Assembly (NCBI GenBank): GCA_027049035.1
Contig: JALTVI010000026.1
Span: 1-64,000 of the forward strand
DNA: 64,000 nucleotides
Source: Sulfurovum sp.
GTDB lineage: Bacteria > Campylobacterota > Campylobacteria > Campylobacterales > Sulfurovaceae
Reading direction: 5' to 3'
Under the pieces are notes generated by a model. The model was not told the origin of the DNA. It did no database searches and worked only from the letters and a program-made list of their open reading frames with translations. Positions 1 through 64,000 of this stretch are shown here, piece after piece. Every line of letters begins with the position of its first letter. The first letter of the stretch is position 1. The translations under genes were made by a program, and so were the position numbers.

Positions 1-142
1 ATATGGGCTTGCATTTGACTTACTGTATGTCCACTTCTTCTCATTCAAACATTCTAACACATTTGTAGAAGCTAAAGCCTTGCACTGAAAGTGCATAGTT
101 TTGGACTAGCGTATTTGGGACAATAAAAATATTAGATGATAT
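1..142. other. Left edge, no confident gene
   Basis: AT-rich sequence downstream of the lasso precursor (which reads leftwards). A 15-nt hairpin (TGCACT-GAA-AGTGCA, 81-95) could end the lasso transcript but has no strong U-run. A short minus-strand frame is open to the window edge over roughly 60-1, too little to name. Lasso cyclase and RRE genes, if adjacent, would have to lie left of the window. Confidence 0.4.
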
Positions 143-259
143 TTATGATCTGTAATTTGAACTTTGCCCATCCGTTGTAGTACTACCTGTATTCCCAAGC
201 GTTCTCTTAACAATTGAATCCAGCTTTTTAAACACTGGTGCTTTATACACTTTTTTCAT
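143..259 (-). CDS. Lasso peptide precursor (38 aa)
   Basis: Small precursor of a ribosomally made lasso peptide. The ATG at 259 is chosen because AAGGA lies just upstream; a longer in-frame reading has no such site. The leader (residues 1-21) carries the YxxP motif read by RRE proteins (Y5, P8), then L13-D14, and ends Thr-Leu, so Thr is at position -2 as lasso proteases require. The predicted core is GNTGSTTTDGQSSNYRS: Gly1 could form an isopeptide with Asp9 (9-residue ring), leaving an 8-residue tail ending in Ser17. Leader spacing, Asp9 and the terminal Ser parallel paeninodin, whose C-terminal Ser is phosphorylated by a neighbouring HprK-like kinase. Such a kinase is the next gene upstream here. 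Function is inferred from motif and neighbours; target or activity unknown. Confidence 0.8.
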   Translation of the reverse strand: MKKVYKAPVFKKLDSIVKRTLGNTGSTTTDGQSSNYRS

Positions 260-326
260 TATATTCCTTTCGTATAAAATAATTAAATTATAACACAAAA
301 ATTCTCTAGCCTCCCAAAGGGAAATT

Positions 327-1217
327 CTAAACAAATTTTAAATTTTTACTATGCCTATATATTATACCATACACCTCTCCCAACCTCTTCTTATCCCATG
401 GCACAGTCACATGAAAAACCCTGATAGTGTTCGACATCTGCGCCAGGTACTTCATGCGCTGCGGTTTCAACCATGAAAACATATAGAGATAATTGGGCAA
501 AAGTACATCAAACTTCGCAAAACCTTTAATCTCTTCTATGCTGATCTCTGCATCACCGTCTACACCTTCAAGTTCATAAAAAGCATGGATAGGTTTAAAA
601 CTGTCCGTAAACTTTTCAACCCTGTACCCCAACTCTTCAAACTTTCTGTAAGGTCTATGGTAAGGGTGAGAACCAACAGCCATAAATTTACCATTTTGAA
701 TAAAGGTTGGCACCTTATCATCTGAGATGAAAGGATGTCCCTGTTTGATGAAATAATCCGTCATCGTCGATTTGCCGCCCATAGAGGGAGCGATGAAAAA
801 GATGGGTTTTCCCTCTACTTCAACAGCTCCAGCATGAAAAAAATCATACATATTTTCCAAAGTCATATAGAGTGGCAACAGCAGATGAATGAACCAGAAA
901 CCCAGCAAAGCGGCATCGCCTTTTTCACCCAACGCATAATAAATCGTTCGCTCGCCACCTGCCCAGTAAAATTTCACCACATCTTCAACCTCATAACACC
1001 ACGGCTGACCTGCTTCACTGCCGTCAAATTCACGATCACTGTACAGATAGACATTTCGACCATGTGCCCAATAGAGATAAAAACCGCAGGTGATGGAATT
1101 TTTAAGCAACTTCAGAATGTTTGAAGAGAGTTTTACTTCATAGCGTGTTTCCGTCTCCTGCGAAAGATCCAGAGGGAAAGCAATGTCAGATATTATCTTT
1201 GTGCCATAAACAATCAT
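327..1217 (-). CDS. HprK-like kinase of lasso peptide locus
   Basis: About 296 residues from ATG 1217, which overlaps the B2 stop (ATGA) and has GGGGG upstream; an in-frame GTG at 1229 is possible. The C-terminal two thirds resemble the HPr-kinase fold: a P-loop (APSMGGKST, around residue 150) followed by ISDDK, the usual metal/phosphate loop. The N-terminal third is unique to the subfamily and probably binds the peptide. In lasso clusters such kinases phosphorylate the last Ser of the precursor. The precursor here ends in Ser, so that is the likely reaction. Translational coupling to B2 and position directly before the precursor support a biosynthetic role. It lacks the HPr-specific context (no PTS genes nearby). 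Confidence 0.75.
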   Translation of the reverse strand: MIVYGTKIISDIAFPLDLSQETETRYEVKLSSNILKLLKNSITCGFYLYWAHGRNVYLYSDREFDGSEAGQPWCYEVEDVVKFYWAGGERTIYYALGEKGDAALLGFWFIHLLLPLYMTLENMYDFFHAGAVEVEGKPIFFIAPSMGGKSTMTDYFIKQGHPFISDDKVPTFIQNGKFMAVGSHPYHRPYRKFEELGYRVEKFTDSFKPIHAFYELEGVDGDAEISIEEIKGFAKFDVLLPNYLYMFSWLKPQRMKYLAQMSNTIRVFHVTVPWDKKRLGEVYGIIYRHSKNLKFV

Positions 1218-1672
1218 TCTTTCCCCCACTCAAATACCGACAGCACAGTAAACGCTTCATGCCCTCTCCCCCCGGTAATGATGATATCTCCGCACTGTGT
1301 CCATGCGTGGGCTTTCATTTTCGCTTCGCTCTCTTCATCTTTGGCGGCTCCCAGATAGAATACGCCGGCTATCCCCCGTTTTTGCAGCATCTTCTGTGCC
1401 GTCAGAGACTGTGCCAGACAGGCGCTCTCCCACGGCGTGTAGGCTGACGCCCTTCCGATAGCCTCTCCGATCTGACGGGCCGTCCGCATCTCCTCTTCAT
1501 TCAAAGGCGCAAGCTTTTCTACATTGGTTTTATGTTCCAAAGAGCGAGTCAAGCGCTTAAAGGAGATGGTCAGGATCGCGGCACGCATCTTACCTAGAGT
1601 GACATACGCTTCTATAAAAAGTTTTTTCTCTTCGGAGGAGAGCGCTGAGAATTTTTTAAATTTTTGGATCAT
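1214..1672 (-). CDS. Lasso peptide B2 leader peptidase (transglutaminase-like)
   Basis: 152 residues from ATG 1672 (GGGAGG six bases upstream; it overlaps the end of the ABC gene). This is the cysteine-protease half of the lasso B enzyme, which removes the leader peptide. Visible family features are the catalytic Cys in WESACLAQSL, the hydrophobic GIAGVFYLGA strand and the catalytic His in KAHAW, followed by an Asp in GD. There is no PqqD-like RRE domain, so a separate RRE (B1/E) protein must exist elsewhere if the pathway is active. The preceding ABC gene and following kinase overlap it, indicating one operon. Confidence 0.8.
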   Translation of the reverse strand: MIQKFKKFSALSSEEKKLFIEAYVTLGKMRAAILTISFKRLTRSLEHKTNVEKLAPLNEEEMRTARQIGEAIGRASAYTPWESACLAQSLTAQKMLQKRGIAGVFYLGAAKDEESEAKMKAHAWTQCGDIIITGGRGHEAFTVLSVFEWGKE

Positions 1673-3428
1673 CAAAATCCTCCCTGATCAACCCTTTTTC
1701 CTGCAGCGATTTATAGCTTCCTTCAGCCTTCACTCTGCCCTCTTCAATGAGGTAGATATGGTCTGCCTGTTTGATGGTCGTTGTTCTGTGGGCGATGATG
1801 ACGGTCGTTCTGCTTTCAAGAAAAGGAGCCAGTGTTTCATAGAGATGGAACTCGGTCGCATTGTCGAGTGCTGAGGTGGCTTCATCGAAAATGACGATCT
1901 TCGGGTCGGAGAGGATCAACCGTGCGATGGCGAGTCTCTGTCGCTGGCCTCCCGAAAGCCGGATGCCATTCTTGCCGATGCGGGTTTCAAGGCCCTCTTC
2001 CAACTGACGTACAAAGCTTTCGAGCTGCGCAGCTTTGAGCGCTTCGTAGATCTCTTCGTCACTTTTTGCTTTGGAAAGGGTAAGGTTCATGCGGATCGTG
2101 TCGTTGAAAAAGAGTGCCTGCTGCAGCATCAGCGCCACATTTTCACGTACCACAGGCAGACCAATCCGTTCTATGGGGACATCTCCGTAACATATCTCTC
2201 CCCTATGGGAAGGATAAAACCCCACCATGATCTGCGCAATGGTCGTCTTGCCGCTGCCGCTGGGGCCGATGAGTGCAATCTTCTGCCCGGCTTCCGCTTT
2301 CAGGGAAATGTCATGCAGCACCTCTTTGCCGTTGCCGTAAGCAAAACGGATATGTTTCAAAGCAACAGAGGTTGTTTGTCTGCCGTCAAAAGGGTCGCTT
2401 TCGTGCGGGTAGTGCGGCTCCTGTGCCAAAGAAAGCAGGGAATTGATACGCTCGAGCGCCGGTTTGGTACTCTGGTAGGAGATGACCAGTCCCATGAGCT
2501 GCTGGACAGGCTGTACCAGTGTGGAGAGGTAGAACAGAAAGGCGATCATCATTCCGATGGTCAGGTCCGAGTAGGCCACCGCTGCGATACCCAGTGCTCT
2601 GAAGATATCGACCACAGTATTGGTCAAAAGGGTGGAGGAGCTGTGGGCGACAGCGGCTTTGTAGCCGTGATTAAGCGAAGCTTCCTCTATACTTTTTGCA
2701 CGATCCTGCAGAATGCCGAAAAAACTTCGCTCCTGATTGCTAGCGCGTACCTGAATGAAGAGTTCGAGTGTCTCGTTGAGCAATTCATGGTAGAGTTCGT
2801 AGGCTTCATGCTGGCGGCGCAGCAGCTCTCCTGTTTTGCGTCCGAGCAGTCTTGAAAAACCCAAAAAGAGCGGATTAAGCAGGAATACCAGCAGGGCAAG
2901 TACCCAGTTCATCCAGAACATGACTGCAGCGATACCCACCAGCATGAGCGAGGCACTCAATAGTGTCGTTACCATCTGTCCCGCAAAGCCGCTGACGTTT
3001 TCAACATCCTGTATCGTTTTGGAAGCGATACCGCCAGACTTGAGCGTTTCATACTCGGAAAGAGACACCCGTTCAAGATGATGCAAAATACGATGGCGCA
3101 GCAGATAGCTGATCTTCTCCGTGATCCTGGTGGCGTAAAAGGTTTTTTTGTTGTTAAAGAAAAAAGCAGTGAAACGCAACAGCAGTACCACCAGTAATAT
3201 CACGGCAATATAGACCCAGGGCTCGTCCGTGTCGAACAGTACAGAGAGCGTTTCCGTCACTTTTCCGGGATGCTCCAGCAGTACTTCATCGATAAGAAGG
3301 GGGATGAGCATCGGGATGGGAAGCAGCAGCAGTGTTGCCAGAATGCCATACACATTGGTACGCCAAAAATCGCCCTTCTGGGTTTTAATCTGATCGTAAA
3401 GCGTCCTGAACGTATATCTGCCCCTCAT
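1656..3428 (-). CDS. ABC transporter, probable lasso peptide exporter
   Basis: 590 residues: an N-terminal six-helix membrane domain (about 25-310) fused to an ATPase domain with Walker A GPSGSGKTT, signature LSGGQRQRLAIARL, Walker B IVIFDEATSALD and the switch His in IIAHR. This is the half-transporter layout of lasso D proteins, which export the mature peptide and give self-immunity. It is first in the run ABC-B2-kinase-precursor, all overlapping or closely spaced. The upstream gap to ribA is only 52 bp and holds ATTCATC-type heptamer repeats. Specific substrate is inferred only from context. Confidence 0.8.
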   Translation of the reverse strand: MRGRYTFRTLYDQIKTQKGDFWRTNVYGILATLLLLPIPMLIPLLIDEVLLEHPGKVTETLSVLFDTDEPWVYIAVILLVVLLLRFTAFFFNNKKTFYATRITEKISYLLRHRILHHLERVSLSEYETLKSGGIASKTIQDVENVSGFAGQMVTTLLSASLMLVGIAAVMFWMNWVLALLVFLLNPLFLGFSRLLGRKTGELLRRQHEAYELYHELLNETLELFIQVRASNQERSFFGILQDRAKSIEEASLNHGYKAAVAHSSSTLLTNTVVDIFRALGIAAVAYSDLTIGMMIAFLFYLSTLVQPVQQLMGLVISYQSTKPALERINSLLSLAQEPHYPHESDPFDGRQTTSVALKHIRFAYGNGKEVLHDISLKAEAGQKIALIGPSGSGKTTIAQIMVGFYPSHRGEICYGDVPIERIGLPVVRENVALMLQQALFFNDTIRMNLTLSKAKSDEEIYEALKAAQLESFVRQLEEGLETRIGKNGIRLSGGQRQRLAIARLILSDPKIVIFDEATSALDNATEFHLYETLAPFLESRTTVIIAHRTTTIKQADHIYLIEEGRVKAEGSYKSLQEKGLIREDFDDPKI

Positions 3429-3480
3429 GTTGCCTATAACTTCATTCTATTCATCATTCATCATTCAAAATTTAAAATTA

Positions 3481-4056
3481 TCAAAGCAGATGCCCCATTT
3501 GTTCCTTCTTCGTCTTAAGATAGGCTTCATTATGCGGATTTGGCTCCATTTTGATAGGAAGCCGTTCAACGATTTTTATATCTGGCAGACTCTCCATCTT
3601 GGCAGGGTTGTTGGTCAGCAGTTTGAGCTTCTTTATGCCCAGATGGTGCAAAATGAATTCGACGATCTCATAGGTACGCTCATCGGCACGGAAGCCCAAC
3701 TGGTGGTTAGCTGCAACCGTATCAAAACCCTGGTCCTGCAATGCGTAGGCGTTGACCTTGTTGAGCAGGCCGATGTTACGCCCCTCCTGACGGTGGTAGA
3801 TGACCAGTCCTCCCTCTTTGGCAATGAGGTCGAGTGCGAAGTCCAGCTGTTCTCCGCAGTCGCACTTGACCGAGCCGATGGCATCGCCGGTAAGGCACTC
3901 CGAGTGCACACGTACGATAGGTGCTTCAAGTGTAGAGAGGTTTTCGGTAAAGATGGCCAGATGCTCTTTTCCAAGATCGTCTTTGAAGGCTTGTATCTTG
4001 AACGTGCCGTGTATGGTCGGCAAAGTGGCAATTTGTGAGATCTCGATGTTTTTCAT
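3481..4056 (-). CDS. ribA: GTP cyclohydrolase II
   Basis: 191 residues. It converts GTP to 2,5-diamino-6-ribosylamino-pyrimidinone 5'-phosphate, first step of riboflavin synthesis. The zinc ligands are visible in HSECLTGDAIGSVKCDCGEQL, followed by the family run RQEGRNIGLLNKVNAYALQ and the GTP-binding segment. Length is normal for a stand-alone RibA without the RibB domain. A TATAAT box lies six bases before the ATG on the minus strand, so the message may be leaderless. Divergent from hemB; convergent only with heptamer repeats at its 3' side. Confidence 0.93.
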   Translation of the reverse strand: MKNIEISQIATLPTIHGTFKIQAFKDDLGKEHLAIFTENLSTLEAPIVRVHSECLTGDAIGSVKCDCGEQLDFALDLIAKEGGLVIYHRQEGRNIGLLNKVNAYALQDQGFDTVAANHQLGFRADERTYEIVEFILHHLGIKKLKLLTNNPAKMESLPDIKIVERLPIKMEPNPHNEAYLKTKKEQMGHLL

Positions 4057-4082
4057 GGGAGAATTATACTCAAAGAATGAGT

Positions 4083-4106
4083 AATTAGGAATTAGGAATT
4101 AGGAAT
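4083..4106. repeat. GAATTAG heptamer array
   Basis: About three tandem copies of GAATTAG between ribA and hemB. The same unit recurs at 63,733. Confidence 0.85.
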
Positions 4107-4147
4107 TTTTGGTAAAATGGCACAAAATCACTTACGAAGGCCTATTT

Positions 4148-5122
4148 ATGTTCACCCGTTTCAGACGAAAAAGAATCCACCCCGTACTGCGGGACCTGCT
4201 GCAGGAAACAACCCTGAGCGTCAACGACTTCATCTATCCGCTTTTTGCCAAAAGCGGCGAAGGATACAAAGAAGAAGTTGCCTCCATGCCCGGTGTCTAC
4301 CAGATGAGCATCGATGAGATTGTCAAAGAGTGTGAAGTACTCAAAGCACTTGGTATCAAGTCGGTCATTCTTTTTGGTATCCCCGATGTCAAGGACTCTG
4401 TAGGGAGTGATGCAATGTGTGAGCACGGCATCATCGCCGAAACCGTTAGGGCCGTCAAGGCGGCACATCCGGATATGTTCGTCGTCACCGACCTGTGCTT
4501 CTGTGAATATACAAACCACGGCCACTGCGGTGTGCTCGACCCGGTACTTGAAACGGTTGACAACGACATCACGCTTGACAACCTTGCCAAACAGGCGGTT
4601 GTCCATGCCAAAGCAGGCGTCGACATGATTGCACCCAGCGGTATGATGGACGGGATGATCCAGGCGATTAGAAACGGGCTTGACAACACCGGTTTTGTCA
4701 ACCTCCCTGTCATGAGCTACTCCACAAAGTTCGCTTCAGCCTATTACGGCCCCTTCCGTGACGTGGCAGAAAGCGCGCCAAGCTTCGGAGACCGAAGAAG
4801 CTACCAGATGAACCCCGCCAACCGCCGCGAAGCCATTGCAGAGTCTGTAGCCGACGAAATGGAAGGTGCGGACATTCTGATGGTCAAACCCGCCCTTGCC
4901 TATATGGATGTCATCCGTGACGTAAGAGAGAACACCACCCTCCCATTGGCAGTCTACAATGTCAGCGGCGAATACAGCATGCTCAAGATGGCAGCAAAAG
5001 CCGGTGTCATCGACTACGACAGAGTCATGATGGAGACCCTGCTCGGCTTCAAACGTGCGGGCGCAGATATCATCATTACCTACCATGCGAAAGAAGCGGC
5101 GGAAATACTGAGTAGAAGGTAG
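4148..5122 (+). CDS. hemB: Porphobilinogen synthase
   Basis: 324 residues from ATG 4148, preceded by GAAGG. It condenses two 5-aminolevulinates to porphobilinogen in haem synthesis. The active-site lysines are seen in the conserved runs MSYSTKFASAYYGPFR and LMVKPALAYMD, and the zinc-type cysteine cluster appears in DLCFCEYTNHGHCGV. The last two codons and stop (Arg-Arg-stop) are formed by the first units of a GTAGAAG heptamer array, so the natural C-terminus was probably rewritten by the repeat. Promoter-like GGTAAAAT precedes it. Confidence 0.95.
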   Translation: MFTRFRRKRIHPVLRDLLQETTLSVNDFIYPLFAKSGEGYKEEVASMPGVYQMSIDEIVKECEVLKALGIKSVILFGIPDVKDSVGSDAMCEHGIIAETVRAVKAAHPDMFVVTDLCFCEYTNHGHCGVLDPVLETVDNDITLDNLAKQAVVHAKAGVDMIAPSGMMDGMIQAIRNGLDNTGFVNLPVMSYSTKFASAYYGPFRDVAESAPSFGDRRSYQMNPANRREAIAESVADEMEGADILMVKPALAYMDVIRDVRENTTLPLAVYNVSGEYSMLKMAAKAGVIDYDRVMMETLLGFKRAGADIIITYHAKEAAEILSRR

Positions 5123-5220
5123 AAGGTAGAAGGTAGAAGGTAGAAGGTAGAAGGTAGAAATTTTTCATATGCTCACTTATGCCAACCTTAACTACTCCCT
5201 TCTCCCTGTCACCTACTCCC
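5112..5220. repeat. GTAGAAG heptamer array at hemB 3' end
   Basis: Six or more tandem GTAGAAG units, followed by pyrimidine-rich repeats such as CTACTCCC. The first unit carries the hemB stop codon. The same unit ends the amidase gene at 6,511. Confidence 0.9.
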
Positions 5221-5237
5221 TTTAAATTCACTCAAAC

Positions 5238-5537
5238 CTACAACCGCTCCGCAGCCTTTGCATAGACTGTCATATCTTCCCGTTTCCCGACAACGATCAC
5301 CTCGACGACAATTTGCGTCTCAATGATTCGGTAGACAATACGGATCTTTTTTCTGTCCACATAGAGCTTTCGAAGGCCACTTAAATCGTATCCTGCCTTG
5401 TGGCCGAGAAAGTCACCCAACTCAGGAGTACTTTGAAGTTTTTTGAACTGTTTGTACACAAGCATTCTCTGAGTTGAGGAGAGTTTGGAAAGATCTTTTT
5501 GTACCTCTTCCTTAACCTCCAGTCTATAAATCGTCAT
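5238..5537 (-). CDS. RelE/ParE-family toxin
   Basis: 99 residues from ATG 5537, which overlaps the antitoxin by 14 bp. The compact fold shows the RelE/ParE pattern: basic helix pair (EVQKDLSKLSSTQRMLVYKQFKKL), a GLRKLYVDRKKIRIVYRI strand pair and a C-terminal VVGKRED strand. Such toxins cut mRNA on the ribosome or poison gyrase; the sequence alone does not decide which. The RIVYRI strand and terminal basic residues favour a RelE-like nuclease. Type II toxin-antitoxin operon with the preceding gene. Confidence 0.8.
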   Translation of the reverse strand: MTIYRLEVKEEVQKDLSKLSSTQRMLVYKQFKKLQSTPELGDFLGHKAGYDLSGLRKLYVDRKKIRIVYRIIETQIVVEVIVVGKREDMTVYAKAAERL

Positions 5538-5808
5538 AAGAGATGCCCTCTTTCTCCAACAGTGTTTCAAAATCGATCGTCGCTGAATTTTTACGCTCCT
5601 CGACAATCTTGGCTATCTCAATGTGTTCCATCAACTCGTACGCCTCCTTGAGCCGCTCGTACTCTTCGATGTCAAGCAGCACCGCTTCGAGTTTGTTGTT
5701 TTTCGAGATGGCGACCTTCTCTTTGGTTTTGACACTGTTGATGGTTCCTGACACATTGCGTGCCAGATCAGTTGCGGAGATAATCTCGTCTCTTGCATAG
5801 GCTACCAT
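5524..5808 (-). CDS. Phd/YefM-type antitoxin
   Basis: 94 residues from ATG 5808 (GAAGGAAT upstream). The N-terminal half (ISATDLARNVSGTINSVKTKEKVAISKNNKLEAVLLDIEEYERL) is the Phd/YefM DNA-binding and dimer fold; the C-terminal helix (YELMEHIEIAKIVEERK...) is the toxin-binding part. AT-rich upstream sequence (5,810-5,850) contains near-palindromic ATATAATTTTATGTATAATA, a likely autoregulatory operator. It is followed directly by the toxin with overlapping reading frames. Confidence 0.85.
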   Translation of the reverse strand: MVAYARDEIISATDLARNVSGTINSVKTKEKVAISKNNKLEAVLLDIEEYERLKEAYELMEHIEIAKIVEERKNSATIDFETLLEKEGISYDDL

Positions 5809-5864
5809 AAAAATTCCTTCAATTAAACATATAATTTTATGTATAATACTGCATTTATCTTTTT

Positions 5865-5893
5865 TTGTCAACACTTTTGGCTATAATCGCACC
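5865..5893 (+). promoter_or_regulatory. Promoter with -10 six bases before ATG
   Basis: TATAAT at 5882-5887 lies six bases before the amidase ATG (5894), and no ribosome binding site is seen. Transcription would start about at the ATG, giving a leaderless message. Confidence 0.45.
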
Positions 5894-6511
5894 ATGTATC
5901 TCAAACACAAAACCGCCGCTTTTTTTGCACTGCTGATCTTCATACTGCTTGGCTATATCTTCTACGAAGCGCTCAAACCGCCTGTTCCCGTTATTATTCA
6001 GGCCGGTCACGAGGGGCGTACCTGCGGCAATACCGGAGCAGTGTGCAAAAACTACAAAGAGGTGGAGTGGAACATCTATATCGCCGATGAAGCGGCAAAA
6101 ACGCTTCGGAAATGGGGCATAGAAGTCAAACGCATTCCCGCTGATACCACGCCGATACGTGCCAATATCGCTGTGGCCATCCACTTCGACTCGGCAAAAC
6201 ACATCTGCCGCTCCGGCGCGTCGGTGGGCTATCCGAATACCAATGCTTCACGTACCTTTGCCCAACACTGGAAAGCGATCTACAAACCCTACTTTCCTTT
6301 TCACTGGCATCAGGACAACTTTACCGAAAACCTCAAACACTACTACGCCTACCACACCATTCACGCCCAAAAGTTTCTGGTACTCGAACTGGGCGAGATC
6401 ACCTGTGAAAAGCAGACACGCTGGCTGAAACCGAGGCTGAAGAAGATCGCACATCTGGTGGCGTATGCGATTGCGAAAGAACTTGGAGTGGAGGTAGAAG
6501 GTAGAAGGTAG
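5894..6511 (+). CDS. Membrane-anchored N-acetylmuramoyl-L-alanine amidase-like protein
   Basis: 205 residues. One N-terminal membrane helix (about 8-28), then an Amidase_3-like domain facing the periplasm. Candidate zinc ligands are His in IIQAGHEGR, Glu in YKEVEWN and His in VAIHFDS; the candidate catalytic Glu is in LELGEIT. This would cleave the amide between muramic acid and L-Ala in peptidoglycan. It is short compared with AmiA/AmiC types and lacks AMIN or SPOR domains. The final residues Arg-Arg-stop come from a GTAGAAG heptamer array. Divergent from the toxin-antitoxin pair. Confidence 0.7.
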   Translation: MYLKHKTAAFFALLIFILLGYIFYEALKPPVPVIIQAGHEGRTCGNTGAVCKNYKEVEWNIYIADEAAKTLRKWGIEVKRIPADTTPIRANIAVAIHFDSAKHICRSGASVGYPNTNASRTFAQHWKAIYKPYFPFHWHQDNFTENLKHYYAYHTIHAQKFLVLELGEITCEKQTRWLKPRLKKIAHLVAYAIAKELGVEVEGRR

Positions 6512-6549
6512 AAGGTAGAAGGTAGAAGGTAGAAGGTAGAAGGTAGAAA
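6494..6549. repeat. GTAGAAG heptamer array at amidase 3' end
   Basis: About eight GTAGAAG units. The stop codon of the amidase gene is inside the array. Confidence 0.9.
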
Positions 6550-6907
6550 TTTTTCATACTTCTACTGAATCGAACCTTAGTACCTTTTCGGAAGCGAAGA
6601 TTTAACGAAGTGTATACCTTTAGGTGAATCTTCGCCCAAACGCTTAACGGCAGAATAGCGTTAGGCGGGAGTATCCCGTGAAGGGGATACACTTCGATAA
6701 AATCTCCGATTCCAAAAAAACTTGGAAATAAAGATCCTCACCCATGCCAGGACTGACAAAAAACAAATCTCAAACCACCAATAACCAATACACCAGTTAC
6801 CAATAACAATATATACAGATACCGCTTCAAACCGAAACAAGCACAACTATGGTAAAATATTCTCTTTTAAATTTGCACCGTTGTGTATGGTGTACAAGGA
6901 CAGTCCG
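6550..6907. other. Intergenic region with inverted repeats, no gene
   Basis: About 360 bp. It holds an imperfect inverted pair (CGAAGTGTATACC near 6,610 and GGATACACTTCG near 6,680), a short hairpin CGCTTAACG/CGTTAGGCG near 6,645, and ACCAATA-type repeats near 6,775-6,810. The argF promoter is probably GGTAAAAT at about 6,851. No supported coding region. Confidence 0.5.
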
Positions 6908-7828
6908 ATGAGACACTTTTTGACACTGGCAGACTTCACCAAAGAGGAGCTGCTGGAGATGATCGCTTTGGCGCAGAAGATCAAAGCGCAGACCAAACGC
7001 AAAGAGTTCGTGCCCTACATGGAGCGTCAGACACTGGGGATGATCTTCGAGAAGAGCTCCACACGTACCCGTGTGAGTTTCGAGACAGGCATCTACCAAC
7101 TTGGCGGTGTGGGGCTATTTCTTTCAGCAAATGACATTCAGCTTGGCCGAGGCGAGCCAATGAAAGATACCGCCCGTGTTATCAGCCGTATGGTCGATAT
7201 GGTAATGATCCGTACTTTTGAGCAGAGCAAACTCGAAGAGTTCGCAACCTACTCCAAAGTGCCTGTCATCAACGGCCTGACCGACAGCTACCATCCCGTA
7301 CAGTTGATGACCGACTACCTGACTATGCTCGAGTTTGGCAAAGGCGAAAACCCCGTCTGTGCCTATGTAGGTGACGGCAACAATATGGCGCACTCTTGGC
7401 TGATGCTGGCAAGCAAACTCGGCTTTGAACTGCGTATCGCCACACCGAAAGGCTACGAATGCGATCCGCAGGTGGTTGCAAAGGCAGGTGAGTTTGCCAG
7501 AGAGAGCGGTGCCAAGCTTGTGTTTGGCAATGACCCAAAAGCAGCTGTTGCAGGATGCGACGTGGTCACTACCGACACATGGGTCAGCATGGGGCAGGAG
7601 AATGAGAAAGAGATCCGCCTCAAAGCCTTTGAGGGGTACATGATCGATGAAGCGATGATGTCGCTTGCCAAAGAGGATGCCATCTTCCTCCACTGCCTGC
7701 CTGCCTACCGCGGCTACGAAGTGAGCGAAGAGACCTTCGAAAAACACGCTGACGAGATCTTCACCGAAGCGGAGAACCGCCTGCATGCGCAGAAGGGGAT
7801 TATGGTGTGGCTGGATCAGCACCGCTGA
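6908..7828 (+). CDS. argF: Ornithine carbamoyltransferase
   Basis: 306 residues from ATG 6908, with AAGGAC upstream; in-frame ATGs at 6881 and 6887 are less well placed. It makes citrulline from ornithine and carbamoyl phosphate. The carbamoyl-phosphate motif [10 protein letters not shown], the HPVQ segment, the DGNNMAHSW ornithine loop and HCLPAYRG are all intact. The last codons and the bases after the stop form a perfect 12-bp inverted repeat (GGCTGGATCAGC/GCTGATCCAGCC, 7809-7835), followed by GCGTTCA heptamers. Confidence 0.95.
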
Positions 7829-8030
7829 TCCAGCCAAGCGTTCAGCGTTCAGTGCTAAACGTTAAGAATTTATTGTATGCATTGCGTTGCAATGCTTTTA
7901 TTGAAAATATAACCAAAAAAGGGAGCGGTAGCGAGTGTGAAAATGAATAGAAGCTTTGCAACGCAAAGCATACCAAAACTATTCACTCTTCACTATTCAC
8001 TATTCACTCTCAAAAGGATACCTTTTGAGT
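7809..8030. repeat. Composite repeat between argF and hemN
   Basis: In order: gene-end inverted repeat 7809-7835; GCGTTCA heptamers (7838-7852); reverse hairpin module GTATGCATTGC...GCAATGCTTTTA (7875-7900); 48-bp spacer; forward module GCTTTGCAACGCAAAGCATACC (7952-7974); ATTCACT array (7980-8010); and hairpin CTCAAAAGG-ATA-CCTTTTGAG (8010-8030) enclosing the hemN ribosome site and start. Confidence 0.9.
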
Positions 8031-9392
8031 ACTATTGATCTGGAAAAATTCGCCAAATACTCCAAACCGGGGCCGCGTTACACCTCCTACCCGACTGCGC
8101 TGGAGTTCAGTGATGCATTCAAGTATGACGATTACATCGACTACCTCGAGAAGGGTGACGAGAAGCTCTCGCTCTACGTACACCTCCCGTTCTGCCGCAG
8201 TGCCTGCTACTTCTGCGGATGTAACGTCGTCTTCACCTCCAAAGAGGAGAAGCTGAGCCAATACATCGAGTATCTCAAAAGAGAGATCGATATTCTCGCA
8301 CAGCACCTCGATACCTCCAGAGAGGTGATCCAGTTTCACTTTGGCGGCGGCACGCCGACTTTCTACAAAGCCTTCGAACTGGACGAGATCGTAAGCTATA
8401 TCAAGTCGAAGTTCCCCAACTGGAGTGACGATGCTGAAATCAGCGTCGAGATAGACCCGCGTTTCTTCAACGAAGAGCAGATGAAAGTCTTCGCCAAGCA
8501 CGGCTTCAACCGCATCAGCTTCGGGGTGCAGGACTTCGACCCGAAGGTACAGCAGGAGATCCACCGCATCCAGCCCTACGACCTGACCAAGGCCGCCGTC
8601 GACCTGGCACGCAGATACGGCATAAACTCGATCAACGTCGACCTCATCTATGGCCTCCCCTACCAGACTTTCGAGAGCTTCAAGGCCACTCTGCAGAAGG
8701 CATTCTCGCTTGAACCGGACAGACTGGCGGTCTTCAACTACGCCCATGTACCCTGGCTGAAGAAAACGATGCGGAAATTTGACGAAACCACGCTGCCAAG
8801 CCCCGATGTGAAACTGCAGATTTTCCAGTACACCATCGACTTTTTCGAAAACAATGGTTACAGAATGGTCGGAATGGACCACTTCGCTAAACCCGAAGAC
8901 GAACTCTTCGCCGCGATCGAAAAGGGTGAACTGCACCGAAACTTCCAGGGTTACACCACCAAAGGGGGCGCGAACCTCATCGGTATCGGCCTTACCAGCA
9001 TTGGAGAGGGGAGCCGCTACTACGCACAAAATACCAAAGATATGAAGGTATACGAAGCGGCCATCGATGCAGGCAAGTTGCCCTTTGAACGGGGTGTCAG
9101 CCTCAGCGATGACGACTATCTGCGAAAGGCGGTCATCATGGAGCTGATGGCCAACTTTGCCATCGACATCGAACGTGTCGAAAAAGAACACAATATCGTC
9201 TTTAGCGACTACTTCGACGATGCGCTGGAGGAGCTGCAGGAGTTTGTCGATGCCGACCTTGTCACCGTCACCGACAAAAAGATCACCGTCAGCCCCACCG
9301 GCACCCTGCTGATCCGCAACATCGCCATGCCTTTCGATGCCTATATGCACCAGTATGCGGGAAGCAAGAAGAGTTTCTCGCAAACAGTATAA
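8025..9392 (+). CDS. hemN: Oxygen-independent coproporphyrinogen III oxidase
   Basis: 455 residues from TTG 8025; AAAAGGA lies seven bases upstream, and the longer in-frame reading only translates repeat sequence. A radical SAM enzyme decarboxylating coproporphyrinogen III in anaerobic haem synthesis. The HemN cysteine motif is seen in HLPFCRSACYFCGCN, then FGGGTPTF, the SAM-binding SFGVQDFDPKVQ and the HemN-specific R(x)nYTTKGG region. It starts inside a 21-nt hairpin that could gate translation. Confidence 0.93.
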   Translation: MSTIDLEKFAKYSKPGPRYTSYPTALEFSDAFKYDDYIDYLEKGDEKLSLYVHLPFCRSACYFCGCNVVFTSKEEKLSQYIEYLKREIDILAQHLDTSREVIQFHFGGGTPTFYKAFELDEIVSYIKSKFPNWSDDAEISVEIDPRFFNEEQMKVFAKHGFNRISFGVQDFDPKVQQEIHRIQPYDLTKAAVDLARRYGINSINVDLIYGLPYQTFESFKATLQKAFSLEPDRLAVFNYAHVPWLKKTMRKFDETTLPSPDVKLQIFQYTIDFFENNGYRMVGMDHFAKPEDELFAAIEKGELHRNFQGYTTKGGANLIGIGLTSIGEGSRYYAQNTKDMKVYEAAIDAGKLPFERGVSLSDDDYLRKAVIMELMANFAIDIERVEKEHNIVFSDYFDDALEELQEFVDADLVTVTDKKITVSPTGTLLIRNIAMPFDAYMHQYAGSKKSFSQTV

Positions 9393-9406
9393 GTTTGGTT
9401 AAGAGT

Positions 9407-9581
9407 TATGGTATGCTTTTCTATCGAAAAGCTTTTGTTTAAAAGGATAAGAATGAGAAATGAGGAGTTAGCAATGAGTAATGAGCAACCGAAAAAAGAT
9501 AAAAGCATTGCGCAGCAATGCATACCGACACTCTTCACTCTTCACTCTTCACTCTTCACTAAAAAACTCCAAAGGAGTTTT
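9407..9581. repeat. Composite repeat between hemN and the Fe-S protein gene
   Basis: Reverse module GGTATGCTTTTC...GAAAAGC (9410-9436); spacer rich in GAGTAATGA-like units; forward module AAAAGCATTGCGCAGCAATGCATACC split as arms 9500-9526; four CTCTTCA heptamers (9530-9562); hairpin AAAACTCC-AAA-GGAGTTTT (9563-9581) containing the ribosome site of the next gene. Confidence 0.9.
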
Positions 9582-9583
9582 AT

Positions 9584-10897
9584 ATGAAAACCCCCGAAGA
9601 GCTATTTAATTTCACCGAAACCAGTGACGCATGTATCAAGTGCGGAAAGTGTATTCCTGTCTGTACGATCCACCAGATAAACCCTGACGAGACCACCTCA
9701 CCGCGCGGATTCATAGACCTGCTTGGCGCCTACCAGCAAGGACATCTGCCTCTGGACAAAACAGCCAAAAACATTTTCGAAAGCTGCTTTCTCTGTACCA
9801 ATTGTGTCGATGTCTGTCCCAACTCTCTGCCGACCGATATGGTCATTGAAGAGGTACGAGCCGACCTCGCCGAGAAGTACGGCATCGCCTGGTTCAAACG
9901 TGCTGCCTTTTTCCTCCTGGAGAATAGGAAGATCATGGACATTGTCATGAAATTCGGATATATGTTCAAAACCTGCGTACTGGCTGAAGATGAAAAGGGA
10001 CGCGGACTGCGTGCACGCTTCTCCATGCCGATGGTCAAAAAGGGACGGCTGCTTCCCTCCATGGCGAAAACAAGCTTCCTTAATAGCTACCCGGATACCA
10101 TCCCCTCCGAGGCACCTACCGAGAAAAAGCAGAAGGTCGCCATCTTCATCGGCTGTCTGGCGAACTACAACTACACCACAATCGGTGATGCGCTGGTAGA
10201 GATACTCAAACAGCTCAATGTCGATATGGTTATTCCAAAAGCACAGCAGTGCTGCGGTGCACCCGCCTACTTTACCGGAGCGGTCAAGTCCGTTGAACGG
10301 ATGACAAAAAAGAATATCGAACTCTTCGAGAGCCTATCGGACGATGTTGATGCCATCCTTATTCCCGAAGCGACCTGTTCGGCAATGGTCACACATGACT
10401 GGGAGGTCTTTTTCAAAAACCATAAGATGCCCGAATGGGAAGCACGCGCAAATGAGGTTGCAAAAAAGGTACACATGGCTACAGAATGGCTGCACAACAA
10501 TACCGAGCTGGCATCTCTGCTCAAAGAGAAGGGAAAACAGTTCGACGAACTTGTCACCTACCACGACCCCTGCCATGCCCGCAAGGTACAGGGTATATGG
10601 CAAGAGCCGAGAAATCTGCTTGGTGCAAACTATCCGATGGTCGAGATGAGCGACCCCAACCGCTGCTGCGGTTTTGGCGGTGTAACGATGCAGACAGAGA
10701 AGTTCCACTTCGCCGAAGCTGCCGGAAAACCCAAAGCGGCGATGATCGATGAGACCAAGGCGCATTATGTCAGTGCAGAGTGCTCCGCATGTCGGGTACA
10801 GATAAGCGAATCAATGAACAGTGCCGATGTGGAGACGATTTTCAAAAATCCGCTGGAGTTGATTGCGGAAGCGCTTAAAAGTGATAGTGGGGAGTGA
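9584..10897 (+). CDS. GlcF/LutA-like Fe-S oxidoreductase subunit
   Basis: 437 residues. Two N-terminal [4Fe-4S] motifs (CIKCGKCIPVC and CFLCTNCVDVC), then two CCG domains (GCLANYNYTT...QQCCGAPAY and YHDPCHARK...RCCGFGG), the arrangement of glycolate oxidase GlcF, GlpC and LutA/LldE. It probably passes electrons from a flavin dehydrogenase to the quinone pool or a heterodisulfide-type partner. A GlcD-like FAD subunit is encoded at 51.7 kb, a plausible but unlinked partner. The last residues (KSDSGE) and stop lie in an AGTGATAG repeat. Confidence 0.8.
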   Translation: MKTPEELFNFTETSDACIKCGKCIPVCTIHQINPDETTSPRGFIDLLGAYQQGHLPLDKTAKNIFESCFLCTNCVDVCPNSLPTDMVIEEVRADLAEKYGIAWFKRAAFFLLENRKIMDIVMKFGYMFKTCVLAEDEKGRGLRARFSMPMVKKGRLLPSMAKTSFLNSYPDTIPSEAPTEKKQKVAIFIGCLANYNYTTIGDALVEILKQLNVDMVIPKAQQCCGAPAYFTGAVKSVERMTKKNIELFESLSDDVDAILIPEATCSAMVTHDWEVFFKNHKMPEWEARANEVAKKVHMATEWLHNNTELASLLKEKGKQFDELVTYHDPCHARKVQGIWQEPRNLLGANYPMVEMSDPNRCCGFGGVTMQTEKFHFAEAAGKPKAAMIDETKAHYVSAECSACRVQISESMNSADVETIFKNPLELIAEALKSDSGE

Positions 10898-10955
10898 TAG
10901 TGATAGAGGAATCTATCTCATACACTATCAACTATCACTCATAACTATCACTACT
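10880..10955. repeat. AGTGATAG / CTATCACT opposed arrays
   Basis: AGTGATAG units reading out of the Fe-S gene face CTATCACT units reading toward the histidine-kinase 3' end, forming an inverted pair of arrays. The stop codon of the Fe-S gene is inside. Confidence 0.8.
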
Positions 10956-12183
10956 TTTCAGGTACCAACATAAAGATATTGCTCCCCTCCTCATGCCTGT
11001 ACCCCAGCCGGTAACCGATCTTCTTTAGAATACTGTCGACGATGTAGAGCCCCAGTCCGAAACCGGCACTGCGCTTCTCCGCCTGTGAAAAGGGTTCGGT
11101 ATAGTAGGAGAGCGGATGTTCGAGCGGATCGCCTTTGGAGACCACTTCTATCATGCCGTTGTGGGTACGCAGCAGGGCACATTTGTCCTTACCGTACTTG
11201 AGGGCATTGTCCAGCAGGTTTTTGAGCACCAGCACCATCAGCTTCTTGTCGGTTGTCAGCGCCATCTCTTCCACTTCGGTATGCACACAGCTTCCATCCG
11301 ACATCAGCAGGTCCTTGCTCTCTTCAATCAGTTCGCTGAGCATAATGTATTCGAAGTTTGGCTCGAAACTCTGGGTGGTGACCCGTTCGATCTCAGCAAG
11401 CTCGGAGATGAGTTCGTTCATACGCTCGAAGGCACGGATAAGTACCTTTTTGGTCGCTTCGTCATCGAGCATTTCAACGACAATGCGTCCTTTTGTAATG
11501 GGCGTTTTGAGCTCGTGCATCAGGTTTCGCATAAAGAGGTTCTTCGACGTGCTCAAGTGGTCGATATGTTTGATGGCATCGTCGAAGCTTTTGGCAATTT
11601 TACCTATCTCGTCATCGTGTTCGTAGGTGATTTCGACATTCATATCGCCCTGTGCGAAACGCTGGATCTGCTGATGGAGCTTCTTGAGAGGGTAGAGTTT
11701 TTTGAGAACGGCGAAATAGAGCAGCAGCAGCAGAACAATCAGAATCACTCCAAGCGTTACGGCGATTTCGTAGAAGAAATTCTCAGGAGCGGCATCTTCC
11801 AAAAGCAGGTTATAACTCATCCGCTGCACATAGATGTAGCGCTTTCCGTCAAGGTTGAAGACACGCACCTGCCCAAGCAGTTGTGAGCCGCCTCGGAAAA
11901 TCGTTTCGCCCCGTTCCATGATCTCCTTTTTGATTTTTTCCTCCTTCTCAGGGGCAATCGGCTTGACATGCAGCTCTTTGTAGAGCTTTTCAAGCTCCTG
12001 CTGCGAAGGGTAGAGACGGAGGTTGGAGAGAAATGTCAAAGAGATAAGCTGGTAGCGTTTAAACTCGTCGATCTTCTGCCTGTCCTTGTTCCAGAAGTGA
12101 AAGAGGGTAAAGGTGGCCACCAGAATGATGATCGCCACCGAAAAGAGAATGTGGATAAAGGTGGTAACGGAGAGGTTTCTCAT
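10951..12183 (-). CDS. Sensor histidine kinase (ArsS-like)
   Basis: 410 residues. Membrane helices near 8-28 and 140-162 flank a periplasmic sensor of about 110 residues; then HAMP (LKKLYPLKKL...), the DHp H-box FMRNLMHELKTPITKGR and an ATPase domain with N box LKNLLDNALKYGK and G box GFGLGLYIV. Most like the ArsS/acid-sensing kinases of Campylobacterota. It overlaps the regulator gene by 4 bp (ATGA), so the pair is translationally coupled. Signal unknown. Confidence 0.85.
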   Translation of the reverse strand: MRNLSVTTFIHILFSVAIIILVATFTLFHFWNKDRQKIDEFKRYQLISLTFLSNLRLYPSQQELEKLYKELHVKPIAPEKEEKIKKEIMERGETIFRGGSQLLGQVRVFNLDGKRYIYVQRMSYNLLLEDAAPENFFYEIAVTLGVILIVLLLLLYFAVLKKLYPLKKLHQQIQRFAQGDMNVEITYEHDDEIGKIAKSFDDAIKHIDHLSTSKNLFMRNLMHELKTPITKGRIVVEMLDDEATKKVLIRAFERMNELISELAEIERVTTQSFEPNFEYIMLSELIEESKDLLMSDGSCVHTEVEEMALTTDKKLMVLVLKNLLDNALKYGKDKCALLRTHNGMIEVVSKGDPLEHPLSYYTEPFSQAEKRSAGFGLGLYIVDSILKKIGYRLGYRHEEGSNIFMLVPEK

Positions 12184-12860
12184 AGCCTGTCGGTAAGCAT
12201 ATATCCCACACCGCGGATGGGTTTGATGTAGACATGATCGGGATCAATCTTGGCGATCTTCTGACGGATACGCGAAATGATCACATCGATATTCTTGATG
12301 GAACTGTCATCATCGATATGGTCGCTCTCGTAGAGCAGCTGTTCGCGAGAGACCGAGCCGTTCTTATGCTGCAGCAGCATCGAGAGAATGTCATACTCAG
12401 CTGCGGTCAGGTCAAGGAAGTGGCCTTTGAAGAGAATGGTACGTGCCGACGGGTCGGCAACAAAAAGTTCCTCTTTCTCCTTCTTCTTCTCATCTGCACT
12501 GTGCGTACGGCGAAGGATTGTCTTAATACGGGTGACAAGCTCACGCGGATCGTAGGGTTTTGGCATATAGTCGTCCGCCCCGCGCTCCAGCCCTATGACC
12601 TTGTCGGTGATGTCGTCGCGTGCAGAAGAGATGATGATGGGAATGTCGGTGATCTCTCTGATCTTCGGGATCACTTCAAGTCCGTCCATCCCCGGCAGCG
12701 TCAGATCGAGTATGATCAGATCGAAATCATGCTGTGTCAGCAGTGAAAGCCCGATGTAGGGGTCTTCCGCACCGATCACCTCCATATCGTACTTGGTAAG
12801 ATAGTTGGTCAGGATGAGCGCTAGTTCGGGATCATCCTCTATAATGAGTATCTTGATAAT
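12180..12860 (-). CDS. OmpR-family response regulator (ArsR-like), ATT start
   Basis: 226 residues if read from ATT 12860. The receiver needs the N-terminal strand IKILIIEDDPELALIL, which lies upstream of the first ATG (12785). In that frame there is no ATG, GTG or TTG before an in-frame stop, but ATT stands seven bases after AAAGGA. The phospho-acceptor Asp is in LIILDLTLPGMDG, the switch Lys in MPKPYDPREL; the C-terminal winged helix (TAAEYDILSMLL...IKNIDVIISRIRQKI...RGVGYML) is OmpR type. Partner of the overlapping kinase. A sequencing error at the start cannot be excluded. Confidence 0.85.
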   Translation of the reverse strand: MIKILIIEDDPELALILTNYLTKYDMEVIGAEDPYIGLSLLTQHDFDLIILDLTLPGMDGLEVIPKIREITDIPIIISSARDDITDKVIGLERGADDYMPKPYDPRELVTRIKTILRRTHSADEKKKEKEELFVADPSARTILFKGHFLDLTAAEYDILSMLLQHKNGSVSREQLLYESDHIDDDSSIKNIDVIISRIRQKIAKIDPDHVYIKPIRGVGYMLTDRL

Positions 12861-12922
12861 GGCCGATCCTTTCGTGTGTAATAATTAATGTCAATTGTAA
12901 ACGATAAAGCTTAACAGCAGGG

Positions 12923-13945
12923 TTAACCCGCATCCGAATAGTCCAGATAGACCTTCGTAATCGCGATCAGGAACGAGGTGATCGCCGGCCCCAGAATCAT
13001 TCCCCAGAAACCGTAGGTACTCATCCCTGCCAAAATGGAGAAGAAGATGAGAATGGAGTTGATCTGCAGGGTACTCTTGAGGAAATCCTTCTTGATCACC
13101 TCAATAATCATCGGCTTGATGAAGGTATCGGCAATGATCGAAATAACCACAATGGAGTAGGAGGCGATCATAATAGCTGTCTGCGCATCGATTTTTGTCC
13201 AGACATAAAGCGACACTGGCGCCCAGACGATCACACCGCCAATGATGGGAATAAGAGATGCAAAACCGTAAATGACTCCAAAAAAGACACCGTTGAAGCC
13301 AAAAAAGCTCATCATGATCCCAAAGAGGAACCCTTCAAAGATCGCTGTAACAATGATGGAGTAGAAGACAATCTCCATCGTGGCAGAGACCTCTTTCATC
13401 ATACGCTCTCCCTTTTGCGGAGAGACGGGCAGCAGCTCCAAAATCGTATCGAAAAAGCGATTTCCGTAATAATTTATGAAAAAGTAAAACAACACAACAA
13501 AGAACATGTTTTTCATAAACCCAAGGCCGGTACTGCCCGCCACAGTCAGGTACGCCGTCGACTCTTTGATATACTCTGCAATCCGCTCGTCGCTCATATA
13601 CTGATGCGTCAGCTCTTTGAGAAAGGGAAAGTGCTCTACCATTGAGCGCAGTGCAGCAAGGGTATCTTTGACCCCCTGTTTGTCAATCTGCGAAATGTAG
13701 CCTACACCGATAGTCGCCAGATAGATGATAGGCGCAAAAAGCAGCAGCATCATCAGAAGCGTTGAAATGGCTGCGGAGATCTTTGCCGAACCGGTAAAAT
13801 CGACCAACTTCTTGGTCAGGTTGAAAGTCCCCATCGAAAGCAGAATTGCTACGGTCAGAGAAAGCAGAAAGGGCTGATAGACACTGTATGCCCCAATGAG
13901 CCCCAAAACAAAAAGGGCAGTGATCATTAACTGTGTTTTAGTCAC
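12923..13945 (-). CDS. AI-2E/PerM family transporter
   Basis: 340 residues from GTG 13945, overlapping the ruvB stop (GTGACTAA) with AGGGG upstream. Eight or so hydrophobic helices, with the conserved C-terminal region [22 protein letters not shown] and [11 protein letters not shown] typical of the PerM family. Members export AI-2 or act as Na+/H+ antiporters; substrate cannot be told here. Probably co-transcribed with ruvB. Confidence 0.8.
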
Positions 13946-14948
13946 TGAAGAGCCCCTCATTGATACCGCCAAGTTTGAAGTGTTCGTAACTCTTCTGTGT
14001 CGCAATGCGCCCTCTGGCGGTGCGTTCGATGTAGCCGTTGGCGATAAGGTAGGGTTCGAGCACATCCTCGATAGTCCCCTCATCCTCACTCAGTGCCGCA
14101 GCGATGGTGCTCAGCCCCATCGGACGGCTTTTGGCGCTCACCAGAAGCTCAAGCAGCTGAATGTCCTGCTCGTCAAACCCGAGCGTATTGACACCCAGCT
14201 CATCGAGCGCATACTTCGCACGCTCAAGTGTCACCTCATTCTCGTTTGCCACTTCGGAGAAGTCACGTACACGGCGCAGCAGCCGCAAGGCGATACGCGG
14301 TGTACCGCGGCTGCGTCTTGCAATTTCGTGTGCCGCTTCGGGGGTTGCAGGCTTTTCAAGTTTCACTGCCGCCTGTTCGACGATTTTCGCCAGCTCGTCA
14401 GGGGTATAGAACTGCATGCGAAAGTGCATCCCGAAACGTTCGCGCAGCGGGTTGCTCAGCATCCCTGCACGTGTCGTCGCGCCAATGAGCGTAAAGCGCG
14501 GCAGGTCTATCTTGACCGTCTGCGCCGCCGGACCGCTGCCGATGATGATGTCAAGCCTGAAATCCTCCATTGCCGGGTAGAGTATCTCCTCGATCGCCGG
14601 ACTCATACGGTGGATCTCGTCGATAAAGAGAATGTCCCCCTCTTCGATGTTGGTCAGCAGCGCGGCAAGGTCTCCCGCCTTTTCGATCATCGGTGCGGCA
14701 GTCGTCTTGATATTTGCCTGCATCTCCGTAGCGATGATGTTCGCCAGTGTCGTCTTCCCCAGTCCCGGAGGACCGAAAAAGAGAATGTGGTCCAGCGCCT
14801 CTTCACGCCGCCTGCTCGCTTCGATGAAGACACGCAGATTCTTCTTGATCTTCTCCTGCCCCACATACTCGTCCCACGAACTTGGCCGCAGCGTCACCTC
14901 GTAGGAGGCTTCACCGTCAAAACGCTCTATCTCGACCATACGTTCCAT
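13938..14948 (-). CDS. ruvB: Holliday junction helicase RuvB
   Basis: 336 residues from ATG 14948; AAAGGGG sits in the upstream hairpin, and the longer in-frame reading is translated repeat. AAA+ motor for branch migration with RuvA. Walker [10 protein letters not shown], Walker B LFIDEIHR, sensor GATTRAGML and the C-terminal winged helix ([11 protein letters not shown]) are intact. The next gene overlaps its stop. Confidence 0.96.
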
Positions 14949-14951
14949 CAG

Positions 14952-15150
14952 CAACCCCTTTGGGGTTGAGTGAATAGTGAATAGTGAATAGTGAATAGTG
15001 TCGGTATGCATTGCTGGGCAATGCTTTTATCTATTTTCGGTTGTTCATTACTCATTACTCGTTACTAACTCCTCATTCAAAATAAAAAACTTTTCGTATA
15101 GAAAAGCATATCATTAACTATTCACTATTAGTTATTCACTCTTCACTAAT
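14952..15150. repeat. Composite repeat between ruvB and panB
   Basis: The most complete example. Hairpin CAACCCC/GGGGTTG at the ruvB start (14952-14968); AGTGAAT array (14968-15001); reverse module GGTATGCATTGC...GCAATGCTTTTA (15003-15029); spacer with ATTACTC units; forward module ACTTTTCGTATAGAAAAGCATA (15089-15110); ATTCACT array (15115-15150) ending at the panB stop. The whole is a nested inverted repeat. Confidence 0.9.
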
Positions 15151-15958
15151 ATGCGTGTGCTTCATCCGGAAATTGTCGCGCCTTGACCTCTTTGACATAC
15201 TGTTCAAGACCTTCGCGTACCTCTTTGGCACCGTTGCAGTAGCGTTTGACGAATTTGGGCTTGAAGGCTTCGAAGAAACCGAACATATCGCTCCAGACAA
15301 GTACCTGCCCGTCAGTGACGTTGCCTGCGCCGATGCCGATGGTAGGCACTTTGACCGCGTCAGTCACCGCTTTGGCAGCTTCGGACTTGACACCCTCCAC
15401 CAGCACCATCGCCGCCCCTGCTGCTTCAAGCTCCAGCGCATCTTCGACCAGCCGCTTGATGTCAGTCTCATCTTTGCCGCGTACTCTGTAGCCGCCTTCG
15501 CTGCGCACGTGCTGGGGCATCAGCCCGATGTGTGCTACGACCGCAATGCCGTTGTCCGCAAGGGTACGGACGATGTCTGCCTTCTCCCTGCCCCCTTCGA
15601 CCTTGACCGCCTGCGCACAGGTTTCACGGTAGACACGGGTAGCGTTCTCAAGCGCGACCTGTGGCGTGGTATAGCTGCCAAAGGGCATATCGAAGACGAT
15701 GCAGGCGCGCTTCGCACCGTTGCAGACCGCCTGTGTGTGGTAGATCATCTGATCCATCGTCGCCGAGAGCGTATCTTCCTTGCCAAGAAAGCTCATATTG
15801 AGACTGTCTCCGACAAGGATCATCTCCACTTCGCCGTCAAAGAGCTGCGCAAAGAGCGCATCGTACGCCGTCACCATCGTGATGGGCTCGACTCCTTTCA
15901 TCGCAGCGACCGTGCTCATGGTCACTTTTTTTTCGATACGCGGTGTATGGATACTCAT
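15146..15958 (-). CDS. panB: 3-methyl-2-oxobutanoate hydroxymethyltransferase
   Basis: 270 residues. Adds a hydroxymethyl group from methylene-tetrahydrofolate to ketoisovalerate, first step of pantothenate synthesis. Metal-binding VGDSLNMSFLG, FDMPFGSY, the substrate loop AHIGLMPQHV and the IGIGAG motif are present. The start is preceded by hairpin TAAACTCC/GGAGTTTA (15962-15978) holding the ribosome site; the stop is the first triplet of a TAGTGAA array. Confidence 0.95.
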   Translation of the reverse strand: MSIHTPRIEKKVTMSTVAAMKGVEPITMVTAYDALFAQLFDGEVEMILVGDSLNMSFLGKEDTLSATMDQMIYHTQAVCNGAKRACIVFDMPFGSYTTPQVALENATRVYRETCAQAVKVEGGREKADIVRTLADNGIAVVAHIGLMPQHVRSEGGYRVRGKDETDIKRLVEDALELEAAGAAMVLVEGVKSEAAKAVTDAVKVPTIGIGAGNVTDGQVLVWSDMFGFFEAFKPKFVKRYCNGAKEVREGLEQYVKEVKARQFPDEAHAY

Positions 15959-15961
15959 GTA

Positions 15962-16012
15962 AAACTCCTCTGGAGTTTAGTGAATAGTGAATAGTGAATA
16001 GTGAATAGTTGG
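15962..16012. repeat. Hairpin plus TAGTGAA array upstream of panB
   Basis: AAACTCC-TCT-GGAGTTT at 15962-15978, then four to five TAGTGAA units. Confidence 0.85.
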
Positions 16013-16075
16013 TGCATTTTGGGTTGCTGCCTTGTTGTCTGTTTTATAAATGAGATAATTTTACTCATTTTATCA

Positions 16076-16081
16076 TATAAT
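16076..16081 (+). promoter_or_regulatory. -10 box of trpA promoter
   Basis: TATAAT in AT-rich sequence, 31 bases before the trpA start. No good -35, as is usual in Campylobacterota. Confidence 0.45.
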
Positions 16082-16111
16082 GTTAAAAATTTATGACACA
16101 AAGAAGCGATA

Positions 16112-16852
16112 TTGAAAAAATTAGTTGCCTATATCACGACCGGATTCCCTTCACTTGACTTTACCGTAGATGCCGCACTCGCACTTGCCGAGGCAGGTGT
16201 TGATACCCTTGAGCTTGGTATGCCCTTCTCCGACCCTGTTGCAGACGGTTCCGTTATCGAAGCGGCCAACCTCAAAGCGCTGCAAAACGGCTTCAGACTG
16301 CAGCACCTCTTCGATGCCTCTGCAAAGATAGCGCCACACATCGACACCCTATGGATGGGCTACTTCAACCCCTTCTACCACAAAGGGATGGAGCACTTCA
16401 TTGATGAAGCGACGCGTACCGGTGTCAACGGCTTCATCATCCCAGACCTGCCGTTTGAAGAGGCGCAGCCTTACAAACCTGCTGTAGAGGCCGCCGGACT
16501 CAGCCTCATCGACTTCATCGCACCCACCGACTCCAAAGAGCGCATCGCACAGATCGTACCCGGTGCGAAGAAGTTCATCTACCTTGTCGCCTATGCCGGC
16601 ATCACAGGAGCAGGCAAGAGCGAAGACCTGCAGGAGGTTGTCGCAAACATCAAAGCCCATACCGACACACCTGTCTATGTCGGTTTCGGTGTCGACACAC
16701 ATACCGCAAAAGAGAAGGCCAAAGGGGTCGACGGTGTCATTGTCGGCTCGGCATTTGTCAAGGTGCTGCTTGACGACACTCTGAAGGGTACCCAGAAAAT
16801 CGCCAAAATCTCCGAAATCGCCAGAGAGATCAAGGAGAAGATCAACGCGTAG
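16112..16852 (+). CDS. trpA: Tryptophan synthase alpha chain
   Basis: 246 residues from TTG 16112. Splits indole-3-glycerol phosphate; indole goes to TrpB. The TIM-barrel signature LELGMPFSDPVADGSVIEAAN carries the catalytic Glu; the catalytic Asp is in IIPDLPFEEA; the phosphate loop is YVGFGVDTHT...VIVGSAFVK. Slightly short versus 260-270 in enterics but complete. No other trp genes are nearby, so it is unlinked from the operon. Confidence 0.93.
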   Translation: MKKLVAYITTGFPSLDFTVDAALALAEAGVDTLELGMPFSDPVADGSVIEAANLKALQNGFRLQHLFDASAKIAPHIDTLWMGYFNPFYHKGMEHFIDEATRTGVNGFIIPDLPFEEAQPYKPAVEAAGLSLIDFIAPTDSKERIAQIVPGAKKFIYLVAYAGITGAGKSEDLQEVVANIKAHTDTPVYVGFGVDTHTAKEKAKGVDGVIVGSAFVKVLLDDTLKGTQKIAKISEIAREIKEKINA

Positions 16853-16878
16853 CCGCTGCGCGGTTAAAACTTTTCAAG

Positions 16879-16884
16879 TATAAT
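16879..16884 (+). promoter_or_regulatory. -10 box of lgt promoter
   Basis: TATAAT 29 bases before the lgt GTG. Confidence 0.5.
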
Positions 16885-16913
16885 ACCTCCACTTCATCTA
16901 AGAGAGGTACGCT

Positions 16914-17720
16914 GTGACACATTTTGTCTGGAACGTCGACCCGATTCTGCTTCATCTTGGCCCCCTGCAGCTACGCTGGTACGGCCTGCTCTTTGTGGGC
17001 TCCTTTTTTCTGGGTCTGCTGCTGCTGCAATATATTTTCAAAAGAGAGGGCAAAGACCCCGCCCTGCTTGACACGTTTCTGATCTACATTATGGTCGGTG
17101 CCGTCGTCGGTGCGAGGCTGATGCACTGTTTTGCCTATGAGCCCTCTTTCTACCTCTCCCATCCACTGGAGATCTTCAAAGTCTGGAAAGGCGGTCTTGC
17201 AAGCCACGGCGGTCTGCTTGGCTCCATCCTCGCCATTTGGCTCTTTTGCAGAAAATACCGTTTCGATTTTATGTGGCTGCTCTCGCGTACCGCCATCGCA
17301 GGCACCATTACCGCTGCGTTCGTGCGTTTTGGCAACTTCTTCAACTCCGAAATCCTCGGCAAACCGACCGACCTGCCCTGGGCGGTCATCTTCGAACGTG
17401 TCGACATGCTCCCCCGCCACCCCGTACAGCTCTACGAAGCCTTCAGCTACCTCATCCTCTTTGCATTGATGATGCTGGTCTACCTCAAGACAAAACCCAA
17501 AACCGCCACACGGCTGCTGCCGGGCATCTTTCTGACCTACATGTTCACCGTGCGCTTTCTGCTCGAATACACCAAAACCAAACAGGCCGACTACACCTGG
17601 GACCTGCCCCTTACCACCGGCCAGGCCCTGAGTCTCCCGTTCATCCTCATAGGCATCCTCTGGCTCCTCTACGCCTGGAGACAGATACAAAAGAATTCTG
17701 GAGAGAGTAATGCATCCTAA
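16914..17720 (+). CDS. lgt: Prolipoprotein diacylglyceryl transferase
   Basis: 268 residues from GTG 16914 (GAGAGG upstream). Inner-membrane enzyme adding diacylglycerol to the lipobox Cys. About seven membrane helices; conserved ASHGGLLG and the catalytic/phosphatidylglycerol-binding signature RFGNFFNSE are intact, as are the essential Arg residues (VGARL, ...RFLLEY). Confidence 0.95.
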   Translation: MTHFVWNVDPILLHLGPLQLRWYGLLFVGSFFLGLLLLQYIFKREGKDPALLDTFLIYIMVGAVVGARLMHCFAYEPSFYLSHPLEIFKVWKGGLASHGGLLGSILAIWLFCRKYRFDFMWLLSRTAIAGTITAAFVRFGNFFNSEILGKPTDLPWAVIFERVDMLPRHPVQLYEAFSYLILFALMMLVYLKTKPKTATRLLPGIFLTYMFTVRFLLEYTKTKQADYTWDLPLTTGQALSLPFILIGILWLLYAWRQIQKNSGESNAS

Positions 17721-17736
17721 AAAGAAACCTCCCAAT

Positions 17737-17837
17737 AGAAGCGTTGCAAAGCAACACATACCACAACTCCTCAATCCTCAATCCTCAATCCTCAATCCTA
17801 ACGAGTACATTCAAGGGAGCCTTGAATGTACTCGTTA
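17737..17837. repeat. Composite repeat with 18-bp inverted repeat over the activase start
   Basis: Module GAAGCGTTGCAAAGCAACACATACC split over 17737-17760; four CAATCCT heptamers (17769-17798); perfect inverted repeat TAACGAGTACATTCAAGG / CCTTGAATGTACTCGTTA (17799-17816 and 17820-17837) whose right arm contains the ATG and first four codons of the next gene, with GGGAG in the loop. Confidence 0.92.
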
Positions 17838-20800
17838 GGCATCGATATTGGCTCCACCACCGTCAAATACGTCCTCTGCGACAAAGACTTCAACATTGTC
17901 GCCAAAGCCTACACCCCCCACGATACCAAACAGGCGCCCACCCTTCTGAAACTGCTTGAAACCCTTGCCCAAACCCACAAAGAGGCGTATGAACAGATCG
18001 AAAAGGTCTACATTACCGGCTCGGGAGCCAGCCGCATCGCCCCGACCCTCAATGCCCGATTCGTGCAGGAGGTCAACGCTGTCGTACTTGCCGTAGAGCA
18101 CCTTCACCCCGATGTGCGTTCCGTCATCGAACTGGGCGGCCAGGATGCGAAGATCATCCACTTCAAAGAGAGTGAGGATGGCCAAAAAACGGTACTGACC
18201 TCCATGAACGACAAGTGCGCCTCGGGTACCGGGGCGACGATCGAGAAGTGTACGATGAAGGTGGGCATGGAGCCCGATGAGGCGTCAAAACTCTCCTTCA
18301 GCGCCGAAAAACTGCACCACGTTGCCGCAAAGTGCGGTGTCTTTGCCGAAACCGACATCGTCAACCTCGTCAAAACCTCCGTGCCTGCCGATGAGATTAT
18401 GAACTCCCTGGCCGATGCCATCGTGATGCAGAACCTTACCGTACTCACCCGCGGCAATACGCTGATGCCAAAGGTGCTGCTGCTTGGCGGCCCCAATACC
18501 TACCTGCCCTTTCTGCAGGAGTGCTGGCGCATGCGCATTGCCCAGCTCTGGGATGAGCGCGGCATCCATTACGACAAAGAAAAGCTTGAAGAGCTCATCA
18601 TCGTGCCGGACAATGCCCAGTACTACGCAGCCCTTGGCGCAGTCATCTTCGGAGAGGGCGAAGCCAATCACGACAAACGCTTTGGCGGACTCATCGCACT
18701 CAAAACGCTGGTCGAAAGCGGCGGCGTTGCGCAAAACGATACCGTAGACACACCACTTGTGCAAAACGCAGAAGAGCTTGAAGCTTTCAAAAAGCGCTAT
18801 ACCATACCCCCTTTCACACCTCCCAAACTCACTTCCAAAACCGTCTGCTTCCTTGGTATCGACGGCGGGTCCACCTCCTCCAAAGCCGTGCTGGTCGATG
18901 AAAAAGGTGAATTGCTGCTCAAGGTCTACCAGCTCTCCAAAGGCAACCCCATCGCCGATACGGTCGAACTGCTGCAGAAGATCAAAGCGCAGGACCCCGA
19001 AAACCTTTACGACATCAAAGGGCTTGGCGTCACCGGCTACGCCGCTGATGTTTTGGAGGGGGCACTCAGGGCCGATGCGAACATCATCGAAACCATCGCC
19101 CATATGAAGAGTGCGCAGGCGGCCTTTGGCACAAGCGTCGATGTCATCTGCGACATCGGCGGTCAGGATATCAAGGTACTCTTCATGGAGAACGGGATGA
19201 TGAAGAACTTCCGCCTCTCCAACCAGTGCAGCGCTGGCAACGGCACGCTGCTGCAGAGTATGGCAAAGCAGTTCGGTGTCCCTGTTGAAAAATACGCTGA
19301 TGTCGCATTCAAAGCCAAACAGGCACCAAGATTCAACTACGGATGTGCCGTATTTCTCGACACCGACCGGGTCAACTTCCAAAAAGAGGGGTACACCAAA
19401 GAGGAGCTCTTTGCCGGTATCGCCAAAGTACTTCCCAAGAATGTCTGGCAGTATGTGGTGCAGGCTCCCAATCTTGCGATGCTGGGCAGCCACTTCGTCC
19501 TTCAGGGCGGTACGCAGTATAACCAGGCGGCCCTCAAAGCGCAGGTGGATTACATCCGCTCCCAGGTACCGGGTGCCACAGTAGATGTGCACCCCCACCC
19601 CGGTGAAGCCGGCGCTATCGGTGCGGCGCTCGAAGCGTTGCACACCGTCAACACACGCGGTTACGCCACCTTCGTAGGCCTGGAAGAGGCACTGCAGATG
19701 ACCTACACTTCACGCACCGATGAAGAGACGCGCTGCCGCTTCTGCTCCATCAACTGTTCGCGCACCTTCATCGATACAAAAACCCCATCGGGCAACACCG
19801 CCCGCTACATTGCAGGCTTCGCCTGTGAAGACGGCACGGTCGAATCGGTCGAGGCACTCAGAACGCTTCGCGAAGCACGAAAATCGCTGCAGGAGAGCGT
19901 TCCCAACCTCGTCAAAAAGGAGGCTGAAAAGCTCTTTGCACCCCTCTATACCCCTGATGAAAAGCCGACTTCCAAACAGCAAATCGAAGAGCAGCGTGTA
20001 CGTGTGACCCTTGGCGGCTGGGGACCCACTCTCCGCAGCAGGGCAAAACGGCCCTTTCAGGTCAGTTCAGCCGAAGATGCCGCCTACCGCAAATCGCTTA
20101 CCGTCGCCATCCCCAAAGTACTCAACATCTACTCTCTGGCACCCTTTATGCGTACCTACCTTGAAGCGCTGGGCATAGAGCGCCACAACATCCTCTTTTC
20201 GACCTTCTCGAACGAAGATATGTACCTCGAAGGTGCCAAATACGGCTCTGTCGACAGCTGCTACCCTGCCAAAGTGGCACAGTCTCATGTCTATCAGCTC
20301 CTCTTTGCCAAAAAGTACGCCAAAAAAGGCATCGACTACCTCTGGTTCCCTGCCGTTACCCATCTGCCCGGCTATGTGACACACTCGATGGGCCAGACCT
20401 CCTGCCCCATCGTCTCGGGTACCCCCAAGGTGGTCTACTCCGCCTTTACCAAAGAGCGCGACCTTTTTGCCGAAACAAACATCACTTTCGTAGATGAAGC
20501 GCTCGACTTCGACAACCGTGCACTGCTGAAAAAGCAGCTCTTCTATGTCTGGAGCAAACGGCTGCGCATCACCAAAGACGAGAGCGACTGGGCAGCCGAA
20601 GAGGGATGGAAAGCGCTGGCCAAGCAGGATGATCAGATAATGCAGGAGGGCAGAGCCATCCTCGATGCGGCAGAAGCAAACGGCGAAGTGGTCATTTTGA
20701 TGCTGGGACGCCCCTACCACTCCGACCCCGGCCTCAACCACGAAGTACTCGACGAATTCCAGTCTCTGGGCTTCAAAACCCTCTCGATGCGCGCCATCCC

Positions 20801-21218
20801 CAAAGCGCGCGACTACCTGATGCGCTTTTTCGGCAAAGAGGTCGAAGCGGGCACCATTGCCGATGTGTTCGACATCCGTGATGTCTGGAAAGAGAACTTC
20901 TCGACCAACTCCGCCCAAAAAGTGTGGGCTGCCAAATTCGCCGCACGCCACCCCAATGTCGCCGTACTCGACCTGAGTAGCTTCAAATGCGGCCACGACG
21001 CCCCCACCTACGCCATCATCGACAAAATTCTCGGCGCCTCCCGCACCCCGCACCTGACCCTGCACGACATCGACGCCAACAAACCCGGCGGCTCCATCAA
21101 GATCCGCGTCAAGACCTTCGCCTACACCCTCGAACAGTACGCGAAAGAGTTAAAAAGGAAAAGGGAAAAGTTAAATGTTGCCCAAGACAATATTACAATC
21201 ACAGAAGGAGCCTCCTAA
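17826..21218 (+). CDS. Large 2-hydroxyacyl-CoA dehydratase activase-like protein
   Basis: 1130 residues. Two ASKHA-type activase domains in tandem (SLGIDIGSTTVKYV from residue 3 with the cluster Cys in KCASGTGATIEKC; LGIDGGSTSSKAV from about 345 with NQCSAGNGTLLQ), then a cysteine motif RCRFCSINC (about 635) and a C-terminal DUF2229/HgdB-like region (about 720-1110). Activases of this family use ATP and a [4Fe-4S] cluster to fire low-potential electrons into a dehydratase or double-cubane partner. In many bacteria the activase pair, DUF2229 and HgdB parts form one chain of about 1400 residues; here the last part is the next gene. Substrate unknown. Starts within an 18-bp inverted repeat. Confidence 0.8.
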   Translation: MYSLGIDIGSTTVKYVLCDKDFNIVAKAYTPHDTKQAPTLLKLLETLAQTHKEAYEQIEKVYITGSGASRIAPTLNARFVQEVNAVVLAVEHLHPDVRSVIELGGQDAKIIHFKESEDGQKTVLTSMNDKCASGTGATIEKCTMKVGMEPDEASKLSFSAEKLHHVAAKCGVFAETDIVNLVKTSVPADEIMNSLADAIVMQNLTVLTRGNTLMPKVLLLGGPNTYLPFLQECWRMRIAQLWDERGIHYDKEKLEELIIVPDNAQYYAALGAVIFGEGEANHDKRFGGLIALKTLVESGGVAQNDTVDTPLVQNAEELEAFKKRYTIPPFTPPKLTSKTVCFLGIDGGSTSSKAVLVDEKGELLLKVYQLSKGNPIADTVELLQKIKAQDPENLYDIKGLGVTGYAADVLEGALRADANIIETIAHMKSAQAAFGTSVDVICDIGGQDIKVLFMENGMMKNFRLSNQCSAGNGTLLQSMAKQFGVPVEKYADVAFKAKQAPRFNYGCAVFLDTDRVNFQKEGYTKEELFAGIAKVLPKNVWQYVVQAPNLAMLGSHFVLQGGTQYNQAALKAQVDYIRSQVPGATVDVHPHPGEAGAIGAALEALHTVNTRGYATFVGLEEALQMTYTSRTDEETRCRFCSINCSRTFIDTKTPSGNTARYIAGFACEDGTVESVEALRTLREARKSLQESVPNLVKKEAEKLFAPLYTPDEKPTSKQQIEEQRVRVTLGGWGPTLRSRAKRPFQVSSAEDAAYRKSLTVAIPKVLNIYSLAPFMRTYLEALGIERHNILFSTFSNEDMYLEGAKYGSVDSCYPAKVAQSHVYQLLFAKKYAKKGIDYLWFPAVTHLPGYVTHSMGQTSCPIVSGTPKVVYSAFTKERDLFAETNITFVDEALDFDNRALLKKQLFYVWSKRLRITKDESDWAAEEGWKALAKQDDQIMQEGRAILDAAEANGEVVILMLGRPYHSDPGLNHEVLDEFQSLGFKTLSMRAIPKARDYLMRFFGKEVEAGTIADVFDIRDVWKENFSTNSAQKVWAAKFAARHPNVAVLDLSSFKCGHDAPTYAIIDKILGASRTPHLTLHDIDANKPGGSIKIRVKTFAYTLEQYAKELKRKREKLNVAQDNITITEGAS

Positions 21219-21242
21219 TGCACTCACGCACTCCCACAAATA

Positions 21243-21325
21243 AAGGCATTGCAAAGCAATGCATACCGCCCCTCCTACCCGCTACCCGCTACCCGCTACC
21301 CGCTGAAATCTCCAAAGGAGATTTC
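21243..21325. repeat. Composite repeat between the two dehydratase-like genes
   Basis: Module GGCATTGC-AAA-GCAATGCATACC (21244-21267), four TACCCGC heptamers (21276-21304), then hairpin GAAATCTCC-AAA-GGAGATTTC (21305-21325) holding the ribosome site of the next gene. The heptamer unit is unlike the others, so unit sequence varies by locus. Confidence 0.9.
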
Positions 21326-21327
21326 CA

Positions 21328-22839
21328 ATGAGCCTCTCCTGTACCAACCTCAAAACCCCCGACAACAACGGCGACCTACGTTTTCTCCACCACACACCCG
21401 ACCAGTGGCGCGAAGGCCCTGCAAACGCCATCGACTACGCCCCAAAAGAGGAGACCGTTTTTCTCTCCGGCGGCCTGACGCTGCTGCAGGACAAACTCAT
21501 CGAAGCGGCACTCAACAGTCTTGGCATCAATTTCACCGCGCTGCCAAACCCCGACTTCAAAGCCTTTCAGACAGGCAAGGCGTTCGGCAACCGCGGGCAG
21601 TGCAACCCCACCTACTTTACCGTGGGCAACCTGGTCAAGTATCTTCAGCAGCTGCGTGACGAAAAGGGGCTCTCCACAGAAGAGATTGTCAAAAAATATG
21701 TCTACATCACTGCCGGCGGCTGCGGGCCGTGCCGCTTCGGTATGTACATCACCGAGTACAAAAAGGCGCTTGCCGATGCCGGTTTCGAAGGCTTCAGGCT
21801 CACCGCCTTCGACCACGAAAAGGGAATCTTCCAGGGCGATGAGATAGAGGAGCAGCTGCTTGATTACACACCGACCTTCTTCGTCACCCTTGCAAAGGCG
21901 GTCGTCATCGGAGACATCATCAATATGCTTGGCTACAAGATGCGCCCCTACGAAGTAGAAAGAGGTACCACCGATGCGGCACTTGAAGCGTGCCGAACGA
22001 TCGTCTCGAACGCCTTTTTAGAACACAAAAGCCTTATAGGCGCGATGTGGCAGTGCAGAAAAGTGCTCTCCAAAGTCCAGCTCGACCGTCTTCAAGTCAA
22101 ACCCAAGGTGATGGTGATGGGGGAGTTCTGGGCAGCGATGACCGAAGGGGACGGCAACTACAACCTCTACCGCTTTCTGGAAGCCGAAGGGGCCGAGTGC
22201 ATTCCGCAGCTCATCATCAACCGTCTGATGCTCAGCCTCTGGGAGGCGGAGCAGGAGAACCTCAAACAGCAGCAGCTTCCCGGCAAAGATGCACCCGCCG
22301 TCGACTTCTCCAGTCTTAAAAGCCGTCTGCTCATCAAGGCGGGCAAGGCAGCGGTCAAAACCCACTTCACCCTCTATGCCAAAGCGATCGGCCTGCACGA
22401 CTACGATGTACCCGATATCGACAAACTGGCCAGTCTTGCAAAGGAGTACTATACCCTCGAGTGCAGCGGCGGCGAAGGGCATCTGGAGGTAGCGCACCTC
22501 ATCGAAGCGGTCAAAGACAACCTCGCCCACCTGGTCATCTCGGTCAAGCCTTTTGGATGCATGCCAAGCTCGGCTGTCAGCGACGGGGTACAGTCGCTGG
22601 TGACCGCCCGCTATCCGCAGGCGAACTTCTTAAGCATCGAAACTTCAGGAGAAGGCGCGGCAAACTTCTACAGCCGTGTGCAGATGGCACTCTTCAAGGC
22701 CAAACAGGCTGCCAAAGAGGAGTTTGAAGCAATTGAAAAAGAGATGCATATTCCCGAAAAGGTAAACAACTATCTCTACCAGCCTGTCAACGACAAAATC
22801 GGTACGGCAGCTACACTTGTGCAGAGTCTTTGCCTTTAA
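21328..22839 (+). CDS. HgdB-like (double-cubane/dehydratase family) subunit
   Basis: 503 residues. Likely partner of the upstream activase. Cysteines sit in family positions: RGQCNPTYFTVGNL, TAGGCGPCRFGMY and KPFGCMPSSAVSDGV, consistent with Fe-S cluster binding in an HgdB-like fold. The EGDGNYNLYRFLEAEGAE segment matches the substrate-side domain of these proteins. Two-gene operon with the activase, separated only by a composite repeat. No CoA-transferase or fermentation genes lie nearby, so the classical amino-acid fermentation role is unlikely. Confidence 0.75.
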   Translation: MSLSCTNLKTPDNNGDLRFLHHTPDQWREGPANAIDYAPKEETVFLSGGLTLLQDKLIEAALNSLGINFTALPNPDFKAFQTGKAFGNRGQCNPTYFTVGNLVKYLQQLRDEKGLSTEEIVKKYVYITAGGCGPCRFGMYITEYKKALADAGFEGFRLTAFDHEKGIFQGDEIEEQLLDYTPTFFVTLAKAVVIGDIINMLGYKMRPYEVERGTTDAALEACRTIVSNAFLEHKSLIGAMWQCRKVLSKVQLDRLQVKPKVMVMGEFWAAMTEGDGNYNLYRFLEAEGAECIPQLIINRLMLSLWEAEQENLKQQQLPGKDAPAVDFSSLKSRLLIKAGKAAVKTHFTLYAKAIGLHDYDVPDIDKLASLAKEYYTLECSGGEGHLEVAHLIEAVKDNLAHLVISVKPFGCMPSSAVSDGVQSLVTARYPQANFLSIETSGEGAANFYSRVQMALFKAKQAAKEEFEAIEKEMHIPEKVNNYLYQPVNDKIGTAATLVQSLCL

Positions 22840-22910
22840 AGCAGAGAAATAGTTCTTTTACTCTAAGTAAAAGATACTTATAATAGGGAAGCATATGAAA
22901 GGAGGAGCCT

Positions 22911-23843
22911 GTGTATCTATGCATATCGTTTTTTTTGCTCATGCTGCTCCTTCTATTTCTCTTTTATTACTACTACAAAACCTCCTTTGACCAACATCTG
23001 CGTACCTTTATTGAATTCAACAACGATATTACTGTCATTACAGATCGTATGTATATGCTGGCGATGAATCAGACCGGATTGCGTTTCTTTGGACAAAAAG
23101 ACATGAACGCCCTTCTTTCCAAGACTCGCTATTTAAGCAAACTGATCACGGAAGAGGTTGCAGAAGACAACCGATATATCACATCCAGAACATGGGTTAC
23201 CAAAGTAGACAAAAACCAGCCTATAAAAGTTACTATCTCACGTCCTACAGTCAAACAGACATTCATGATGCATGTAAGCAAAATCAACAGCCGGCGCTAT
23301 ATGGTTACCTTCCGTAATATATCAAAAACACTTGCCGAAAAGAATGTTATGACACAAATCGCTGAAAAAGATGAGCTGACCCAAATCTACAATCGTAAAA
23401 AATTCAATACTGCGCTTTCTCTGGCAATTCGGGAAGCAACAGTTTATGCCACCCCTTTCACCATCATCCTCTTTGACATCGATCATTTTAAATCAGTCAA
23501 TGATACCTATGGACACAATGTCGGAGACAAAGTCCTTATCCAAATGAGTGCACTGGTCAGGAACCTGTTGCGAGGAGACGATCTTTTCGCACGATGGGGA
23601 GGTGAAGAGTTCATTATTCTGTCACCCTCTACACGCGAAAATGATGCCTATGAGCTTGCCAACCGCCTGCGTCAGGAGATTGAACGCTTTCCGTTTGCTC
23701 ATGTGAAAAACATGACATGCAGTTTTGGCGTTGCCGAGTTCTCAGCAGGCGATACTGCTGCTGAACTGATCCAAAAAGCGGATAAAGCACTCTACAAGGC
23801 AAAAGTTTCAGGACGCAACAAGGTCAGTCTTGCCGATGATTAA
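22911..23843 (+). CDS. GGDEF diguanylate cyclase, membrane-bound
   Basis: 310 residues from GTG 22911 (AAAGGAGGAG upstream). One N-terminal membrane helix (2-21), a PAS-like region (about 40-145), a short coiled linker and a full GGDEF domain: DELTQIYNRKKF, FDIDHFKSVNDTYGH and the active RWGGEEF. An RxxD inhibitory site is not obvious. Makes cyclic di-GMP, presumably in response to a cytoplasmic PAS signal. Convergent with cmoM. Confidence 0.9.
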   Translation: MYLCISFFLLMLLLLFLFYYYYKTSFDQHLRTFIEFNNDITVITDRMYMLAMNQTGLRFFGQKDMNALLSKTRYLSKLITEEVAEDNRYITSRTWVTKVDKNQPIKVTISRPTVKQTFMMHVSKINSRRYMVTFRNISKTLAEKNVMTQIAEKDELTQIYNRKKFNTALSLAIREATVYATPFTIILFDIDHFKSVNDTYGHNVGDKVLIQMSALVRNLLRGDDLFARWGGEEFIILSPSTRENDAYELANRLRQEIERFPFAHVKNMTCSFGVAEFSAGDTAAELIQKADKALYKAKVSGRNKVSLADD

Positions 23844-24613
23844 CGCTTCTGTGCCAGAATGTGGATGTAGCGCCCCATATTCCTGAAGGTCGGCTTGCGG
23901 CAGTAACGGTACTCCACCTCCATCAGCTCTTCAAGGTCGGTACTCTCCAGCGCCTCTTTGCCCATATAGTCGTGAAAGACACGGATACCCGTCTGCACTT
24001 CGATTGTAAAACCATTCTCTTCCAGCCATGCAACGAGTGTCTCTGGCGCTTGCGGATGGGGTGGTGTCAGGCGTTTGCCTCTCCCGTACCAACGGTTTTG
24101 CAAAATGGTCCCAAGCCTCCAGTTTCCCTGCATCACGTTACGGTAGATGAGTGAGTGCTGATTGAAAAAAAGAAGCGAGAGGTGGCCGCCGGGCCTGACA
24201 CGATCTGCAACCACTGCCAGTGTCTCCAGCGGCTTTGCCGTCCACTCGATGACAGCGTGGTAGAGCACCAGATCCTGCGGCGGCAGTGTGGCGGCGACCT
24301 CCTGTGCGGGTGCTTTGTGAAATACTGCTGCACATCCTGCTTCATTGAAGTGCTCCTGCGCCTTTTCCAGCATCTTGAAAGAGATGTCGTTACAGGTAAG
24401 TGTGTGCCCTGCTTTGGCAAACCAGAGCGCCATCTGCCCCAGACCGCATCCGGCATCCCACACATTGAGCCTCGGCCCATCGTGCAGGTTCTGCAGATCC
24501 TCCTTGAGTAGCTTCAGCCGCCACTCACCCTTGAAGGAGCCGTAGATGGACTTTTCGAACTTTTCGACAAAACCGTCGAAGTTGTAGTCATATTTTCCGC
24601 GCTCTTTTGCCAC
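23840..24613 (-). CDS. cmoM: tRNA 5-carboxymethoxyuridine methyltransferase
   Basis: 257 residues from GTG 24613, overlapping the modC stop. SAM-dependent methyltransferase with motif I VWDAGCGLGQMALWFA. The N-terminal FVEKFEKSIYGSFKGEWRLKLL and the FFNQHSLIYRNVMQGNW segment match CmoM (SmtA), which methylates cmo5U34 of tRNA. Its place at the end of the molybdate operon looks incidental. Confidence 0.75.
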   Translation of the reverse strand: MAKERGKYDYNFDGFVEKFEKSIYGSFKGEWRLKLLKEDLQNLHDGPRLNVWDAGCGLGQMALWFAKAGHTLTCNDISFKMLEKAQEHFNEAGCAAVFHKAPAQEVAATLPPQDLVLYHAVIEWTAKPLETLAVVADRVRPGGHLSLLFFNQHSLIYRNVMQGNWRLGTILQNRWYGRGKRLTPPHPQAPETLVAWLEENGFTIEVQTGIRVFHDYMGKEALESTDLEELMEVEYRYCRKPTFRNMGRYIHILAQKR

Positions 24614-25278
24614 TATGCTTCTCCGTAAAGTCTGTCAAGCATTGAAAGGTGATACTCTTTCATATTGCCCTCTTCAATAAACCAGAGCCGTGTCGCCAGC
24701 GCCTTGGCTTCACTCACATCGTGGCTGATCATCAGTGTTGTCATCCCGAAACGCTCATGAAGCATTTTGATCTGGGTACTCAGTTTACGGCGCATACGCG
24801 GATCGAGCGCAGAGAGGGGCTCATCCATCAGCAGCAATTTCGGGCGGCGCATCAGCGCCCGTGCCAATGCCACACGCTGCTTCTGCCCGCCGCTGAGTGT
24901 CGTGACATTGCGTGCGGCGATCTTTTCTATCTCCATCATCTCCAGCAGTTCGTCGGCAAGCTTTTCATCAGGGTTGACAAAGAGCAGATTCTCCTTGACA
25001 CTCATATTGTCAAAGAGTGCATAGTCCTGAAAGACAAAGCCGACGTTTCGCTGCTGGACAGGCAGCGCTTTTTTCTCTCCAAGCCATACGACATCGTCAC
25101 AGACAATGCGCCCCTCTGCCTTCTCAAGGCCGGCAAGGATGCGCAAAAAGGTACTCTTCCCCGCCCCGCTCTCTCCCATAATGACAATGAAATCTCCTTT
25201 GTCAACTTCTACATTGACAGAGAGTGTCATCTTTCCGCTACTGCCGTGCAGTGCTTTTTCTACCGCTATCTTCAGCAT
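24613..25278 (-). CDS. modC: Molybdate ABC transporter ATPase
   Basis: 221 residues from ATG 25278, just after the modB stop. Walker A GESGAGKST, signature LSGGQKQRVALARAL, Walker B LLLMDEPLSALD and switch SHDVSEA. It lacks the C-terminal Mop/TOBE domain of long ModC proteins; regulatory molybdate sensing is left to ModE. Fourth Mod gene of the operon modE-porin-modA-modB-modC. Confidence 0.88.
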   Translation of the reverse strand: MLKIAVEKALHGSSGKMTLSVNVEVDKGDFIVIMGESGAGKSTFLRILAGLEKAEGRIVCDDVVWLGEKKALPVQQRNVGFVFQDYALFDNMSVKENLLFVNPDEKLADELLEMMEIEKIAARNVTTLSGGQKQRVALARALMRRPKLLLMDEPLSALDPRMRRKLSTQIKMLHERFGMTTLMISHDVSEAKALATRLWFIEEGNMKEYHLSMLDRLYGEA

Positions 25279-25279
25279 C

Positions 25280-25972
25280 CTACACCATCCCCACACGCAT
25301 CTTCTGTCGGTGGTTGAAGAAATAGACCCCAAGCAGCACCGTAAAGCTGAATGCCAACAGTACCCCCGCATAGATGTTCGCCTGGGCGTAATCCATCTCT
25401 TCAACCAGATCGTAAATAGCCACCGACGCTACCCGTGTCTCGTGCGGAATGTTTCCTCCCACCATCAGTACGACACCAAACTCCCCTACCGTATGGGCAA
25501 AGGTGACAATGACTGCGGTAAGCAGCGAGGGCTTGACATTGGGAAGTGCTACCCTCCAGAGTGTGGTACGGGTATTTTTCCCTGCCAGATAGCTTGCCTC
25601 GATCATATGCGGGTTGAGCGACTCAAAACCGCTCTGCAGCGGCTGTACCATAAATGGGAAGGAGTAGAAACAGCTGGCCACCACAAGACCGGTAAAACTG
25701 AATGCCAGTTTGATACCCAACGTCTCTTCAAAAAAGTGCCCAAGGGGTGAATTGTGTGAAAGCAGCAGCAGCATATAAAACCCGAGCACCGATGGAGGCA
25801 GTACGATAGGCAGTGCCGTAACCGCTTCAAGCACAGGCTTGAAACGCGAGCGGCTCTGGGAGAGGTACCAGGCAAAGGGGAGTGCCACAAAAAAGAGGAT
25901 AGATGCCGTCAGCCCCGCAAGTTTGAACGAGAGCAGAAACGGTGCCCACTCTATCTGCTCCCAAAATGCCAT
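25280..25972 (-). CDS. modB: Molybdate ABC transporter permease
   Basis: 230 residues, five to six membrane helices. The coupling EAA-type loop is in [26 protein letters not shown], and [14 protein letters not shown] is typical ModB. One-base gap to modC; RBS GGAGCAAGG before the ATG. Confidence 0.9.
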
Positions 25973-25981
25973 ACCTTGCTC

Positions 25982-26752
25982 CTACTTTTCACTCTTGGGT
26001 ACGCTGAAACCGTACCGTTTCATGATCTGCTGTGCCTTTGGTGTCTGGAAAAAGTCGTAAAAGGCTTTGGCAAGCGGGTTCTTTGCACCGTACTTCGTAA
26101 TACCGTAGCCCTGTCTAAGCGGCTCGTGCAGGCTGTCGTCAATCAGGTAGTAGGCAGCATGCTTGCTCTTGGCTACCGTAGGGGCGAGCACCAGTGACAG
26201 CGCGATGATCCCCACATCGGCCGCCTTTATCTTGATGAAGTTCGCCGTCTGGGAGATATTCTCTCCCAGCACGATTTTTGGCTTGAGCGTTTCATAGAGA
26301 TGCTTGCTCTCCAGTGCCTGCTTGGCCTTTTCGCCATAAGGGGCGTGTGTAGGATTGGCAATGGCAACCTTCTCCACCCAGGGTGCGGTCAGGTTTGCAA
26401 AACCTTTTGACGCATCGAATTCATTGCGCATACTCCAGATCACCAGCCGTCCGATGGCATAGAGTTTCGGCTCCGTTACGATGTCGTCGTTTTTGTAAAG
26501 TGCCTCGACATACTCCATATTTGCAGAGAAGTAGAGGTCGTAGGGTGCACCGTTTGCCACCTGCACCTTTCCTTTGCCGGACGAACCGTAAATCATTCGG
26601 ATGTTGTCGTTTGGATGTGTTTTCAAAAAGTCCGCCCTGATCGTATCGAGTGCGAACTTCAGGTCGCTTGCGGCAAAAATGGTTAATTCTCCCGACTGCA
26701 GCACACTCCAAACCAATGCCATAACGATCACTGTTCTTTTCAACATCTTCAC
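25982..26752 (-). CDS. modA: Molybdate-binding periplasmic protein
   Basis: 256 residues with a signal peptide (about 1-24). The type II binding fold shows the ModA runs LTIFAASDLKFALD, IYGSSGKGKVQVANGAPYDLYFSA and ADVGIIALSLV; oxyanion ligands are likely Ser in AASD and GSSGK. AAGGAGTGAAG precedes the ATG. Captures molybdate or tungstate in the periplasm. Confidence 0.9.
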   Translation of the reverse strand: MKMLKRTVIVMALVWSVLQSGELTIFAASDLKFALDTIRADFLKTHPNDNIRMIYGSSGKGKVQVANGAPYDLYFSANMEYVEALYKNDDIVTEPKLYAIGRLVIWSMRNEFDASKGFANLTAPWVEKVAIANPTHAPYGEKAKQALESKHLYETLKPKIVLGENISQTANFIKIKAADVGIIALSLVLAPTVAKSKHAAYYLIDDSLHEPLRQGYGITKYGAKNPLAKAFYDFFQTPKAQQIMKRYGFSVPKSEK

Positions 26753-26755
26753 TCC

Positions 26756-28234
26756 TTAGAAGAGATAGTCCAGCTCTACGCGCAGTTCATCATACGAGGG
26801 GTCGAGCTTGTACGTCCCCGGTACACCCGGAAACGGTGTATCGGTCTCCCCCCACACATGCGCATAACGCACTTTCCAGTAAAACTGCTGCCTGGCACCA
26901 AACCCCTGCATCACTTCCAGTGTCGCCACACTGTTGTCTGCAGGCACGGCTGCTTTTGCATCGTCAAAATCCTGGTAACCGTAGCTTCCCACGATTTTCA
27001 GATCGTATTGCTGCCAGTCATACCCAACCTTCCCGACATAGGTTCTGGTATTGGCATCCCAGTTGTACTGCCCCATCAGCCGGGTGAATCCCCCGGTAGG
27101 AAAACCACGCCACGGTGCGATAATATCTCCCTTGTCCGCCACACGTGTATAGCCAAGATGCACTCTCCACGCATCATATTTCCCGTCAAGCCGAAGTCCC
27201 AGTAGCCAGCTGTCCAGACTTTTGGGGTCTTTATAGCCTGCAATGAGCAGTTTCTTGCTCGCACCGCCAATCTCGCCCGCACCGTTGTCAAACTGCTGCA
27301 TATAACGGATACCCGGTCTCCATGTCCATTTTCCGCTCTTGAATGTATAGTCGGCCTGAAGCATCGCTGAAGAGAGCAGCTGTGGTACACCCGTGTAGTT
27401 GGCCGTCAGGGTCAGGTTATCGATGCTTCGGTTTTCGACCTCAGCAATCCACAGCCTGTCTTTGATACCTTTAGCCTCAAGCTTGGTAAGTGTCAATCCC
27501 CTGTGCATGCCGGCATCATCGTTTTGCGTATAGTAGGAGTAGGGCTCATCCTTCACGTAACCTGTTGCCAGCACATGGTGAAAGGAGCTATGGTCACGCA
27601 GCTTCTGTCTGGTAAAGTAGGCTGCCTTGAAAGTCGTATCGGGCAGGTCGTCTGTGGTGACGGTAAGTCCCTCGAAAGTGTTGGGAATCATCTTGCCGTC
27701 ATTGCTTTTGGTAAGGAAAGTCTCAAAGATCTGCCGCCCCACCTTCACATCTGTATGGCTGTAGCGGTACTCAAGATACGCCTCTGCAAACGTGGCAATA
27801 TAGGTTTTCCCGTCTGTCAGACGGTCATAGCGATTGAAGGTATCTTTGCCCGCTTTATAAAGATATGCCTCATCACTTCCAAGATTTCCTATACCGTTAG
27901 TGAAGTAAAATCCGGCAGTCGCCCCAAATCCGTTGTAGTAGGCTGTCTTATAGGTAAGGCTTCCACCCACTCCCACGATCGTACTGTCTTTGCGGATATC
28001 TTTCCCTTTGATCTGAAGCTCATGCCCCCATGTGTCCACAAAAAGATGCGTGCGCAGTCTCCCGTACCACATCCCCTTGGTGAATATCTCTTTGAAATTC
28101 GAAGCATCTCCAGGCTGTTCATTATAGATGTGAATCATATTGGGTTTGAGTGAATGCTTGAAGGGTGCTGTCGTCTGTGCCTGTGCAAAAAGTGAAGCCA
28201 CAGCCAATCCAAGCCATCCGTATTTTATTTTCAT
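26756..28234 (-). CDS. Outer-membrane porin in the mod operon
   Basis: 492 residues: signal peptide (ending AQAQ near 20), then amphipathic strands rich in aromatic residues and a C-terminal strand ending in Phe (RVELDYLF), the signature of an outer-membrane beta-barrel. Overall like OprD-type porins of Campylobacterota. Lies between modE and modA with only a few bases on each side, so it is co-expressed with molybdate uptake and may pass molybdate or tungstate across the outer membrane. That role is inference from position. Confidence 0.75.
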   Translation of the reverse strand: MKIKYGWLGLAVASLFAQAQTTAPFKHSLKPNMIHIYNEQPGDASNFKEIFTKGMWYGRLRTHLFVDTWGHELQIKGKDIRKDSTIVGVGGSLTYKTAYYNGFGATAGFYFTNGIGNLGSDEAYLYKAGKDTFNRYDRLTDGKTYIATFAEAYLEYRYSHTDVKVGRQIFETFLTKSNDGKMIPNTFEGLTVTTDDLPDTTFKAAYFTRQKLRDHSSFHHVLATGYVKDEPYSYYTQNDDAGMHRGLTLTKLEAKGIKDRLWIAEVENRSIDNLTLTANYTGVPQLLSSAMLQADYTFKSGKWTWRPGIRYMQQFDNGAGEIGGASKKLLIAGYKDPKSLDSWLLGLRLDGKYDAWRVHLGYTRVADKGDIIAPWRGFPTGGFTRLMGQYNWDANTRTYVGKVGYDWQQYDLKIVGSYGYQDFDDAKAAVPADNSVATLEVMQGFGARQQFYWKVRYAHVWGETDTPFPGVPGTYKLDPSYDELRVELDYLF

Positions 28235-28236
28235 CC

Positions 28237-29007
28237 TTACCTTCCTATCATGATATCTCTGGGCCGGATGCCAAGACGCACGCTCTGCCCTTTTTTCAAT
28301 ACAACCGTATTTGGTGTCTTCGGTGAGACCGAAATGAGCGTATCGTGCCTGCCGATATCTACAGCAAGCTTGATATGCTCCGTATCCTGCTCAAACGTCG
28401 TGACAACCCCCTCGAGCAGATTCTCCTTCTCCACTCCAGGCTGTACGACACATACATTGGATGACTTGCATATTGCGACAACCCTGCTGCCCGCTTCAAT
28501 CTGCAGATCCTCGACCGCTTCGGCGGTAATATGCGAAACCACCTGCTGACCGCCTTTGAGCTTGAGGGTAACTGCCGCATTGACACCGCTATGGCGTACC
28601 TGTGTCACCACCGCCTGTATCTGGTTGCGCGCAGAGAGCTGAAGCGAAAAGCGTTCGATCGTACCGAACGTGCCCTCTTCACCCTCGACCAGAGATGCCA
28701 GCCGTGATATGAAACGGCTGTGCTCCTCTTCAAGCAGTGCATAGTGCTCCAGCAGTCGTCTGCCGTACGCTGTCAGTACCGTTCCGCCCCCCTCTTTTCC
28801 TCCGGTCTCCCGGTGGACAATAGGTTCGGGAGAGAGCGCATTCATTGCATCGACCGCCTCCCAGGCACTCTTGTAACTCATCGGCACTACCTTCGCCGCT
28901 TTGGAGATGGATCCGTGTTCCTCTATGGCATGCAGCAGCCGTATCCGCTTCTCCAGCAGAAACGGTTTTCCGAACATTTCCAAAGAGAGTGTCGACGCCA
29001 GCTCCAT
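28237..29007 (-). CDS. modE: Molybdate-responsive regulator ModE
   Basis: 256 residues. N-terminal LysR-like winged helix (LLHAIEEHGSISKAAKVVPMSYKSAWEAVDAMN, then GGKEGGGTVLTAYG) and two C-terminal Mop/TOBE domains (SARNQIQAVVTQV... and ENLLEGVVTTFE...LGIRPRDIMIG) that bind molybdate. First gene of the operon, so it autoregulates. A TACATAACG half-site lies just upstream. Confidence 0.92.
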   Translation of the reverse strand: MELASTLSLEMFGKPFLLEKRIRLLHAIEEHGSISKAAKVVPMSYKSAWEAVDAMNALSPEPIVHRETGGKEGGGTVLTAYGRRLLEHYALLEEEHSRFISRLASLVEGEEGTFGTIERFSLQLSARNQIQAVVTQVRHSGVNAAVTLKLKGGQQVVSHITAEAVEDLQIEAGSRVVAICKSSNVCVVQPGVEKENLLEGVVTTFEQDTEHIKLAVDIGRHDTLISVSPKTPNTVVLKKGQSVRLGIRPRDIMIGR

Positions 29008-29028
29008 TCAAACCCCTGTATACCTGAT

Positions 29029-29055
29029 TACATAACGCGAAATCCTACCATTATA
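29029..29055 (-). promoter_or_regulatory. mod operon -10 and candidate ModE half-site
   Basis: On the minus strand TATAAT (29055-29050) is followed 12 bases later by CGTTATGTA (29037-29029), identical to one half of the E. coli ModE operator (TACATAACG). The second half is weak (TATACAGGG). Placement over the likely start of transcription fits repression. Confidence 0.45.
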
Positions 29056-29122
29056 TACCTTAAGATACAACGCCCTTGACAAAGTCACCCAAACGTGATA
29101 TTATCCGCCCAGTTGAGTGAAC

Positions 29123-29203
29123 AGAAGCATTGCGCAGCAATGCCTATCAAAACTATTCACTCTTCACTCTTAACCCTTCACTTCAAAATGCACAGCATTT
29201 TGA
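29123..29203. repeat. Composite repeat upstream of ssrA
   Basis: Module AGAAGCATTGC-GCA-GCAATGCCTATC (29123-29148), ATTCACT/CTTCACT heptamers (29152-29182), hairpin TCAAAATGC-ACA-GCATTTTGA (29183-29203) ending 4 bases before tmRNA. Shows that the same architecture can adjoin an RNA gene. Confidence 0.88.
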
Positions 29204-29207
29204 GTAT

Positions 29208-29572
29208 GGGGGTGACTTGGTTTCGACTGGAGCAGTCGGGGCTATGTGCATGTCGGACTGGGCAATTCCGTTACGCGGCCCAACGCGAATAAACGCAAAC
29301 AACACAGATTATCGTCCAGCTTACGCCGTAGCGTAAGTTAACCAACTTTTGGACTGCCCTGCCGGTGAGTGTCATCTTAGCCGGATCTTAGGGTATCATA
29401 TCTGATGACTATATCTTGCAGAAGCCATGCTGCAAGACGAACCTTCTGGCTGGCTTGGTGTAGTTTTGGGTGTGGTACGAAACCAAGCGAGACATAACAA
29501 CACCGACTAAGCATGTAGAGTCATAGTCCTAGCTGTTTCAGGACACGGGTTCAATTCCCGTCACCTCCACCA
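29208..29572 (+). ncRNA. ssrA: tmRNA
   Basis: About 365 nt. The 5' end GGGGGTGAC pairs with the 3' GTCACCTCC before an encoded CCA. The tag reading frame begins at GCA 29295 and encodes ANNTDYRPAYAVA followed by TAA (29334). The T-arm is CGGGTTCAATTCCCG (29546-29560). Rescues stalled ribosomes with SmpB. Its last 15 bases are the integration site of the mobile element on the right. Confidence 0.97.
29558..29572 (+). repeat. attL (tmRNA 3' end)
   Basis: CCGTCACCTCCACCA, identical to 44113-44127. Confidence 0.9.
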
Positions 29573-29704
29573 TTAGCTACTAAACGTAACACTTCATAAC
29601 AAATCATTAAAAATCACTATCCTTTGAAAATATCGGTAACACCGTGCTTTCAAGCATATCATAATACATCATTAAAGTTCATTGATAATCGTTGCACCTC
29701 AATT

Positions 29705-29772
29705 CAAGTGGTACACAGATTGGTACACACTTGCTATAATTTTCATATATCAAAAAAAGAGGTGTGTACCAC
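29705..29772. promoter_or_regulatory. Integrase arm-type sites and promoter
   Basis: CAAGTGGTACAC-AGA-TTGGTACAC (29705-29728) is matched near attR (44039-44062). An inverted copy GTGTGTACCAC lies at 29762-29772. TATAAT (29735-29740) between them is the likely int -10, so integrase binding would also control its own gene. Confidence 0.6.
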
Positions 29773-29773
29773 T

Positions 29774-30985
29774 ATGAATTTATCAGATAGTAAAATCAAA
29801 AACACAAAACCGGGCAAAAAGATCATTCATCTAAATGATGGTGACGGACTATGGATGGAGGTAAGACCGGTAGGCTCAAAGCTTTGGCGGTACCGTTTTA
29901 CATTCGAGGGCAAACGCACCCGCCTAAGCCTCGGCGAATACCCCGCCGTAAGCCTTAAATCGGCAAGAGAAAAAAGGGATGCTTTAAAATCTCTCATCGC
30001 CCAGGGCATCGATCCACGCACAGTAAAAGAGGTACCAAAGGAAGAGAGGCAAAACTTTGTCAGCTTTGGCGATATGGTCAAAAGATACCTGGAGCATTAT
30101 AGAGCGAATCGCAATGAAAAGTATTGGCAAGGGGTAGAGAGTCTTTTTAGGCGTGATGTGCTGCCGGTCATCGGCAAGCTGCCCATTGAAGAGATCAACT
30201 CCAAACAGATCGTTACCATCGTGCAAGCCGTCCAGGGTCGTGGAGCGGTAGAGTCTGCAAAACGGCTGTTCACCCAAATAAGCAAGGTATTCAAGTTTGC
30301 CATTGCCCACGGAGAATGCACCCGTAACCCCTGTGGCGACATAGAGCGGTCAATGGTGCTGCAAAAACCAACCGGCAGAAACTACCCCACCATCACGGAT
30401 CCCAAAGAGATCGGTAAGCTAATGTACGACATCGATCACTATACCGGATGGTATATGGTACGCTTCGGGCTTCTCTTTTTGGCGTACAGTGCCATCCGTC
30501 CGGGAAATGTGAGATTAGCGGAATGGAGTGAAATAGACTGGGAGAAAAAACAATGGATCATACCGGCAGAAAAGATGAAAACCGGCAAAGAGCATATCAT
30601 ACCACTCTCAAGCCAAATGCTGGCGATCTTGAAGTTTGCCAAACATTACGCCACTGGTGGAAAGTATATCTTTTTCTCCAACCGGCACAAAAACTCACCG
30701 ATGAGTGATGTCACTTTTTCCAAAGCCTTATGGCGGATGGGCTATGGTAACGATACCATAGTACCCCACGGCTTTCGAGCGATGTTCAGCACCATTGCCA
30801 ATGAGCACAGCGAATACGGCTTTGAAGTGATCGAAACCCAACTTGCCCACAAGATAGGCTCCAAAGTAGCCCAAGCATACAACCGGGCACAGTATCTACC
30901 GCAACGCAAAAAGATGATGCAGTGGTGGGCGGATTGGTTGGACGAGCAGAAAGAATGTTATGAAAAAAGACTCTCAATCGAATAG
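29774..30985 (+). CDS. int: Tyrosine integrase (P4-type)
   Basis: 403 residues from ATG 29774. N-terminal arm-binding DUF4102 domain (LSDSKIKNTKPGKKIIHLNDGDGLWMEVRPVGSKLWRYRF), SAM-like core domain, and a catalytic domain with Arg in AIRPGNVRLAEW, HGFRAMFST (His-x-x-Arg), a later His in QLAHKIG and a Tyr in AYNRAQY. It sits 200 bp from the tmRNA 3' end, its probable attachment site. Confidence 0.93.
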   Translation: MNLSDSKIKNTKPGKKIIHLNDGDGLWMEVRPVGSKLWRYRFTFEGKRTRLSLGEYPAVSLKSAREKRDALKSLIAQGIDPRTVKEVPKEERQNFVSFGDMVKRYLEHYRANRNEKYWQGVESLFRRDVLPVIGKLPIEEINSKQIVTIVQAVQGRGAVESAKRLFTQISKVFKFAIAHGECTRNPCGDIERSMVLQKPTGRNYPTITDPKEIGKLMYDIDHYTGWYMVRFGLLFLAYSAIRPGNVRLAEWSEIDWEKKQWIIPAEKMKTGKEHIIPLSSQMLAILKFAKHYATGGKYIFFSNRHKNSPMSDVTFSKALWRMGYGNDTIVPHGFRAMFSTIANEHSEYGFEVIETQLAHKIGSKVAQAYNRAQYLPQRKKMMQWWADWLDEQKECYEKRLSIE

Positions 30986-31196
30986 GCAAACTATGCCTAT
31001 TCGGCTAAAAGCCGGGAGCTTAAAAAATTATATTAGGCTTCCTGCAATATTCTATAAAATATTACCTGCAAATAAATTCATCCATCATTTTCATTGTATT
31101 CCTTTCTCTTGTACATACTTCTGACTACTTACTCAAGTAGCACCTCTCTATAGAAACTGTATCTGCTTAAGTATATCACATTTTTTCTTATCTAAT

Positions 31197-32786
31197 CTAA
31201 CATTGTTTCATTTTGTATGAAATACTTATTGTATCAAAATTACTATTATTTTTATTTGTGAAGATATATCTATTATAATATAGACTTCTATCTTTTTCCT
31301 TATGAACCATACCTGTATTTGTAAATGTAGGCTCTAATTTTGGGTTGTTATCTCCATATATTTCTTCTTGAATTATATATTTTCTGTCAATTGTTAATAC
31401 CGGAAAAGCAAATGTGTCTTTTTCCTGAGGATAGTCCCATATATTAACTGGTAACGTTATAGAAACTAAAAATTCAATTTCTTGCCCTATAGCAAAATCT
31501 CCTAAATTACATACAATTCTTAGTCCTTTGTATTTATCGTTTTCATAATCTAAGATTTTAACATCCTCCTCGGGGGGTGTAAACAACTTTTGCTCTCCAT
31601 CAACCCTGTAACCAATATTCATAACAACATCATTAAATCTATTAACCGCATTAATTCTTTTTCGATCTTTTAAAGTTTTTTTCAATTCTTTCAAATAATC
31701 TACTTCTGTATATTTTGACCCTTTTAAAAAACCATTTATTATTTCAAACTCACACCCCTCATTATTATTTACTATTTTTACAATTCTTTTAAAATCCGTT
31801 ATAGCTAACTTATCTTCAGCATGCTCATCTCTAGGTTTTAAATAAGTTTTTCTAGCATGTATGCTTAGATCTATATATGGTCTTTTTTGCACGCCATCGT
31901 CATTATATTTTGGCGTATTTATATATTCAAGATATATATTTTTTAATTTTCCTTTTGAAATACCTAATTTGTGAGAAAATGTATTATTGGAGATGAATTG
32001 TTTAAAGTTATCTACTTCATCATCTGGAATATTTTGGTACACATTTTCTTCTTCAATCCATTTTATGATTTGATTAAAATTAGGATGATTGCTTTCAAGG
32101 TTTTGAACCGCACCTACATGTCCTTCTTTCATAGAATATGATAAAGCCTCTATATCATCTTTATCATATGAACCAAACTTTTCTTCATCTGTTTGCACCA
32201 CTTCATCATCTTCAATTTTAAAAAATATTAATTGTGGCTTATGTTCATTGTAATACAAAGAAACCACACTTGCGAAATTGTTAATAATATTTTTTAATTT
32301 TTTATTTCTATATCTTAAGAGTTTTGTATGAGAACTAGTCTTATAGGGAATTAATCTATCTATTCTTGCTGCAATTTTTGAACCACCTAACGGGGTACCA
32401 CACAAGGCAATAGAAGTTACATTTAAGTACAGAGGATCACTTTGTAATCTCATTTTATATATACAACTAGCAACTACAATACCGCCCATACTGTGCCCAA
32501 AAAATTTGATTTCTTCATAATACTTCTCATTTCCACTTATATAATTATTTATTTCGGAAAGTAGCAATCCACCTAGTCCATCAAAATCAGCCAGCTTTGT
32601 TCCAAAACCAAAAAACAATGCAAGTTTATTAAAAAATCCGGATGTTTTATCAGTTTTATAGCGATAAAATAAAAAATCAGTATCTTGATCATCTTTATAT
32701 TTATCACTTATCAAATGTTTAGTTGATCCCCACCAATCATAATCATCTGCACCTAACCCATGAACAAAAACTACCAATTTCGCCAT
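31197..32786 (-). CDS. AT-rich alpha/beta hydrolase, cargo gene
   Basis: 529 residues from ATG 32786 (GGGGA upstream; ATG 32819 is possible). N-terminal half is a serine hydrolase of the DUF676/lipase type: VVFVHGLGADDYDWWG (oxyanion region), nucleophile elbow GHSMGG and GTPLGGSK; a late His (EGHVGAVQ) could complete the triad. The C-terminal half (about 270-529) is beta-rich and unrecognised, perhaps a sensor. Strongly AT-rich against flanking genes and placed beside the integrase, a usual spot for defence or fitness cargo. A phospholipase-type defence effector is possible but unproven. Confidence 0.6.
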   Translation of the reverse strand: MAKLVVFVHGLGADDYDWWGSTKHLISDKYKDDQDTDFLFYRYKTDKTSGFFNKLALFFGFGTKLADFDGLGGLLLSEINNYISGNEKYYEEIKFFGHSMGGIVVASCIYKMRLQSDPLYLNVTSIALCGTPLGGSKIAARIDRLIPYKTSSHTKLLRYRNKKLKNIINNFASVVSLYYNEHKPQLIFFKIEDDEVVQTDEEKFGSYDKDDIEALSYSMKEGHVGAVQNLESNHPNFNQIIKWIEEENVYQNIPDDEVDNFKQFISNNTFSHKLGISKGKLKNIYLEYINTPKYNDDGVQKRPYIDLSIHARKTYLKPRDEHAEDKLAITDFKRIVKIVNNNEGCEFEIINGFLKGSKYTEVDYLKELKKTLKDRKRINAVNRFNDVVMNIGYRVDGEQKLFTPPEEDVKILDYENDKYKGLRIVCNLGDFAIGQEIEFLVSITLPVNIWDYPQEKDTFAFPVLTIDRKYIIQEEIYGDNNPKLEPTFTNTGMVHKEKDRSLYYNRYIFTNKNNSNFDTISISYKMKQC

Positions 32787-32984
32787 TTTAAAACTATCCC
32801 CATAAAATTGAGCATCCAACTGGATGCGAATACTCTTCAGGACGGAAATGAGATGCCTCCATCTTGGTGGCGGTATATCATTTTCACATCCTGCCCTCTA
32901 TTCAACATACATTTTAGTGCATTATGCCAAAAGGTCGATTACCTCAAGATAAATTTTCATTTTTAACTTATACGCACTTTAAAT

Positions 32985-33824
32985 TCAGCAAACAACATCC
33001 AAATAACATTTCGCAACCTCAATATTTACCGGCTTCTGCCTGACCGCCTGAATCAGTTTCGGGTTAAGCTTCCTGGCTGAGAGTTCATCGCGTATTTCCC
33101 TATCGCTCCTCTCCTCAAAGGCTACATCTGTTTTGGCACACGAATCAGCCAGGAAAAGTACCCCTACCTCTATTTTATAATCTTCAAAAGAAGGCAAAGC
33201 ACTACAGATCGCCTCTTTGAAAGTATCGGAGTTGGCAAATGCTGCACTGTACCCGTGCTTTGATTTTTTACCGATCTCCCGTATAAACCCAAGTTCAAAA
33301 TGGTATCTGGCACACATAGCGACATACTCTATCTGTCTGTCGGTCAAACCATAGCGGTCATGCAGCAGCACATAGAGATCGTTTTGTATGATCTGCTGCG
33401 AATAGATTTCATGCCGGTTAAAAGTATAGACAACCCGCATGTTTAAAACTTTGCTGTAGTTCTTGCGAAATTTGCCGATATCATGGAGCAGTATCCCTAG
33501 ATAAATCAGTTTGCCTTTGGGGATGCCATCGATGGTGTCTGAAAAGTGTGCCTCTATCTCTGCTAGCTTACCCCATGCCTGAAGATGGGCTCTGACCTCA
33601 TTGTCATACATGTGCATAAAGTTTTTGGTATGGGTGACGATACCCCACTGATGCCAGTTTGGCTGATGCTGCTGCGGCGAGTCGAGGGCTTCGAGAAACT
33701 TCTCTTTGTGCTGGCGGATTAGCGCATCGTTTTCCTTTTCTATCTCATGCAGCACTACAGAACGGGCGATATCCTCCAGCTTGTTGTTTACCTCTGTAAT
33801 AATAGCATTGATTGTTCCATTCAA
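32985..33824 (-). CDS. HD-domain protein
   Basis: 279 residues. HD phosphohydrolase core: His in WGIVTHTKNFMHMYDNEVRAHL, the HD pair in YLGILLHDIGKFRKNYS, later His in YTFNRHEIYSQQ and MCARYHFELGF, and Asp in VLFLADSCAKTD. Such domains hydrolyse nucleotides or cyclic nucleotides. No GYP motif. Higher GC than the neighbouring hydrolase, so the two probably did not arrive together. Role in the element unknown. Confidence 0.6.
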   Translation of the reverse strand: MNGTINAIITEVNNKLEDIARSVVLHEIEKENDALIRQHKEKFLEALDSPQQHQPNWHQWGIVTHTKNFMHMYDNEVRAHLQAWGKLAEIEAHFSDTIDGIPKGKLIYLGILLHDIGKFRKNYSKVLNMRVVYTFNRHEIYSQQIIQNDLYVLLHDRYGLTDRQIEYVAMCARYHFELGFIREIGKKSKHGYSAAFANSDTFKEAICSALPSFEDYKIEVGVLFLADSCAKTDVAFEERSDREIRDELSARKLNPKLIQAVRQKPVNIEVAKCYLDVVC

Positions 33825-33876
33825 GTATGATCCTTTCTCTTTGGCTTTTGCAGTATAACAAAAATATTGGGAAGCG

Positions 33877-33943
33877 ATTGCCTACCTCCGCACGTGCGGT
33901 AAGGTTGAGGGATTGGGATAACCCAATCTAAAGGGTAGGCAAT
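33877..33943. other. Three-way-junction inverted repeats
   Basis: An outer inverted repeat ATTGCCTACC/GGTAGGCAAT (33877-33886, 33934-33943) encloses two complete hairpins: CCGCACGTGCGG (33888-33899) and GATTGGG-ATAA-CCCAATC (33911-33928). It lies beyond the relaxase 3' end; candidate nic/origin region or structured RNA. Confidence 0.6.
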
Positions 33944-34065
33944 GAAGTGGATAGTCCTGATTTTCCTACTACTCATCATACTAGCCGCAAGGTTGTATTA
34001 GATGAGTGCGGCGAAGAGAGTAGCGGCTCTCTTTGTCGCCTTGCCGTATTATAACATTTTTGCTT

Positions 34066-37000
34066 TTAACGCCCTCGATCCCTCTCCCTCTCCAGCTGCC
34101 GCCGCTTAAAGAACTCTTTGGCAGTCTCTTTGGAGTGCTGCTTCGCCGGCTGCTGCGGAGAGGATCTCTGTGCGCTCTTAGCATCTACCATCTCAACCTC
34201 TTTGCCTTTATGCTGCTTCATAAACTGCTTGAAACTCTCCTTGATCCCTACTCTTCTTCCATCATCATGGCGATTGCTATCTCTCTCCCGTCGCACGCTT
34301 TGATCGGATCGTCTCCCTCTTGCCATACGATCAGATACATCTGTTTGCAGTAGCATTTTAGGGTGGAATTGGTCGCGTGCCATATCGACGCGGGACAATC
34401 CATGCACGCGGTTTTGACCTTTTCTAAGTGATCGTCCTTGAGTACGCGTAATGTCGGACTGAAGTGCTCCGACTCTTGCAAGCCGTCTTGCATCTTCTCT
34501 TCGTCTAGTATGAGGTGTTTTACTTTGGGTTTGCCGTATATTGGATGCTCTTCCATGTGTCTGTCTCCTTTGCTCTTTGAGTTTAGCTACCGCTTTTTCG
34601 TAGTAGCTGTTTCGGCGGATCGCCTGCGCGGTACGCTCTCTTAACAGTCTGGCTAACTGTTGCCCTCTGCCTTTAATTCTTCGTCCAGTTCGTGTAAGAA
34701 CTGTTCGAGTAGCCCGTAGAATCCGAGAGTTGTTTTGTTGATCTCTAGCATCTCTGTTTTCTGCTGCATCTGCTCTCTTTGTATCTCTGCCAAGAGATTT
34801 TTGATCTCCTGTAGCTCTTTGAGTATCGGATCGTTCATGTGTCTTTTCTCCTTTTTCTTTGATACGGATCGTATAATCCAGTGTACTTTTATCCTCGACC
34901 TCTTTACCGATGTTGGCTTTGAGCTGCTCCAGGTTGTCGGTATAGAGCGTGATATCCTGCTTCACCCTGGTGATCTGTGTATAGAATGAATTGAAATTCG
35001 CCATATCAGACTTAGCCAGGATCATCACGCTCTTAGTCGTGACACCCTGCGCCTTTACATCGGTAATGGCGTAGCCGTGATCGACATAGTTCATCTTGTG
35101 GATATTGAAACGCTTGCCTGTATCCGTTACAATATCACCCTTTTTGTTGATAGACTTGATCACGGCACGCTCTCCGTTGCGTACACGGATCTCTTTTTCT
35201 TTCGCTTTGGAGATCTTCTTATTCTTGTTGAATACGATCACATCGCCTTTCTCAAAGCTCTTTTGCGTCCGCCGGTAGACCTGGAGAGAGCTGCCGTGAT
35301 CATAAACATTAAGCTCTTTGGGCTTCGCGTTCTTTCCCTTGCTCTGTACCATGAGCCGCTTATCATCGAGGATCTCTTTGATCTCCAGCTGCTCACCTTT
35401 TTTAAAGCCATTGATCTTGCCGTCAATAACGACATGATAGCCCTGTTTGTACTCCTGCGTATAGTGTGCCGAGATCCCCTGCAAACTGATATTCTCATAG
35501 ACATCATAGCTGCGCCCGCCCTTGCCCAGCTTCTCCCTGATCCGGTCATTGATCGCGCGTCTGTCCTTGTTTGTCGATGAGATAATCAGTGTCTCTTTTT
35601 GTCGTTTTTTGGAGAGGTTGGCGAAGGTACCGGAGATCTTCTCACGGAGATCCTCCGTGGTGTTCTCTATGATCTTATCCCTGCTTTGCAGCACATTGAT
35701 AGACTTTTCTACCTCCCTGCTCTTTAGCAAAGAGACACTCTCTTTTGTGTAGTCGCTTTCCTGTCGTAAAACCTCGTTCATGTGTACGGTTTTGATACCG
35801 TACTTCTGCATATCGGCAAAGGCTCTGCCCGCAGCGATAGATTTAAACTGCTTCGTATCCCCGATAAAGACCACTTTATCGCCTTTGGCTTTGGCGTTTT
35901 CAATGATCTCGTTCATCTGAAAAGAGCCGATCATCCCCGCCTCATCCACGATCAAAACTCTGTTTTTCTCATCCCTGCCGGCATCTTTCAATAGGAAAGA
36001 GTGGACGGTTTCACTCTTGATTCCCGACTCTTTTTCCAGTCCGTCCGAAGCCTTGCCGGTATACGAAATTCCCCTTATTTTCTGATCCGGGAAGTGCTGC
36101 TCTAGGAACTCTTTTACCGCTTTTGCGGCATAGGTTTTACCGGTACCCGCATCACCCTGAACGGCTATAAACTGATCTTCATTGCCAAGGATAAAGCGCA
36201 CCATTTTATCCTGACCGGCTGTCATATTGGCGTAGTTTTCTTTTAAAAATTCATTGATTTTTTCGCCCTCATACGGCTCAAAAACGATCCCTTTTCCTCT
36301 GTTTTCATGGATAGAAAAGATGATATTTTTCTCTGCTTTTATCATTTTTTCAGTAGAAAAAACATTCTTATCCAGCTGAAAAAGATCGGCTCTTTTGGCT
36401 ACAAAAGGCTGATAAATCTCCTCTGAATATCCATACTCCAGACCATATTTGAGCAGCTCTTTATAGAGATCCTCACGGGTAAAAACGGACTGTTTTTCGG
36501 TCAAATTCTCTAAGGATCTGTCTATATGATCCTGTATCAAAGGCTCTAAAATAACTACCTTTTTCTCATGATCATCAAGCTTTTCTATCATCGATTTGTC
36601 AATATTTACAGACTCCATCCGCTGTAAATTTTGCTCTCTGACCGCTTCACGATCGATCTCTTTTTTAGCTTTTTTGGTGTCTTTAACGATGACTTGAAGC
36701 AGCTCATTTTCATCCATATTCGGATATTTTTCGCGGTATTTCGGCAGCACTTCCCGGATCAATTTCGAGCGATTTGAGAACTCTTCGAGCTGATTTTTCT
36801 CAAATCCTGCGATCTCAAAAAAGCCGTTTTTGCGATCTGAAACCTCGATTTCATACCCTAAATTCTTTAGATTTTTTGCCAATTCTGAGCGGTAAATCTG
36901 CCCCAAATACATCTTATTTTGGTAGATTTCCTCATTGGAAAGTGCCAAATTTCTAACGATATTTTTCTCTTTGTCGTGGTAAAAAACGGTAGAAAAAATG

Positions 37001-37521
37001 AAGTTGTGAGAGTGCAGCTGCGGATCAATTTGACCCATTACCTCCCTTGAAATATCATGCTGAAAAGTACCGTAAACGATCTTTGCATCTACCCTTTTTC
37101 TGTCTCCAAAAACATCATAAATTCTCGTTTTTGCATACTCGTTTTCAAGCTTTTTCATAGCAGTTTTGACTGCCAAATCATGTGCATTTCTGATCTCAAA
37201 TGCCTTGGAATTTTCCTGATTTCCCTCATGAAATTCCATCAAAACCGAGACACTTTTCGGGGCTGAAAATGTCACATCCATCCCCGCTCTTCTCTCTGCA
37301 TTTCCAGCATTGATTACCAATGCTTCACCCGTTACAGGGTGATAGCCATTGAGTAATTTTTCATACATTTCAGGGGTGATCTCCAGCCCCTCTTGGAGTC
37401 CTAAAACTTCAAGACCCTTGCCGTAAAAATATCCTTTCTCGGAATTTTTCTGATAGTAGTTTTCTTTGGTAAGGTACCCTTGAGCCTGGGCGACGGATTG
37501 AGGTTTACTCATACTGACCAT
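34066..37521 (-). CDS. MobF-family conjugative relaxase-helicase
   Basis: 1151 residues from ATG 37521 (AAGGAGG upstream). N-terminal TrwC/TraI relaxase: KENYYQK...YFYG, the GMDVTFSAPKSVS strand and the metal-binding HSHNFIF (about 185-195). Central SF1 helicase: GDAGTGKTYAAK (Walker A, about 455), VLIVDEAGMIG (Walker B) and later QITRVKQDITLYT. The last 230 residues are Arg/Gln/Ser-rich and overlap two other reading frames. It nicks oriT and pilots the strand through a T4SS. No coupling protein is encoded in this element. Confidence 0.9.
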   Translation of the reverse strand: MVSMSKPQSVAQAQGYLTKENYYQKNSEKGYFYGKGLEVLGLQEGLEITPEMYEKLLNGYHPVTGEALVINAGNAERRAGMDVTFSAPKSVSVLMEFHEGNQENSKAFEIRNAHDLAVKTAMKKLENEYAKTRIYDVFGDRKRVDAKIVYGTFQHDISREVMGQIDPQLHSHNFIFSTVFYHDKEKNIVRNLALSNEEIYQNKMYLGQIYRSELAKNLKNLGYEIEVSDRKNGFFEIAGFEKNQLEEFSNRSKLIREVLPKYREKYPNMDENELLQVIVKDTKKAKKEIDREAVREQNLQRMESVNIDKSMIEKLDDHEKKVVILEPLIQDHIDRSLENLTEKQSVFTREDLYKELLKYGLEYGYSEEIYQPFVAKRADLFQLDKNVFSTEKMIKAEKNIIFSIHENRGKGIVFEPYEGEKINEFLKENYANMTAGQDKMVRFILGNEDQFIAVQGDAGTGKTYAAKAVKEFLEQHFPDQKIRGISYTGKASDGLEKESGIKSETVHSFLLKDAGRDEKNRVLIVDEAGMIGSFQMNEIIENAKAKGDKVVFIGDTKQFKSIAAGRAFADMQKYGIKTVHMNEVLRQESDYTKESVSLLKSREVEKSINVLQSRDKIIENTTEDLREKISGTFANLSKKRQKETLIISSTNKDRRAINDRIREKLGKGGRSYDVYENISLQGISAHYTQEYKQGYHVVIDGKINGFKKGEQLEIKEILDDKRLMVQSKGKNAKPKELNVYDHGSSLQVYRRTQKSFEKGDVIVFNKNKKISKAKEKEIRVRNGERAVIKSINKKGDIVTDTGKRFNIHKMNYVDHGYAITDVKAQGVTTKSVMILAKSDMANFNSFYTQITRVKQDITLYTDNLEQLKANIGKEVEDKSTLDYTIRIKEKGEKTHERSDTQRATGDQKSLGRDTKRADAAENRDARDQQNNSRILRATRTVLTRTGRRIKGRGQQLARLLRERTAQAIRRNSYYEKAVAKLKEQRRQTHGRASNIRQTQSKTPHTRRREDARRLARVGALQSDITRTQGRSLRKGQNRVHGLSRVDMARDQFHPKMLLQTDVSDRMARGRRSDQSVRRERDSNRHDDGRRVGIKESFKQFMKQHKGKEVEMVDAKSAQRSSPQQPAKQHSKETAKEFFKRRQLERERDRGR
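34248..34556 (-). CDS. Cys-containing small protein nested in relaxase gene
   Basis: 102 residues in another frame of the relaxase tail, same strand. AAAGGAG lies eight bases before the ATG (34556). The protein has ordinary composition: MEEHPIYGKPKVKHLIL, then CMDCPASIWHATNSTLKCYCKQMYL with four Cys that could bind metal, and an acidic end. The overlapping relaxase sequence is low-complexity and Arg-rich, as expected where a second frame is under selection. Unknown function. Confidence 0.6.
   Translation of the reverse strand: MEEHPIYGKPKVKHLILDEEKMQDGLQESEHFSPTLRVLKDDHLEKVKTACMDCPASIWHATNSTLKCYCKQMYLIVWQEGDDPIKACDGREIAIAMMMEEE
34653..34838 (-). CDS. Coiled-coil small protein nested in relaxase gene
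   Basis: 61 residues from ATG 34838, in the same alternative frame as the 34,248 gene, with AAGGAG nine bases upstream. The sequence is a regular heptad coiled coil (ILKELQEIKNLLAEIQREQM ... LLEQFLHELDEELKA). The upstream context GGAG-n-GACACATG is shared with the other nested gene. Unknown function, possibly an accessory or dimerising factor. Confidence 0.6.
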   Translation of the reverse strand: MNDPILKELQEIKNLLAEIQREQMQQKTEMLEINKTTLGFYGLLEQFLHELDEELKAEGNS

Positions 37522-38059
37522 GACCGGTAAACCTCCTTTTTTAACACCTTATAGGCTTGTCCCTTCATGGGATGAGCGTTAGGTGTGAATGCTATACTAA
37601 ATGTTTCGGATAGATGCGAAGCATCGAGGAGAAACCCTGCCCATCTCTGCCGGCACCACTGCTGCCGGCAGAGATGCAAATCTTTCCAAACCATATCTCT
37701 TTTCATAATCGTTTCTCTCCCGTAAAATCACTGGAGGAATGCCCGGCATTCCTCCAGAAAAAAGCCAATTTAAAAATTGGCAGCACAGAGCATCCCGTAG
37801 GGTATTGCTCATAACAAACTTCAAACGGATTGGAAGCTCACCAGGTAGCGTAAGCGGCTCTAGCCAACTCTTGTGAATAACCTGCATTTCATCGCCGTGT
37901 GTTTTGCGTTGTGATTAACCGGCACGGTTAATCATCGTTAGCAAATAAATCACGGTGTGAAATAGGCGGTACGCCGCCGGCAGGTTATTCATCTGATTGG
38001 CGTAACCCCCGAACTGAGACAAAAAGAGCGTTCCCCGGTAGGGGAACTGCCGGCATGAA
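37522..38059. other. Hairpin-rich region between relaxase and virB6, candidate oriT
   Basis: About 540 bp without a convincing gene. Exact hairpins: ATCTCTGCCGGCA/TGCCGGCAGAGAT (37643-37675), CTGGAGGAATGC/GCATTCCTCCAG (37731-37757), GCCAATTT/AAATTGGC (37764-37781), GATTAACC/GGTTAATC (37913-37933), GTTCCCC/GGGGAAC (38030-38047). Position upstream of the relaxase start is usual for an origin of transfer; which hairpin holds nic cannot be told. Confidence 0.5.
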
Positions 38060-38947
38060 TCAATCCTTGCCTCTGTAAAATCTTCTTTGCTCTCTGCGGT
38101 CTTTCCAGTTTCTGTATGCTCTAAACGGTGCGGATGCTTGAGCGCCGGCTGAACCCGGAAGATGCTCGATCGATGCACCTGCCAACTGCTGCGCAATTTC
38201 TCTAGCCATCAAAACTGCCAAGCCCAAAAAAATTGTGAGGATCGCGATCTCAATGCTTTGTGCAAAAATATTGGATGATGACACCTGAGCCTTTGCCGTA
38301 TCGATCACCTGCCGATAGCTTCCATCCAGAGCGTTTAAAAAAACACCGACTATCAAAACAGTCAGAGTATTTGCAATGATCAGTTTCATCCAGTTTGAAA
38401 AGATCTCTTTGAACCAACTGTATAAACTGCTGTAGAGCATAATAGGTGAGATCATAATCAGGACTTTAAGCATGAGTGTTGTACTTGCCATGATCCATAC
38501 AGTCAGTACAGAAAAGACAACAAACCCAGCCATGAGAATAATGGCAGATGCATACCCCTCTATCGGCACCATAGAGTGATCCATGTCTATCATTCTTCCT
38601 GAAACATCAAAAGTCTTTTTCAGAAGTTCATCCATTCTAGTAAAAAGTGATGTGCTGCCGCTTGCCCAGGAATTCATCCCGTCTATTGCATTGGATATAA
38701 GAGAGATCCATGCAGGATTAAACACGACTGCCACCACAGCCATTTTGAGTGCTGCATCAAAGATGAGACCTTTGAGCGGATCTTCGCTCTTTCCTGCAAG
38801 GATCAAATACCCACGGAACATCACCCAGGCGACGATATATGCGTAGATGATATCTTCAAGTGCATTTACCTGTGGCTGCACCGCTACGGCTGTAAGATGA
38901 GAGACAAGTACATTGATTTTTTCCTCGATCAGTTTGAAAATCATCAT
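38060..38947 (-). CDS. VirB6/TrbL-like T4SS membrane protein
   Basis: 295 residues with five to six membrane helices (about 30-50, 65-90, 133-160, 165-180, 190-215, 230-255) and the conserved Trp-containing loop SLYSWFKEIFSNWMKL seen in VirB6/TrbL proteins. The C-terminal tail is cytoplasmic and basic. Forms part of the inner-membrane translocation channel. Overlaps the EexN gene by 4 bp. It has no VirB4/B8/B10 partners in the element. Confidence 0.8.
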   Translation of the reverse strand: MMIFKLIEEKINVLVSHLTAVAVQPQVNALEDIIYAYIVAWVMFRGYLILAGKSEDPLKGLIFDAALKMAVVAVVFNPAWISLISNAIDGMNSWASGSTSLFTRMDELLKKTFDVSGRMIDMDHSMVPIEGYASAIILMAGFVVFSVLTVWIMASTTLMLKVLIMISPIMLYSSLYSWFKEIFSNWMKLIIANTLTVLIVGVFLNALDGSYRQVIDTAKAQVSSSNIFAQSIEIAILTIFLGLAVLMAREIAQQLAGASIEHLPGSAGAQASAPFRAYRNWKDRREQRRFYRGKD

Positions 38948-39216
38948 TTGCCCCAGTCGGTATATTTGTACCGTTTAGATTGGAGTTCTGCTTTATTCGC
39001 ATTCGAGCAATCTATTTGATCAATTTTTGTCATCTTTGTGAGGTATCGACACTCTTTTAATCGCGCCGCTCTAAGATCCTTATGGTCAAGGTAGTATTGA
39101 ACTGTTTTGAAAGAGGCAGCCTCTTTGACTGTCTCTTTAATTTCTTGCTTTGTGTCATTACCGCAGCCGGTGAGTGCCAGTAACAGAGTAGTAGTGAGTA
39201 GTGTCATGTGTCTCAT
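38944..39216 (-). CDS. EexN-like entry-exclusion lipoprotein
   Basis: 90 residues from ATG 39216 (GGGGG upstream; TGATG junction with virB5). Signal peptide with lipobox LTGC. The mature part follows the EexN pattern: TVQYYLDHKDLRAARLKEC ... DCSNANKAE. Such lipoproteins block redundant entry by acting on the donor VirB6-type channel. The last residues, SKRYKYTDWGK, are nearly identical to the end of the neighbouring VirB5-like protein (SKRYKYTNWGN). Confidence 0.75.
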   Translation of the reverse strand: MRHMTLLTTTLLLALTGCGNDTKQEIKETVKEAASFKTVQYYLDHKDLRAARLKECRYLTKMTKIDQIDCSNANKAELQSKRYKYTDWGK

Positions 39217-39929
39217 CAATTCCCCCAATTTGTGTATTTGTAGCGTTTGGATCTCATGATCTGCTCACTTTGCCTCTGATCAACCCGTGCTTTGGATCTG
39301 TTCTGTGCTTCCATCATTTCAACCTGAGTCTTGATGATCTCCAGCTGTGCCAGCTGCATCTGAATTGCATTTGCAACATCGGCAGATTGTTTGATATCTT
39401 CACTGTGTGCTCTTTTGTCAGAGAGCTGCTGCAAGTTCTGCATGATCCGCTTGAGCTTTTGTGTCGTGTGTTGGTAGGTAGCGATCTCCTGCACATTTCG
39501 CACCATTTCGCTTTTGCAGATCCTCTTTTGATCGTCGTTCATGTAGTCGTAGTTACAATCGTCAAAAAGATTGTATTGATCAAAGAGACGCTTTGCGTAT
39601 GCTCCAATCTGAGACCTGGGATGATCTACAATGTCGTTAGTAAGATCCATGAAGTCCAGGGAGTAGTTATCCATGAACTCCATGAGCTGCTGCATTTCCT
39701 GTTGAAATGAGATGATATCTCTGATCCCTGTTTTGGCAAGCAGCTCATCACGGTAGTTTTGGAGTGTGTGTGTCCATCGTTCCGCCTGCTTCGCGTACTC
39801 TGCTACCGCTTTGGCTGTCTGTGTCGGGTCAAAAACGATATCACCTACTCCAAAGAGTGCAAAGGATGAAGTAGTCATTACAGATACCGCAGCGATGGAG
39901 ATTCCGATTTTTTTGAGTGTGTGTGTCAT
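39216..39929 (-). CDS. VirB5/TrbJ-like minor pilin
   Basis: 237 residues with a signal peptide (about 1-24) and a helical, Gln/Asp-rich mature part (FDPTQTAKAVAEYAKQAERW...LQQLSDKRAHS...AQLEIIKTQVEMMEAQNRSKA), the shape of VirB5/TrbJ family proteins at the pilus tip. Ends SKRYKYTNWGN, as does the EexN-like protein. Its start overlaps the stop of the upstream 96-residue gene (ATGA). Confidence 0.75.
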   Translation of the reverse strand: MTHTLKKIGISIAAVSVMTTSSFALFGVGDIVFDPTQTAKAVAEYAKQAERWTHTLQNYRDELLAKTGIRDIISFQQEMQQLMEFMDNYSLDFMDLTNDIVDHPRSQIGAYAKRLFDQYNLFDDCNYDYMNDDQKRICKSEMVRNVQEIATYQHTTQKLKRIMQNLQQLSDKRAHSEDIKQSADVANAIQMQLAQLEIIKTQVEMMEAQNRSKARVDQRQSEQIMRSKRYKYTNWGN

Positions 39930-40216
39930 GTGTTATCCTTTGTGTATATGTTGATGATTCTTTCTGCTTCTGCTACCAAACGCTCCTGATTAGCCATAAG
40001 ATCCTCAATAACATTTTCAAGTGCTCTGATTTCGTTTGTTGTTTTGGTACCTCCTTCTAGTTGTTTTAAACGATTTAAGAGCTTTTTAGGCAAATGGCTA
40101 TCCTCACCTATGCCTAACAGCTCTATGAGCTTACTTTCGCTAATTCTGAGCCAATACGCAGCAGCTATCGTATTGCCGCCACACTGCTCTTGAACAAACC
40201 GCTCTATACTTTGCAT
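39926..40216 (-). CDS. Hypothetical element protein, possible HTH
   Basis: 96 residues from ATG 40216 (AAGGAG seven bases upstream). The segment IAAAYWLRISESKLIELLG resembles a helix-turn-helix, followed by a leucine-rich coiled helix (NEIRALENVIEDLMANQERLVAEAERIIN). Possibly a small DNA-binding or scaffold protein. It overlaps virB5 and follows the 51-residue gene by two bases, so it is in the transfer operon. Confidence 0.5.
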   Translation of the reverse strand: MQSIERFVQEQCGGNTIAAAYWLRISESKLIELLGIGEDSHLPKKLLNRLKQLEGGTKTTNEIRALENVIEDLMANQERLVAEAERIINIYTKDNT

Positions 40217-40217
40217 T

Positions 40218-40373
40218 CTATTTCTCCTTTTGTTTGTATTCATACTGGGCATATATGATCATTCCTGCTCCGATCAGGGTGATCAAAGGCTCTACCGATT
40301 CAAACCCCACAATGCTCTCTACAATCAGCCATGCACCAATAAAAGCCTGTATATAAGACTCAAGATGTTTCAT
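40218..40373 (-). CDS. 51-aa membrane protein
   Basis: MKHLESYIQAFIGAWLIVES at the start, then a second hydrophobic stretch (EPLITLIGAGMIIYAQYEYK) and a basic end. Two short membrane helices are likely. ATGA overlap with the preceding gene and a one-base gap to the next show translational coupling. Size and position suit a VirB2/VirB3-like small T4SS subunit, but sequence is too short to decide. Confidence 0.55.
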   Translation of the reverse strand: MKHLESYIQAFIGAWLIVESIVGFESVEPLITLIGAGMIIYAQYEYKQKEK

Positions 40374-40684
40374 TTTGGCTGGTTCCGTTTGTGAAAGTCA
40401 TCAAAAAACTCTTCCTCATTGTCATAGTCCCTGATACTTTTTTGGCGGATCTTGACATCTTGCAGTATCTCGATACAAAGTTGATGCTTCGCTGCAAATG
40501 CTTCAAGCCGATCACGAAATGTTTTAGTCACAAACCTGTCAGCCAAACACAGATGCCAACAGCTCAGACTATGATCGAAGATCCAACACCCTTTAAACGC
40601 TTTGTTTTGCGGCTTTAGTTTTTTGATCTCTTCTTTGATCCAGTAGGTTTCAGGCTGTTTGCAGCCAAGGTATATGTTGTGCAT
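40370..40684 (-). CDS. Hypothetical element protein (104 aa)
   Basis: From ATG 40684 with AGGAGG upstream. Soluble, with scattered Cys/Trp (CKQPETYWIKEEIKKLK, GCWIFDHSLSCWHLCLADRF) and an acidic C-terminus. I do not recognise it. It lies between the replisome-organiser-like gene and the small membrane protein in one minus-strand run. Confidence 0.55.
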   Translation of the reverse strand: MHNIYLGCKQPETYWIKEEIKKLKPQNKAFKGCWIFDHSLSCWHLCLADRFVTKTFRDRLEAFAAKHQLCIEILQDVKIRQKSIRDYDNEEEFFDDFHKRNQPK

Positions 40685-40693
40685 GATCACCTC

Positions 40694-41539
40694 CTATGCG
40701 GACTTTTGCTTTTGTTGAGACTTTTGATGAATCCACAGATAAAGATCTTTTTTGGCATAGCCGTAGTCATCCGTACCGTCATCGAAAAAGAGATGCAGGT
40801 GGCTGCCGATATCTACCACACGGTTAATTTGCTTATTTCCCAGTGAATACCCGACTAACTGCGTATAGTCAAACTCCTCTATCTTCTTTTTCGCCTCTTC
40901 CTTTTCCTTTTGATCGAAATATTCGGATCTCCAGGTTAAAAAAGCAGCTTTGGCATCACGGTTGCCTGCACGGATTCTCTTGCGCATACTTGCTTTGTAT
41001 GCCGGTGGATTTTTTGCAGATGAGGAGTATTCATCAAGCCATTTTGAAAAAAGCGGATCGTTTTCTATCTCTGTGTCTATCTCTAACTCTGTCTCTTTCT
41101 CTGTGTCTGTGTCTGTCGTTACAAAATCGTTACTCTTTGTTACTTGCGCGTTACAATGTAACGATCTGACCTCTTTTTTCTGTCTGTGTTTCCTTACTCT
41201 TGCAGCCGAATCGGTTTCAGAGCCGGTCATTTCCCGTACTTGAGGAATGTCGTAGGTTTCCGGATCTATCTCCTGGATTAGATGCATTGATCGCATATAG
41301 ATCAAAGTCGCTTCTACATTTTTGTCATCCTCATCCATCTTGAGTGCAAGCTCCTGCGATAAGGTTTGCTCTATCCCCTCGTACACCAAAACCCCGTCTG
41401 ACTTCACCGTAAGCAGCATAAGTTTCAGCAAGATCACCGTATAGGTATCTCCTCCTGCAATGCGACGAAGTTTTTTAATTCGGGGATCAGCGAAGAAGTC
41501 TTCTTTCAGTTTGAGCCAGTAGTAGCGTTTTGCTGCCAT
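40694..41539 (-). CDS. Phage replisome-organiser-like protein
   Basis: 281 residues from ATG 41539 (AAGGGG six bases upstream). The N-terminal domain (RYYWLKLKEDFFADPRIKKLRRIAGGDTYTVILLKLMLL) matches the winged-helix of Rep_Org_N/DnaD-like replication organisers. The middle is Asp/Glu/Thr-rich (TDTDTEKETELEID, a simple repeat in DNA), and the C-terminus binds DNA or partner proteins in relatives. Suggests the excised element can replicate. Confidence 0.7.
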   Translation of the reverse strand: MAAKRYYWLKLKEDFFADPRIKKLRRIAGGDTYTVILLKLMLLTVKSDGVLVYEGIEQTLSQELALKMDEDDKNVEATLIYMRSMHLIQEIDPETYDIPQVREMTGSETDSAARVRKHRQKKEVRSLHCNAQVTKSNDFVTTDTDTEKETELEIDTEIENDPLFSKWLDEYSSSAKNPPAYKASMRKRIRAGNRDAKAAFLTWRSEYFDQKEKEEAKKKIEEFDYTQLVGYSLGNKQINRVVDIGSHLHLFFDDGTDDYGYAKKDLYLWIHQKSQQKQKSA

Positions 41540-41549
41540 GACAGACCCC

Positions 41550-41768
41550 TTAGATTTCATCTGCGAGGACACGGGCAAGATCCGGTACAGGGAAAAGTAC
41601 TCGTCTCCGTTCCTTTTTTGCCACTTTCGCAAGATCGCAGCCTCTTTTTAATTGCCGATCCAAAGTTGGGATAGATAACCCCAGCAATGTGCAAACCTCT
41701 TTTTTACCGACATAGAGCCTGCCGGGGTACATCTCCATGATCATCTCTTTTGCTTCTTGATATGTCAC
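41550..41768 (-). CDS. AlpA/excisionase-like regulator
   Basis: 72 residues. Small winged-helix DNA-binding protein: LYVGKKEVCTLLGLSIPTLDRQLKRGCDLAKVAKKERRRVLFPVPDLARVL is the MerR-like/AlpA pattern. Such proteins act as directionality factors or transcription activators of integrative elements. First gene of the long minus-strand operon, divergent from the regulator at 41,906. Confidence 0.7.
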   Translation of the reverse strand: MTYQEAKEMIMEMYPGRLYVGKKEVCTLLGLSIPTLDRQLKRGCDLAKVAKKERRRVLFPVPDLARVLADEI

Positions 41769-41843
41769 AATATATCCTTTCTATATTGAAATTATATTTC
41801 TAATTGTAATAATATTTTATTTAGACATCACTTAGGTGTCTGA

Positions 41844-41892
41844 TATATTATTTCAAATAAAGCTATCTTTCTATACAATCTGAAATAATATA
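41844..41892. promoter_or_regulatory. Inverted repeat, probable operator
   Basis: TATATTATTTCA (41844-41855) and TGAAATAATATA (41881-41892), a perfect 12-bp inverted repeat in the divergent promoter region; a second pair AGACA/TGTCT lies at about 41,823-41,841. Confidence 0.5.
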
Positions 41893-41905
41893 CCAAGGAA
41901 GCCAC

Positions 41906-42430
41906 ATGTCTTTACAAGGAAAACATTTAGCAAAATTTTTAGGATTTACTATCCAAGGTGCTAACAAATGGAAGAGAGAAAAAACAGAAAGACCTATTAT
42001 TTTGTTCCTCGAAAAATACTTCACAGACGACGATCTGGAAGAATTTCTTACTACCGGTATGGTAAGCCGTCTGGAGAGTCAAAAGATCGATGATGATTTC
42101 AAAGGTCTCATCCTCGATGATCATATGCTGCACAATGTAAAATTTAAGCTGATGACCCTATCTGGCGGCACATTCAAAATGTTGGAAATTTTGCAAGATG
42201 CATTAAAAGACATTGATCCCAATGACGATGAGTTTACACTGGAGAACGCCAAACAACGCCTGATAGACCGGGTTTATGCTGTAGAAAAAAACAGTATATT
42301 TAAAACAAAGTCCAAAAAAGAGGGGGTTGCGCAGTGGATCAAGGATTATTTATCCAAAGCTGAAGTCTATGCTATGGTAAAATATCCACAATCAATCATT
42401 AAATTAACTTCACACAAGGAAAAAGAATGA
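41906..42430 (+). CDS. Putative HTH regulator of the element
   Basis: 174 residues (AAGGAAG upstream). The N-terminus (GKHLAKFLGFTIQGANKWKREKTERPIILFLEKYF) has the look of a helix-turn-helix of the Cro/CI or plasmid regulator kind; the rest is acidic and helical. It is divergent from the transfer operon across a region with inverted repeats, so it is probably the switch for transfer genes. Stop overlaps the next start (ATGA). Confidence 0.5.
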   Translation: MSLQGKHLAKFLGFTIQGANKWKREKTERPIILFLEKYFTDDDLEEFLTTGMVSRLESQKIDDDFKGLILDDHMLHNVKFKLMTLSGGTFKMLEILQDALKDIDPNDDEFTLENAKQRLIDRVYAVEKNSIFKTKSKKEGVAQWIKDYLSKAEVYAMVKYPQSIIKLTSHKEKE

Positions 42431-43239
42431 AAATCAAAACAATCCTAACTGCTGCTGCACTCACCATCATCTCTGCCAATGCCGGCTTTTTCGATCATGA
42501 CAAAGCATACTATGACAAACATCCCGATGAGGCTCAATCCAAATTTAAACTATGCGAAAAGGGTATAGTCACCGCACTAAAAAGCGGGGATATGGCTTTG
42601 GTGGAGAAATACGACAAAAATCCCGAATGCAAAGCCGCACGGATCTCCTACAAAGAACACCGCTCCAAGATCCGTAAAGCCAAGTATGAAGCAGAACGTA
42701 AAAAAAGAGAAGAAGAAAGAGCCAAAAAACAGGCTGTGTTTGATCAGGCATACAAAGAGTACCTTGCCAAACTTCAACCTCTGGAATTTGATGCTTATAT
42801 GGCTGCCAAAAAGGAAGCTTGCGACAATGCACCGATCTTTGGTGATAACCTGTCCGTCCAGGATGCCAAGTGTAAAGCCTGGAAAGAACTCAAAAAAGAG
42901 AAAGAAAATGCTGCTATTGATGATATTATCAAACAGCATCCGGGAGATCAACTGATCACCTACGAAAAAAAGAGCTGCACAAACTATTCAAATCCAAACT
43001 GCCGCATTGCCCAAATTGCTTTAGACAAAGCTGTCAACGAACAAAAACAAAGATACCTTTCCGATATTGCTTCACTCAAAAAGGACTTCAATGACTGTCA
43101 AAAAAAATTCGCACCGCTTTACCTTCATAATAAATTCAATGAAGCATCCAAAATAGAAAACACTTTCAAGTGCAAAACCGCCAAAGAGGCAGCCATGCAA
43201 AAGTTTCATACATTCTCTTTGCTGCATCCAATCAAGTAG
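42427..43239 (+). CDS. Secreted protein with EexN-like segments
   Basis: 270 residues with a signal peptide (cut near ANAG, about 20) and no lipobox. Two segments resemble EexN: AYYDKHPDEAQSKFKLCEKG...PECKAARISY near the N-terminus and IIKQHPGDQLITYEKKSCTN...NCRIAQIALDKA near 190-220, each with two Cys. A charged helix (Lys/Glu-rich, about 75-105) joins them. Possibly a second surface-exclusion factor; assignment rests only on the spacing of Cys, His and Ala. Coupled to the regulator. Confidence 0.45.
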   Translation: MKIKTILTAAALTIISANAGFFDHDKAYYDKHPDEAQSKFKLCEKGIVTALKSGDMALVEKYDKNPECKAARISYKEHRSKIRKAKYEAERKKREEERAKKQAVFDQAYKEYLAKLQPLEFDAYMAAKKEACDNAPIFGDNLSVQDAKCKAWKELKKEKENAAIDDIIKQHPGDQLITYEKKSCTNYSNPNCRIAQIALDKAVNEQKQRYLSDIASLKKDFNDCQKKFAPLYLHNKFNEASKIENTFKCKTAKEAAMQKFHTFSLLHPIK

Positions 43240-43247
43240 AGGACACA

Positions 43248-43502
43248 GTGGATCAAAAAAGAGAGCTTGATATTGAAGCCATGTTTGAAGATCTACATGC
43301 TATTGAGGCAGATGACAATACTAAAGAGCTGCTACAAAATGGTATACCTGCCTATATCAAAGAGCCGGGGATGGCAGATGGCGTTATGATAAAACTTTAT
43401 CCTGATAGCAGCAGAGAAGTTGTAAAGATTGATAAGAATTTTAATGAAATCATAATCTGGGAACACACTCACAGCTCTTTAAGTGAAGCTCAAGCAACTT
43501 AA
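43248..43502 (+). CDS. Hypothetical element protein (84 aa)
   Basis: From GTG 43248, with GAGG five bases upstream. Acidic soluble protein (ELDIEAMFEDLHAIEADDNTKELLQNGIPAYIKEPG, then VMIKLYPDSSREVVKID). Not recognised. It follows the secreted protein gene by 8 bp, so is in the same short operon. Confidence 0.55.
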   Translation: MDQKRELDIEAMFEDLHAIEADDNTKELLQNGIPAYIKEPGMADGVMIKLYPDSSREVVKIDKNFNEIIIWEHTHSSLSEAQAT

Positions 43503-43511
43503 TATTTGGCT

Positions 43512-43560
43512 AAGCTACATAACAATATAATGCCGTATAGGCTTTTCCTTTATGTAGCTT
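43512..43560. terminator. Inverted repeat after the hypothetical gene
   Basis: AAGCTACATAA (43512-43522) and TTATGTAGCTT (43550-43560), 11-bp arms with a 27-nt loop that contains TATAAT (43526-43531). It may end the upstream operon or frame a promoter for the RNA genes. Confidence 0.35.
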
Positions 43561-43577
43561 CAAAATGAAAGATATAT

Positions 43578-43699
43578 AGAGGAGTAGCAACAATAGCACT
43601 CCTAATCGAACAGTTTAACATATCATGGTTGTGTTTGCCGACACTGCACCATGGAACCTCAAAGCCTTGGTAGGATTTTCCTATCAGGGCTTTTTTTTT
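43578..43699 (+). ncRNA. Candidate structured RNA with terminator
   Basis: Hairpin AGGAGT/ACTCCT (43580-43603), then CATGG...CCATG with inner GTGT/ACAC (43624-43653), then a Rho-independent terminator AAGCC-TT-GGTAGG/CCTATC-AG-GGCTT with nine T (43662-43699). No family recognised. Confidence 0.5.
43662..43699 (+). terminator. Rho-independent terminator
   Basis: GGTAGGATTTTCCTATC inside AAGCC/GGCTT, then TTTTTTTTT. Directly upstream of the 5S-like gene. Confidence 0.8.
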
Positions 43700-43707
43700 G
43701 CCTTACT

Positions 43708-43825
43708 CATAGGTGTTTCTAGAGAAATGGTATATACCTGGTTCCATTCCGAACCCAGAAGTCAAGCATTTCATCGCCGATAATACTGCCCTTTTCAAGT
43801 GTGGGAATGTAGGTCAATGCCTATG
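43708..43825 (+). rRNA. 5S rRNA-like gene inside the mobile element
   Basis: 118 nt with 5S features: terminal helix I formed by CATAGGTGTT and AATGCCTATG; helix II GAAATG/CATTTC; the loop-C signature GTTCCATTCCGAAC closed by CTGG/CCAG (helix III); AGAAGTCAAGC; CGCCGATAATACTG and GTGTGGGAATGTAGGTC for helices IV-V. It stands alone, with no 16S or 23S beside it, just after a terminator and within attL-attR. Whether it is transcribed or enters ribosomes is unknown. Confidence 0.75.
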
Positions 43826-43831
43826 TAGTAA

Positions 43832-43847
43832 CGTTCTCTAGAGAACG
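43832..43847. promoter_or_regulatory. 16-bp perfect palindrome
   Basis: CGTTCTCTAGAGAACG between the 5S-like RNA and the small ORF, just before its ribosome site AAAGGAGG. Possible operator or RNA hairpin. Confidence 0.5.
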
Positions 43848-43861
43848 CAAAGGAGGCTTCC

Positions 43862-43951
43862 ATGGTTGCAAGCTATGACGTGTTAATTCTGTTCGGTTAC
43901 ACCATTCTCGCAGTTGGATATGCAATCAAGATTATTTCAATCTTGCTGTAA
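43862..43951 (+). CDS. 29-aa single-helix membrane peptide
   Basis: Starts MVASYDVLILFGYTILAVGY and ends KIISILL: almost entirely one membrane helix. AAAGGAGG stands six bases before the ATG. A hairpin with 11-bp arms (43962-43989) follows. Small hydrophobic peptides like this serve as type I toxins, membrane modulators or phage-type exclusion peptides; nothing here decides between them. Confidence 0.55.
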   Translation: MVASYDVLILFGYTILAVGYAIKIISILL

Positions 43952-43961
43952 TCCTAAACGG

Positions 43962-43990
43962 GAGACGGGGTGCGGCAACACCTCGTCTCT
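43962..43990 (+). terminator. Hairpin after the 29-aa gene
   Basis: GAGACGGGGTG / CACCTCGTCTC, 11 bp with one G-U, loop CGGCAA, followed by a weak T-rich stretch. Confidence 0.5.
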
Positions 43991-44013
43991 TCTGCTTATT
44001 CAATCCCACTAAA

Positions 44014-44035
44014 GGGAATTGAACCCGGTTCCCAA
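44014..44035. repeat. 22-bp repeat resembling a tmRNA/tRNA T-arm, copy 1
   Basis: GGGAATTGAACCCGGTTCCC plus AA; identical at 44833-44854. Its complement contains GGGTTCAATTCCC, also found in the tmRNA T-arm (29547-29559). Confidence 0.7.
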
Positions 44036-44112
44036 GCTCAAGTGGTACACGAATTGGTACACGCTAAGAGGTATATAGCTTCAAAGTACGCTATAGCGAT
44101 ATAGTTCGGTAG

Positions 44113-44127
44113 CCGTCACCTCCACCA
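44113..44127 (+). repeat. attR
   Basis: CCGTCACCTCCACCA, duplicate of the tmRNA 3' end; arm-type sites CAAGTGGTACAC-GAA-TTGGTACAC lie at 44039-44062. Confidence 0.9.
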
Positions 44128-44289
44128 ATAACTTTTCCACCTTACCGACAGTTGCAGCCTTGGTTTATTTGAAGTATCCAGGCAAGTGTCCAATTTTCCC
44201 TGCAATAATCATAGCCTAAGACAGCAATAATGTTTGACAAAACACACACTGTGTGTTATAATGGAACCACATCTGCACAAAGGACTTGT

Positions 44290-44559
44290 ATGACTGCAAC
44301 AGCAAATGAAAAGACGAGAACCAATGTATATCTCGATACTGAAATGAAAAAAAAAGCCCAGGAGATCTTTAAGCAGTACGGCATGGGACTTAGTGACGCT
44401 TTCAATATCTTTCTCGCTCAGGCTGTCATGGAAAAAGGCATCCCATTTCAAATCAAAATACCCAGTGATGAGACCGCACAGGTGATCAAAGAAGCCAGAG
44501 AGGGCAAGAACATGACCAAAGTATCGCTTGACGAACTCAAAAAGGAAATCGGTGCTTGA
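44290..44559 (+). CDS. RelB/DinJ-type antitoxin
   Basis: 89 residues from ATG 44290. N-terminal ribbon-helix-helix (KTRTNVYLDTEMKKKAQEIFKQYGMGLSDAFNIFLAQAVMEKGIPFQIKIP) is the RelB/DinJ signature; the C-terminal tail binds the toxin. Upstream TGTGTGTTATAATGG gives a -10 (TATAAT) with ACACACTGTGTGT, a small palindromic operator. Just outside attR, so chromosomal or from an older insertion. Confidence 0.85.
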   Translation: MTATANEKTRTNVYLDTEMKKKAQEIFKQYGMGLSDAFNIFLAQAVMEKGIPFQIKIPSDETAQVIKEAREGKNMTKVSLDELKKEIGA

Positions 44560-44821
44560 TATTGCCATACATAAAGTATTCACAAAAGATCTCAAAAAAG
44601 CCCAACTCAACCCAACCAATACTGCAAAGCTTTTTATGTATATCTCTCTACTTTTGAATGAGGAAGCACTACCCGCAGAGGCAAAAGATCACGATCTTAT
44701 GGGAAACTATAAAGATACAAGAGAGTTTCATGTCAGCGGAGATCTTCTTGTAGTTTACAGAATAGAAGAGAATACTTTGGAACTCTTGAGACTGGGGACA
44801 CACTCCCAGCTCTTTAAGTAA
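44552..44821 (+). CDS. YafQ-type mRNA interferase toxin
   Basis: 89 residues from GTG 44552 (AAGGAAA upstream), overlapping the antitoxin by 8 bp. YafQ features: KVFTKDLKKAQLNP, the DHDLMGNYKDTREFHVSGDLLVVYRI core with catalytic His/Asp candidates, and LLRLGTHSQLF with the terminal His. Cleaves mRNA on the ribosome in relatives. Followed at once by the second 22-bp T-arm-like repeat. Confidence 0.85.
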   Translation: MLDIAIHKVFTKDLKKAQLNPTNTAKLFMYISLLLNEEALPAEAKDHDLMGNYKDTREFHVSGDLLVVYRIEENTLELLRLGTHSQLFK

Positions 44822-44832
44822 AGGTCATTAGG

Positions 44833-44854
44833 GGGAATTGAACCCGGTTCCCAA
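44833..44854. repeat. 22-bp T-arm-like repeat, copy 2
   Basis: Identical to 44014-44035. The two copies flank attR plus the toxin-antitoxin pair. Confidence 0.7.
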
Positions 44855-44856
44855 AT

Positions 44857-45861
44857 CTATACCACCACTCTCTCAATATCTTTCGACAACGCTGTCATCA
44901 CCTCATACGAAATCGTCCCCAACTGCCTTGCAGCATCCTGTGCATCATTGAATACAACAGTCTCATCCTTTTCACTCTCCAGTGAGATGAAATCCATCGA
45001 CACCCGTCCCAATATAGGCAGACCCTCTGCTGTTACAAAAGGGGCGAAAGTCTTGCCGCGGCACCAGCCGTCACCATAGCCCAGATCGTACGTGGAGACG
45101 GACATGTCACGTGCTGCGGTGAAGTCGCCGCCATACCCTACCCGTTCACCCTTTTTAAGTTTACGTGTTGCGACTCTGGAAGCTGTCAGTTTCATGACTG
45201 GTTTTAAAGGAACAGTGTCAAACGCTTCGGGAAGTTCGTTGTAGCCGTAAGCGGCAATCCCCACTCGCACAAGCTCCTCTTCAAAACTGTTTGCACGCAG
45301 AATCGCTGCAGAGTTGTGGGAGTGGAAGCGTACATTGGTAAAGCCAGCGGCCTTGACCTTCTCTTTTACCTTCTCAAACTGCTTGCGCTGCCAGAAAAGT
45401 TCCGAACCCATTTCATCTGCAGAACGGAAGTGGGTCATTACACCAAACAGTACAAGCCCTTTCTGACCGATTCTCTCCAATGCCTCATCCAACTCATCCA
45501 TAGCAATGCCGTTTCTGTGCATCCCCGTATCGACCTTTAATTCGACCCGCGCACCCTTTTGCGCCGTGTCAATATCATGCAGTGAATTGAGTGTATAGCT
45601 GCACTGTTCATCAGCAACAGCCTTGTCACCCAGTATCAAAATATGTTTGAAGTAGGGTCTGATCGACTCCGCTTCTGTCTGGTTGCGCACCACCGCTTCC
45701 GTCAAACCGAATTCGGAGGCAAGACGAGCCATCAGCTCAAGACCGTGCCCGTAGGCGTTGTCTTTAAGGACAATGGCCACCTTCTCTTTTGAGCCGGTCT
45801 TCAGTGCGATTTGGTTAAGATTGTGATAAAAATTTGCTTTGCTGATGATTATTTTTGCCAT
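44857..45861 (-). CDS. alr: Alanine racemase
   Basis: 334 residues, a little short for the family (about 355-370). The PLP lysine is in [11 protein letters not shown] and the second catalytic Tyr in [21 protein letters not shown] is the usual Alr C-terminal motif. Supplies D-alanine for peptidoglycan. Confidence 0.92.
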
Positions 45862-45908
45862 GAGGTATTATAGTTAAAAATTAAAAAGTTAAAGTTAAAA
45901 GGCTACAT

Positions 45909-46046
45909 GTGGATACGATCACCATCGTTAAAATTGTCGGTATGACACTTACGGCAGGATTTGTACTCTATCTGCTCAAAGTACTCATCGGGGTCATTAG
46001 AGAGGACCGTTCCGGACGCCCCAACGAAAAGTGCGACCTGGACTAG
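45909..46046 (+). CDS. 45-aa membrane protein
   Basis: From GTG 45909, with AAAAGG six bases upstream. Reads V/MDTITIVKIVGMTLTAGFV, then VLYLLKVLIGVI (one membrane helix) and a charged tail RSGRPNEKCDLD. Divergent from alr. Not recognised; too short for family assignment, but ribosome site and composition suggest it is real. Confidence 0.5.
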   Translation: MDTITIVKIVGMTLTAGFVLYLLKVLIGVIREDRSGRPNEKCDLD

Positions 46047-46047
46047 T

Positions 46048-46246
46048 GCAGCATAGCTGCAAGTGAAGAGTTAAGAGTGAATAGTGAATAGATTTGGTAT
46101 GCTTTTCTATCGAAAAGCTTTTATTTAATCAGAGGGATAGCTCATGACTTATTCTATAATAAAAGCATTGCAACGCAATGCAAACCAACAATCTTACATC
46201 CTCAATCCTCAATCCTCAATCCTCTCTCACAGGAGTATCCTGTGAG
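46048..46246. repeat. Composite repeat upstream of aguA
   Basis: TGCAGC/GCTGCA at the end of the small gene (46048-46061); AGTGAATAG array (46062-46092); reverse module GGTATGCTTTTC...GAAAAGCTTTTA (46096-46122); spacer; forward module AAAAGCATTGC-AAC-GCAATGCAAACC (46161-46187); TCAATCC array (46199-46225); hairpin CTCACAGGA-GTA-TCCTGTGAG (46226-46246) enclosing ribosome site and GTG start. Confidence 0.9.
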
Positions 46247-47258
46247 AAGACTCCCCGCCGAGTGGGAGAAGCAACGCTGTGTGCTGATGAGCTTCCCGCA
46301 TGAAGAGACCGACTGGTACGATCCTGCCAACCCGAAGTCCCTCAACGAAGCCCTCTCTCCCTTTATTCGCATCGCGCAGGCCATCGCCTACAAGGAGCCT
46401 GTCTATATCATCTGCAAAGACAAGCAGAAGATCAGTTCGATGTTCTGCTCGACATTCAACATGATCTTCATCGAACTGCCCACCAACGATACCTGGATAC
46501 GCGACTACGGCTACATTACCGTCGAAGAGAATGGTGAAAAAAGACTGCTTGACTTCACCTTTGACGGCTGGGGCGGAAAGTTTAAGTCTGCTCTTGACAA
46601 CGATGTCAATCAAGCACTCCACAAGAAAGGCTATATGGGTACCACACCGCTGGAACAGATCGATTTCGTGCTAGAGGGCGGCTCCATAGAGAGTGACGGA
46701 GAGGGGACCATTCTGACAACGTCACAGTGCCTGTGCAATCCCAACCGTAATGGCGGCCTGACAAAAGATGAAGTTGAGAAGAAATTAGCAGTGTACCTCG
46801 GTGCCAAGCGTGTTCTGTGGCTTGACCACGGCTATCTTGCAGGCGATGACACCGACAGCCATATTGACACACTGGCTCGTTTTGTCAATAAGGATACCAT
46901 TGTCTATGTCAAGTGTGATGACAGTAGTGACGAGCACTACGAAGCGCTCAAAGCGATGGAGGAGCAGCTCAAAAGCTTCCGGACAGAGGGGGGTACGCCC
47001 TATCAGCTCATCCCGCTGCCCATGTGTGAGCCAAAGCATGACAAAGAGGACAACCGCCTGCCGGCAACCTACGCCAACTTTCTCATCAGCAACGGTGCTG
47101 TGGTCTACCCCACCTATGGCGACAAAACAAACGATGCCAAAGCAGGTGAAATCTTCAAACAGCTCTTCCCTGACAGAGAAATCATTCCTGTCAACTGCCT
47201 CAAACTCATCGAGGAGGGCGGCAGCCTGCACTGCTCGACGATGCAGATACCCTTTTAG
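46242..47258 (+). CDS. aguA: Agmatine deiminase
   Basis: 338 residues from GTG 46242. Converts agmatine to N-carbamoylputrescine. Guanidino-group hydrolase family: substrate/catalytic residues in NDTWIRDYGYI, EGGSIESDGEG and the terminal Cys in EEGGSLHCSTMQIP, with His in WLDHGYLAGDDTDSHID. Followed nine bases later by aguB. Confidence 0.93.
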   Translation: MRRLPAEWEKQRCVLMSFPHEETDWYDPANPKSLNEALSPFIRIAQAIAYKEPVYIICKDKQKISSMFCSTFNMIFIELPTNDTWIRDYGYITVEENGEKRLLDFTFDGWGGKFKSALDNDVNQALHKKGYMGTTPLEQIDFVLEGGSIESDGEGTILTTSQCLCNPNRNGGLTKDEVEKKLAVYLGAKRVLWLDHGYLAGDDTDSHIDTLARFVNKDTIVYVKCDDSSDEHYEALKAMEEQLKSFRTEGGTPYQLIPLPMCEPKHDKEDNRLPATYANFLISNGAVVYPTYGDKTNDAKAGEIFKQLFPDREIIPVNCLKLIEEGGSLHCSTMQIPF

Positions 47259-47267
47259 GAGTAACGA

Positions 47268-48170
47268 ATGAAAACAGCCCTGATTCAGCAGTCTTACCAC
47301 GGCAGCAAAGAGGCAACCATTGCCCGTACGCTTGAGATGATCGCGCAGACCGATGCCGAACTTGTCATCTTGCAGGAGCTGCACCAAAGCGAATATTTCT
47401 GTCAGTGTGAAGATACAAAATTCTTCGATTATGCCGAAGCGTATGAAGAAGATATCGCCTTTTGGCAAAATGTGAGCAAAGAGCGGCAGATCGTGCTGAT
47501 CACCTCCCTCTTTGAAAAACGCACAGCAGGCATCTACCACAATACCGCCTATGTCTTCGATCACGGTAAGATCGCAGGGAAATACCGCAAAATGCATATC
47601 CCCGATGATCCCGGGTACTATGAAAAATTCTACTTCACTCCCGGAGATACAGGATTTGAGCCCATCGATACCTCCGTAGGCAGGCTTGGTGTGCTGGTCT
47701 GCTGGGACCAGTGGTACCCAGAGGCTGCTCGCATCATGGCGCTCAAGGGAGCCGAAGTGCTCATCTACCCAACCGCCATCGGCTATCTTGAATGCCCCAA
47801 AGAACGCTACGACGAACTGTGTGAAAAAGAGAATACCCCCGAAGAGAAGCGAAAAATGCGTGAAGCATGGATCGCCGTGCAGCGCGGACACGCCGTCGCC
47901 AACGGCATTCCCGTACTAACGGTCAACCGTGTAGGCAGCGAGAAAGATCCCTCCGGAGTGCTTGAGGGTATACAGTTCTGGGGCAACAGCTTCGCTTTCG
48001 GTCCCCAGGGCGAACTGCTGGCAGAGGGTTCACAGGAAAATGAAGAGGTCATCGAATTGGAGCTGGACCTGAAGGCAGGAGAAGAGATACGCAAAATATG
48101 GCCGTTCCTCAGAGACCGCCGTATCGAATCATACAGCTGTTTGCAAAAACGTTTTTGTGATGAGGATTGA
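47268..48170 (+). CDS. aguB: N-carbamoylputrescine amidohydrolase
   Basis: 300 residues (AGGAG upstream). Nitrilase-fold enzyme with the Glu-Lys-Cys triad: Glu in ILQELHQSEYF, Lys in GKYRKMHIPDD and Cys in VLVCWDQWYPEAAR. Produces putrescine, CO2 and ammonia, completing the agmatine route with aguA. Confidence 0.93.
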   Translation: MKTALIQQSYHGSKEATIARTLEMIAQTDAELVILQELHQSEYFCQCEDTKFFDYAEAYEEDIAFWQNVSKERQIVLITSLFEKRTAGIYHNTAYVFDHGKIAGKYRKMHIPDDPGYYEKFYFTPGDTGFEPIDTSVGRLGVLVCWDQWYPEAARIMALKGAEVLIYPTAIGYLECPKERYDELCEKENTPEEKRKMREAWIAVQRGHAVANGIPVLTVNRVGSEKDPSGVLEGIQFWGNSFAFGPQGELLAEGSQENEEVIELELDLKAGEEIRKIWPFLRDRRIESYSCLQKRFCDED

Positions 48171-48222
48171 TACTCAATAGCCGGTAACGTTCAAAATACA
48201 TATCTCAACCTTTTATATTTCA

Positions 48223-48300
48223 ATAAAAGCATTGCGCAGCAATGCATACCAAAACTCTTCACTATTCACCATTCACCATTCACTATTCACAATTCATTGC
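48223..48300. repeat. Composite repeat between aguB and globin
   Basis: Forward module AAAAGCATTGC-GCA-GCAATGCATACC (48225-48250), then ATTCACC/ATTCACT array (48255-48300). No reverse partner on this side. Confidence 0.88.
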
Positions 48301-48332
48301 TTCACCTAAGCCAACCTCTAAGTTATATAGAT

Positions 48333-48338
48333 TATAAT
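48333..48338 (+). promoter_or_regulatory. -10 box of globin promoter
   Basis: TATAAT 30 bases before the ATG, downstream of the repeat. Confidence 0.5.
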
Positions 48339-48368
48339 CCTCAGTAATTTACACTTGAAAGGCTTCCC

Positions 48369-48890
48369 ATGGCAACACGAAGAGAGATCATGGATTTACC
48401 TATGACTGCTGTCGAAAAAGGCAAACCCGTACACTTCAAGAACCCTCCAAAGGCTTTCTTTGATGCAGTCGGCGGCGAAAAGGGAATGAAAGCGCTGATG
48501 TACGACTTCTACGACAAAATCTACGAGAGCAAGATCGCCCACTTCTTCCCGCAGGATGAGGAGGAGTTCGAAGAGGTCAAGAAGAAAAACAGCAAATTCT
48601 TCATTCAGATCTGCGGCGGCCCGAAAGTCTATGAGGGTGAGAGCAAGGGGATGGACCTGAACGAATATATGATCCGCATCCACGATGACTTCTCCATCAA
48701 CGAAAACAACCGTATCGAATGGCTGGGCACGATGCGCGAGGCACTTGCAGACAAAGCACAGCATGTCGATATCAACCTCATCAGGGAATTCTGGGAGTAC
48801 CTTGAAAACTTCTCAAAGCTGACGGTGAATACCTTTGCCGACGGAAGCACCTACTACGCAGCCTATACTTTGGCAAAAGAAGAGGGATAG
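48369..48890 (+). CDS. Truncated haemoglobin
   Basis: 173 residues, long for this class because of an N-terminal stretch of about 25 residues. Two-on-two globin features: FFDAVGGEKGMKALMYDFYDKIYES, FFIQICGGPKVYEGESKGMD and the proximal His in YMIRIHDDFSINENNRIEWLGTMREAL. Likely binds O2 or NO, for protection or sensing. The stop codon lies at the first unit of a GGATTGA array. Confidence 0.8.
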   Translation: MATRREIMDLPMTAVEKGKPVHFKNPPKAFFDAVGGEKGMKALMYDFYDKIYESKIAHFFPQDEEEFEEVKKKNSKFFIQICGGPKVYEGESKGMDLNEYMIRIHDDFSINENNRIEWLGTMREALADKAQHVDINLIREFWEYLENFSKLTVNTFADGSTYYAAYTLAKEEG

Positions 48891-49039
48891 GATTGAGGAT
48901 TGAGGATTGAGGATTGAGGATTGAGGATTTTGACACAGTTTTACACTGTTGTCAACCCCTTTCATAAAAGCTTTTCGAAAGAAAAGCATACCAAAACTCT
49001 TCATTCTTCACTCTTCACTAAAAAACGCTTCGCGTTTTT
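48888..49039. repeat. Composite repeat between globin and NUDIX gene
   Basis: GGATTGA array (48891-48927), forward module AAAAGCTTTTC-GAAA-GAAAAGCATACC (48966-48992), CTTCACT heptamers (48997-49020), and inverted repeat AAAAACGC/GCGTTTTT (49021-49039) lying inside the NUDIX 3' coding end. Confidence 0.88.
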
Positions 49040-49594
49040 TTCCCGCCACCACAAAAACGCAAACATCAGTCCCGGCGTCTTGGCGATACTCTCATCGAAA
49101 ATGAAACGGTCTATCTCACGAACAGGAAGCTCTATCACTTCGATCTGCTCTCCTTCTATACCTCCGCCCTCACCGACATGCATCTTTTCATCCACTTCCG
49201 CATAGTAGAGTGTCTGCCTGCTTCCGGCAAACCCTACGGAGGTATGAAACGACGTCACCCGCTCAACCGCTTCGAGCGGTACACTGTAACCGCACTCCTC
49301 CTCTATCTCTTCAACCGCGATCTGCACCAGCGGAAGCTCCTTGTCCACAATACCCGCGCAGAGCTCCACGGTCACCCCTTTGCCATCATTGAGATAGACA
49401 GCCGGGCGAAACTGCTTAACCAGAACGAACGCCTCTTGTTGGGTATGATAGATCAAAATCGCCACACTGTCGTGCGCTTCGACAATCTCCCAGCTCTTCT
49501 CCACACCATCCTGTCTGTAGCGTGCACGCTCCGTTTTGATAAAGCGGGCATTCTCCAGCGGTTCGGTCCAAAATGCTTCAATCTTGCCTGTCAT
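49001..49594 (-). CDS. NUDIX hydrolase (ADP-ribose/UDP-sugar pyrophosphatase type)
   Basis: 197 residues from ATG 49594 (GGAGGAG upstream; overlaps the M23 gene). The NUDIX box is CAGIVDKELPLVQIAVEEIEEECGY; the usual Arg of REUXEE is replaced by Glu (EEIEEEC), as in some nucleoside-diphosphate-sugar hydrolases. The last residues (KRFLVKSEE) are encoded by a hairpin plus heptamer array and are probably not ancestral. Confidence 0.8.
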   Translation of the reverse strand: MTGKIEAFWTEPLENARFIKTERARYRQDGVEKSWEIVEAHDSVAILIYHTQQEAFVLVKQFRPAVYLNDGKGVTVELCAGIVDKELPLVQIAVEEIEEECGYSVPLEAVERVTSFHTSVGFAGSRQTLYYAEVDEKMHVGEGGGIEGEQIEVIELPVREIDRFIFDESIAKTPGLMFAFLWWREKNAKRFLVKSEE

Positions 49595-50879
49595 CGGTCT
49601 CCTCCAGCAGCTCTTCATCTTTGAGCTTCCCGTCAAAACGGTCCTTGTCCCAAATATAGGACGGTGTATCATTCATAAGATATACTTCAATCTTCTTACG
49701 CTTCTGCGCCGTACCTTTGATCTCCACTTTTTTGTATTTTGTCGTCTTGACATTCTCATAACGGGTGAACTTTTTCAGTACCGATCCGGACGAAACCGAT
49801 TTACGACGCAGTACTTTCATCGGGTTTATCCAGCGCCCGTTCTTCATCAGACCAAAATGCAGATGCGGACCGGTGCTGCGTCCGGAACTCCCTACATATC
49901 CGATAATCTGTCCCTTTTTAACATGCTGCCCGCGTTTGACACGGATCCGGCTCTGGTGTGCATAAAGCGAAATATACCCGCCGGCATGTTTGATCTTTAC
50001 TACACGCCCATAGCCGCCCATCCAGCCCGCATAAATCACTTTCCCGTCATTGACAGCCAGCAGCGGTGTACCGCGTCTGGCACCGAAATCTGTTCCATGA
50101 TGGGGACGGTAACGGTGTAGTATGGGATGCCAGCGCCGGTAGGAGAAACCGGAAGTGATACGGGCGTGGCGAAGCGGCATGCCAAAAACCTTGCCTTTAC
50201 CTTTTCCGACTCGCCGGGTATAAACAACCTTTTTCTTCCCTGTCACGGTATAGGCAACTTTTTTGTTTGCATCACTATAGCCGTTGCCGTCCTCATCCAC
50301 ATAAATGAAGGAGTCCTTGCCCCGGGTGTGCACTTTGACAATTTCCATACGCGGCATCGCATAGACCTCGCCGAGTCTGGTCTTCTGCCGGTAGACAAAG
50401 GCCACTTCATCACCCTTGCGAAGCTTTTTGATATTGACTACCCCTTTGAGTGCCATTCCCAGCCGCTTGGCAACATCGGGGTGGTTGGTGCTCTTCAACG
50501 CATCGGTATAGGGGTTTTTTTCGATCCTGATATGGCCGAAATACTCTTTGTCCTGGTAGATAATAGGAATAATGTCAAAACCGTAACCGCTCTCCCGGGC
50601 TGCCTGTCTAAAGAGATGAATCTGCATCTCTTCACTGATGGGGATGAGTGCCTGATCGAGCGTTCCATTCTCATCAACAGACTCATAATAGCTCCGGTCA
50701 CTGCGTATTTCGAGCAGAAACTTTTTGTCGTCATCCGAGATAGACTGAAGCAGAGTATGGGGGATGCCTTTTTCATCCAGATAATCCGAAAAGGTTTTGC
50801 CCTTTTCCCACTGCCGGTACTCCACCTTCATCCCGAATGCCAGACTGATGCACAGCAGTGCCGCTATAAATATTCGCAT
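49578..50879 (-). CDS. M23 peptidoglycan peptidase (Csd3-like)
   Basis: 433 residues from ATG 50879, with a signal peptide (MRIFIAALLCISLAFG). N-terminal regulatory region, then LytM/M23 domain: zinc ligands in RPHHGTDFGA and GPHLHFGL, with YISLYAHQSRI. Same layout as Csd3/HdpA of Helicobacter and Pgp3 of Campylobacter, which trim stem peptides and set cell shape. Lys/Arg-rich C-terminal extension of about 70 residues. Confidence 0.82.
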   Translation of the reverse strand: MRIFIAALLCISLAFGMKVEYRQWEKGKTFSDYLDEKGIPHTLLQSISDDDKKFLLEIRSDRSYYESVDENGTLDQALIPISEEMQIHLFRQAARESGYGFDIIPIIYQDKEYFGHIRIEKNPYTDALKSTNHPDVAKRLGMALKGVVNIKKLRKGDEVAFVYRQKTRLGEVYAMPRMEIVKVHTRGKDSFIYVDEDGNGYSDANKKVAYTVTGKKKVVYTRRVGKGKGKVFGMPLRHARITSGFSYRRWHPILHRYRPHHGTDFGARRGTPLLAVNDGKVIYAGWMGGYGRVVKIKHAGGYISLYAHQSRIRVKRGQHVKKGQIIGYVGSSGRSTGPHLHFGLMKNGRWINPMKVLRRKSVSSGSVLKKFTRYENVKTTKYKKVEIKGTAQKRKKIEVYLMNDTPSYIWDKDRFDGKLKDEELLEETDDRQD

Positions 50880-50984
50880 ACCTCTTGTCGATGCTCCCCT
50901 CGAAAATAGCACTAATTATAGCCGAATAATATTAACCGACTCGCGGGAAAAGCTCTCCTCATCGGACTTTTACTCTTTTGGCTG

Positions 50985-50990
50985 TATAAT
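50985..50990 (+). promoter_or_regulatory. Extended -10 of the PgbA-like gene
   Basis: TGTATAAT, 29 bases before the ATG at 51020. Confidence 0.5.
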
Positions 50991-51019
50991 CAGAGATCAC
51001 TACGTCATAAAGGATCGCA

Positions 51020-51703
51020 ATGCGTAATATCGCCCTTTTCATACTTGCTGCTCTACCGCTTTTTGCAGGCTTTTTCCCACCCTCCATCCATACATCCGTA
51101 ACTGCGTCAAACGGTACGACGCTACAGCTTGCCAAACCCTTTCCGGTTAACGGTATGAGCGGCATTGTTATTCACAATTACGGCAATGACCTTAAAGCTG
51201 CCACCGGCTATATTGCACAAACTGCTTCCTCGGGCAGCGCAAAACTTATTGCAAAAGAGATCATCCACCACGAAGCGTTGCCAACCATAAAAACTCCCGT
51301 CACAAAAGGCGATAAAGTCATCGGCGGCTACCTCTACGACAATGTTATGCTGCTCGCACCCGATGCCGATACATACGCAAAAGTCACCAAGTCAATCCGC
51401 AAACACTGGGTGCATCCTGACCTCTTTGCTGTCTATCTCTCCGAAATCGGCGATACCTACCCTACAAGAGAAAATCTTGCGCGCTTTGCCAAACAGTATC
51501 AGGTAGGGCTTATCTACATCATCAAACGCAACAGTGCAGTACTGCTTGACCCCATCTCCGGACAGGTTGTAGGCACACGTGCATTCAGCGGTGCACCTGC
51601 AAAAGCGCAATCACCTTTCTTTATGCGTATCGGTACCATAGAAGGAGGCTGGTTCTCCGATGATGCACCGGGTGACTACTATAAGATTATGGAGCAGTTC
51701 TGA
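51020..51703 (+). CDS. PgbA-like periplasmic/surface protein
   Basis: 227 residues with a signal peptide (to about 17). Resembles the N-terminal domain of Helicobacter plasminogen-binding proteins PgbA/PgbB (SIHTSVTASNGTTLQLAKPFPVNGMSGIVIH; VTKGDKVIGGYLYDNVMLLAPD). In a free-living organism plasminogen binding is unlikely to be the real role. Stop overlaps the glcD start (TGATG). Confidence 0.65.
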   Translation: MRNIALFILAALPLFAGFFPPSIHTSVTASNGTTLQLAKPFPVNGMSGIVIHNYGNDLKAATGYIAQTASSGSAKLIAKEIIHHEALPTIKTPVTKGDKVIGGYLYDNVMLLAPDADTYAKVTKSIRKHWVHPDLFAVYLSEIGDTYPTRENLARFAKQYQVGLIYIIKRNSAVLLDPISGQVVGTRAFSGAPAKAQSPFFMRIGTIEGGWFSDDAPGDYYKIMEQF

Positions 51704-53085
51704 TGCTTGACGCCACACATATCAAAGCGCTTGAGGATCTTGTCGGAAAAGAGAACGTCTACAGCGACAAGGCGCATATGATCGCCTACAGCTACGATGC
51801 GACACGTACCCGCTTCGAACCCGATGCAGTCGTTTTCCCCCGCAACGAAGAGGATGTCAGCCGCATCCTTGTCTACTGCAACCATCACGGTATCGTCATC
51901 ACTCCGCGCGGTGCGGGCAGCGGCTTTACCGGCGGTGCGCTTCCGACCAAAGGCGGTATCACGCTTGCAATGGAAAAACATATGAACAAGATCCTGGAGA
52001 TCGATATGGAAAATATGGTCGCGGTCGTACAGCCGGGGGTCATCAACATGGATCTGCAAAAAGCGGTCGAAGAAGTCGGTCTTTTCTATCCGCCCGACCC
52101 TGCCAGTGAAGAGTACTCCACCATCGGCGGCAACGTCAGCGAAAATGCCGGCGGCATGCGTGCAGCCAAATACGGCATTACCAAAGACTACGTCATGGCG
52201 CTGCGTGCCGTACGCGCCAACGGCGACATCATCCGCGCGGGCAAGCGTACCATCAAGGATGTGGCCGGCTACAACATTGCCGGTATTCTGACCGCTTCGG
52301 AGGGAACGCTGGCAGTCATTACCGAAATCACTGTCAAACTGCTGCCAAAACCGAAATTTCGCAAAGCCTATATGGGTGTCTTCCCCTCTGTTGAAGATGC
52401 GATGAATGCTGTCTTCAAATCGCTCGCCGGCGGTGCCAACCCGGTTGCGATGGAGTTCATGGACGCGCTTGTTGTGCAGGCGCTCAAAGAGAAGTTGGGT
52501 GTACAGCTCCCTGAAGATGCCGGCGCACTGCTCATCGGCGATGTCGACGGCAATGTCATCGAAGAGGTCGACTTCCAGCTGAATATTCTGGAGCAGTCGT
52601 TCAAAGAGAACGGTGCACAGGAGTTCGTTGTCGCCAACACCGACGAGGAGCGCGACAAACTCTGGTACGCCAGACGCAACGCTTCACCCTCCATTACCAT
52701 TTACGGCAGCAAAAAGCTCAACGAGGACATTTCCGTACCAAGAAGCATGCTGCCTGAAGCGCTGAACAAGATTTACGAAATAGGCGACCGTTACGGCTTC
52801 AAGGTCCCTTGCTTCGGCCATGCAGGCGACGGAAATATCCATGTCAATGTCATGGTGGATGGTTCGAATGAAAAACAACTAGAAGAGGGGCACAGAGCCA
52901 TCGAAGAGATCTTCGAACTGGTTGTCGAGATGGGCGGTACGCTCAGCGGAGAACACGGAATCGGTACCTCCAAAGCACCTTTTATGAACATTGCATTCAA
53001 CGAAGCGGAGCTGCAGCTCTTCCGCGACATCAAGAAAGCGTTCGATCCCAACGGTATTCTCAATCCGGGAAAGATGGGGCTGTAA
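51703..53085 (+). CDS. glcD: FAD-linked (S)-2-hydroxyacid dehydrogenase (GlcD-like)
   Basis: 460 residues. FAD-binding VAO fold: ITPRGAGSGFTGGALPTKGG, GGNVSENAGGMRAAKYG; substrate region with PCFGHAGDGNIHVN and SGEHGIGTSKAPFM. Oxidises glycolate or D-lactate. The Fe-S partner is not adjacent; the GlcF-like gene at 9.6 kb is a candidate. Confidence 0.85.
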   Translation: MLDATHIKALEDLVGKENVYSDKAHMIAYSYDATRTRFEPDAVVFPRNEEDVSRILVYCNHHGIVITPRGAGSGFTGGALPTKGGITLAMEKHMNKILEIDMENMVAVVQPGVINMDLQKAVEEVGLFYPPDPASEEYSTIGGNVSENAGGMRAAKYGITKDYVMALRAVRANGDIIRAGKRTIKDVAGYNIAGILTASEGTLAVITEITVKLLPKPKFRKAYMGVFPSVEDAMNAVFKSLAGGANPVAMEFMDALVVQALKEKLGVQLPEDAGALLIGDVDGNVIEEVDFQLNILEQSFKENGAQEFVVANTDEERDKLWYARRNASPSITIYGSKKLNEDISVPRSMLPEALNKIYEIGDRYGFKVPCFGHAGDGNIHVNVMVDGSNEKQLEEGHRAIEEIFELVVEMGGTLSGEHGIGTSKAPFMNIAFNEAELQLFRDIKKAFDPNGILNPGKMGL

Positions 53086-53100
53086 AAAATTAAAAGGGGA

Positions 53101-53925
53101 GTGGTGAAAAAGAAGGGGATTCTCAAAGAGTATTACATCTTTTTACGGGATTTTTTCAGAGATCTTTTTGACGATCGGCTCGGATTTTACGCTTCGAGTC
53201 TTAGCTGGAACACCATTTTCTCCATTATCCCACTACTAGTCATCCTTCTTTACCTCTTTACGACTATGCCCATCTTCGATGCATTTTACGAAAAGGTGCG
53301 TGAGCTTATCTTCTCCAACCTGATGCCCACGCAATCCGAAGAGATTATGGCGCGTATCAACACATTTGTGCACAACTCCGACAAACTCGGGCTTATGGGG
53401 GTCTTCTATGTCACCTTCGCAGCGATCATGTTCTTCAAAAGTTACGACTACATCGTAAACGACATTTTTGAACTGCCTCCACGAAGCATTCTCTCCAGTA
53501 TCCGCATCTACCTGCTGCTGATTCTGCTGATTCCCCTGATGATAGGTGCTTCATTCTTTTTAAGCAGCTTCATCCAGAGCTATCTTGACAAAACCAGTGT
53601 GACAAGTTTCATCCATCTCTACTTCTTCCTCCCCTATCTCATTGTATGGGGCGCATTCTACATCACCTACCAGCTCTCTGCCAAAACCCCCATCAAACCG
53701 AAGGCTGCCGCAGCGAGCTCCTTCATCGCATCGCTTATCTGGTATCTTTCCAAAAGCGGCTTTGTCTTTTACGTCATGCACAACAAAACCTACACCTCCG
53801 TCTACGGCAGCATCAGCACCTTGCTCTTCTTCTTCCTCTGGATCTACATCTCCTGGGCCATTTTCCTGCATGGATTGCGTTTTTGCTACCTCCTCAACAA
53901 AGGGAAAGAGATAGAGAAGATTTAG
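53101..53925 (+). CDS. YihY/BrkB family membrane protein
   Basis: 274 residues from GTG 53101 (GTG 53104 equally possible). Five to six membrane helices with the family signature LGFYASSLSWNTIFSIIPLLVILLYL and the C-terminal WIYISWAIFLHG. Formerly annotated as RNase BN; a transporter or envelope role is likelier. Ends at a TTGGTGTA-type repeat, followed by a GTGTTGT/ACAACAC hairpin (53963-53981). Confidence 0.85.
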   Translation: MVKKKGILKEYYIFLRDFFRDLFDDRLGFYASSLSWNTIFSIIPLLVILLYLFTTMPIFDAFYEKVRELIFSNLMPTQSEEIMARINTFVHNSDKLGLMGVFYVTFAAIMFFKSYDYIVNDIFELPPRSILSSIRIYLLLILLIPLMIGASFFLSSFIQSYLDKTSVTSFIHLYFFLPYLIVWGAFYITYQLSAKTPIKPKAAAASSFIASLIWYLSKSGFVFYVMHNKTYTSVYGSISTLLFFFLWIYISWAIFLHGLRFCYLLNKGKEIEKI

Positions 53926-53990
53926 TGATTGGTGTATTGGTATATTGGGTTTAACATAAAAGGTGTTGTCGGGGAACAACACCCTGCATC

Positions 53991-55253
53991 TTATACAGCA
54001 GCAAATATATACACTGCATAACTAAAAGCAGCCCCAAACAGCAGATAAAACGCATACCTATACCGCATAGCAGCAAACGAAAGCAACAGATAAAACAAAC
54101 CGCTCCACCATGCCAGCTGATGCTCCGTCACTGTCGTATCGATCTCAAAAAGCCATAGCAGCGCAGTATCGAACAGCTCCCCAGCTCCAATCATGTGCAG
54201 CAGTATCGCTGCGGGATAGAAAGGGATGAAAAGCAGTGACAGCAGCGGTGAGAAGAGCTGCATCGGTGTCGTCGCAGGAAACACCATATGCACCACCGGT
54301 AGCATCAGCAGAAAGATACCTACAGGAATCACTGCCAGTGTAATGACCCTGCCATCCCACCCTTTGGTGTAGTGCAGCAGCAGGTAGATAAAAAAGACAC
54401 CCGCAACCGAAAACCAGAAACCGAGCGAGACAAGCAGAGAGGGGAAGAGTACCGGAAGCAGCAATACTACGGAAGCAAGAAATTCGAAGCTGAGTATCTC
54501 CACACCCAGTACCAGCATACTCCACCCAAAAAGGAGCATTGCATATGCCCTAACCAGTGACGGCGGTGCACCTGTAAACCAGACATAGGCACCAAGCAGC
54601 AGCATTGTCACCGTACCGACATCAAGCAGTGCAAAGCGGTAGGGAAACCACCGCTGCTGCAGCGGGCGGTAGAATAGATAGAGCAGAAAGTAGACCACAC
54701 CCCATAAAATACCCAGATGAAAACCGCTGAGTGCAATCAGATGACTGATACCAAACTGCGACACCTTCTGGCGCAGTGAATGCGCAAGCGGCGTTGCAAA
54801 AAAGATAGCCTGATAGAAGTTTGCAAGCCTGCTGTCACTGTGCTGGGAGGCGACCTTCTCCATCAGTCTCTTTTTCATTGACACATCTTCGGGCATCACG
54901 CGTTTAATACGGCTTTTCACATAGAAAGTACCAAGATAGTCCAAGTAAGAGATATTTTCGTTTGGAAAGAGCTGGAGCCGCACCCTGGAACCGGAAAGAT
55001 CCTCTTTTCTGTGTGTGGTCGTATAGAAGTGCAACCCCTCATCACTGTGCAGTTTCAATACCTGATAGCTTCGGTTTGCCTTTCTTTTCCTATAAGCATT
55101 CTCGACAGAGGCAAGGGTAAAATAGAATGGCTTTTCGATGAACGCACGGTAGTCCCGGTACTCCACGCCAAGACGCAACAGGAGCAGAAGCAGCATTGCA
55201 AGTGCAAAAAAGAGAAAAGATCCTGCTGATTCAAAAACCTTCGGCTTCTCCAT
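53991..55253 (-). CDS. comEC: ComEC/Rec2 DNA-uptake channel (short form)
   Basis: 420 residues from ATG 55253 (GAGGGG upstream). N-terminal membrane helix and OB-like region, then the competence domain with HLIALSGFHLGILWG and about ten membrane helices. It lacks the C-terminal metallo-beta-lactamase domain of long ComEC, as in other Campylobacterota. Carries single-stranded DNA across the inner membrane in natural transformation; pilin genes at 60-62 kb may serve the same process. Confidence 0.88.
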   Translation of the reverse strand: MEKPKVFESAGSFLFFALAMLLLLLLRLGVEYRDYRAFIEKPFYFTLASVENAYRKRKANRSYQVLKLHSDEGLHFYTTTHRKEDLSGSRVRLQLFPNENISYLDYLGTFYVKSRIKRVMPEDVSMKKRLMEKVASQHSDSRLANFYQAIFFATPLAHSLRQKVSQFGISHLIALSGFHLGILWGVVYFLLYLFYRPLQQRWFPYRFALLDVGTVTMLLLGAYVWFTGAPPSLVRAYAMLLFGWSMLVLGVEILSFEFLASVVLLLPVLFPSLLVSLGFWFSVAGVFFIYLLLHYTKGWDGRVITLAVIPVGIFLLMLPVVHMVFPATTPMQLFSPLLSLLFIPFYPAAILLHMIGAGELFDTALLWLFEIDTTVTEHQLAWWSGLFYLLLSFAAMRYRYAFYLLFGAAFSYAVYIFAAV

Positions 55254-55277
55254 TGCACCCCTCGGTGTCACCTGCTG

Positions 55278-56732
55278 CTATATGGGAGGAAGTTCGATGT
55301 TGCCTGTATTGGCAGGGATATCACCATCCTCATAGACCACTTCAAAGGCTGGAGAGTGGCTTGCATCGACAAAGCGGGTAAACTTCTTCTGGAAGATCAG
55401 ATCCACCGTACCCGTCGGACCGTTACGCTGTTTTCCGATGATAAGCTCGGTCGCTTCATCCGGTTTTCTTTTGAGATCGTTGTAGGCATTCTCATACTCC
55501 CTGACCTTGTCCGCATTCCCTTCGGCCTTGTACTTCTCAAGCTTCTCTTTGATCTGCGATTCACGATAGACGTCATCACGGTAGACAAAGAGGATGATAT
55601 CGGCATCCTGTTCGATGGCACCCGACTCCCGCAGGTCCGAGAGCATTGGGCGCTTGTTCTCACGCGCTTCAAGTGAGCGGTTCAGCTGAGAGAGTGCCAC
55701 AATGGGAATGGCCAGCTCACGTGCGAGCTGCTTGAGTCCTCTCGAGATTTCAGACACCTCCTGCTGACGCCCTTCGCGCCCTTCCCCGCTCATCAGCTGC
55801 AGGTAGTCGATGATCGCCATCGAAATCTCCGGATGCTGCGTCTTGAGCTTGCGCAGTTTGCTTCGCACATGATGGATCGTCGCATACCCGCCATCGTCGA
55901 CAAAGAGCTTCTTCTTTGCCATCTCATCCGTGGCCGATGCCAGCTGCGACCACTGGTCGTCATTGAGATCCCCCACACGCAGCTGCTGCAGCGGAATGGA
56001 AGTCTTGGCAGAGAGCAGACGCAGCATCAGCTGCTCTGCAGGCATCTCCAGTGAAAAGAACGCTACCCCTTCATCACGCTCTATGGCTTTGAGCGCCATA
56101 TTCAAAACAAAGGCCGTTTTCCCCATCGCCGGCCTCGCTGCGATGATGACCAGGTCTCCTTTGCCAAAGCCCGATGTTTTGTCATTGAGATTCTTGAAAC
56201 CCGTATCGACACCGATCAGCTTCGAGTTGCCCAGAGCCTTGAGACGGTTGATCTCATCGAGCATCGAAAGTGTGATCTCTTTGGAGTCACGAAAGTCATC
56301 ATTGGTATTGTTTTGTGTAATCTCGTAGAGCTTCTTCTCCACAAGGTTCATCACCTCTTCTGCAGGAAGATCATCCTCGATGGTCACCTTCTTGATCTCC
56401 GTCGCCAGTGTTGCCAGTGCCCGCTTGCTCGCCTTGGCTTTAATCTCGTTAATATAAGCAGAAGTGTTGGTAATAGGGTTGGCCGAAAGCAGATCGAGCA
56501 TCGCCACTTCGTCGAACTTGCCCATACTCTGCAGCTTGTTCTTTAGAAACTCCTCATCGATCGGTTTCTCTTCCCGTGAAAGCTCCTCCATCGCCACAAA
56601 GACATGCTGATGAAACGGCAGATAGAAATCATTGGGGTTCAGTTTAGCAGCGATCTCTTCATATATCTCGGGATCAAAGATAATTGCCGAGAGGACGGCG
56701 CGTTCGATGTTGATGTTATACATATTTTCCAT
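55278..56732 (-). CDS. dnaB: Replicative DNA helicase
   Basis: 484 residues from ATG 56732; AAAGG lies in the upstream hairpin. N-terminal DnaG-interaction domain (NIERAVLSAIIFDPEIYEEIA...), Walker A ARPAMGKTAFVLN, Walker B MAIIDYLQLM, and the DLRESGAIEQDADIILFVYR motif. No intein. The start region is an inverted repeat with 13-bp arms. Confidence 0.96.
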   Translation of the reverse strand: MENMYNINIERAVLSAIIFDPEIYEEIAAKLNPNDFYLPFHQHVFVAMEELSREEKPIDEEFLKNKLQSMGKFDEVAMLDLLSANPITNTSAYINEIKAKASKRALATLATEIKKVTIEDDLPAEEVMNLVEKKLYEITQNNTNDDFRDSKEITLSMLDEINRLKALGNSKLIGVDTGFKNLNDKTSGFGKGDLVIIAARPAMGKTAFVLNMALKAIERDEGVAFFSLEMPAEQLMLRLLSAKTSIPLQQLRVGDLNDDQWSQLASATDEMAKKKLFVDDGGYATIHHVRSKLRKLKTQHPEISMAIIDYLQLMSGEGREGRQQEVSEISRGLKQLARELAIPIVALSQLNRSLEARENKRPMLSDLRESGAIEQDADIILFVYRDDVYRESQIKEKLEKYKAEGNADKVREYENAYNDLKRKPDEATELIIGKQRNGPTGTVDLIFQKKFTRFVDASHSPAFEVVYEDGDIPANTGNIELPPI

Positions 56733-56944
56733 CAAAGTGCCTTTGATGGAAAAAGTGAATGGTGAATAGTGAATAGTGAATAGTGTCGGTTTGCATTGCT
56801 GCGCAATGCCTTTGTATCAAAAATTTTTTTCATTCCCTATCCCTCACAAATAAAAGCTTTTCGAAAGAAAAGCATACCAAATCTATTCACTATTCACTCT
56901 TAACTATTCACTCTGAAGTCGAGAAGCCATCTTCTCGACTTCAG
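56725..56944. repeat. Composite repeat between dnaB and ispG
   Basis: Start hairpin TTTTCCATCAAAG/CTTTGATGGAAAA (56725-56753) containing the dnaB ATG; AGTGAATAG array (56754-56785); reverse module GGTTTGCATTGC...GCAATGCCTTTG (56789-56814); spacer; forward module AAAAGCTTTTC-GAAA-GAAAAGCATACC (56852-56878); ATTCACT array (56882-56912); ispG-end inverted repeat CTGAAGTCGAGAAG/CTTCTCGACTTCAG (56913-56944). Confidence 0.92.
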
Positions 56945-57971
56945 TGACGAATCGGTCAACGAGTTCCGACTCCGGAAGCCTTGCAACCACTTCCCCTTTG
57001 ACCATCACAAGCCCCGCGCCTTTGCCGTAGGCGATGGCCACATCGGCGTGTTTGGCTTCTCCGATGGCGTTGACCACACACCCCATGACCGAAACATCCA
57101 TCGGTGTCTTAATGTGCGCGGTACGCTTCTCCACTTCCGCTACGGCTGAGACCAGGTCGGCTTCGATCCGTCCGCAGGTGGGGCAGGAGATGATATTGAG
57201 CCCCTCCTGCATCCTGCCGCTGTCTTTGAGGATCGCCTTGCCGACCTTTATCTCCTCCTCAAGCTCTCCGGTGATGGAAACTCTCAGTGTATCACCAATG
57301 CCGTCAAGCAGCAGTGTGCCAAGCCCGATGGCAGACTTGATCGTTGCATGAAATACTGTGCCCGCTTCCGTCACCCCAAGATGGAACGGATAGTTGTTTT
57401 TAGGGCGCAGCATACGATAGGCTTCGACGGTCCGGTCGACATCGGATGCTTTGAGGGATACTTTGATGTCAGTAAAGCCGAGGTCTTCGAGAAATTTGAT
57501 GTTGTACTCCGCACTGGCGACCATCCCCTCGGCTGTCGCGCCGTAACGGTCCTCGAACTCCTTCTCCAGACTCCCCGCATTGACTCCGATACGGATGGGC
57601 AGATTACGTTCCTGACACGCCTTGACGATCTCTTTGATACGTCCTTTCTCTCCGATGTTACCCGGATTGAAACGGATACAGTCGACCCACTTGGCAGCCT
57701 CCAGCGCAAGCTTGTAGTTAAAGTGAATATCGGCAATCAGCGGCAGCGATATCTGCTCTTTGATCGCCTTAAGTGCCAACGCATCCTCCATCTCCGGAAC
57801 TGCCACACGCACCATATCCGCCCCGGCAAAATGCAGCCGGTTGATCTGCTCCACCGTCGCCGCCACATCACGCGTATCAGAGTAGGTCATTGACTGCACT
57901 GAAATCGGTGCATCACCGCCTACGGCGACGTTGCCGACGTAAATCTTTTTGGTTGGATACCTTTCTTTCAC
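56904..57971 (-). CDS. ispG: 4-hydroxy-3-methylbut-2-enyl diphosphate synthase
   Basis: 355 residues from GTG 57971 (AAAAGG six bases upstream); the longer reading runs into the 105-bp repeat element. Fe-S enzyme of the MEP isoprenoid pathway. TIM-barrel start [17 protein letters not shown]; cluster Cys in ISCPTCGR and [12 protein letters not shown]. The last seven codons repeat in inverted form the codons before them, then the stop comes from an AGTGAATAG unit. Confidence 0.93.
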
Positions 57972-57992
57972 ACTGTGCCTTTTATTATAACC

Positions 57993-58097
57993 GTAGGGTG
58001 CGTACTCACGCACCGCTTTAACAATTAAGATTTGATATTATCATACATTCCCACCATACGATTGGAACGAAAAATGGTGCGTATCTACGCACCCTAC
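57993..58097. repeat. 105-bp MITE-like element
   Basis: Terminal inverted repeats GTAGGGTGCGTA (57993-58004) and TACGCACCCTAC (58086-58097); each end is itself a hairpin (GGTGCGT-ACTC-ACGCACC and GGTGCGTATCTACGCACC). No coding capacity. Lies between ispG and priA. Confidence 0.75.
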
Positions 58098-58128
58098 ATG
58101 TGGCATATTTTATCCAAAAATTCTTCAT

Positions 58129-59967
58129 TTATGAAAATTCGACCGGATCCATATCCACCTCGATCTCCCGGCAGTCGACCGCATGCAGCGCCTTAAGCAG
58201 CGGCAGGCGTTTTTTGGCACGCAGCAGAATGGTAAAACGGTACTTGTTGGCAATGCGTTCCACCGGCGCCTTGCCGTGACCGACAATCTCTATCTCTTCA
58301 AACGCTTTGAGTTTCGTCACCGTATCGAGCGTGATCTTCGAGGCTTTGGCTTCATCTTTATGGGCGATGAGAATACGTGCCAGAGAAACGAAAGGTGGGT
58401 ACTCCGCAATCTCCAGAAAGAGAAGCTCGTCTTTCAAAAACTGTTCATAGTTTCCAAGGTAGGGTTCAAACTGTGGCGGATCTGCAGTCTGTATGAGCAC
58501 TTCCGCCTGCTTCGCACGACCGCTGCGCCCGGCAATCTGAAAAAACAGGCTCATCGCCCGCTCTCTGGAGCGGTAGTCCGCCATTCCCATGATGTGGTCA
58601 AGCCCCATGATGACCGCCAGGGTAATATTGGGGTAGTCGTGCCCCTTGCTGAGCATCTGTGTCCCCAGCAGCAGGTGGCTCTCTCCGTTCTCGAAACGCT
58701 TGAGCGCCTTGACCAGTTTATTGGCTGTCGTGATACTGTCGCGGTCGAACTGCTCTATCTTAATGCCCTCTATCGCTTCTTCGATGACCTCTATAGCCTC
58801 CTGCGTACCGATACGCTCACTACTTAATGGCGTATGACCGCAAAACGTACAACTCTCACGTATCGCTTCGGTATAGTTGCAGTAGTGACACTTGAGGTGC
58901 CGTCGCTTCCGGTGCAGCGCCATGCCTACCGAACAGTAGGGACAGGTGTGTGTCTTGCCGCAGTTTTGACAGTAGAGGTACTTGAAGTTTCCGCGTGTGG
59001 GCAGAAAGAGCAGCGACTGACCGCCCTCTTCATAGTGCTCTCGAAGTGCATAGATGATGGGTGCACTGATACCGTCACCGGGAATGAAGCGGTAGCGCTT
59101 CCTTGTCTGTACATAGGGCTTTGGGAGTCTTACCACATCATACTTGTAGTAACTGGTTGTAGAGGGCGTTGCAGAAGCAAGCACCACTTTCGCTCCCAGT
59201 TTCTGCCCCATCAGCACTGCCACATCTCTGGCATGGTAGCGCGGTCTGGTGTGCGCCTTGTAGCTGTCGTCATGCTCCTCATCAACAATAATAAGCCCCA
59301 CAGCACGCAGCGGTACAAAAAGCGCCGAACGCGCTCCGGCAACAATGCGCACCCTGCCCGACTCGATCCCCTCGAGTATCTCCTCTTTTTTCTTCTTTGT
59401 GATCTTCGAGTGCCACATCGCCACCGCATCACCGAAATAGATCTTCAGCCTTTTCTCCATCTGCGGTGTTAGCGAAATCTCCGGCATCAGAAAGATCGCC
59501 GTCTTCCCCTCCTCCAGCACCTTCGCCATCAGAGCAATGAATATCTCCGTCTTCCCCGCGCCCGTCACCCCAAAGAGAAGTGCCTTCTCTTTTTGAAGAA
59601 GTGCTTCATACGCCTGCTGCTGGGTTTTGCTTAATTTGGGAATATTCTGAACGCTGAACGCTGAACGCTGAACGCTTTTTTGCCCAAAGGGCAAAAATAA
59701 CGAAATCGCCTCGCCAAAAGAGGAGAAGTAGTATTCCGAAATGAACTTTGCCGTTTCCATCTGTACTGCAGAGTAGTATATACCGGCAGAAGAGAAAATG
59801 GCTTCGGTTTGAAATGAGGGTTTTCCCGTTCTGGAGAGTATCACCGCCTCTTTAGAACTATTTTTCAAAGGCACCGATACGACGCTACCCCTCTCCAGTT
59901 CTATCTCGCTGTGATACGTAAGACAAGGCGCACTGGACCTTGTTAAAGAAACGGTGTAGAAGTACAC
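58129..59967 (-). CDS. priA: Primosomal helicase PriA
   Basis: 612 residues from GTG 59967, two bases past the pilin stop; ribosome site weak. Walker A FGVTGAGKTEIF, DEEH box IIVDEEHDDSYK, zinc-binding Cys set (YCQNCGKTHTCPYCS ... CHYCN ... CTFCG), helicase motif QIAGRSGRA. Restarts stalled forks. Residues around 95-106 (FLPFGQKSVQRSAFSVQ) are encoded by a heptamer array and hairpin of the intergenic repeat type inserted in frame. Confidence 0.93.
   Translation of the reverse strand: MYFYTVSLTRSSAPCLTYHSEIELERGSVVSVPLKNSSKEAVILSRTGKPSFQTEAIFSSAGIYYSAVQMETAKFISEYYFSSFGEAISLFLPFGQKSVQRSAFSVQNIPKLSKTQQQAYEALLQKEKALLFGVTGAGKTEIFIALMAKVLEEGKTAIFLMPEISLTPQMEKRLKIYFGDAVAMWHSKITKKKKEEILEGIESGRVRIVAGARSALFVPLRAVGLIIVDEEHDDSYKAHTRPRYHARDVAVLMGQKLGAKVVLASATPSTTSYYKYDVVRLPKPYVQTRKRYRFIPGDGISAPIIYALREHYEEGGQSLLFLPTRGNFKYLYCQNCGKTHTCPYCSVGMALHRKRRHLKCHYCNYTEAIRESCTFCGHTPLSSERIGTQEAIEVIEEAIEGIKIEQFDRDSITTANKLVKALKRFENGESHLLLGTQMLSKGHDYPNITLAVIMGLDHIMGMADYRSRERAMSLFFQIAGRSGRAKQAEVLIQTADPPQFEPYLGNYEQFLKDELLFLEIAEYPPFVSLARILIAHKDEAKASKITLDTVTKLKAFEEIEIVGHGKAPVERIANKYRFTILLRAKKRLPLLKALHAVDCREIEVDMDPVEFS
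59647..59697. repeat. Heptamer array and hairpin inside priA
   Basis: Four CTGAACG units (59647-59674), then TTTTTGCCC-AAA-GGGCAAAAA (59677-59697). Same heptamer as after argF (7838-7852). The insertion keeps the reading frame open. Confidence 0.9.
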
Positions 59968-60444
59968 TTAGTTGGTCAGAAGGAGGCAGTTCGCACTTGT
60001 AGGGTTTTTACAGGTAAATCGGCTTTTGGTCAGGTTGAAGTCTACACTGTTTCCGTCGGGCAGCACAAAGCTGTAGGTGGGGCCTGCTGTCACCTTCCAG
60101 CACTCTGTCGTCTTCCCAAGCGTCGTACAGGTATATACCGGTGTCTCAAGGACACTCGCACTGTTTCCGTCCTTATCCGGGTTGAACTTGTCAAATGCGG
60201 CACTGCTGTTACTGTAGTTAAGCTGGGTTATCGCGGTAAAATCACCTCTTAAGATACGTTTCTGTCTCTCTGTATTGACAGAACTTCTGACAGCCGAAAC
60301 AACTGTTTTGGCTTTTGTGATGACTGCGTCGTCACGCGTTGCGGCAAGCTTTGGCACCGCAATCGCGGCCAGAATGCCGATCACCACAATGACAAATACC
60401 AGTTCAATCATTGTGAATGCTTTTTTGTTGTATGCGTTTTTCAT
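59968..60444 (-). CDS. Type IV pilin-like protein 1
   Basis: 158 residues (AAAGGA upstream). Class III signal: KKA^FTMIELVFVIVVIGILAAIAVPKLAATRDDAV, with Glu5 of the mature protein. Four Cys in the C-terminal half could form disulphides. Pilin or pseudopilin for type IV pili, competence or type II secretion. Stop is directly followed by the priA GTG. Confidence 0.88.
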   Translation of the reverse strand: MKNAYNKKAFTMIELVFVIVVIGILAAIAVPKLAATRDDAVITKAKTVVSAVRSSVNTERQKRILRGDFTAITQLNYSNSSAAFDKFNPDKDGNSASVLETPVYTCTTLGKTTECWKVTAGPTYSFVLPDGNSVDFNLTKSRFTCKNPTSANCLLLTN

Positions 60445-60511
60445 ATACCTGTTCCTTTTAAAAAAATATCAGTCTGTACTATAATAGCATAAATTCGCAA
60501 CAAAAGGAATA

Positions 60512-60991
60512 TTACCGGCGTTTTACGGTCTTTCCGGCAAGCTGGTACTCTTTATTGCTGAGCGCTTTGATACTTGGGACAGCTTTTACAGCATCGCAGA
60601 TGGGATCGGCAGTCGTACCGTCCGCTATGGTCAGGTTTCCCTCATCTATCGTCGTAAATGTCAAACAGGGAATATTCCCATTACAGAGCAGAAATACAGA
60701 AGGGCTTATTTGTGTCGATGTTGTTGCAGGTGTTGCACAGTTGGAAACATGCAGCGGAACTTCCGTCAGTTCCTCAATAGTCTCGTTCTGCCACTTTTGG
60801 GGACCTTGTGAAGTATAGAAGTTTTGGAAATCTGTCAAAAGCGTTCTCGCATCGGCCACCAGCTGGGAAACTTTCGCATCGTCCCTTGTTGCCGCCAGTT
60901 TCGGCAATGCCACAGCTGCCAATATACCAATAATTACAATGACGAATATCAGTTCGATCATCGTAAACGCTTTTCTGTTAAGTAACAACAT
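60512..60991 (-). CDS. Type IV pilin-like protein 2
   Basis: 159 residues. Prepilin signal RKA^FTMIELIFVIVIIGILAAVALPKLAATRDDAK. The C-terminal domain has Cys pairs (SNCATP...LLCNGNIPCL...DPICDAV). Middle gene of three on the minus strand, each with its own spacing, so they may be expressed singly. Confidence 0.88.
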   Translation of the reverse strand: MLLLNRKAFTMIELIFVIVIIGILAAVALPKLAATRDDAKVSQLVADARTLLTDFQNFYTSQGPQKWQNETIEELTEVPLHVSNCATPATTSTQISPSVFLLCNGNIPCLTFTTIDEGNLTIADGTTADPICDAVKAVPSIKALSNKEYQLAGKTVKRR

Positions 60992-61091
60992 ATTTTCTGC
61001 CCATTAAGTTAATAAAATAAACCTCGGTTCACTTTACAAACTTCACTGCAACCGAGCGGTGCTGCCCGAAAATGGGCAACACACACCTGTG

Positions 61092-61565
61092 TTATCTTAC
61101 GACGCTCTTTCCGCCGAGTTTTGTTGTACCTGCAGCAAGCGCTTTCATTGCCGGATCGGATGCTACACCGTCACAGATCGCATTACCAGAACCTTGCAGT
61201 GTTACATTGATATCGGTGCTGTTCACATCGATTTTTACACATGCTGTACTGCTATCCGCACACAGATAGTGGGAAGCTGGTGTACCGGAAATATTGTTAG
61301 CAGCATCCGGCGCACAGCTTGAATCCTGAAGTGGCACGTTTGTAACGTCCTGAACCTTTACACTGCTCCATGTTCCTGATCCCTGAGAAGTATAGTATGC
61401 AGTCATATCACCTACTGCCGTTCTTGTGTTCGCAACAATGTTCGAGATTTTTGCATCATCTCTTGTTGCTGCCAGCTTTGGAATGGCAACTGCTGCCAGA
61501 ATACCGATAATTACGATAACAAAGATCAATTCGATCATTGTAAATCCGCGTCTCATGTTAGTCAT
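61092..61565 (-). CDS. Type IV pilin-like protein 3
   Basis: 157 residues from ATG 61565 (AGGAG upstream). Signal RRG^FTMIELIFVIVIIGILAAVAIPKLAATRDDAK. C-terminal part similar in plan to pilin 2 (PLQDSSCAPD...HYLCADSSTACVKI...NAICDGV), pointing to duplication. Its downstream hairpin (GTTGCCC/GGGCAGC, about 61,067-61,086) may end transcription. Confidence 0.9.
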   Translation of the reverse strand: MTNMRRGFTMIELIFVIVIIGILAAVAIPKLAATRDDAKISNIVANTRTAVGDMTAYYTSQGSGTWSSVKVQDVTNVPLQDSSCAPDAANNISGTPASHYLCADSSTACVKIDVNSTDINVTLQGSGNAICDGVASDPAMKALAAGTTKLGGKSVVR

Positions 61566-61748
61566 GATTAACTCCTGTTAAAAATATAGTACCAATTCAA
61601 TAATTGGTCTAATCTAATTCTACCCCGAATAAACTTTAAAGAATATAAAACGTACCGATACTTGTAATTTTCGTCTTAAAGGGCTATACTAACCAATACG
61701 CAAAACCATTCTCTCCCCAAACATTTGGAGAGAAAGGAGGGTTTCACA

Positions 61749-62153
61749 TTGCCTTGTCATCACTCTTTCAACTCCCGGCAGATGCGCAGAGGATGGACCG
61801 TTATCGAACTTATCTTCGTCATCATCATCATCGGTATTCTCGCCTCCATTGCCATTGGGCGGCTTGCAGGTACACGTGACGATGCAAAACTCTCGTCAGA
61901 CGTTGCCAATATGAACATCTGTATTACCGATGCACAAGCCCACTATACTGCCACAGGAAAAGATTTCAACGCTACGGACCACTCTCCTGCGTGCGACTTT
62001 GTGACCTGTTTTGATATTGTCTACAGTATCAACGGAAAAGACTTCAACGTAACCACCAACCCCACGGCTGCACCCTACTGTGCAGATATCGACTACGTCG
62101 GCGGTGACCTCGCAAAAAGCTATGATTTTGGCGGAAGCAAGGTACAACGATGA
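61749..62153 (+). CDS. Type IV pilin-like protein 4, unusual cleavage site
   Basis: 134 residues from TTG 61749 (AAAGGAGGG seven bases upstream); ATG 61782 is the alternative. Prepilin signal RRG^WTVIELIFVIIIIGILASIAIGRLAGTRDDAK: Trp replaces Phe at +1, Gly replaces Pro at +22, Glu5 kept. Divergent from pilin 3. Likely a minor pilin. Confidence 0.82.
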   Translation: MPCHHSFNSRQMRRGWTVIELIFVIIIIGILASIAIGRLAGTRDDAKLSSDVANMNICITDAQAHYTATGKDFNATDHSPACDFVTCFDIVYSINGKDFNVTTNPTAAPYCADIDYVGGDLAKSYDFGGSKVQR

Positions 62154-62194
62154 ATCAAACGACATTAAGCAACAACATGAAAGAAGGAGCAGGC

Positions 62195-63151
62195 ATGCCA
62201 AAAGAGTGGTCCGCATTTCGCATTACATTAGTTCTCTATTTCATCATATTCCTGCTTCCGATTAGCTTCTATGCTGTCAGCAGCACTTTCAAACAGATGC
62301 AGACCGATACAAAGGTTTTGCGTATCAGCAGCAAACTGCCGGGGGCAATGCTCGTTGCAGGCAGCAACCTTCCGGTTTCACATATCGACCGGATGTTCAA
62401 AGAAGTTTTGCCATGGGTACAGCAACACGAGAAATCAGAATACTATATCGGCGGAACAACATTGATGCAGGATTTTGCAAACGCAAAGAGTTGTTGGGAA
62501 AAAGTGAAAACCGGCGGCACTGCTGCGAAATACTGTTACGCACCGGCAGACCATTTTGCCAACATCGTTGAAAAGATGATATATCTCAAACAGAAAAAGG
62601 TCATCAACCTTTTCTATATCAGCCTCTCAATTGCGATGATACTTATACTGCTTACCGTCTATTTTGTACGTATCTTCATTCATCAGCAAATGAAAAAACA
62701 TGCCATACACGACCATGAAACCGGCCTGTTCAACAAGAAGTACTGTCTTGCCGAACTGAAGTCCACCTGTGCACGCTCTGCACGCTACAACCATCCGCTT
62801 TCTCTTCTTTCCATCTCTCTTGATCAGCTTTTTGACGATATCTATAGTGACAATGAACGCAAACAGGTACTTAAGCAGCTTGGCGGACTGCTGACCGCAA
62901 CAACACGGGAGAGCGATGTCGCCTGCAGATACAGCAAAAAACATATTCTTATTATTCTGCCTGATACGGAAGAAGCGAAGAGCAAATACCTCATCAAACG
63001 TATGAAGGAGGTGCTGAAAGAGCATGACTTTATGGTCGAGCCAAAACCGGATTTCTTCTTCTCCGTCATACAATATGACCATACAGAGTCAGCGGAAGCC
63101 TGTGTTAAACGCTCAGAAACCTTTATGAAAGAGAACGGGAAAGACGATTAG
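62195..63151 (+). CDS. Membrane protein with degenerate GGDEF domain
   Basis: 318 residues from ATG 62195 (AAGGAG five bases upstream). Two membrane helices (about 12-32 and 140-163) flank a periplasmic domain of about 105 residues with two Cys. The cytoplasmic domain keeps the GGDEF outline (HDHETGLFNKKYCLAEL, LLSISLDQLFDDIYSDNERKQVLKQLGGLL) but the signature is CRYSKKHILIILPDT: no GGDEF, so no cyclase activity. Downstream of pilin 4, it may be a c-di-GMP effector or partner for pilus control. Confidence 0.7.
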   Translation: MPKEWSAFRITLVLYFIIFLLPISFYAVSSTFKQMQTDTKVLRISSKLPGAMLVAGSNLPVSHIDRMFKEVLPWVQQHEKSEYYIGGTTLMQDFANAKSCWEKVKTGGTAAKYCYAPADHFANIVEKMIYLKQKKVINLFYISLSIAMILILLTVYFVRIFIHQQMKKHAIHDHETGLFNKKYCLAELKSTCARSARYNHPLSLLSISLDQLFDDIYSDNERKQVLKQLGGLLTATTRESDVACRYSKKHILIILPDTEEAKSKYLIKRMKEVLKEHDFMVEPKPDFFFSVIQYDHTESAEACVKRSETFMKENGKDD

Positions 63152-63375
63152 AGTCCGTCGAGCGTCTCGATAAGCAGCTCTATCTCATTCTCATAGCTTG
63201 TCGCCTGCTTGGCGAGGCGCAGGTAGGCTTTTAGAAGCTTGTCGGGGGTATTATCCGTATGCAAGTTAACCCCCGCCTCGGTCAGATCTTTGTTCACAAA
63301 ATCAGCGAACGCATCTTCGAGTTTGATATTGTAGCGTTTTCCCGATATGGTCAGTCCAACAGTTTTCACTTTCAC
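63148..63375 (-). CDS. ZapA-like small protein
   Basis: 75 residues. KVKTVGLTISGKRYNIKLEDAFADFVNKDL, then a helix ending LLIETLDGL: the size and strand-helix plan of ZapA, an FtsZ-ring stabiliser. Assignment is tentative. The 5' hairpin ACTCC/GGAGT (63374-63386) includes the ribosome site. Convergent with the degenerate GGDEF gene; the stops overlap. Confidence 0.45.
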   Translation of the reverse strand: MKVKTVGLTISGKRYNIKLEDAFADFVNKDLTEAGVNLHTDNTPDKLLKAYLRLAKQATSYENEIELLIETLDGL

Positions 63376-63386
63376 TCCTTTGGAGT

Positions 63387-63464
63387 TAAATTAAAAATTA
63401 ACAGGGGAAAATTAAAAATAATCTCTCCCTCCTTTTTAATTTTTAATCGTTAACTTTTAATTCT
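63387..63464. repeat. TTAAAAATTAA-type repeats
   Basis: AATTAAAAATTAAC units face TTTTTAATTTTTAAT units between the two small genes; AT-rich member of the array family. Confidence 0.7.
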
Positions 63465-63683
63465 TCAGGCCAGCAGCGACTCTACCTGTGCGATGATCTT
63501 TTCGATCTCCGCGTCTTTCTCATCCAGTTCGCGGCGCAGTGCTTCGATCTGCTGCTCTTTTTCGCTCTGTGAGCCCGAAACGTTCAGAAGCTCGTTTCTA
63601 AGCTGTTCGTTCTCATGTTTGATCTTTTCGTAATCGATCTTGAGCTGGGTGATTTTCTCCTGCAATCTTTGCAATGCTGACAT
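63465..63683 (-). CDS. Coiled-coil small protein (ZapB-like)
   Basis: 72 residues, one continuous coiled coil (LQRLQEKITQLKIDYEKIKHENEQLRNELL ... ALRRELDEKDAEIEKIIAQVESLL). ACGGAGA precedes the ATG. Just upstream of the ZapA-like gene on the same strand, which suggests a ZapB-ZapA-like pair, though coiled coils of this length are common. Confidence 0.5.
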   Translation of the reverse strand: MSALQRLQEKITQLKIDYEKIKHENEQLRNELLNVSGSQSEKEQQIEALRRELDEKDAEIEKIIAQVESLLA

Positions 63684-63732
63684 ATACTTCTCCGTTAATG
63701 TTGAATTTTTTCGATGTGATATAATAGCGAAA

Positions 63733-63768
63733 GAATTAGGAATTAGGAATTAGGAATTAGGAATTTTG
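63733..63768. repeat. GAATTAG heptamer array
   Basis: Four units plus remainder. The opposite-sense partner ATTCCTAA lies at 63,970-64,000. Confidence 0.88.
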
Positions 63769-63864
63769 ATGAAAAAAAAAGAATATTCTGCATACAAAAA
63801 GCTATCAGTTTGCTATCAGAATCGTCAATTTGTCACTTTATTTAAATAAAGAAAAAAGAGACAG

Positions 63865-63957
63865 ATGCACCAAAGCCTCTCTAAAGATGCCAATGAAATT
63901 ATCAGCCTGCTAAATGCAATCACAAAAACCATCAAAAATAAAAGCATTACAGCGTAA
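63865..63957 (+). CDS. Short reading frame ended by a repeat module
   Basis: 30 residues, starting MHQSLSKDANEIISLLNAIT and ending KNKSITA, where the last residues and stop come from the module AAAAGCATTAC-AGC-GTAATGC. It may be the N-terminus of a gene broken by the repeat, or not a gene. The similar-sized frame at 63,769 is less convincing. Confidence 0.25.
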   Translation: MHQSLSKDANEIISLLNAITKTIKNKSITA

Positions 63958-64000
63958 TGCATACCATCATTCCTAATTCCTCATTCCTAACTCCTCACTT
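63941..64000. repeat. Forward module and ATTCCTAA array at right edge
   Basis: AAAAGCATTAC-AGC-GTAATGCATACC (63950-63965 core), then ATTCCTA/ATTCCTC units to the window end. Confidence 0.85.

Follow-up and report, generated by a model that had tools for sequence, protein, structure and literature searches.

The start of the 64,000-nucleotide stretch of Sulfurovum sp. DNA analysed here (the window) raises two questions: whether its genes belong to a complete lasso peptide cluster, and which residue of the peptide the kinase encoded among them would phosphorylate. A sequence-only reading of this DNA had pointed to four genes in one run, encoding an ABC exporter, a B2 protease, an HprK-like kinase and a lasso precursor of 38 aa, and all four do lie together at window positions 143-3428, on the minus strand. 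From the ribA-like side, the minus-strand order is ribA-like gene, MsbA-like ABC transporter, B2, kinase and precursor. The same reading had called this order unusual, but exporter-B2-kinase is a common arrangement in the genus. The features of the locus are as follows.

1-124, no strand: one end of a repeated mobile element, about 124-127 bp long, carrying a subterminal hairpin and present at the start of contig C69 too
143-259, minus strand: lasso precursor (A), 38 aa, ATG at 259, with the leader motif, Asp9, terminal Ser17 and the ribosome-binding site AAAGGAA
143-145, minus strand: precursor stop codon
146-196, minus strand: precursor core GNTGSTTTDGQSSNYRS, with Asp9 and terminal Ser17
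146-148, minus strand: codon of terminal Ser17, the putative phosphate acceptor, from the association of C-terminal Ser with K1-clade kinases
197-259, minus strand: precursor leader MKKVYKAPVFKKLDSIVKRTL, with Tyr -17, Pro -14, Phe -12 and Thr -2
327-1229, minus strand: HprK-like peptide kinase of clade K1, GTG start
1214-1675, minus strand: B2 leader protease, transglutaminase-like (SACLAQ...AHAW...GD), 98.4 bits to NF033537 lasso_biosyn_B2 (cut-off 33)
1656-3428, minus strand: MsbA-like ABC exporter (D)
3481-4056, minus strand: ribA-like gene, named from sequence, a conserved flank outside the lasso locus

The precursor gene is shorter than the open reading frame listed for it (143-334), and its product carries the features of the lasso class: a Y/WxxP leader, Thr(-2), a small residue 1 and an Asp/Glu at 7-9. 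The leader residues stand at their canonical positions (PMC10368454). The core allows a Gly1-Asp9 ring and ends in Ser17, as had been read from the sequence before, and the Tyr(-17) spacing of the leader is that of most lasso leaders. A strict leader/core pattern has a single match in the window and none in 60 shuffles. The B2 gene is the sole copy in the genome, and the ABC exporter is 70-90% identical to its counterparts at the lasso loci of most relatives within the genus.

A lasso cluster also needs a cyclase and an RRE, and neither is in the window, as the sequence-only reading had remarked, because window base 1 is the start of contig C22 (84,965 bp), one of 92 contigs in a genome of 2.49 Mb, where a mobile element has broken the assembly. 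That reading had proposed looking beyond base 1 for both genes and staked itself on a cyclase somewhere in the genome; both are found on contig C72, which assembly evidence places next to C22.

C72:98-1936, minus strand: lasso-type Asn-synthase-like cyclase, 612 aa, at the start of C72, lacking Cys2 and keeping SGGMDS
C72:7931-8212: discrete PqqD/RRE (B1), beside rsmG, 60.9 bits to PF05402

The best NCBIfam match of the cyclase is the lasso cyclase model NF033535 (E 1.6e-97, in the N-terminal half), on which it scores 327.7 against a cut-off of 525. It lacks the Cys2 of AsnB, reading MSGF where the genome's own AsnB reads MCGI; it falls outside the AsnB clade; and it is 49% identical over 611 aa to the cyclase of a same-genus locus, L092, which adjoins a precursor. 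We read it as an Asn-synthetase-like macrolactam cyclase. That the cyclase is missing, or that the C72 protein is the housekeeping AsnB, is ruled out by a separate MCGI... AsnB on contig C85. In the C72 cyclase the final few residues (PLWTESP) have given way to mobile element sequence. The RRE is the only one in the genome and reaches 58.4 bits on the Bacillota lasso model NF033536, under its cut-off of 80. Its same-genus homologues occur in intact lasso loci, which supports it as the B1 protein.

The adjacency of C22 and C72 was worked out by elimination. The first 127 bp of C22 are identical to those of C69, and the first 127 bp of C72 to those of C57, so that the two pairs of contig starts appear to represent opposite ends of a single repeated element, whose subterminal hairpins suggest an IS200/IS605-like class by resemblance only. 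The wecB gene is split over C69 and C57 (Epimerase_2 profile positions 1-196 and 202-291), and rejoining these contigs gives one open wecB frame. Since C69 and C57 together account for the wecB copy of the element, a second copy would lie between C22 and C72, an elimination that presumes two copies. Pairing C72 with C69 instead of C22 is ruled out, as wecB is whole only as C69 plus C57. The element would thus sit between precursor and cyclase. Independent support for C22 and C72 as neighbours comes from the contiguous locus L092, which reads rsmG-RRE, cyclase (plus strand), precursor (minus strand), kinase-B2-ABC-ribA, with cyclase and precursor convergent and 26 bp apart; this is the layout proposed for C22/C72. 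A ribA-like homologue also adjoins the lasso genes in L027, L028, L078, L080, L082-L084, L089-L092 and L095, and seven relatives (L027, L078, L080, L082, L084, L091, L092) have ribA on one side of the locus and rsmG on the other.

We then asked what kind of kinase the cluster encodes. The window kinase shares with HprK/P the fold of the C-terminal kinase domain, the P-loop, the His and the paired Asp, but it lies far under the family cut-off, is similar over about 60 residues and has a different N-terminal region. HprK models are touched at the P-loop region only (PF07475 18 bits, cut-off 33.3), and the true-HprK model TIGR00679 gives 16.8 bits over 44 residues against a cut-off of 240, with no full-length match. 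An AlphaFold model (mean pLDDT 84) finds the HprK/P kinase domain as its best match (Foldseek E 1e-6), while the protein aligns over 215 columns, most of its length (hhalign 99.3%), with kinases of lasso clusters, annotated as such or recognisable, in Priestia (where the precursor carries a paeninodin-family annotation), Paenibacillus cellulosilyticus and Butyrivibrio. By these profile comparisons the window kinase is not a true HprK; a grouping with true HprK would have told against the sequence-only reading. Its identity to the kinases of two paeninodin-like clusters from Bacillota is only 20-27%. The catalytic residues His128, Lys149-Ser150 and Asp166-Asp167 (A2 numbering) are invariant in A2, the P-loop reads APSMGGKST against a reference GxSGAGKST, and an Ala stands where BsfK has Gly163, a position important in BsfK; this departure counts against the kinase role proposed below.

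Five genomes searched for a true HprK as outgroup held none above cut-off, and the kinase tree is therefore without an HprK root. A plasmid search for close relatives gave distant kinases only, which were taken as references. In the tree the lasso-locus kinases of the group form clades K1 (including the window kinase), Kx and K2, and the four reference kinases stand together apart from them, on long branches that leave the deep order unsure. No relatives were found in IMG/VR. Outside the family, MAGs that bear the labels Deltaproteobacteria, Proteobacteria and Methyloprofundus contain close relatives of the window kinase, in the last case possibly through mis-binning. In most lasso loci the K1 kinase gene has B2 on one side and the cyclase or precursor on the other, and in many it overlaps B2 or cyclase by a few bases.

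Kinase clade and the last core residue go together. With precursors located by leader motif, blind to the last residue, terminal Ser is found in 13 of 16 precursors beside K1 kinases and in 0 of 10 beside Kx/K2 kinases (Fisher p = 1.1e-4; by locus 11 of 14 versus 0 of 10, p = 1.5e-4), although these counts rest on related genomes in which kinase and precursor are co-inherited, so that the association is not fully independent. The K1-adjacent precursors ending in Ser are those of the window, L028, L030, L032, L034, L039, L040, L082 (two), L084 (two), L092 and L099, and the exceptions end in Gly (L031), Pro (L078) and Gln (L096). The Kx/K2-adjacent precursors, none ending in Ser, are those of L026, L027, L079, L080, L081, L083, L085, L091, L094 and L098. 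Loci L035, L037, L087-L090, L095 and L100 are left out of the counts, their precursors not having been found (short contigs, or not adjacent). There are cases that count against the pattern. The L101 precursor ends in Ser and the kinase of its genome is Kx-type, on another contig; a second L098 precursor (282-392) also ends in Ser, with a K2 kinase 2.4 kb away and not adjacent. Counting both against gives 13 of 16 versus 2 of 12 (p = 1.6e-3). Four clusters have no K1 kinase next to them; three of these end in Ser (L086, L093, L097) and one in Ala (L029), and with all non-K1 cases counted the comparison is 13 of 16 versus 5 of 16 (p = 0.011). For reference, 15.7% of all residues in the cores are Ser. 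Terminal Ser occurs across both leader types and several cyclase lineages. In each of two genomes, G475 (a complete chromosome on one contig) and G512, a single K1 kinase and a single RRE genome-wide accompany two unrelated precursors, one W(-15) with Glu8 and the other Y(-17) with Asp9; Ser is the last residue of all four. That one RRE would read both W and Y leaders is not surprising in itself, as the single RRE FusB1 does so (PMC13381572).

The association favours phosphorylation of the C-terminal Ser, and the C-terminal-Ser kinases PadeK, ThcoK, SyanK and PsmK provide a natural analogy (PMC9266682). The strongest competing explanation is that the kinase phosphorylates Thr3 or Ser5 of the ring and that the terminal Ser is incidental. 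The distant characterised kinases BsfK (PMC10368454) and LppK (PMC13381572) modify Ser3, the window core has both Thr3 and Ser5, and the three clusters without K1 noted above end in Ser as well. Against this, the cores that partner K1 kinases have no conserved Ser/Thr at 3 or 5 (GGNFA, TGSSQ, GGNNP, SGLVD, GGAWD) while sharing their last residue as counted above, and Ser/Thr at 3 or 5 is commoner in the precursors of the sister clades than in K1 partners. We consider a ring site improbable, though it deserves more weight than the other alternatives below.

Known systems resemble the cluster in different parts. Lasso peptides phosphorylated on a C-terminal Ser are known from paeninodin (Paenibacillus dendritiformis, PadeK) and the ThcoK, SyanK and PsmK systems (PMC9266682). 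The paeninodin type and the present cluster have in common a discrete RRE, B2, cyclase, ABC exporter and HprK-like kinase, together with a nine-residue ring to Asp9 and a terminal Ser. The sequence-only reading had matched both ring size and leader spacing to paeninodin; the ring holds, but the leader has Y(-17) where paeninodin has W(-15). The cluster can be likened to paeninodin in its working, but the precursor has no W(-15)xxP leader and matched none of the family models searched, including NF033524 (paeninodin family), which two other precursors, both beside K1 kinases, narrowly miss (L039 at 26.5 bits and L032 at 24.6, cut-off 27). The cyclase is also of another lineage, the RRE lies several kb off beside rsmG, and no nucleotidyltransferase gene was noticed at the window locus. 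The Bsf cluster of Bradymonas sediminis (PMC10368454) is similar in its Y(-17)xxP leader, HprK-like kinase, discrete B1 plus B2 and Gram-negative host, but BsfK acts on core Ser3, the Bsf core ends in Asp, and its leader has Ile(-2) where the window leader has Thr(-2). The linear polyphosphorylated peptides of Bacillota (LPP, LppK; PMC13381572) likewise combine an RRE, HprK-like kinase, MsbA-like exporter and YxxP leader; they differ in having no B2 or cyclase of their own, a SipW-like leader peptidase and the phosphate on Ser3.

Genes, motifs, synteny and the kinase association together make it likely that this is a complete lasso cluster, split by a mobile element, whose kinase phosphorylates Ser17 to give an exported phospho-lasso peptide; the phospho-lasso proposal of the sequence-only reading is thereby strengthened by the K1/terminal-Ser association and by the cyclase and RRE in the genome. 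In the pathway we propose, with its order of steps borrowed from published work on PadeK, BsfK and B1 proteins, the RRE would bind the YxxPxF leader and hand the precursor to the kinase, which would phosphorylate C-terminal Ser17 while the precursor is still linear. B2 would then cleave following Leu(-1), the cyclase would activate Asp9 with ATP and join it to Gly1 in a lactam that encircles the tail, and the threaded 17-residue phospho-lasso peptide, with a predicted monoisotopic mass of 1793.685 ([M+2H]2+ 897.850; 1713.719 for the dehydrated core lacking phosphate), would leave the cell through the ABC transporter.

A second alternative is that the cluster is decaying and yields no peptide, the element having come between precursor and cyclase and altered the C-terminus of the latter. 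Element junctions are present on both C22 and C72, and the final cyclase codons are element-derived. All cluster reading frames are nevertheless open with catalytic motifs intact, the insertion sits between convergent genes past the precursor stop, and the alignment of the L092 cyclase with that of C72 breaks off only at the final few positions, where conservation is poor; we therefore hold decay to be unlikely. Least plausible of all is that the kinase acts on a non-lasso substrate and leaves the peptide unphosphorylated, as might be supposed from a second kinase, K2, on C72 (38% identical), which adjoins a 70-aa Tat-signal-like peptide with a YSAPVL motif, itself a conceivable target, and implies that the kinase family may extend to substrates other than lasso precursors, but K1 sits within the biosynthetic genes in most loci, often overlapping them, and is the only such kinase in two genomes that have two precursors each.

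Lasso clusters are common in Sulfurovaceae. The B2 gene is present in 8 of 397 genomes sampled across the class; within Sulfurovaceae, 29 of 175 genomes have it, and 24 of these 29 belong to the genus of the window. We found no lasso peptide from Campylobacterota described in the literature searched, which is weak evidence of absence as subscription journals mostly fell outside it. More tentatively, the lasso loci at the one ribA-rsmG site in Sulfurovaceae could use kinase clades as interchangeable modules that set the phosphate site, K1 directing it to the C-terminal Ser irrespective of leader type, ring size and cyclase lineage, and Kx/K2 elsewhere, possibly to a Ser/Thr of the ring around positions 3-5, with one RRE per cell serving W- and Y-leaders. 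The loci amount to a natural experiment on what sets the phosphate site of a lasso kinase, in which the same genomic site holds different kinase clades and cores that are almost wholly different except for the last residue. With their many variants, the Sulfurovaceae offer a new place to study phosphate on lasso peptides.

Lasso precursors lying beside kinases of the sister clade Kx carry Ser/Thr at ring position 3, 5 or both (L079, L080, L081, L083, L091 and L094), with cores that begin GGSGS, GQSGS, GGSGT or GSSGT, and none of these six loci has a terminal Ser in its Kx-side precursor. By analogy with BsfK, a characterised lasso kinase acting on core Ser3, it is conceivable that the phosphate acceptor of these precursors is a ring residue.

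In two genomes, G512 (locus L082) and G475 (L084), two precursors with differing leader types and two cyclases are served genome-wide by a single kinase of clade K1, that of the window's kinase, and a single RRE. L035, from a MAG named Methyloprofundus sp., contains a lasso cyclase together with a K1 kinase that shares 70% identity with the window kinase, reflecting either transfer into a gammaproteobacterium or a mis-binned contig. In L031, the lasso cyclase continues without a stop into the precursor (WCKPQMKILDVKSTM|GGNNPKNNESLTADHYLDVFGGASG), giving a single 699-aa open frame (8996-11095). Enzyme and substrate could be fused here, the stop codon could have been lost, or the sequence could contain an error.

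Short repeats on the window's minus strand (5076-5231 and 6399-6692), translated as NFYLLPSTFYLLPSTFY in spurious ORFs, are probably an intergenic repeat. Elsewhere in this genome (G000), wecB (UDP-GlcNAc 2-epimerase) is split by a second mobile-element copy:

Contigs C69 and C57, first 127 bp: second mobile-element copy, inside wecB

A Tat-signal-like peptide of 68-83 aa with a YxAP motif occurs at four loci, at three of which it directly adjoins K2, a second HprK-like kinase:

G000 contig C72 (L010), 5937-6149 with 6178-7068: peptide with K2
L027, 4558-5671: peptide with K2
L083, 11796-12989: peptide with K2
L099, 4557-4805: peptide, no adjacent kinase seen there

Upstream of the pair lie a P-domain/LamG protein and a 237-339-aa protein. 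Peptide and K2 may constitute a separate phosphopeptide system that uses the same single RRE.
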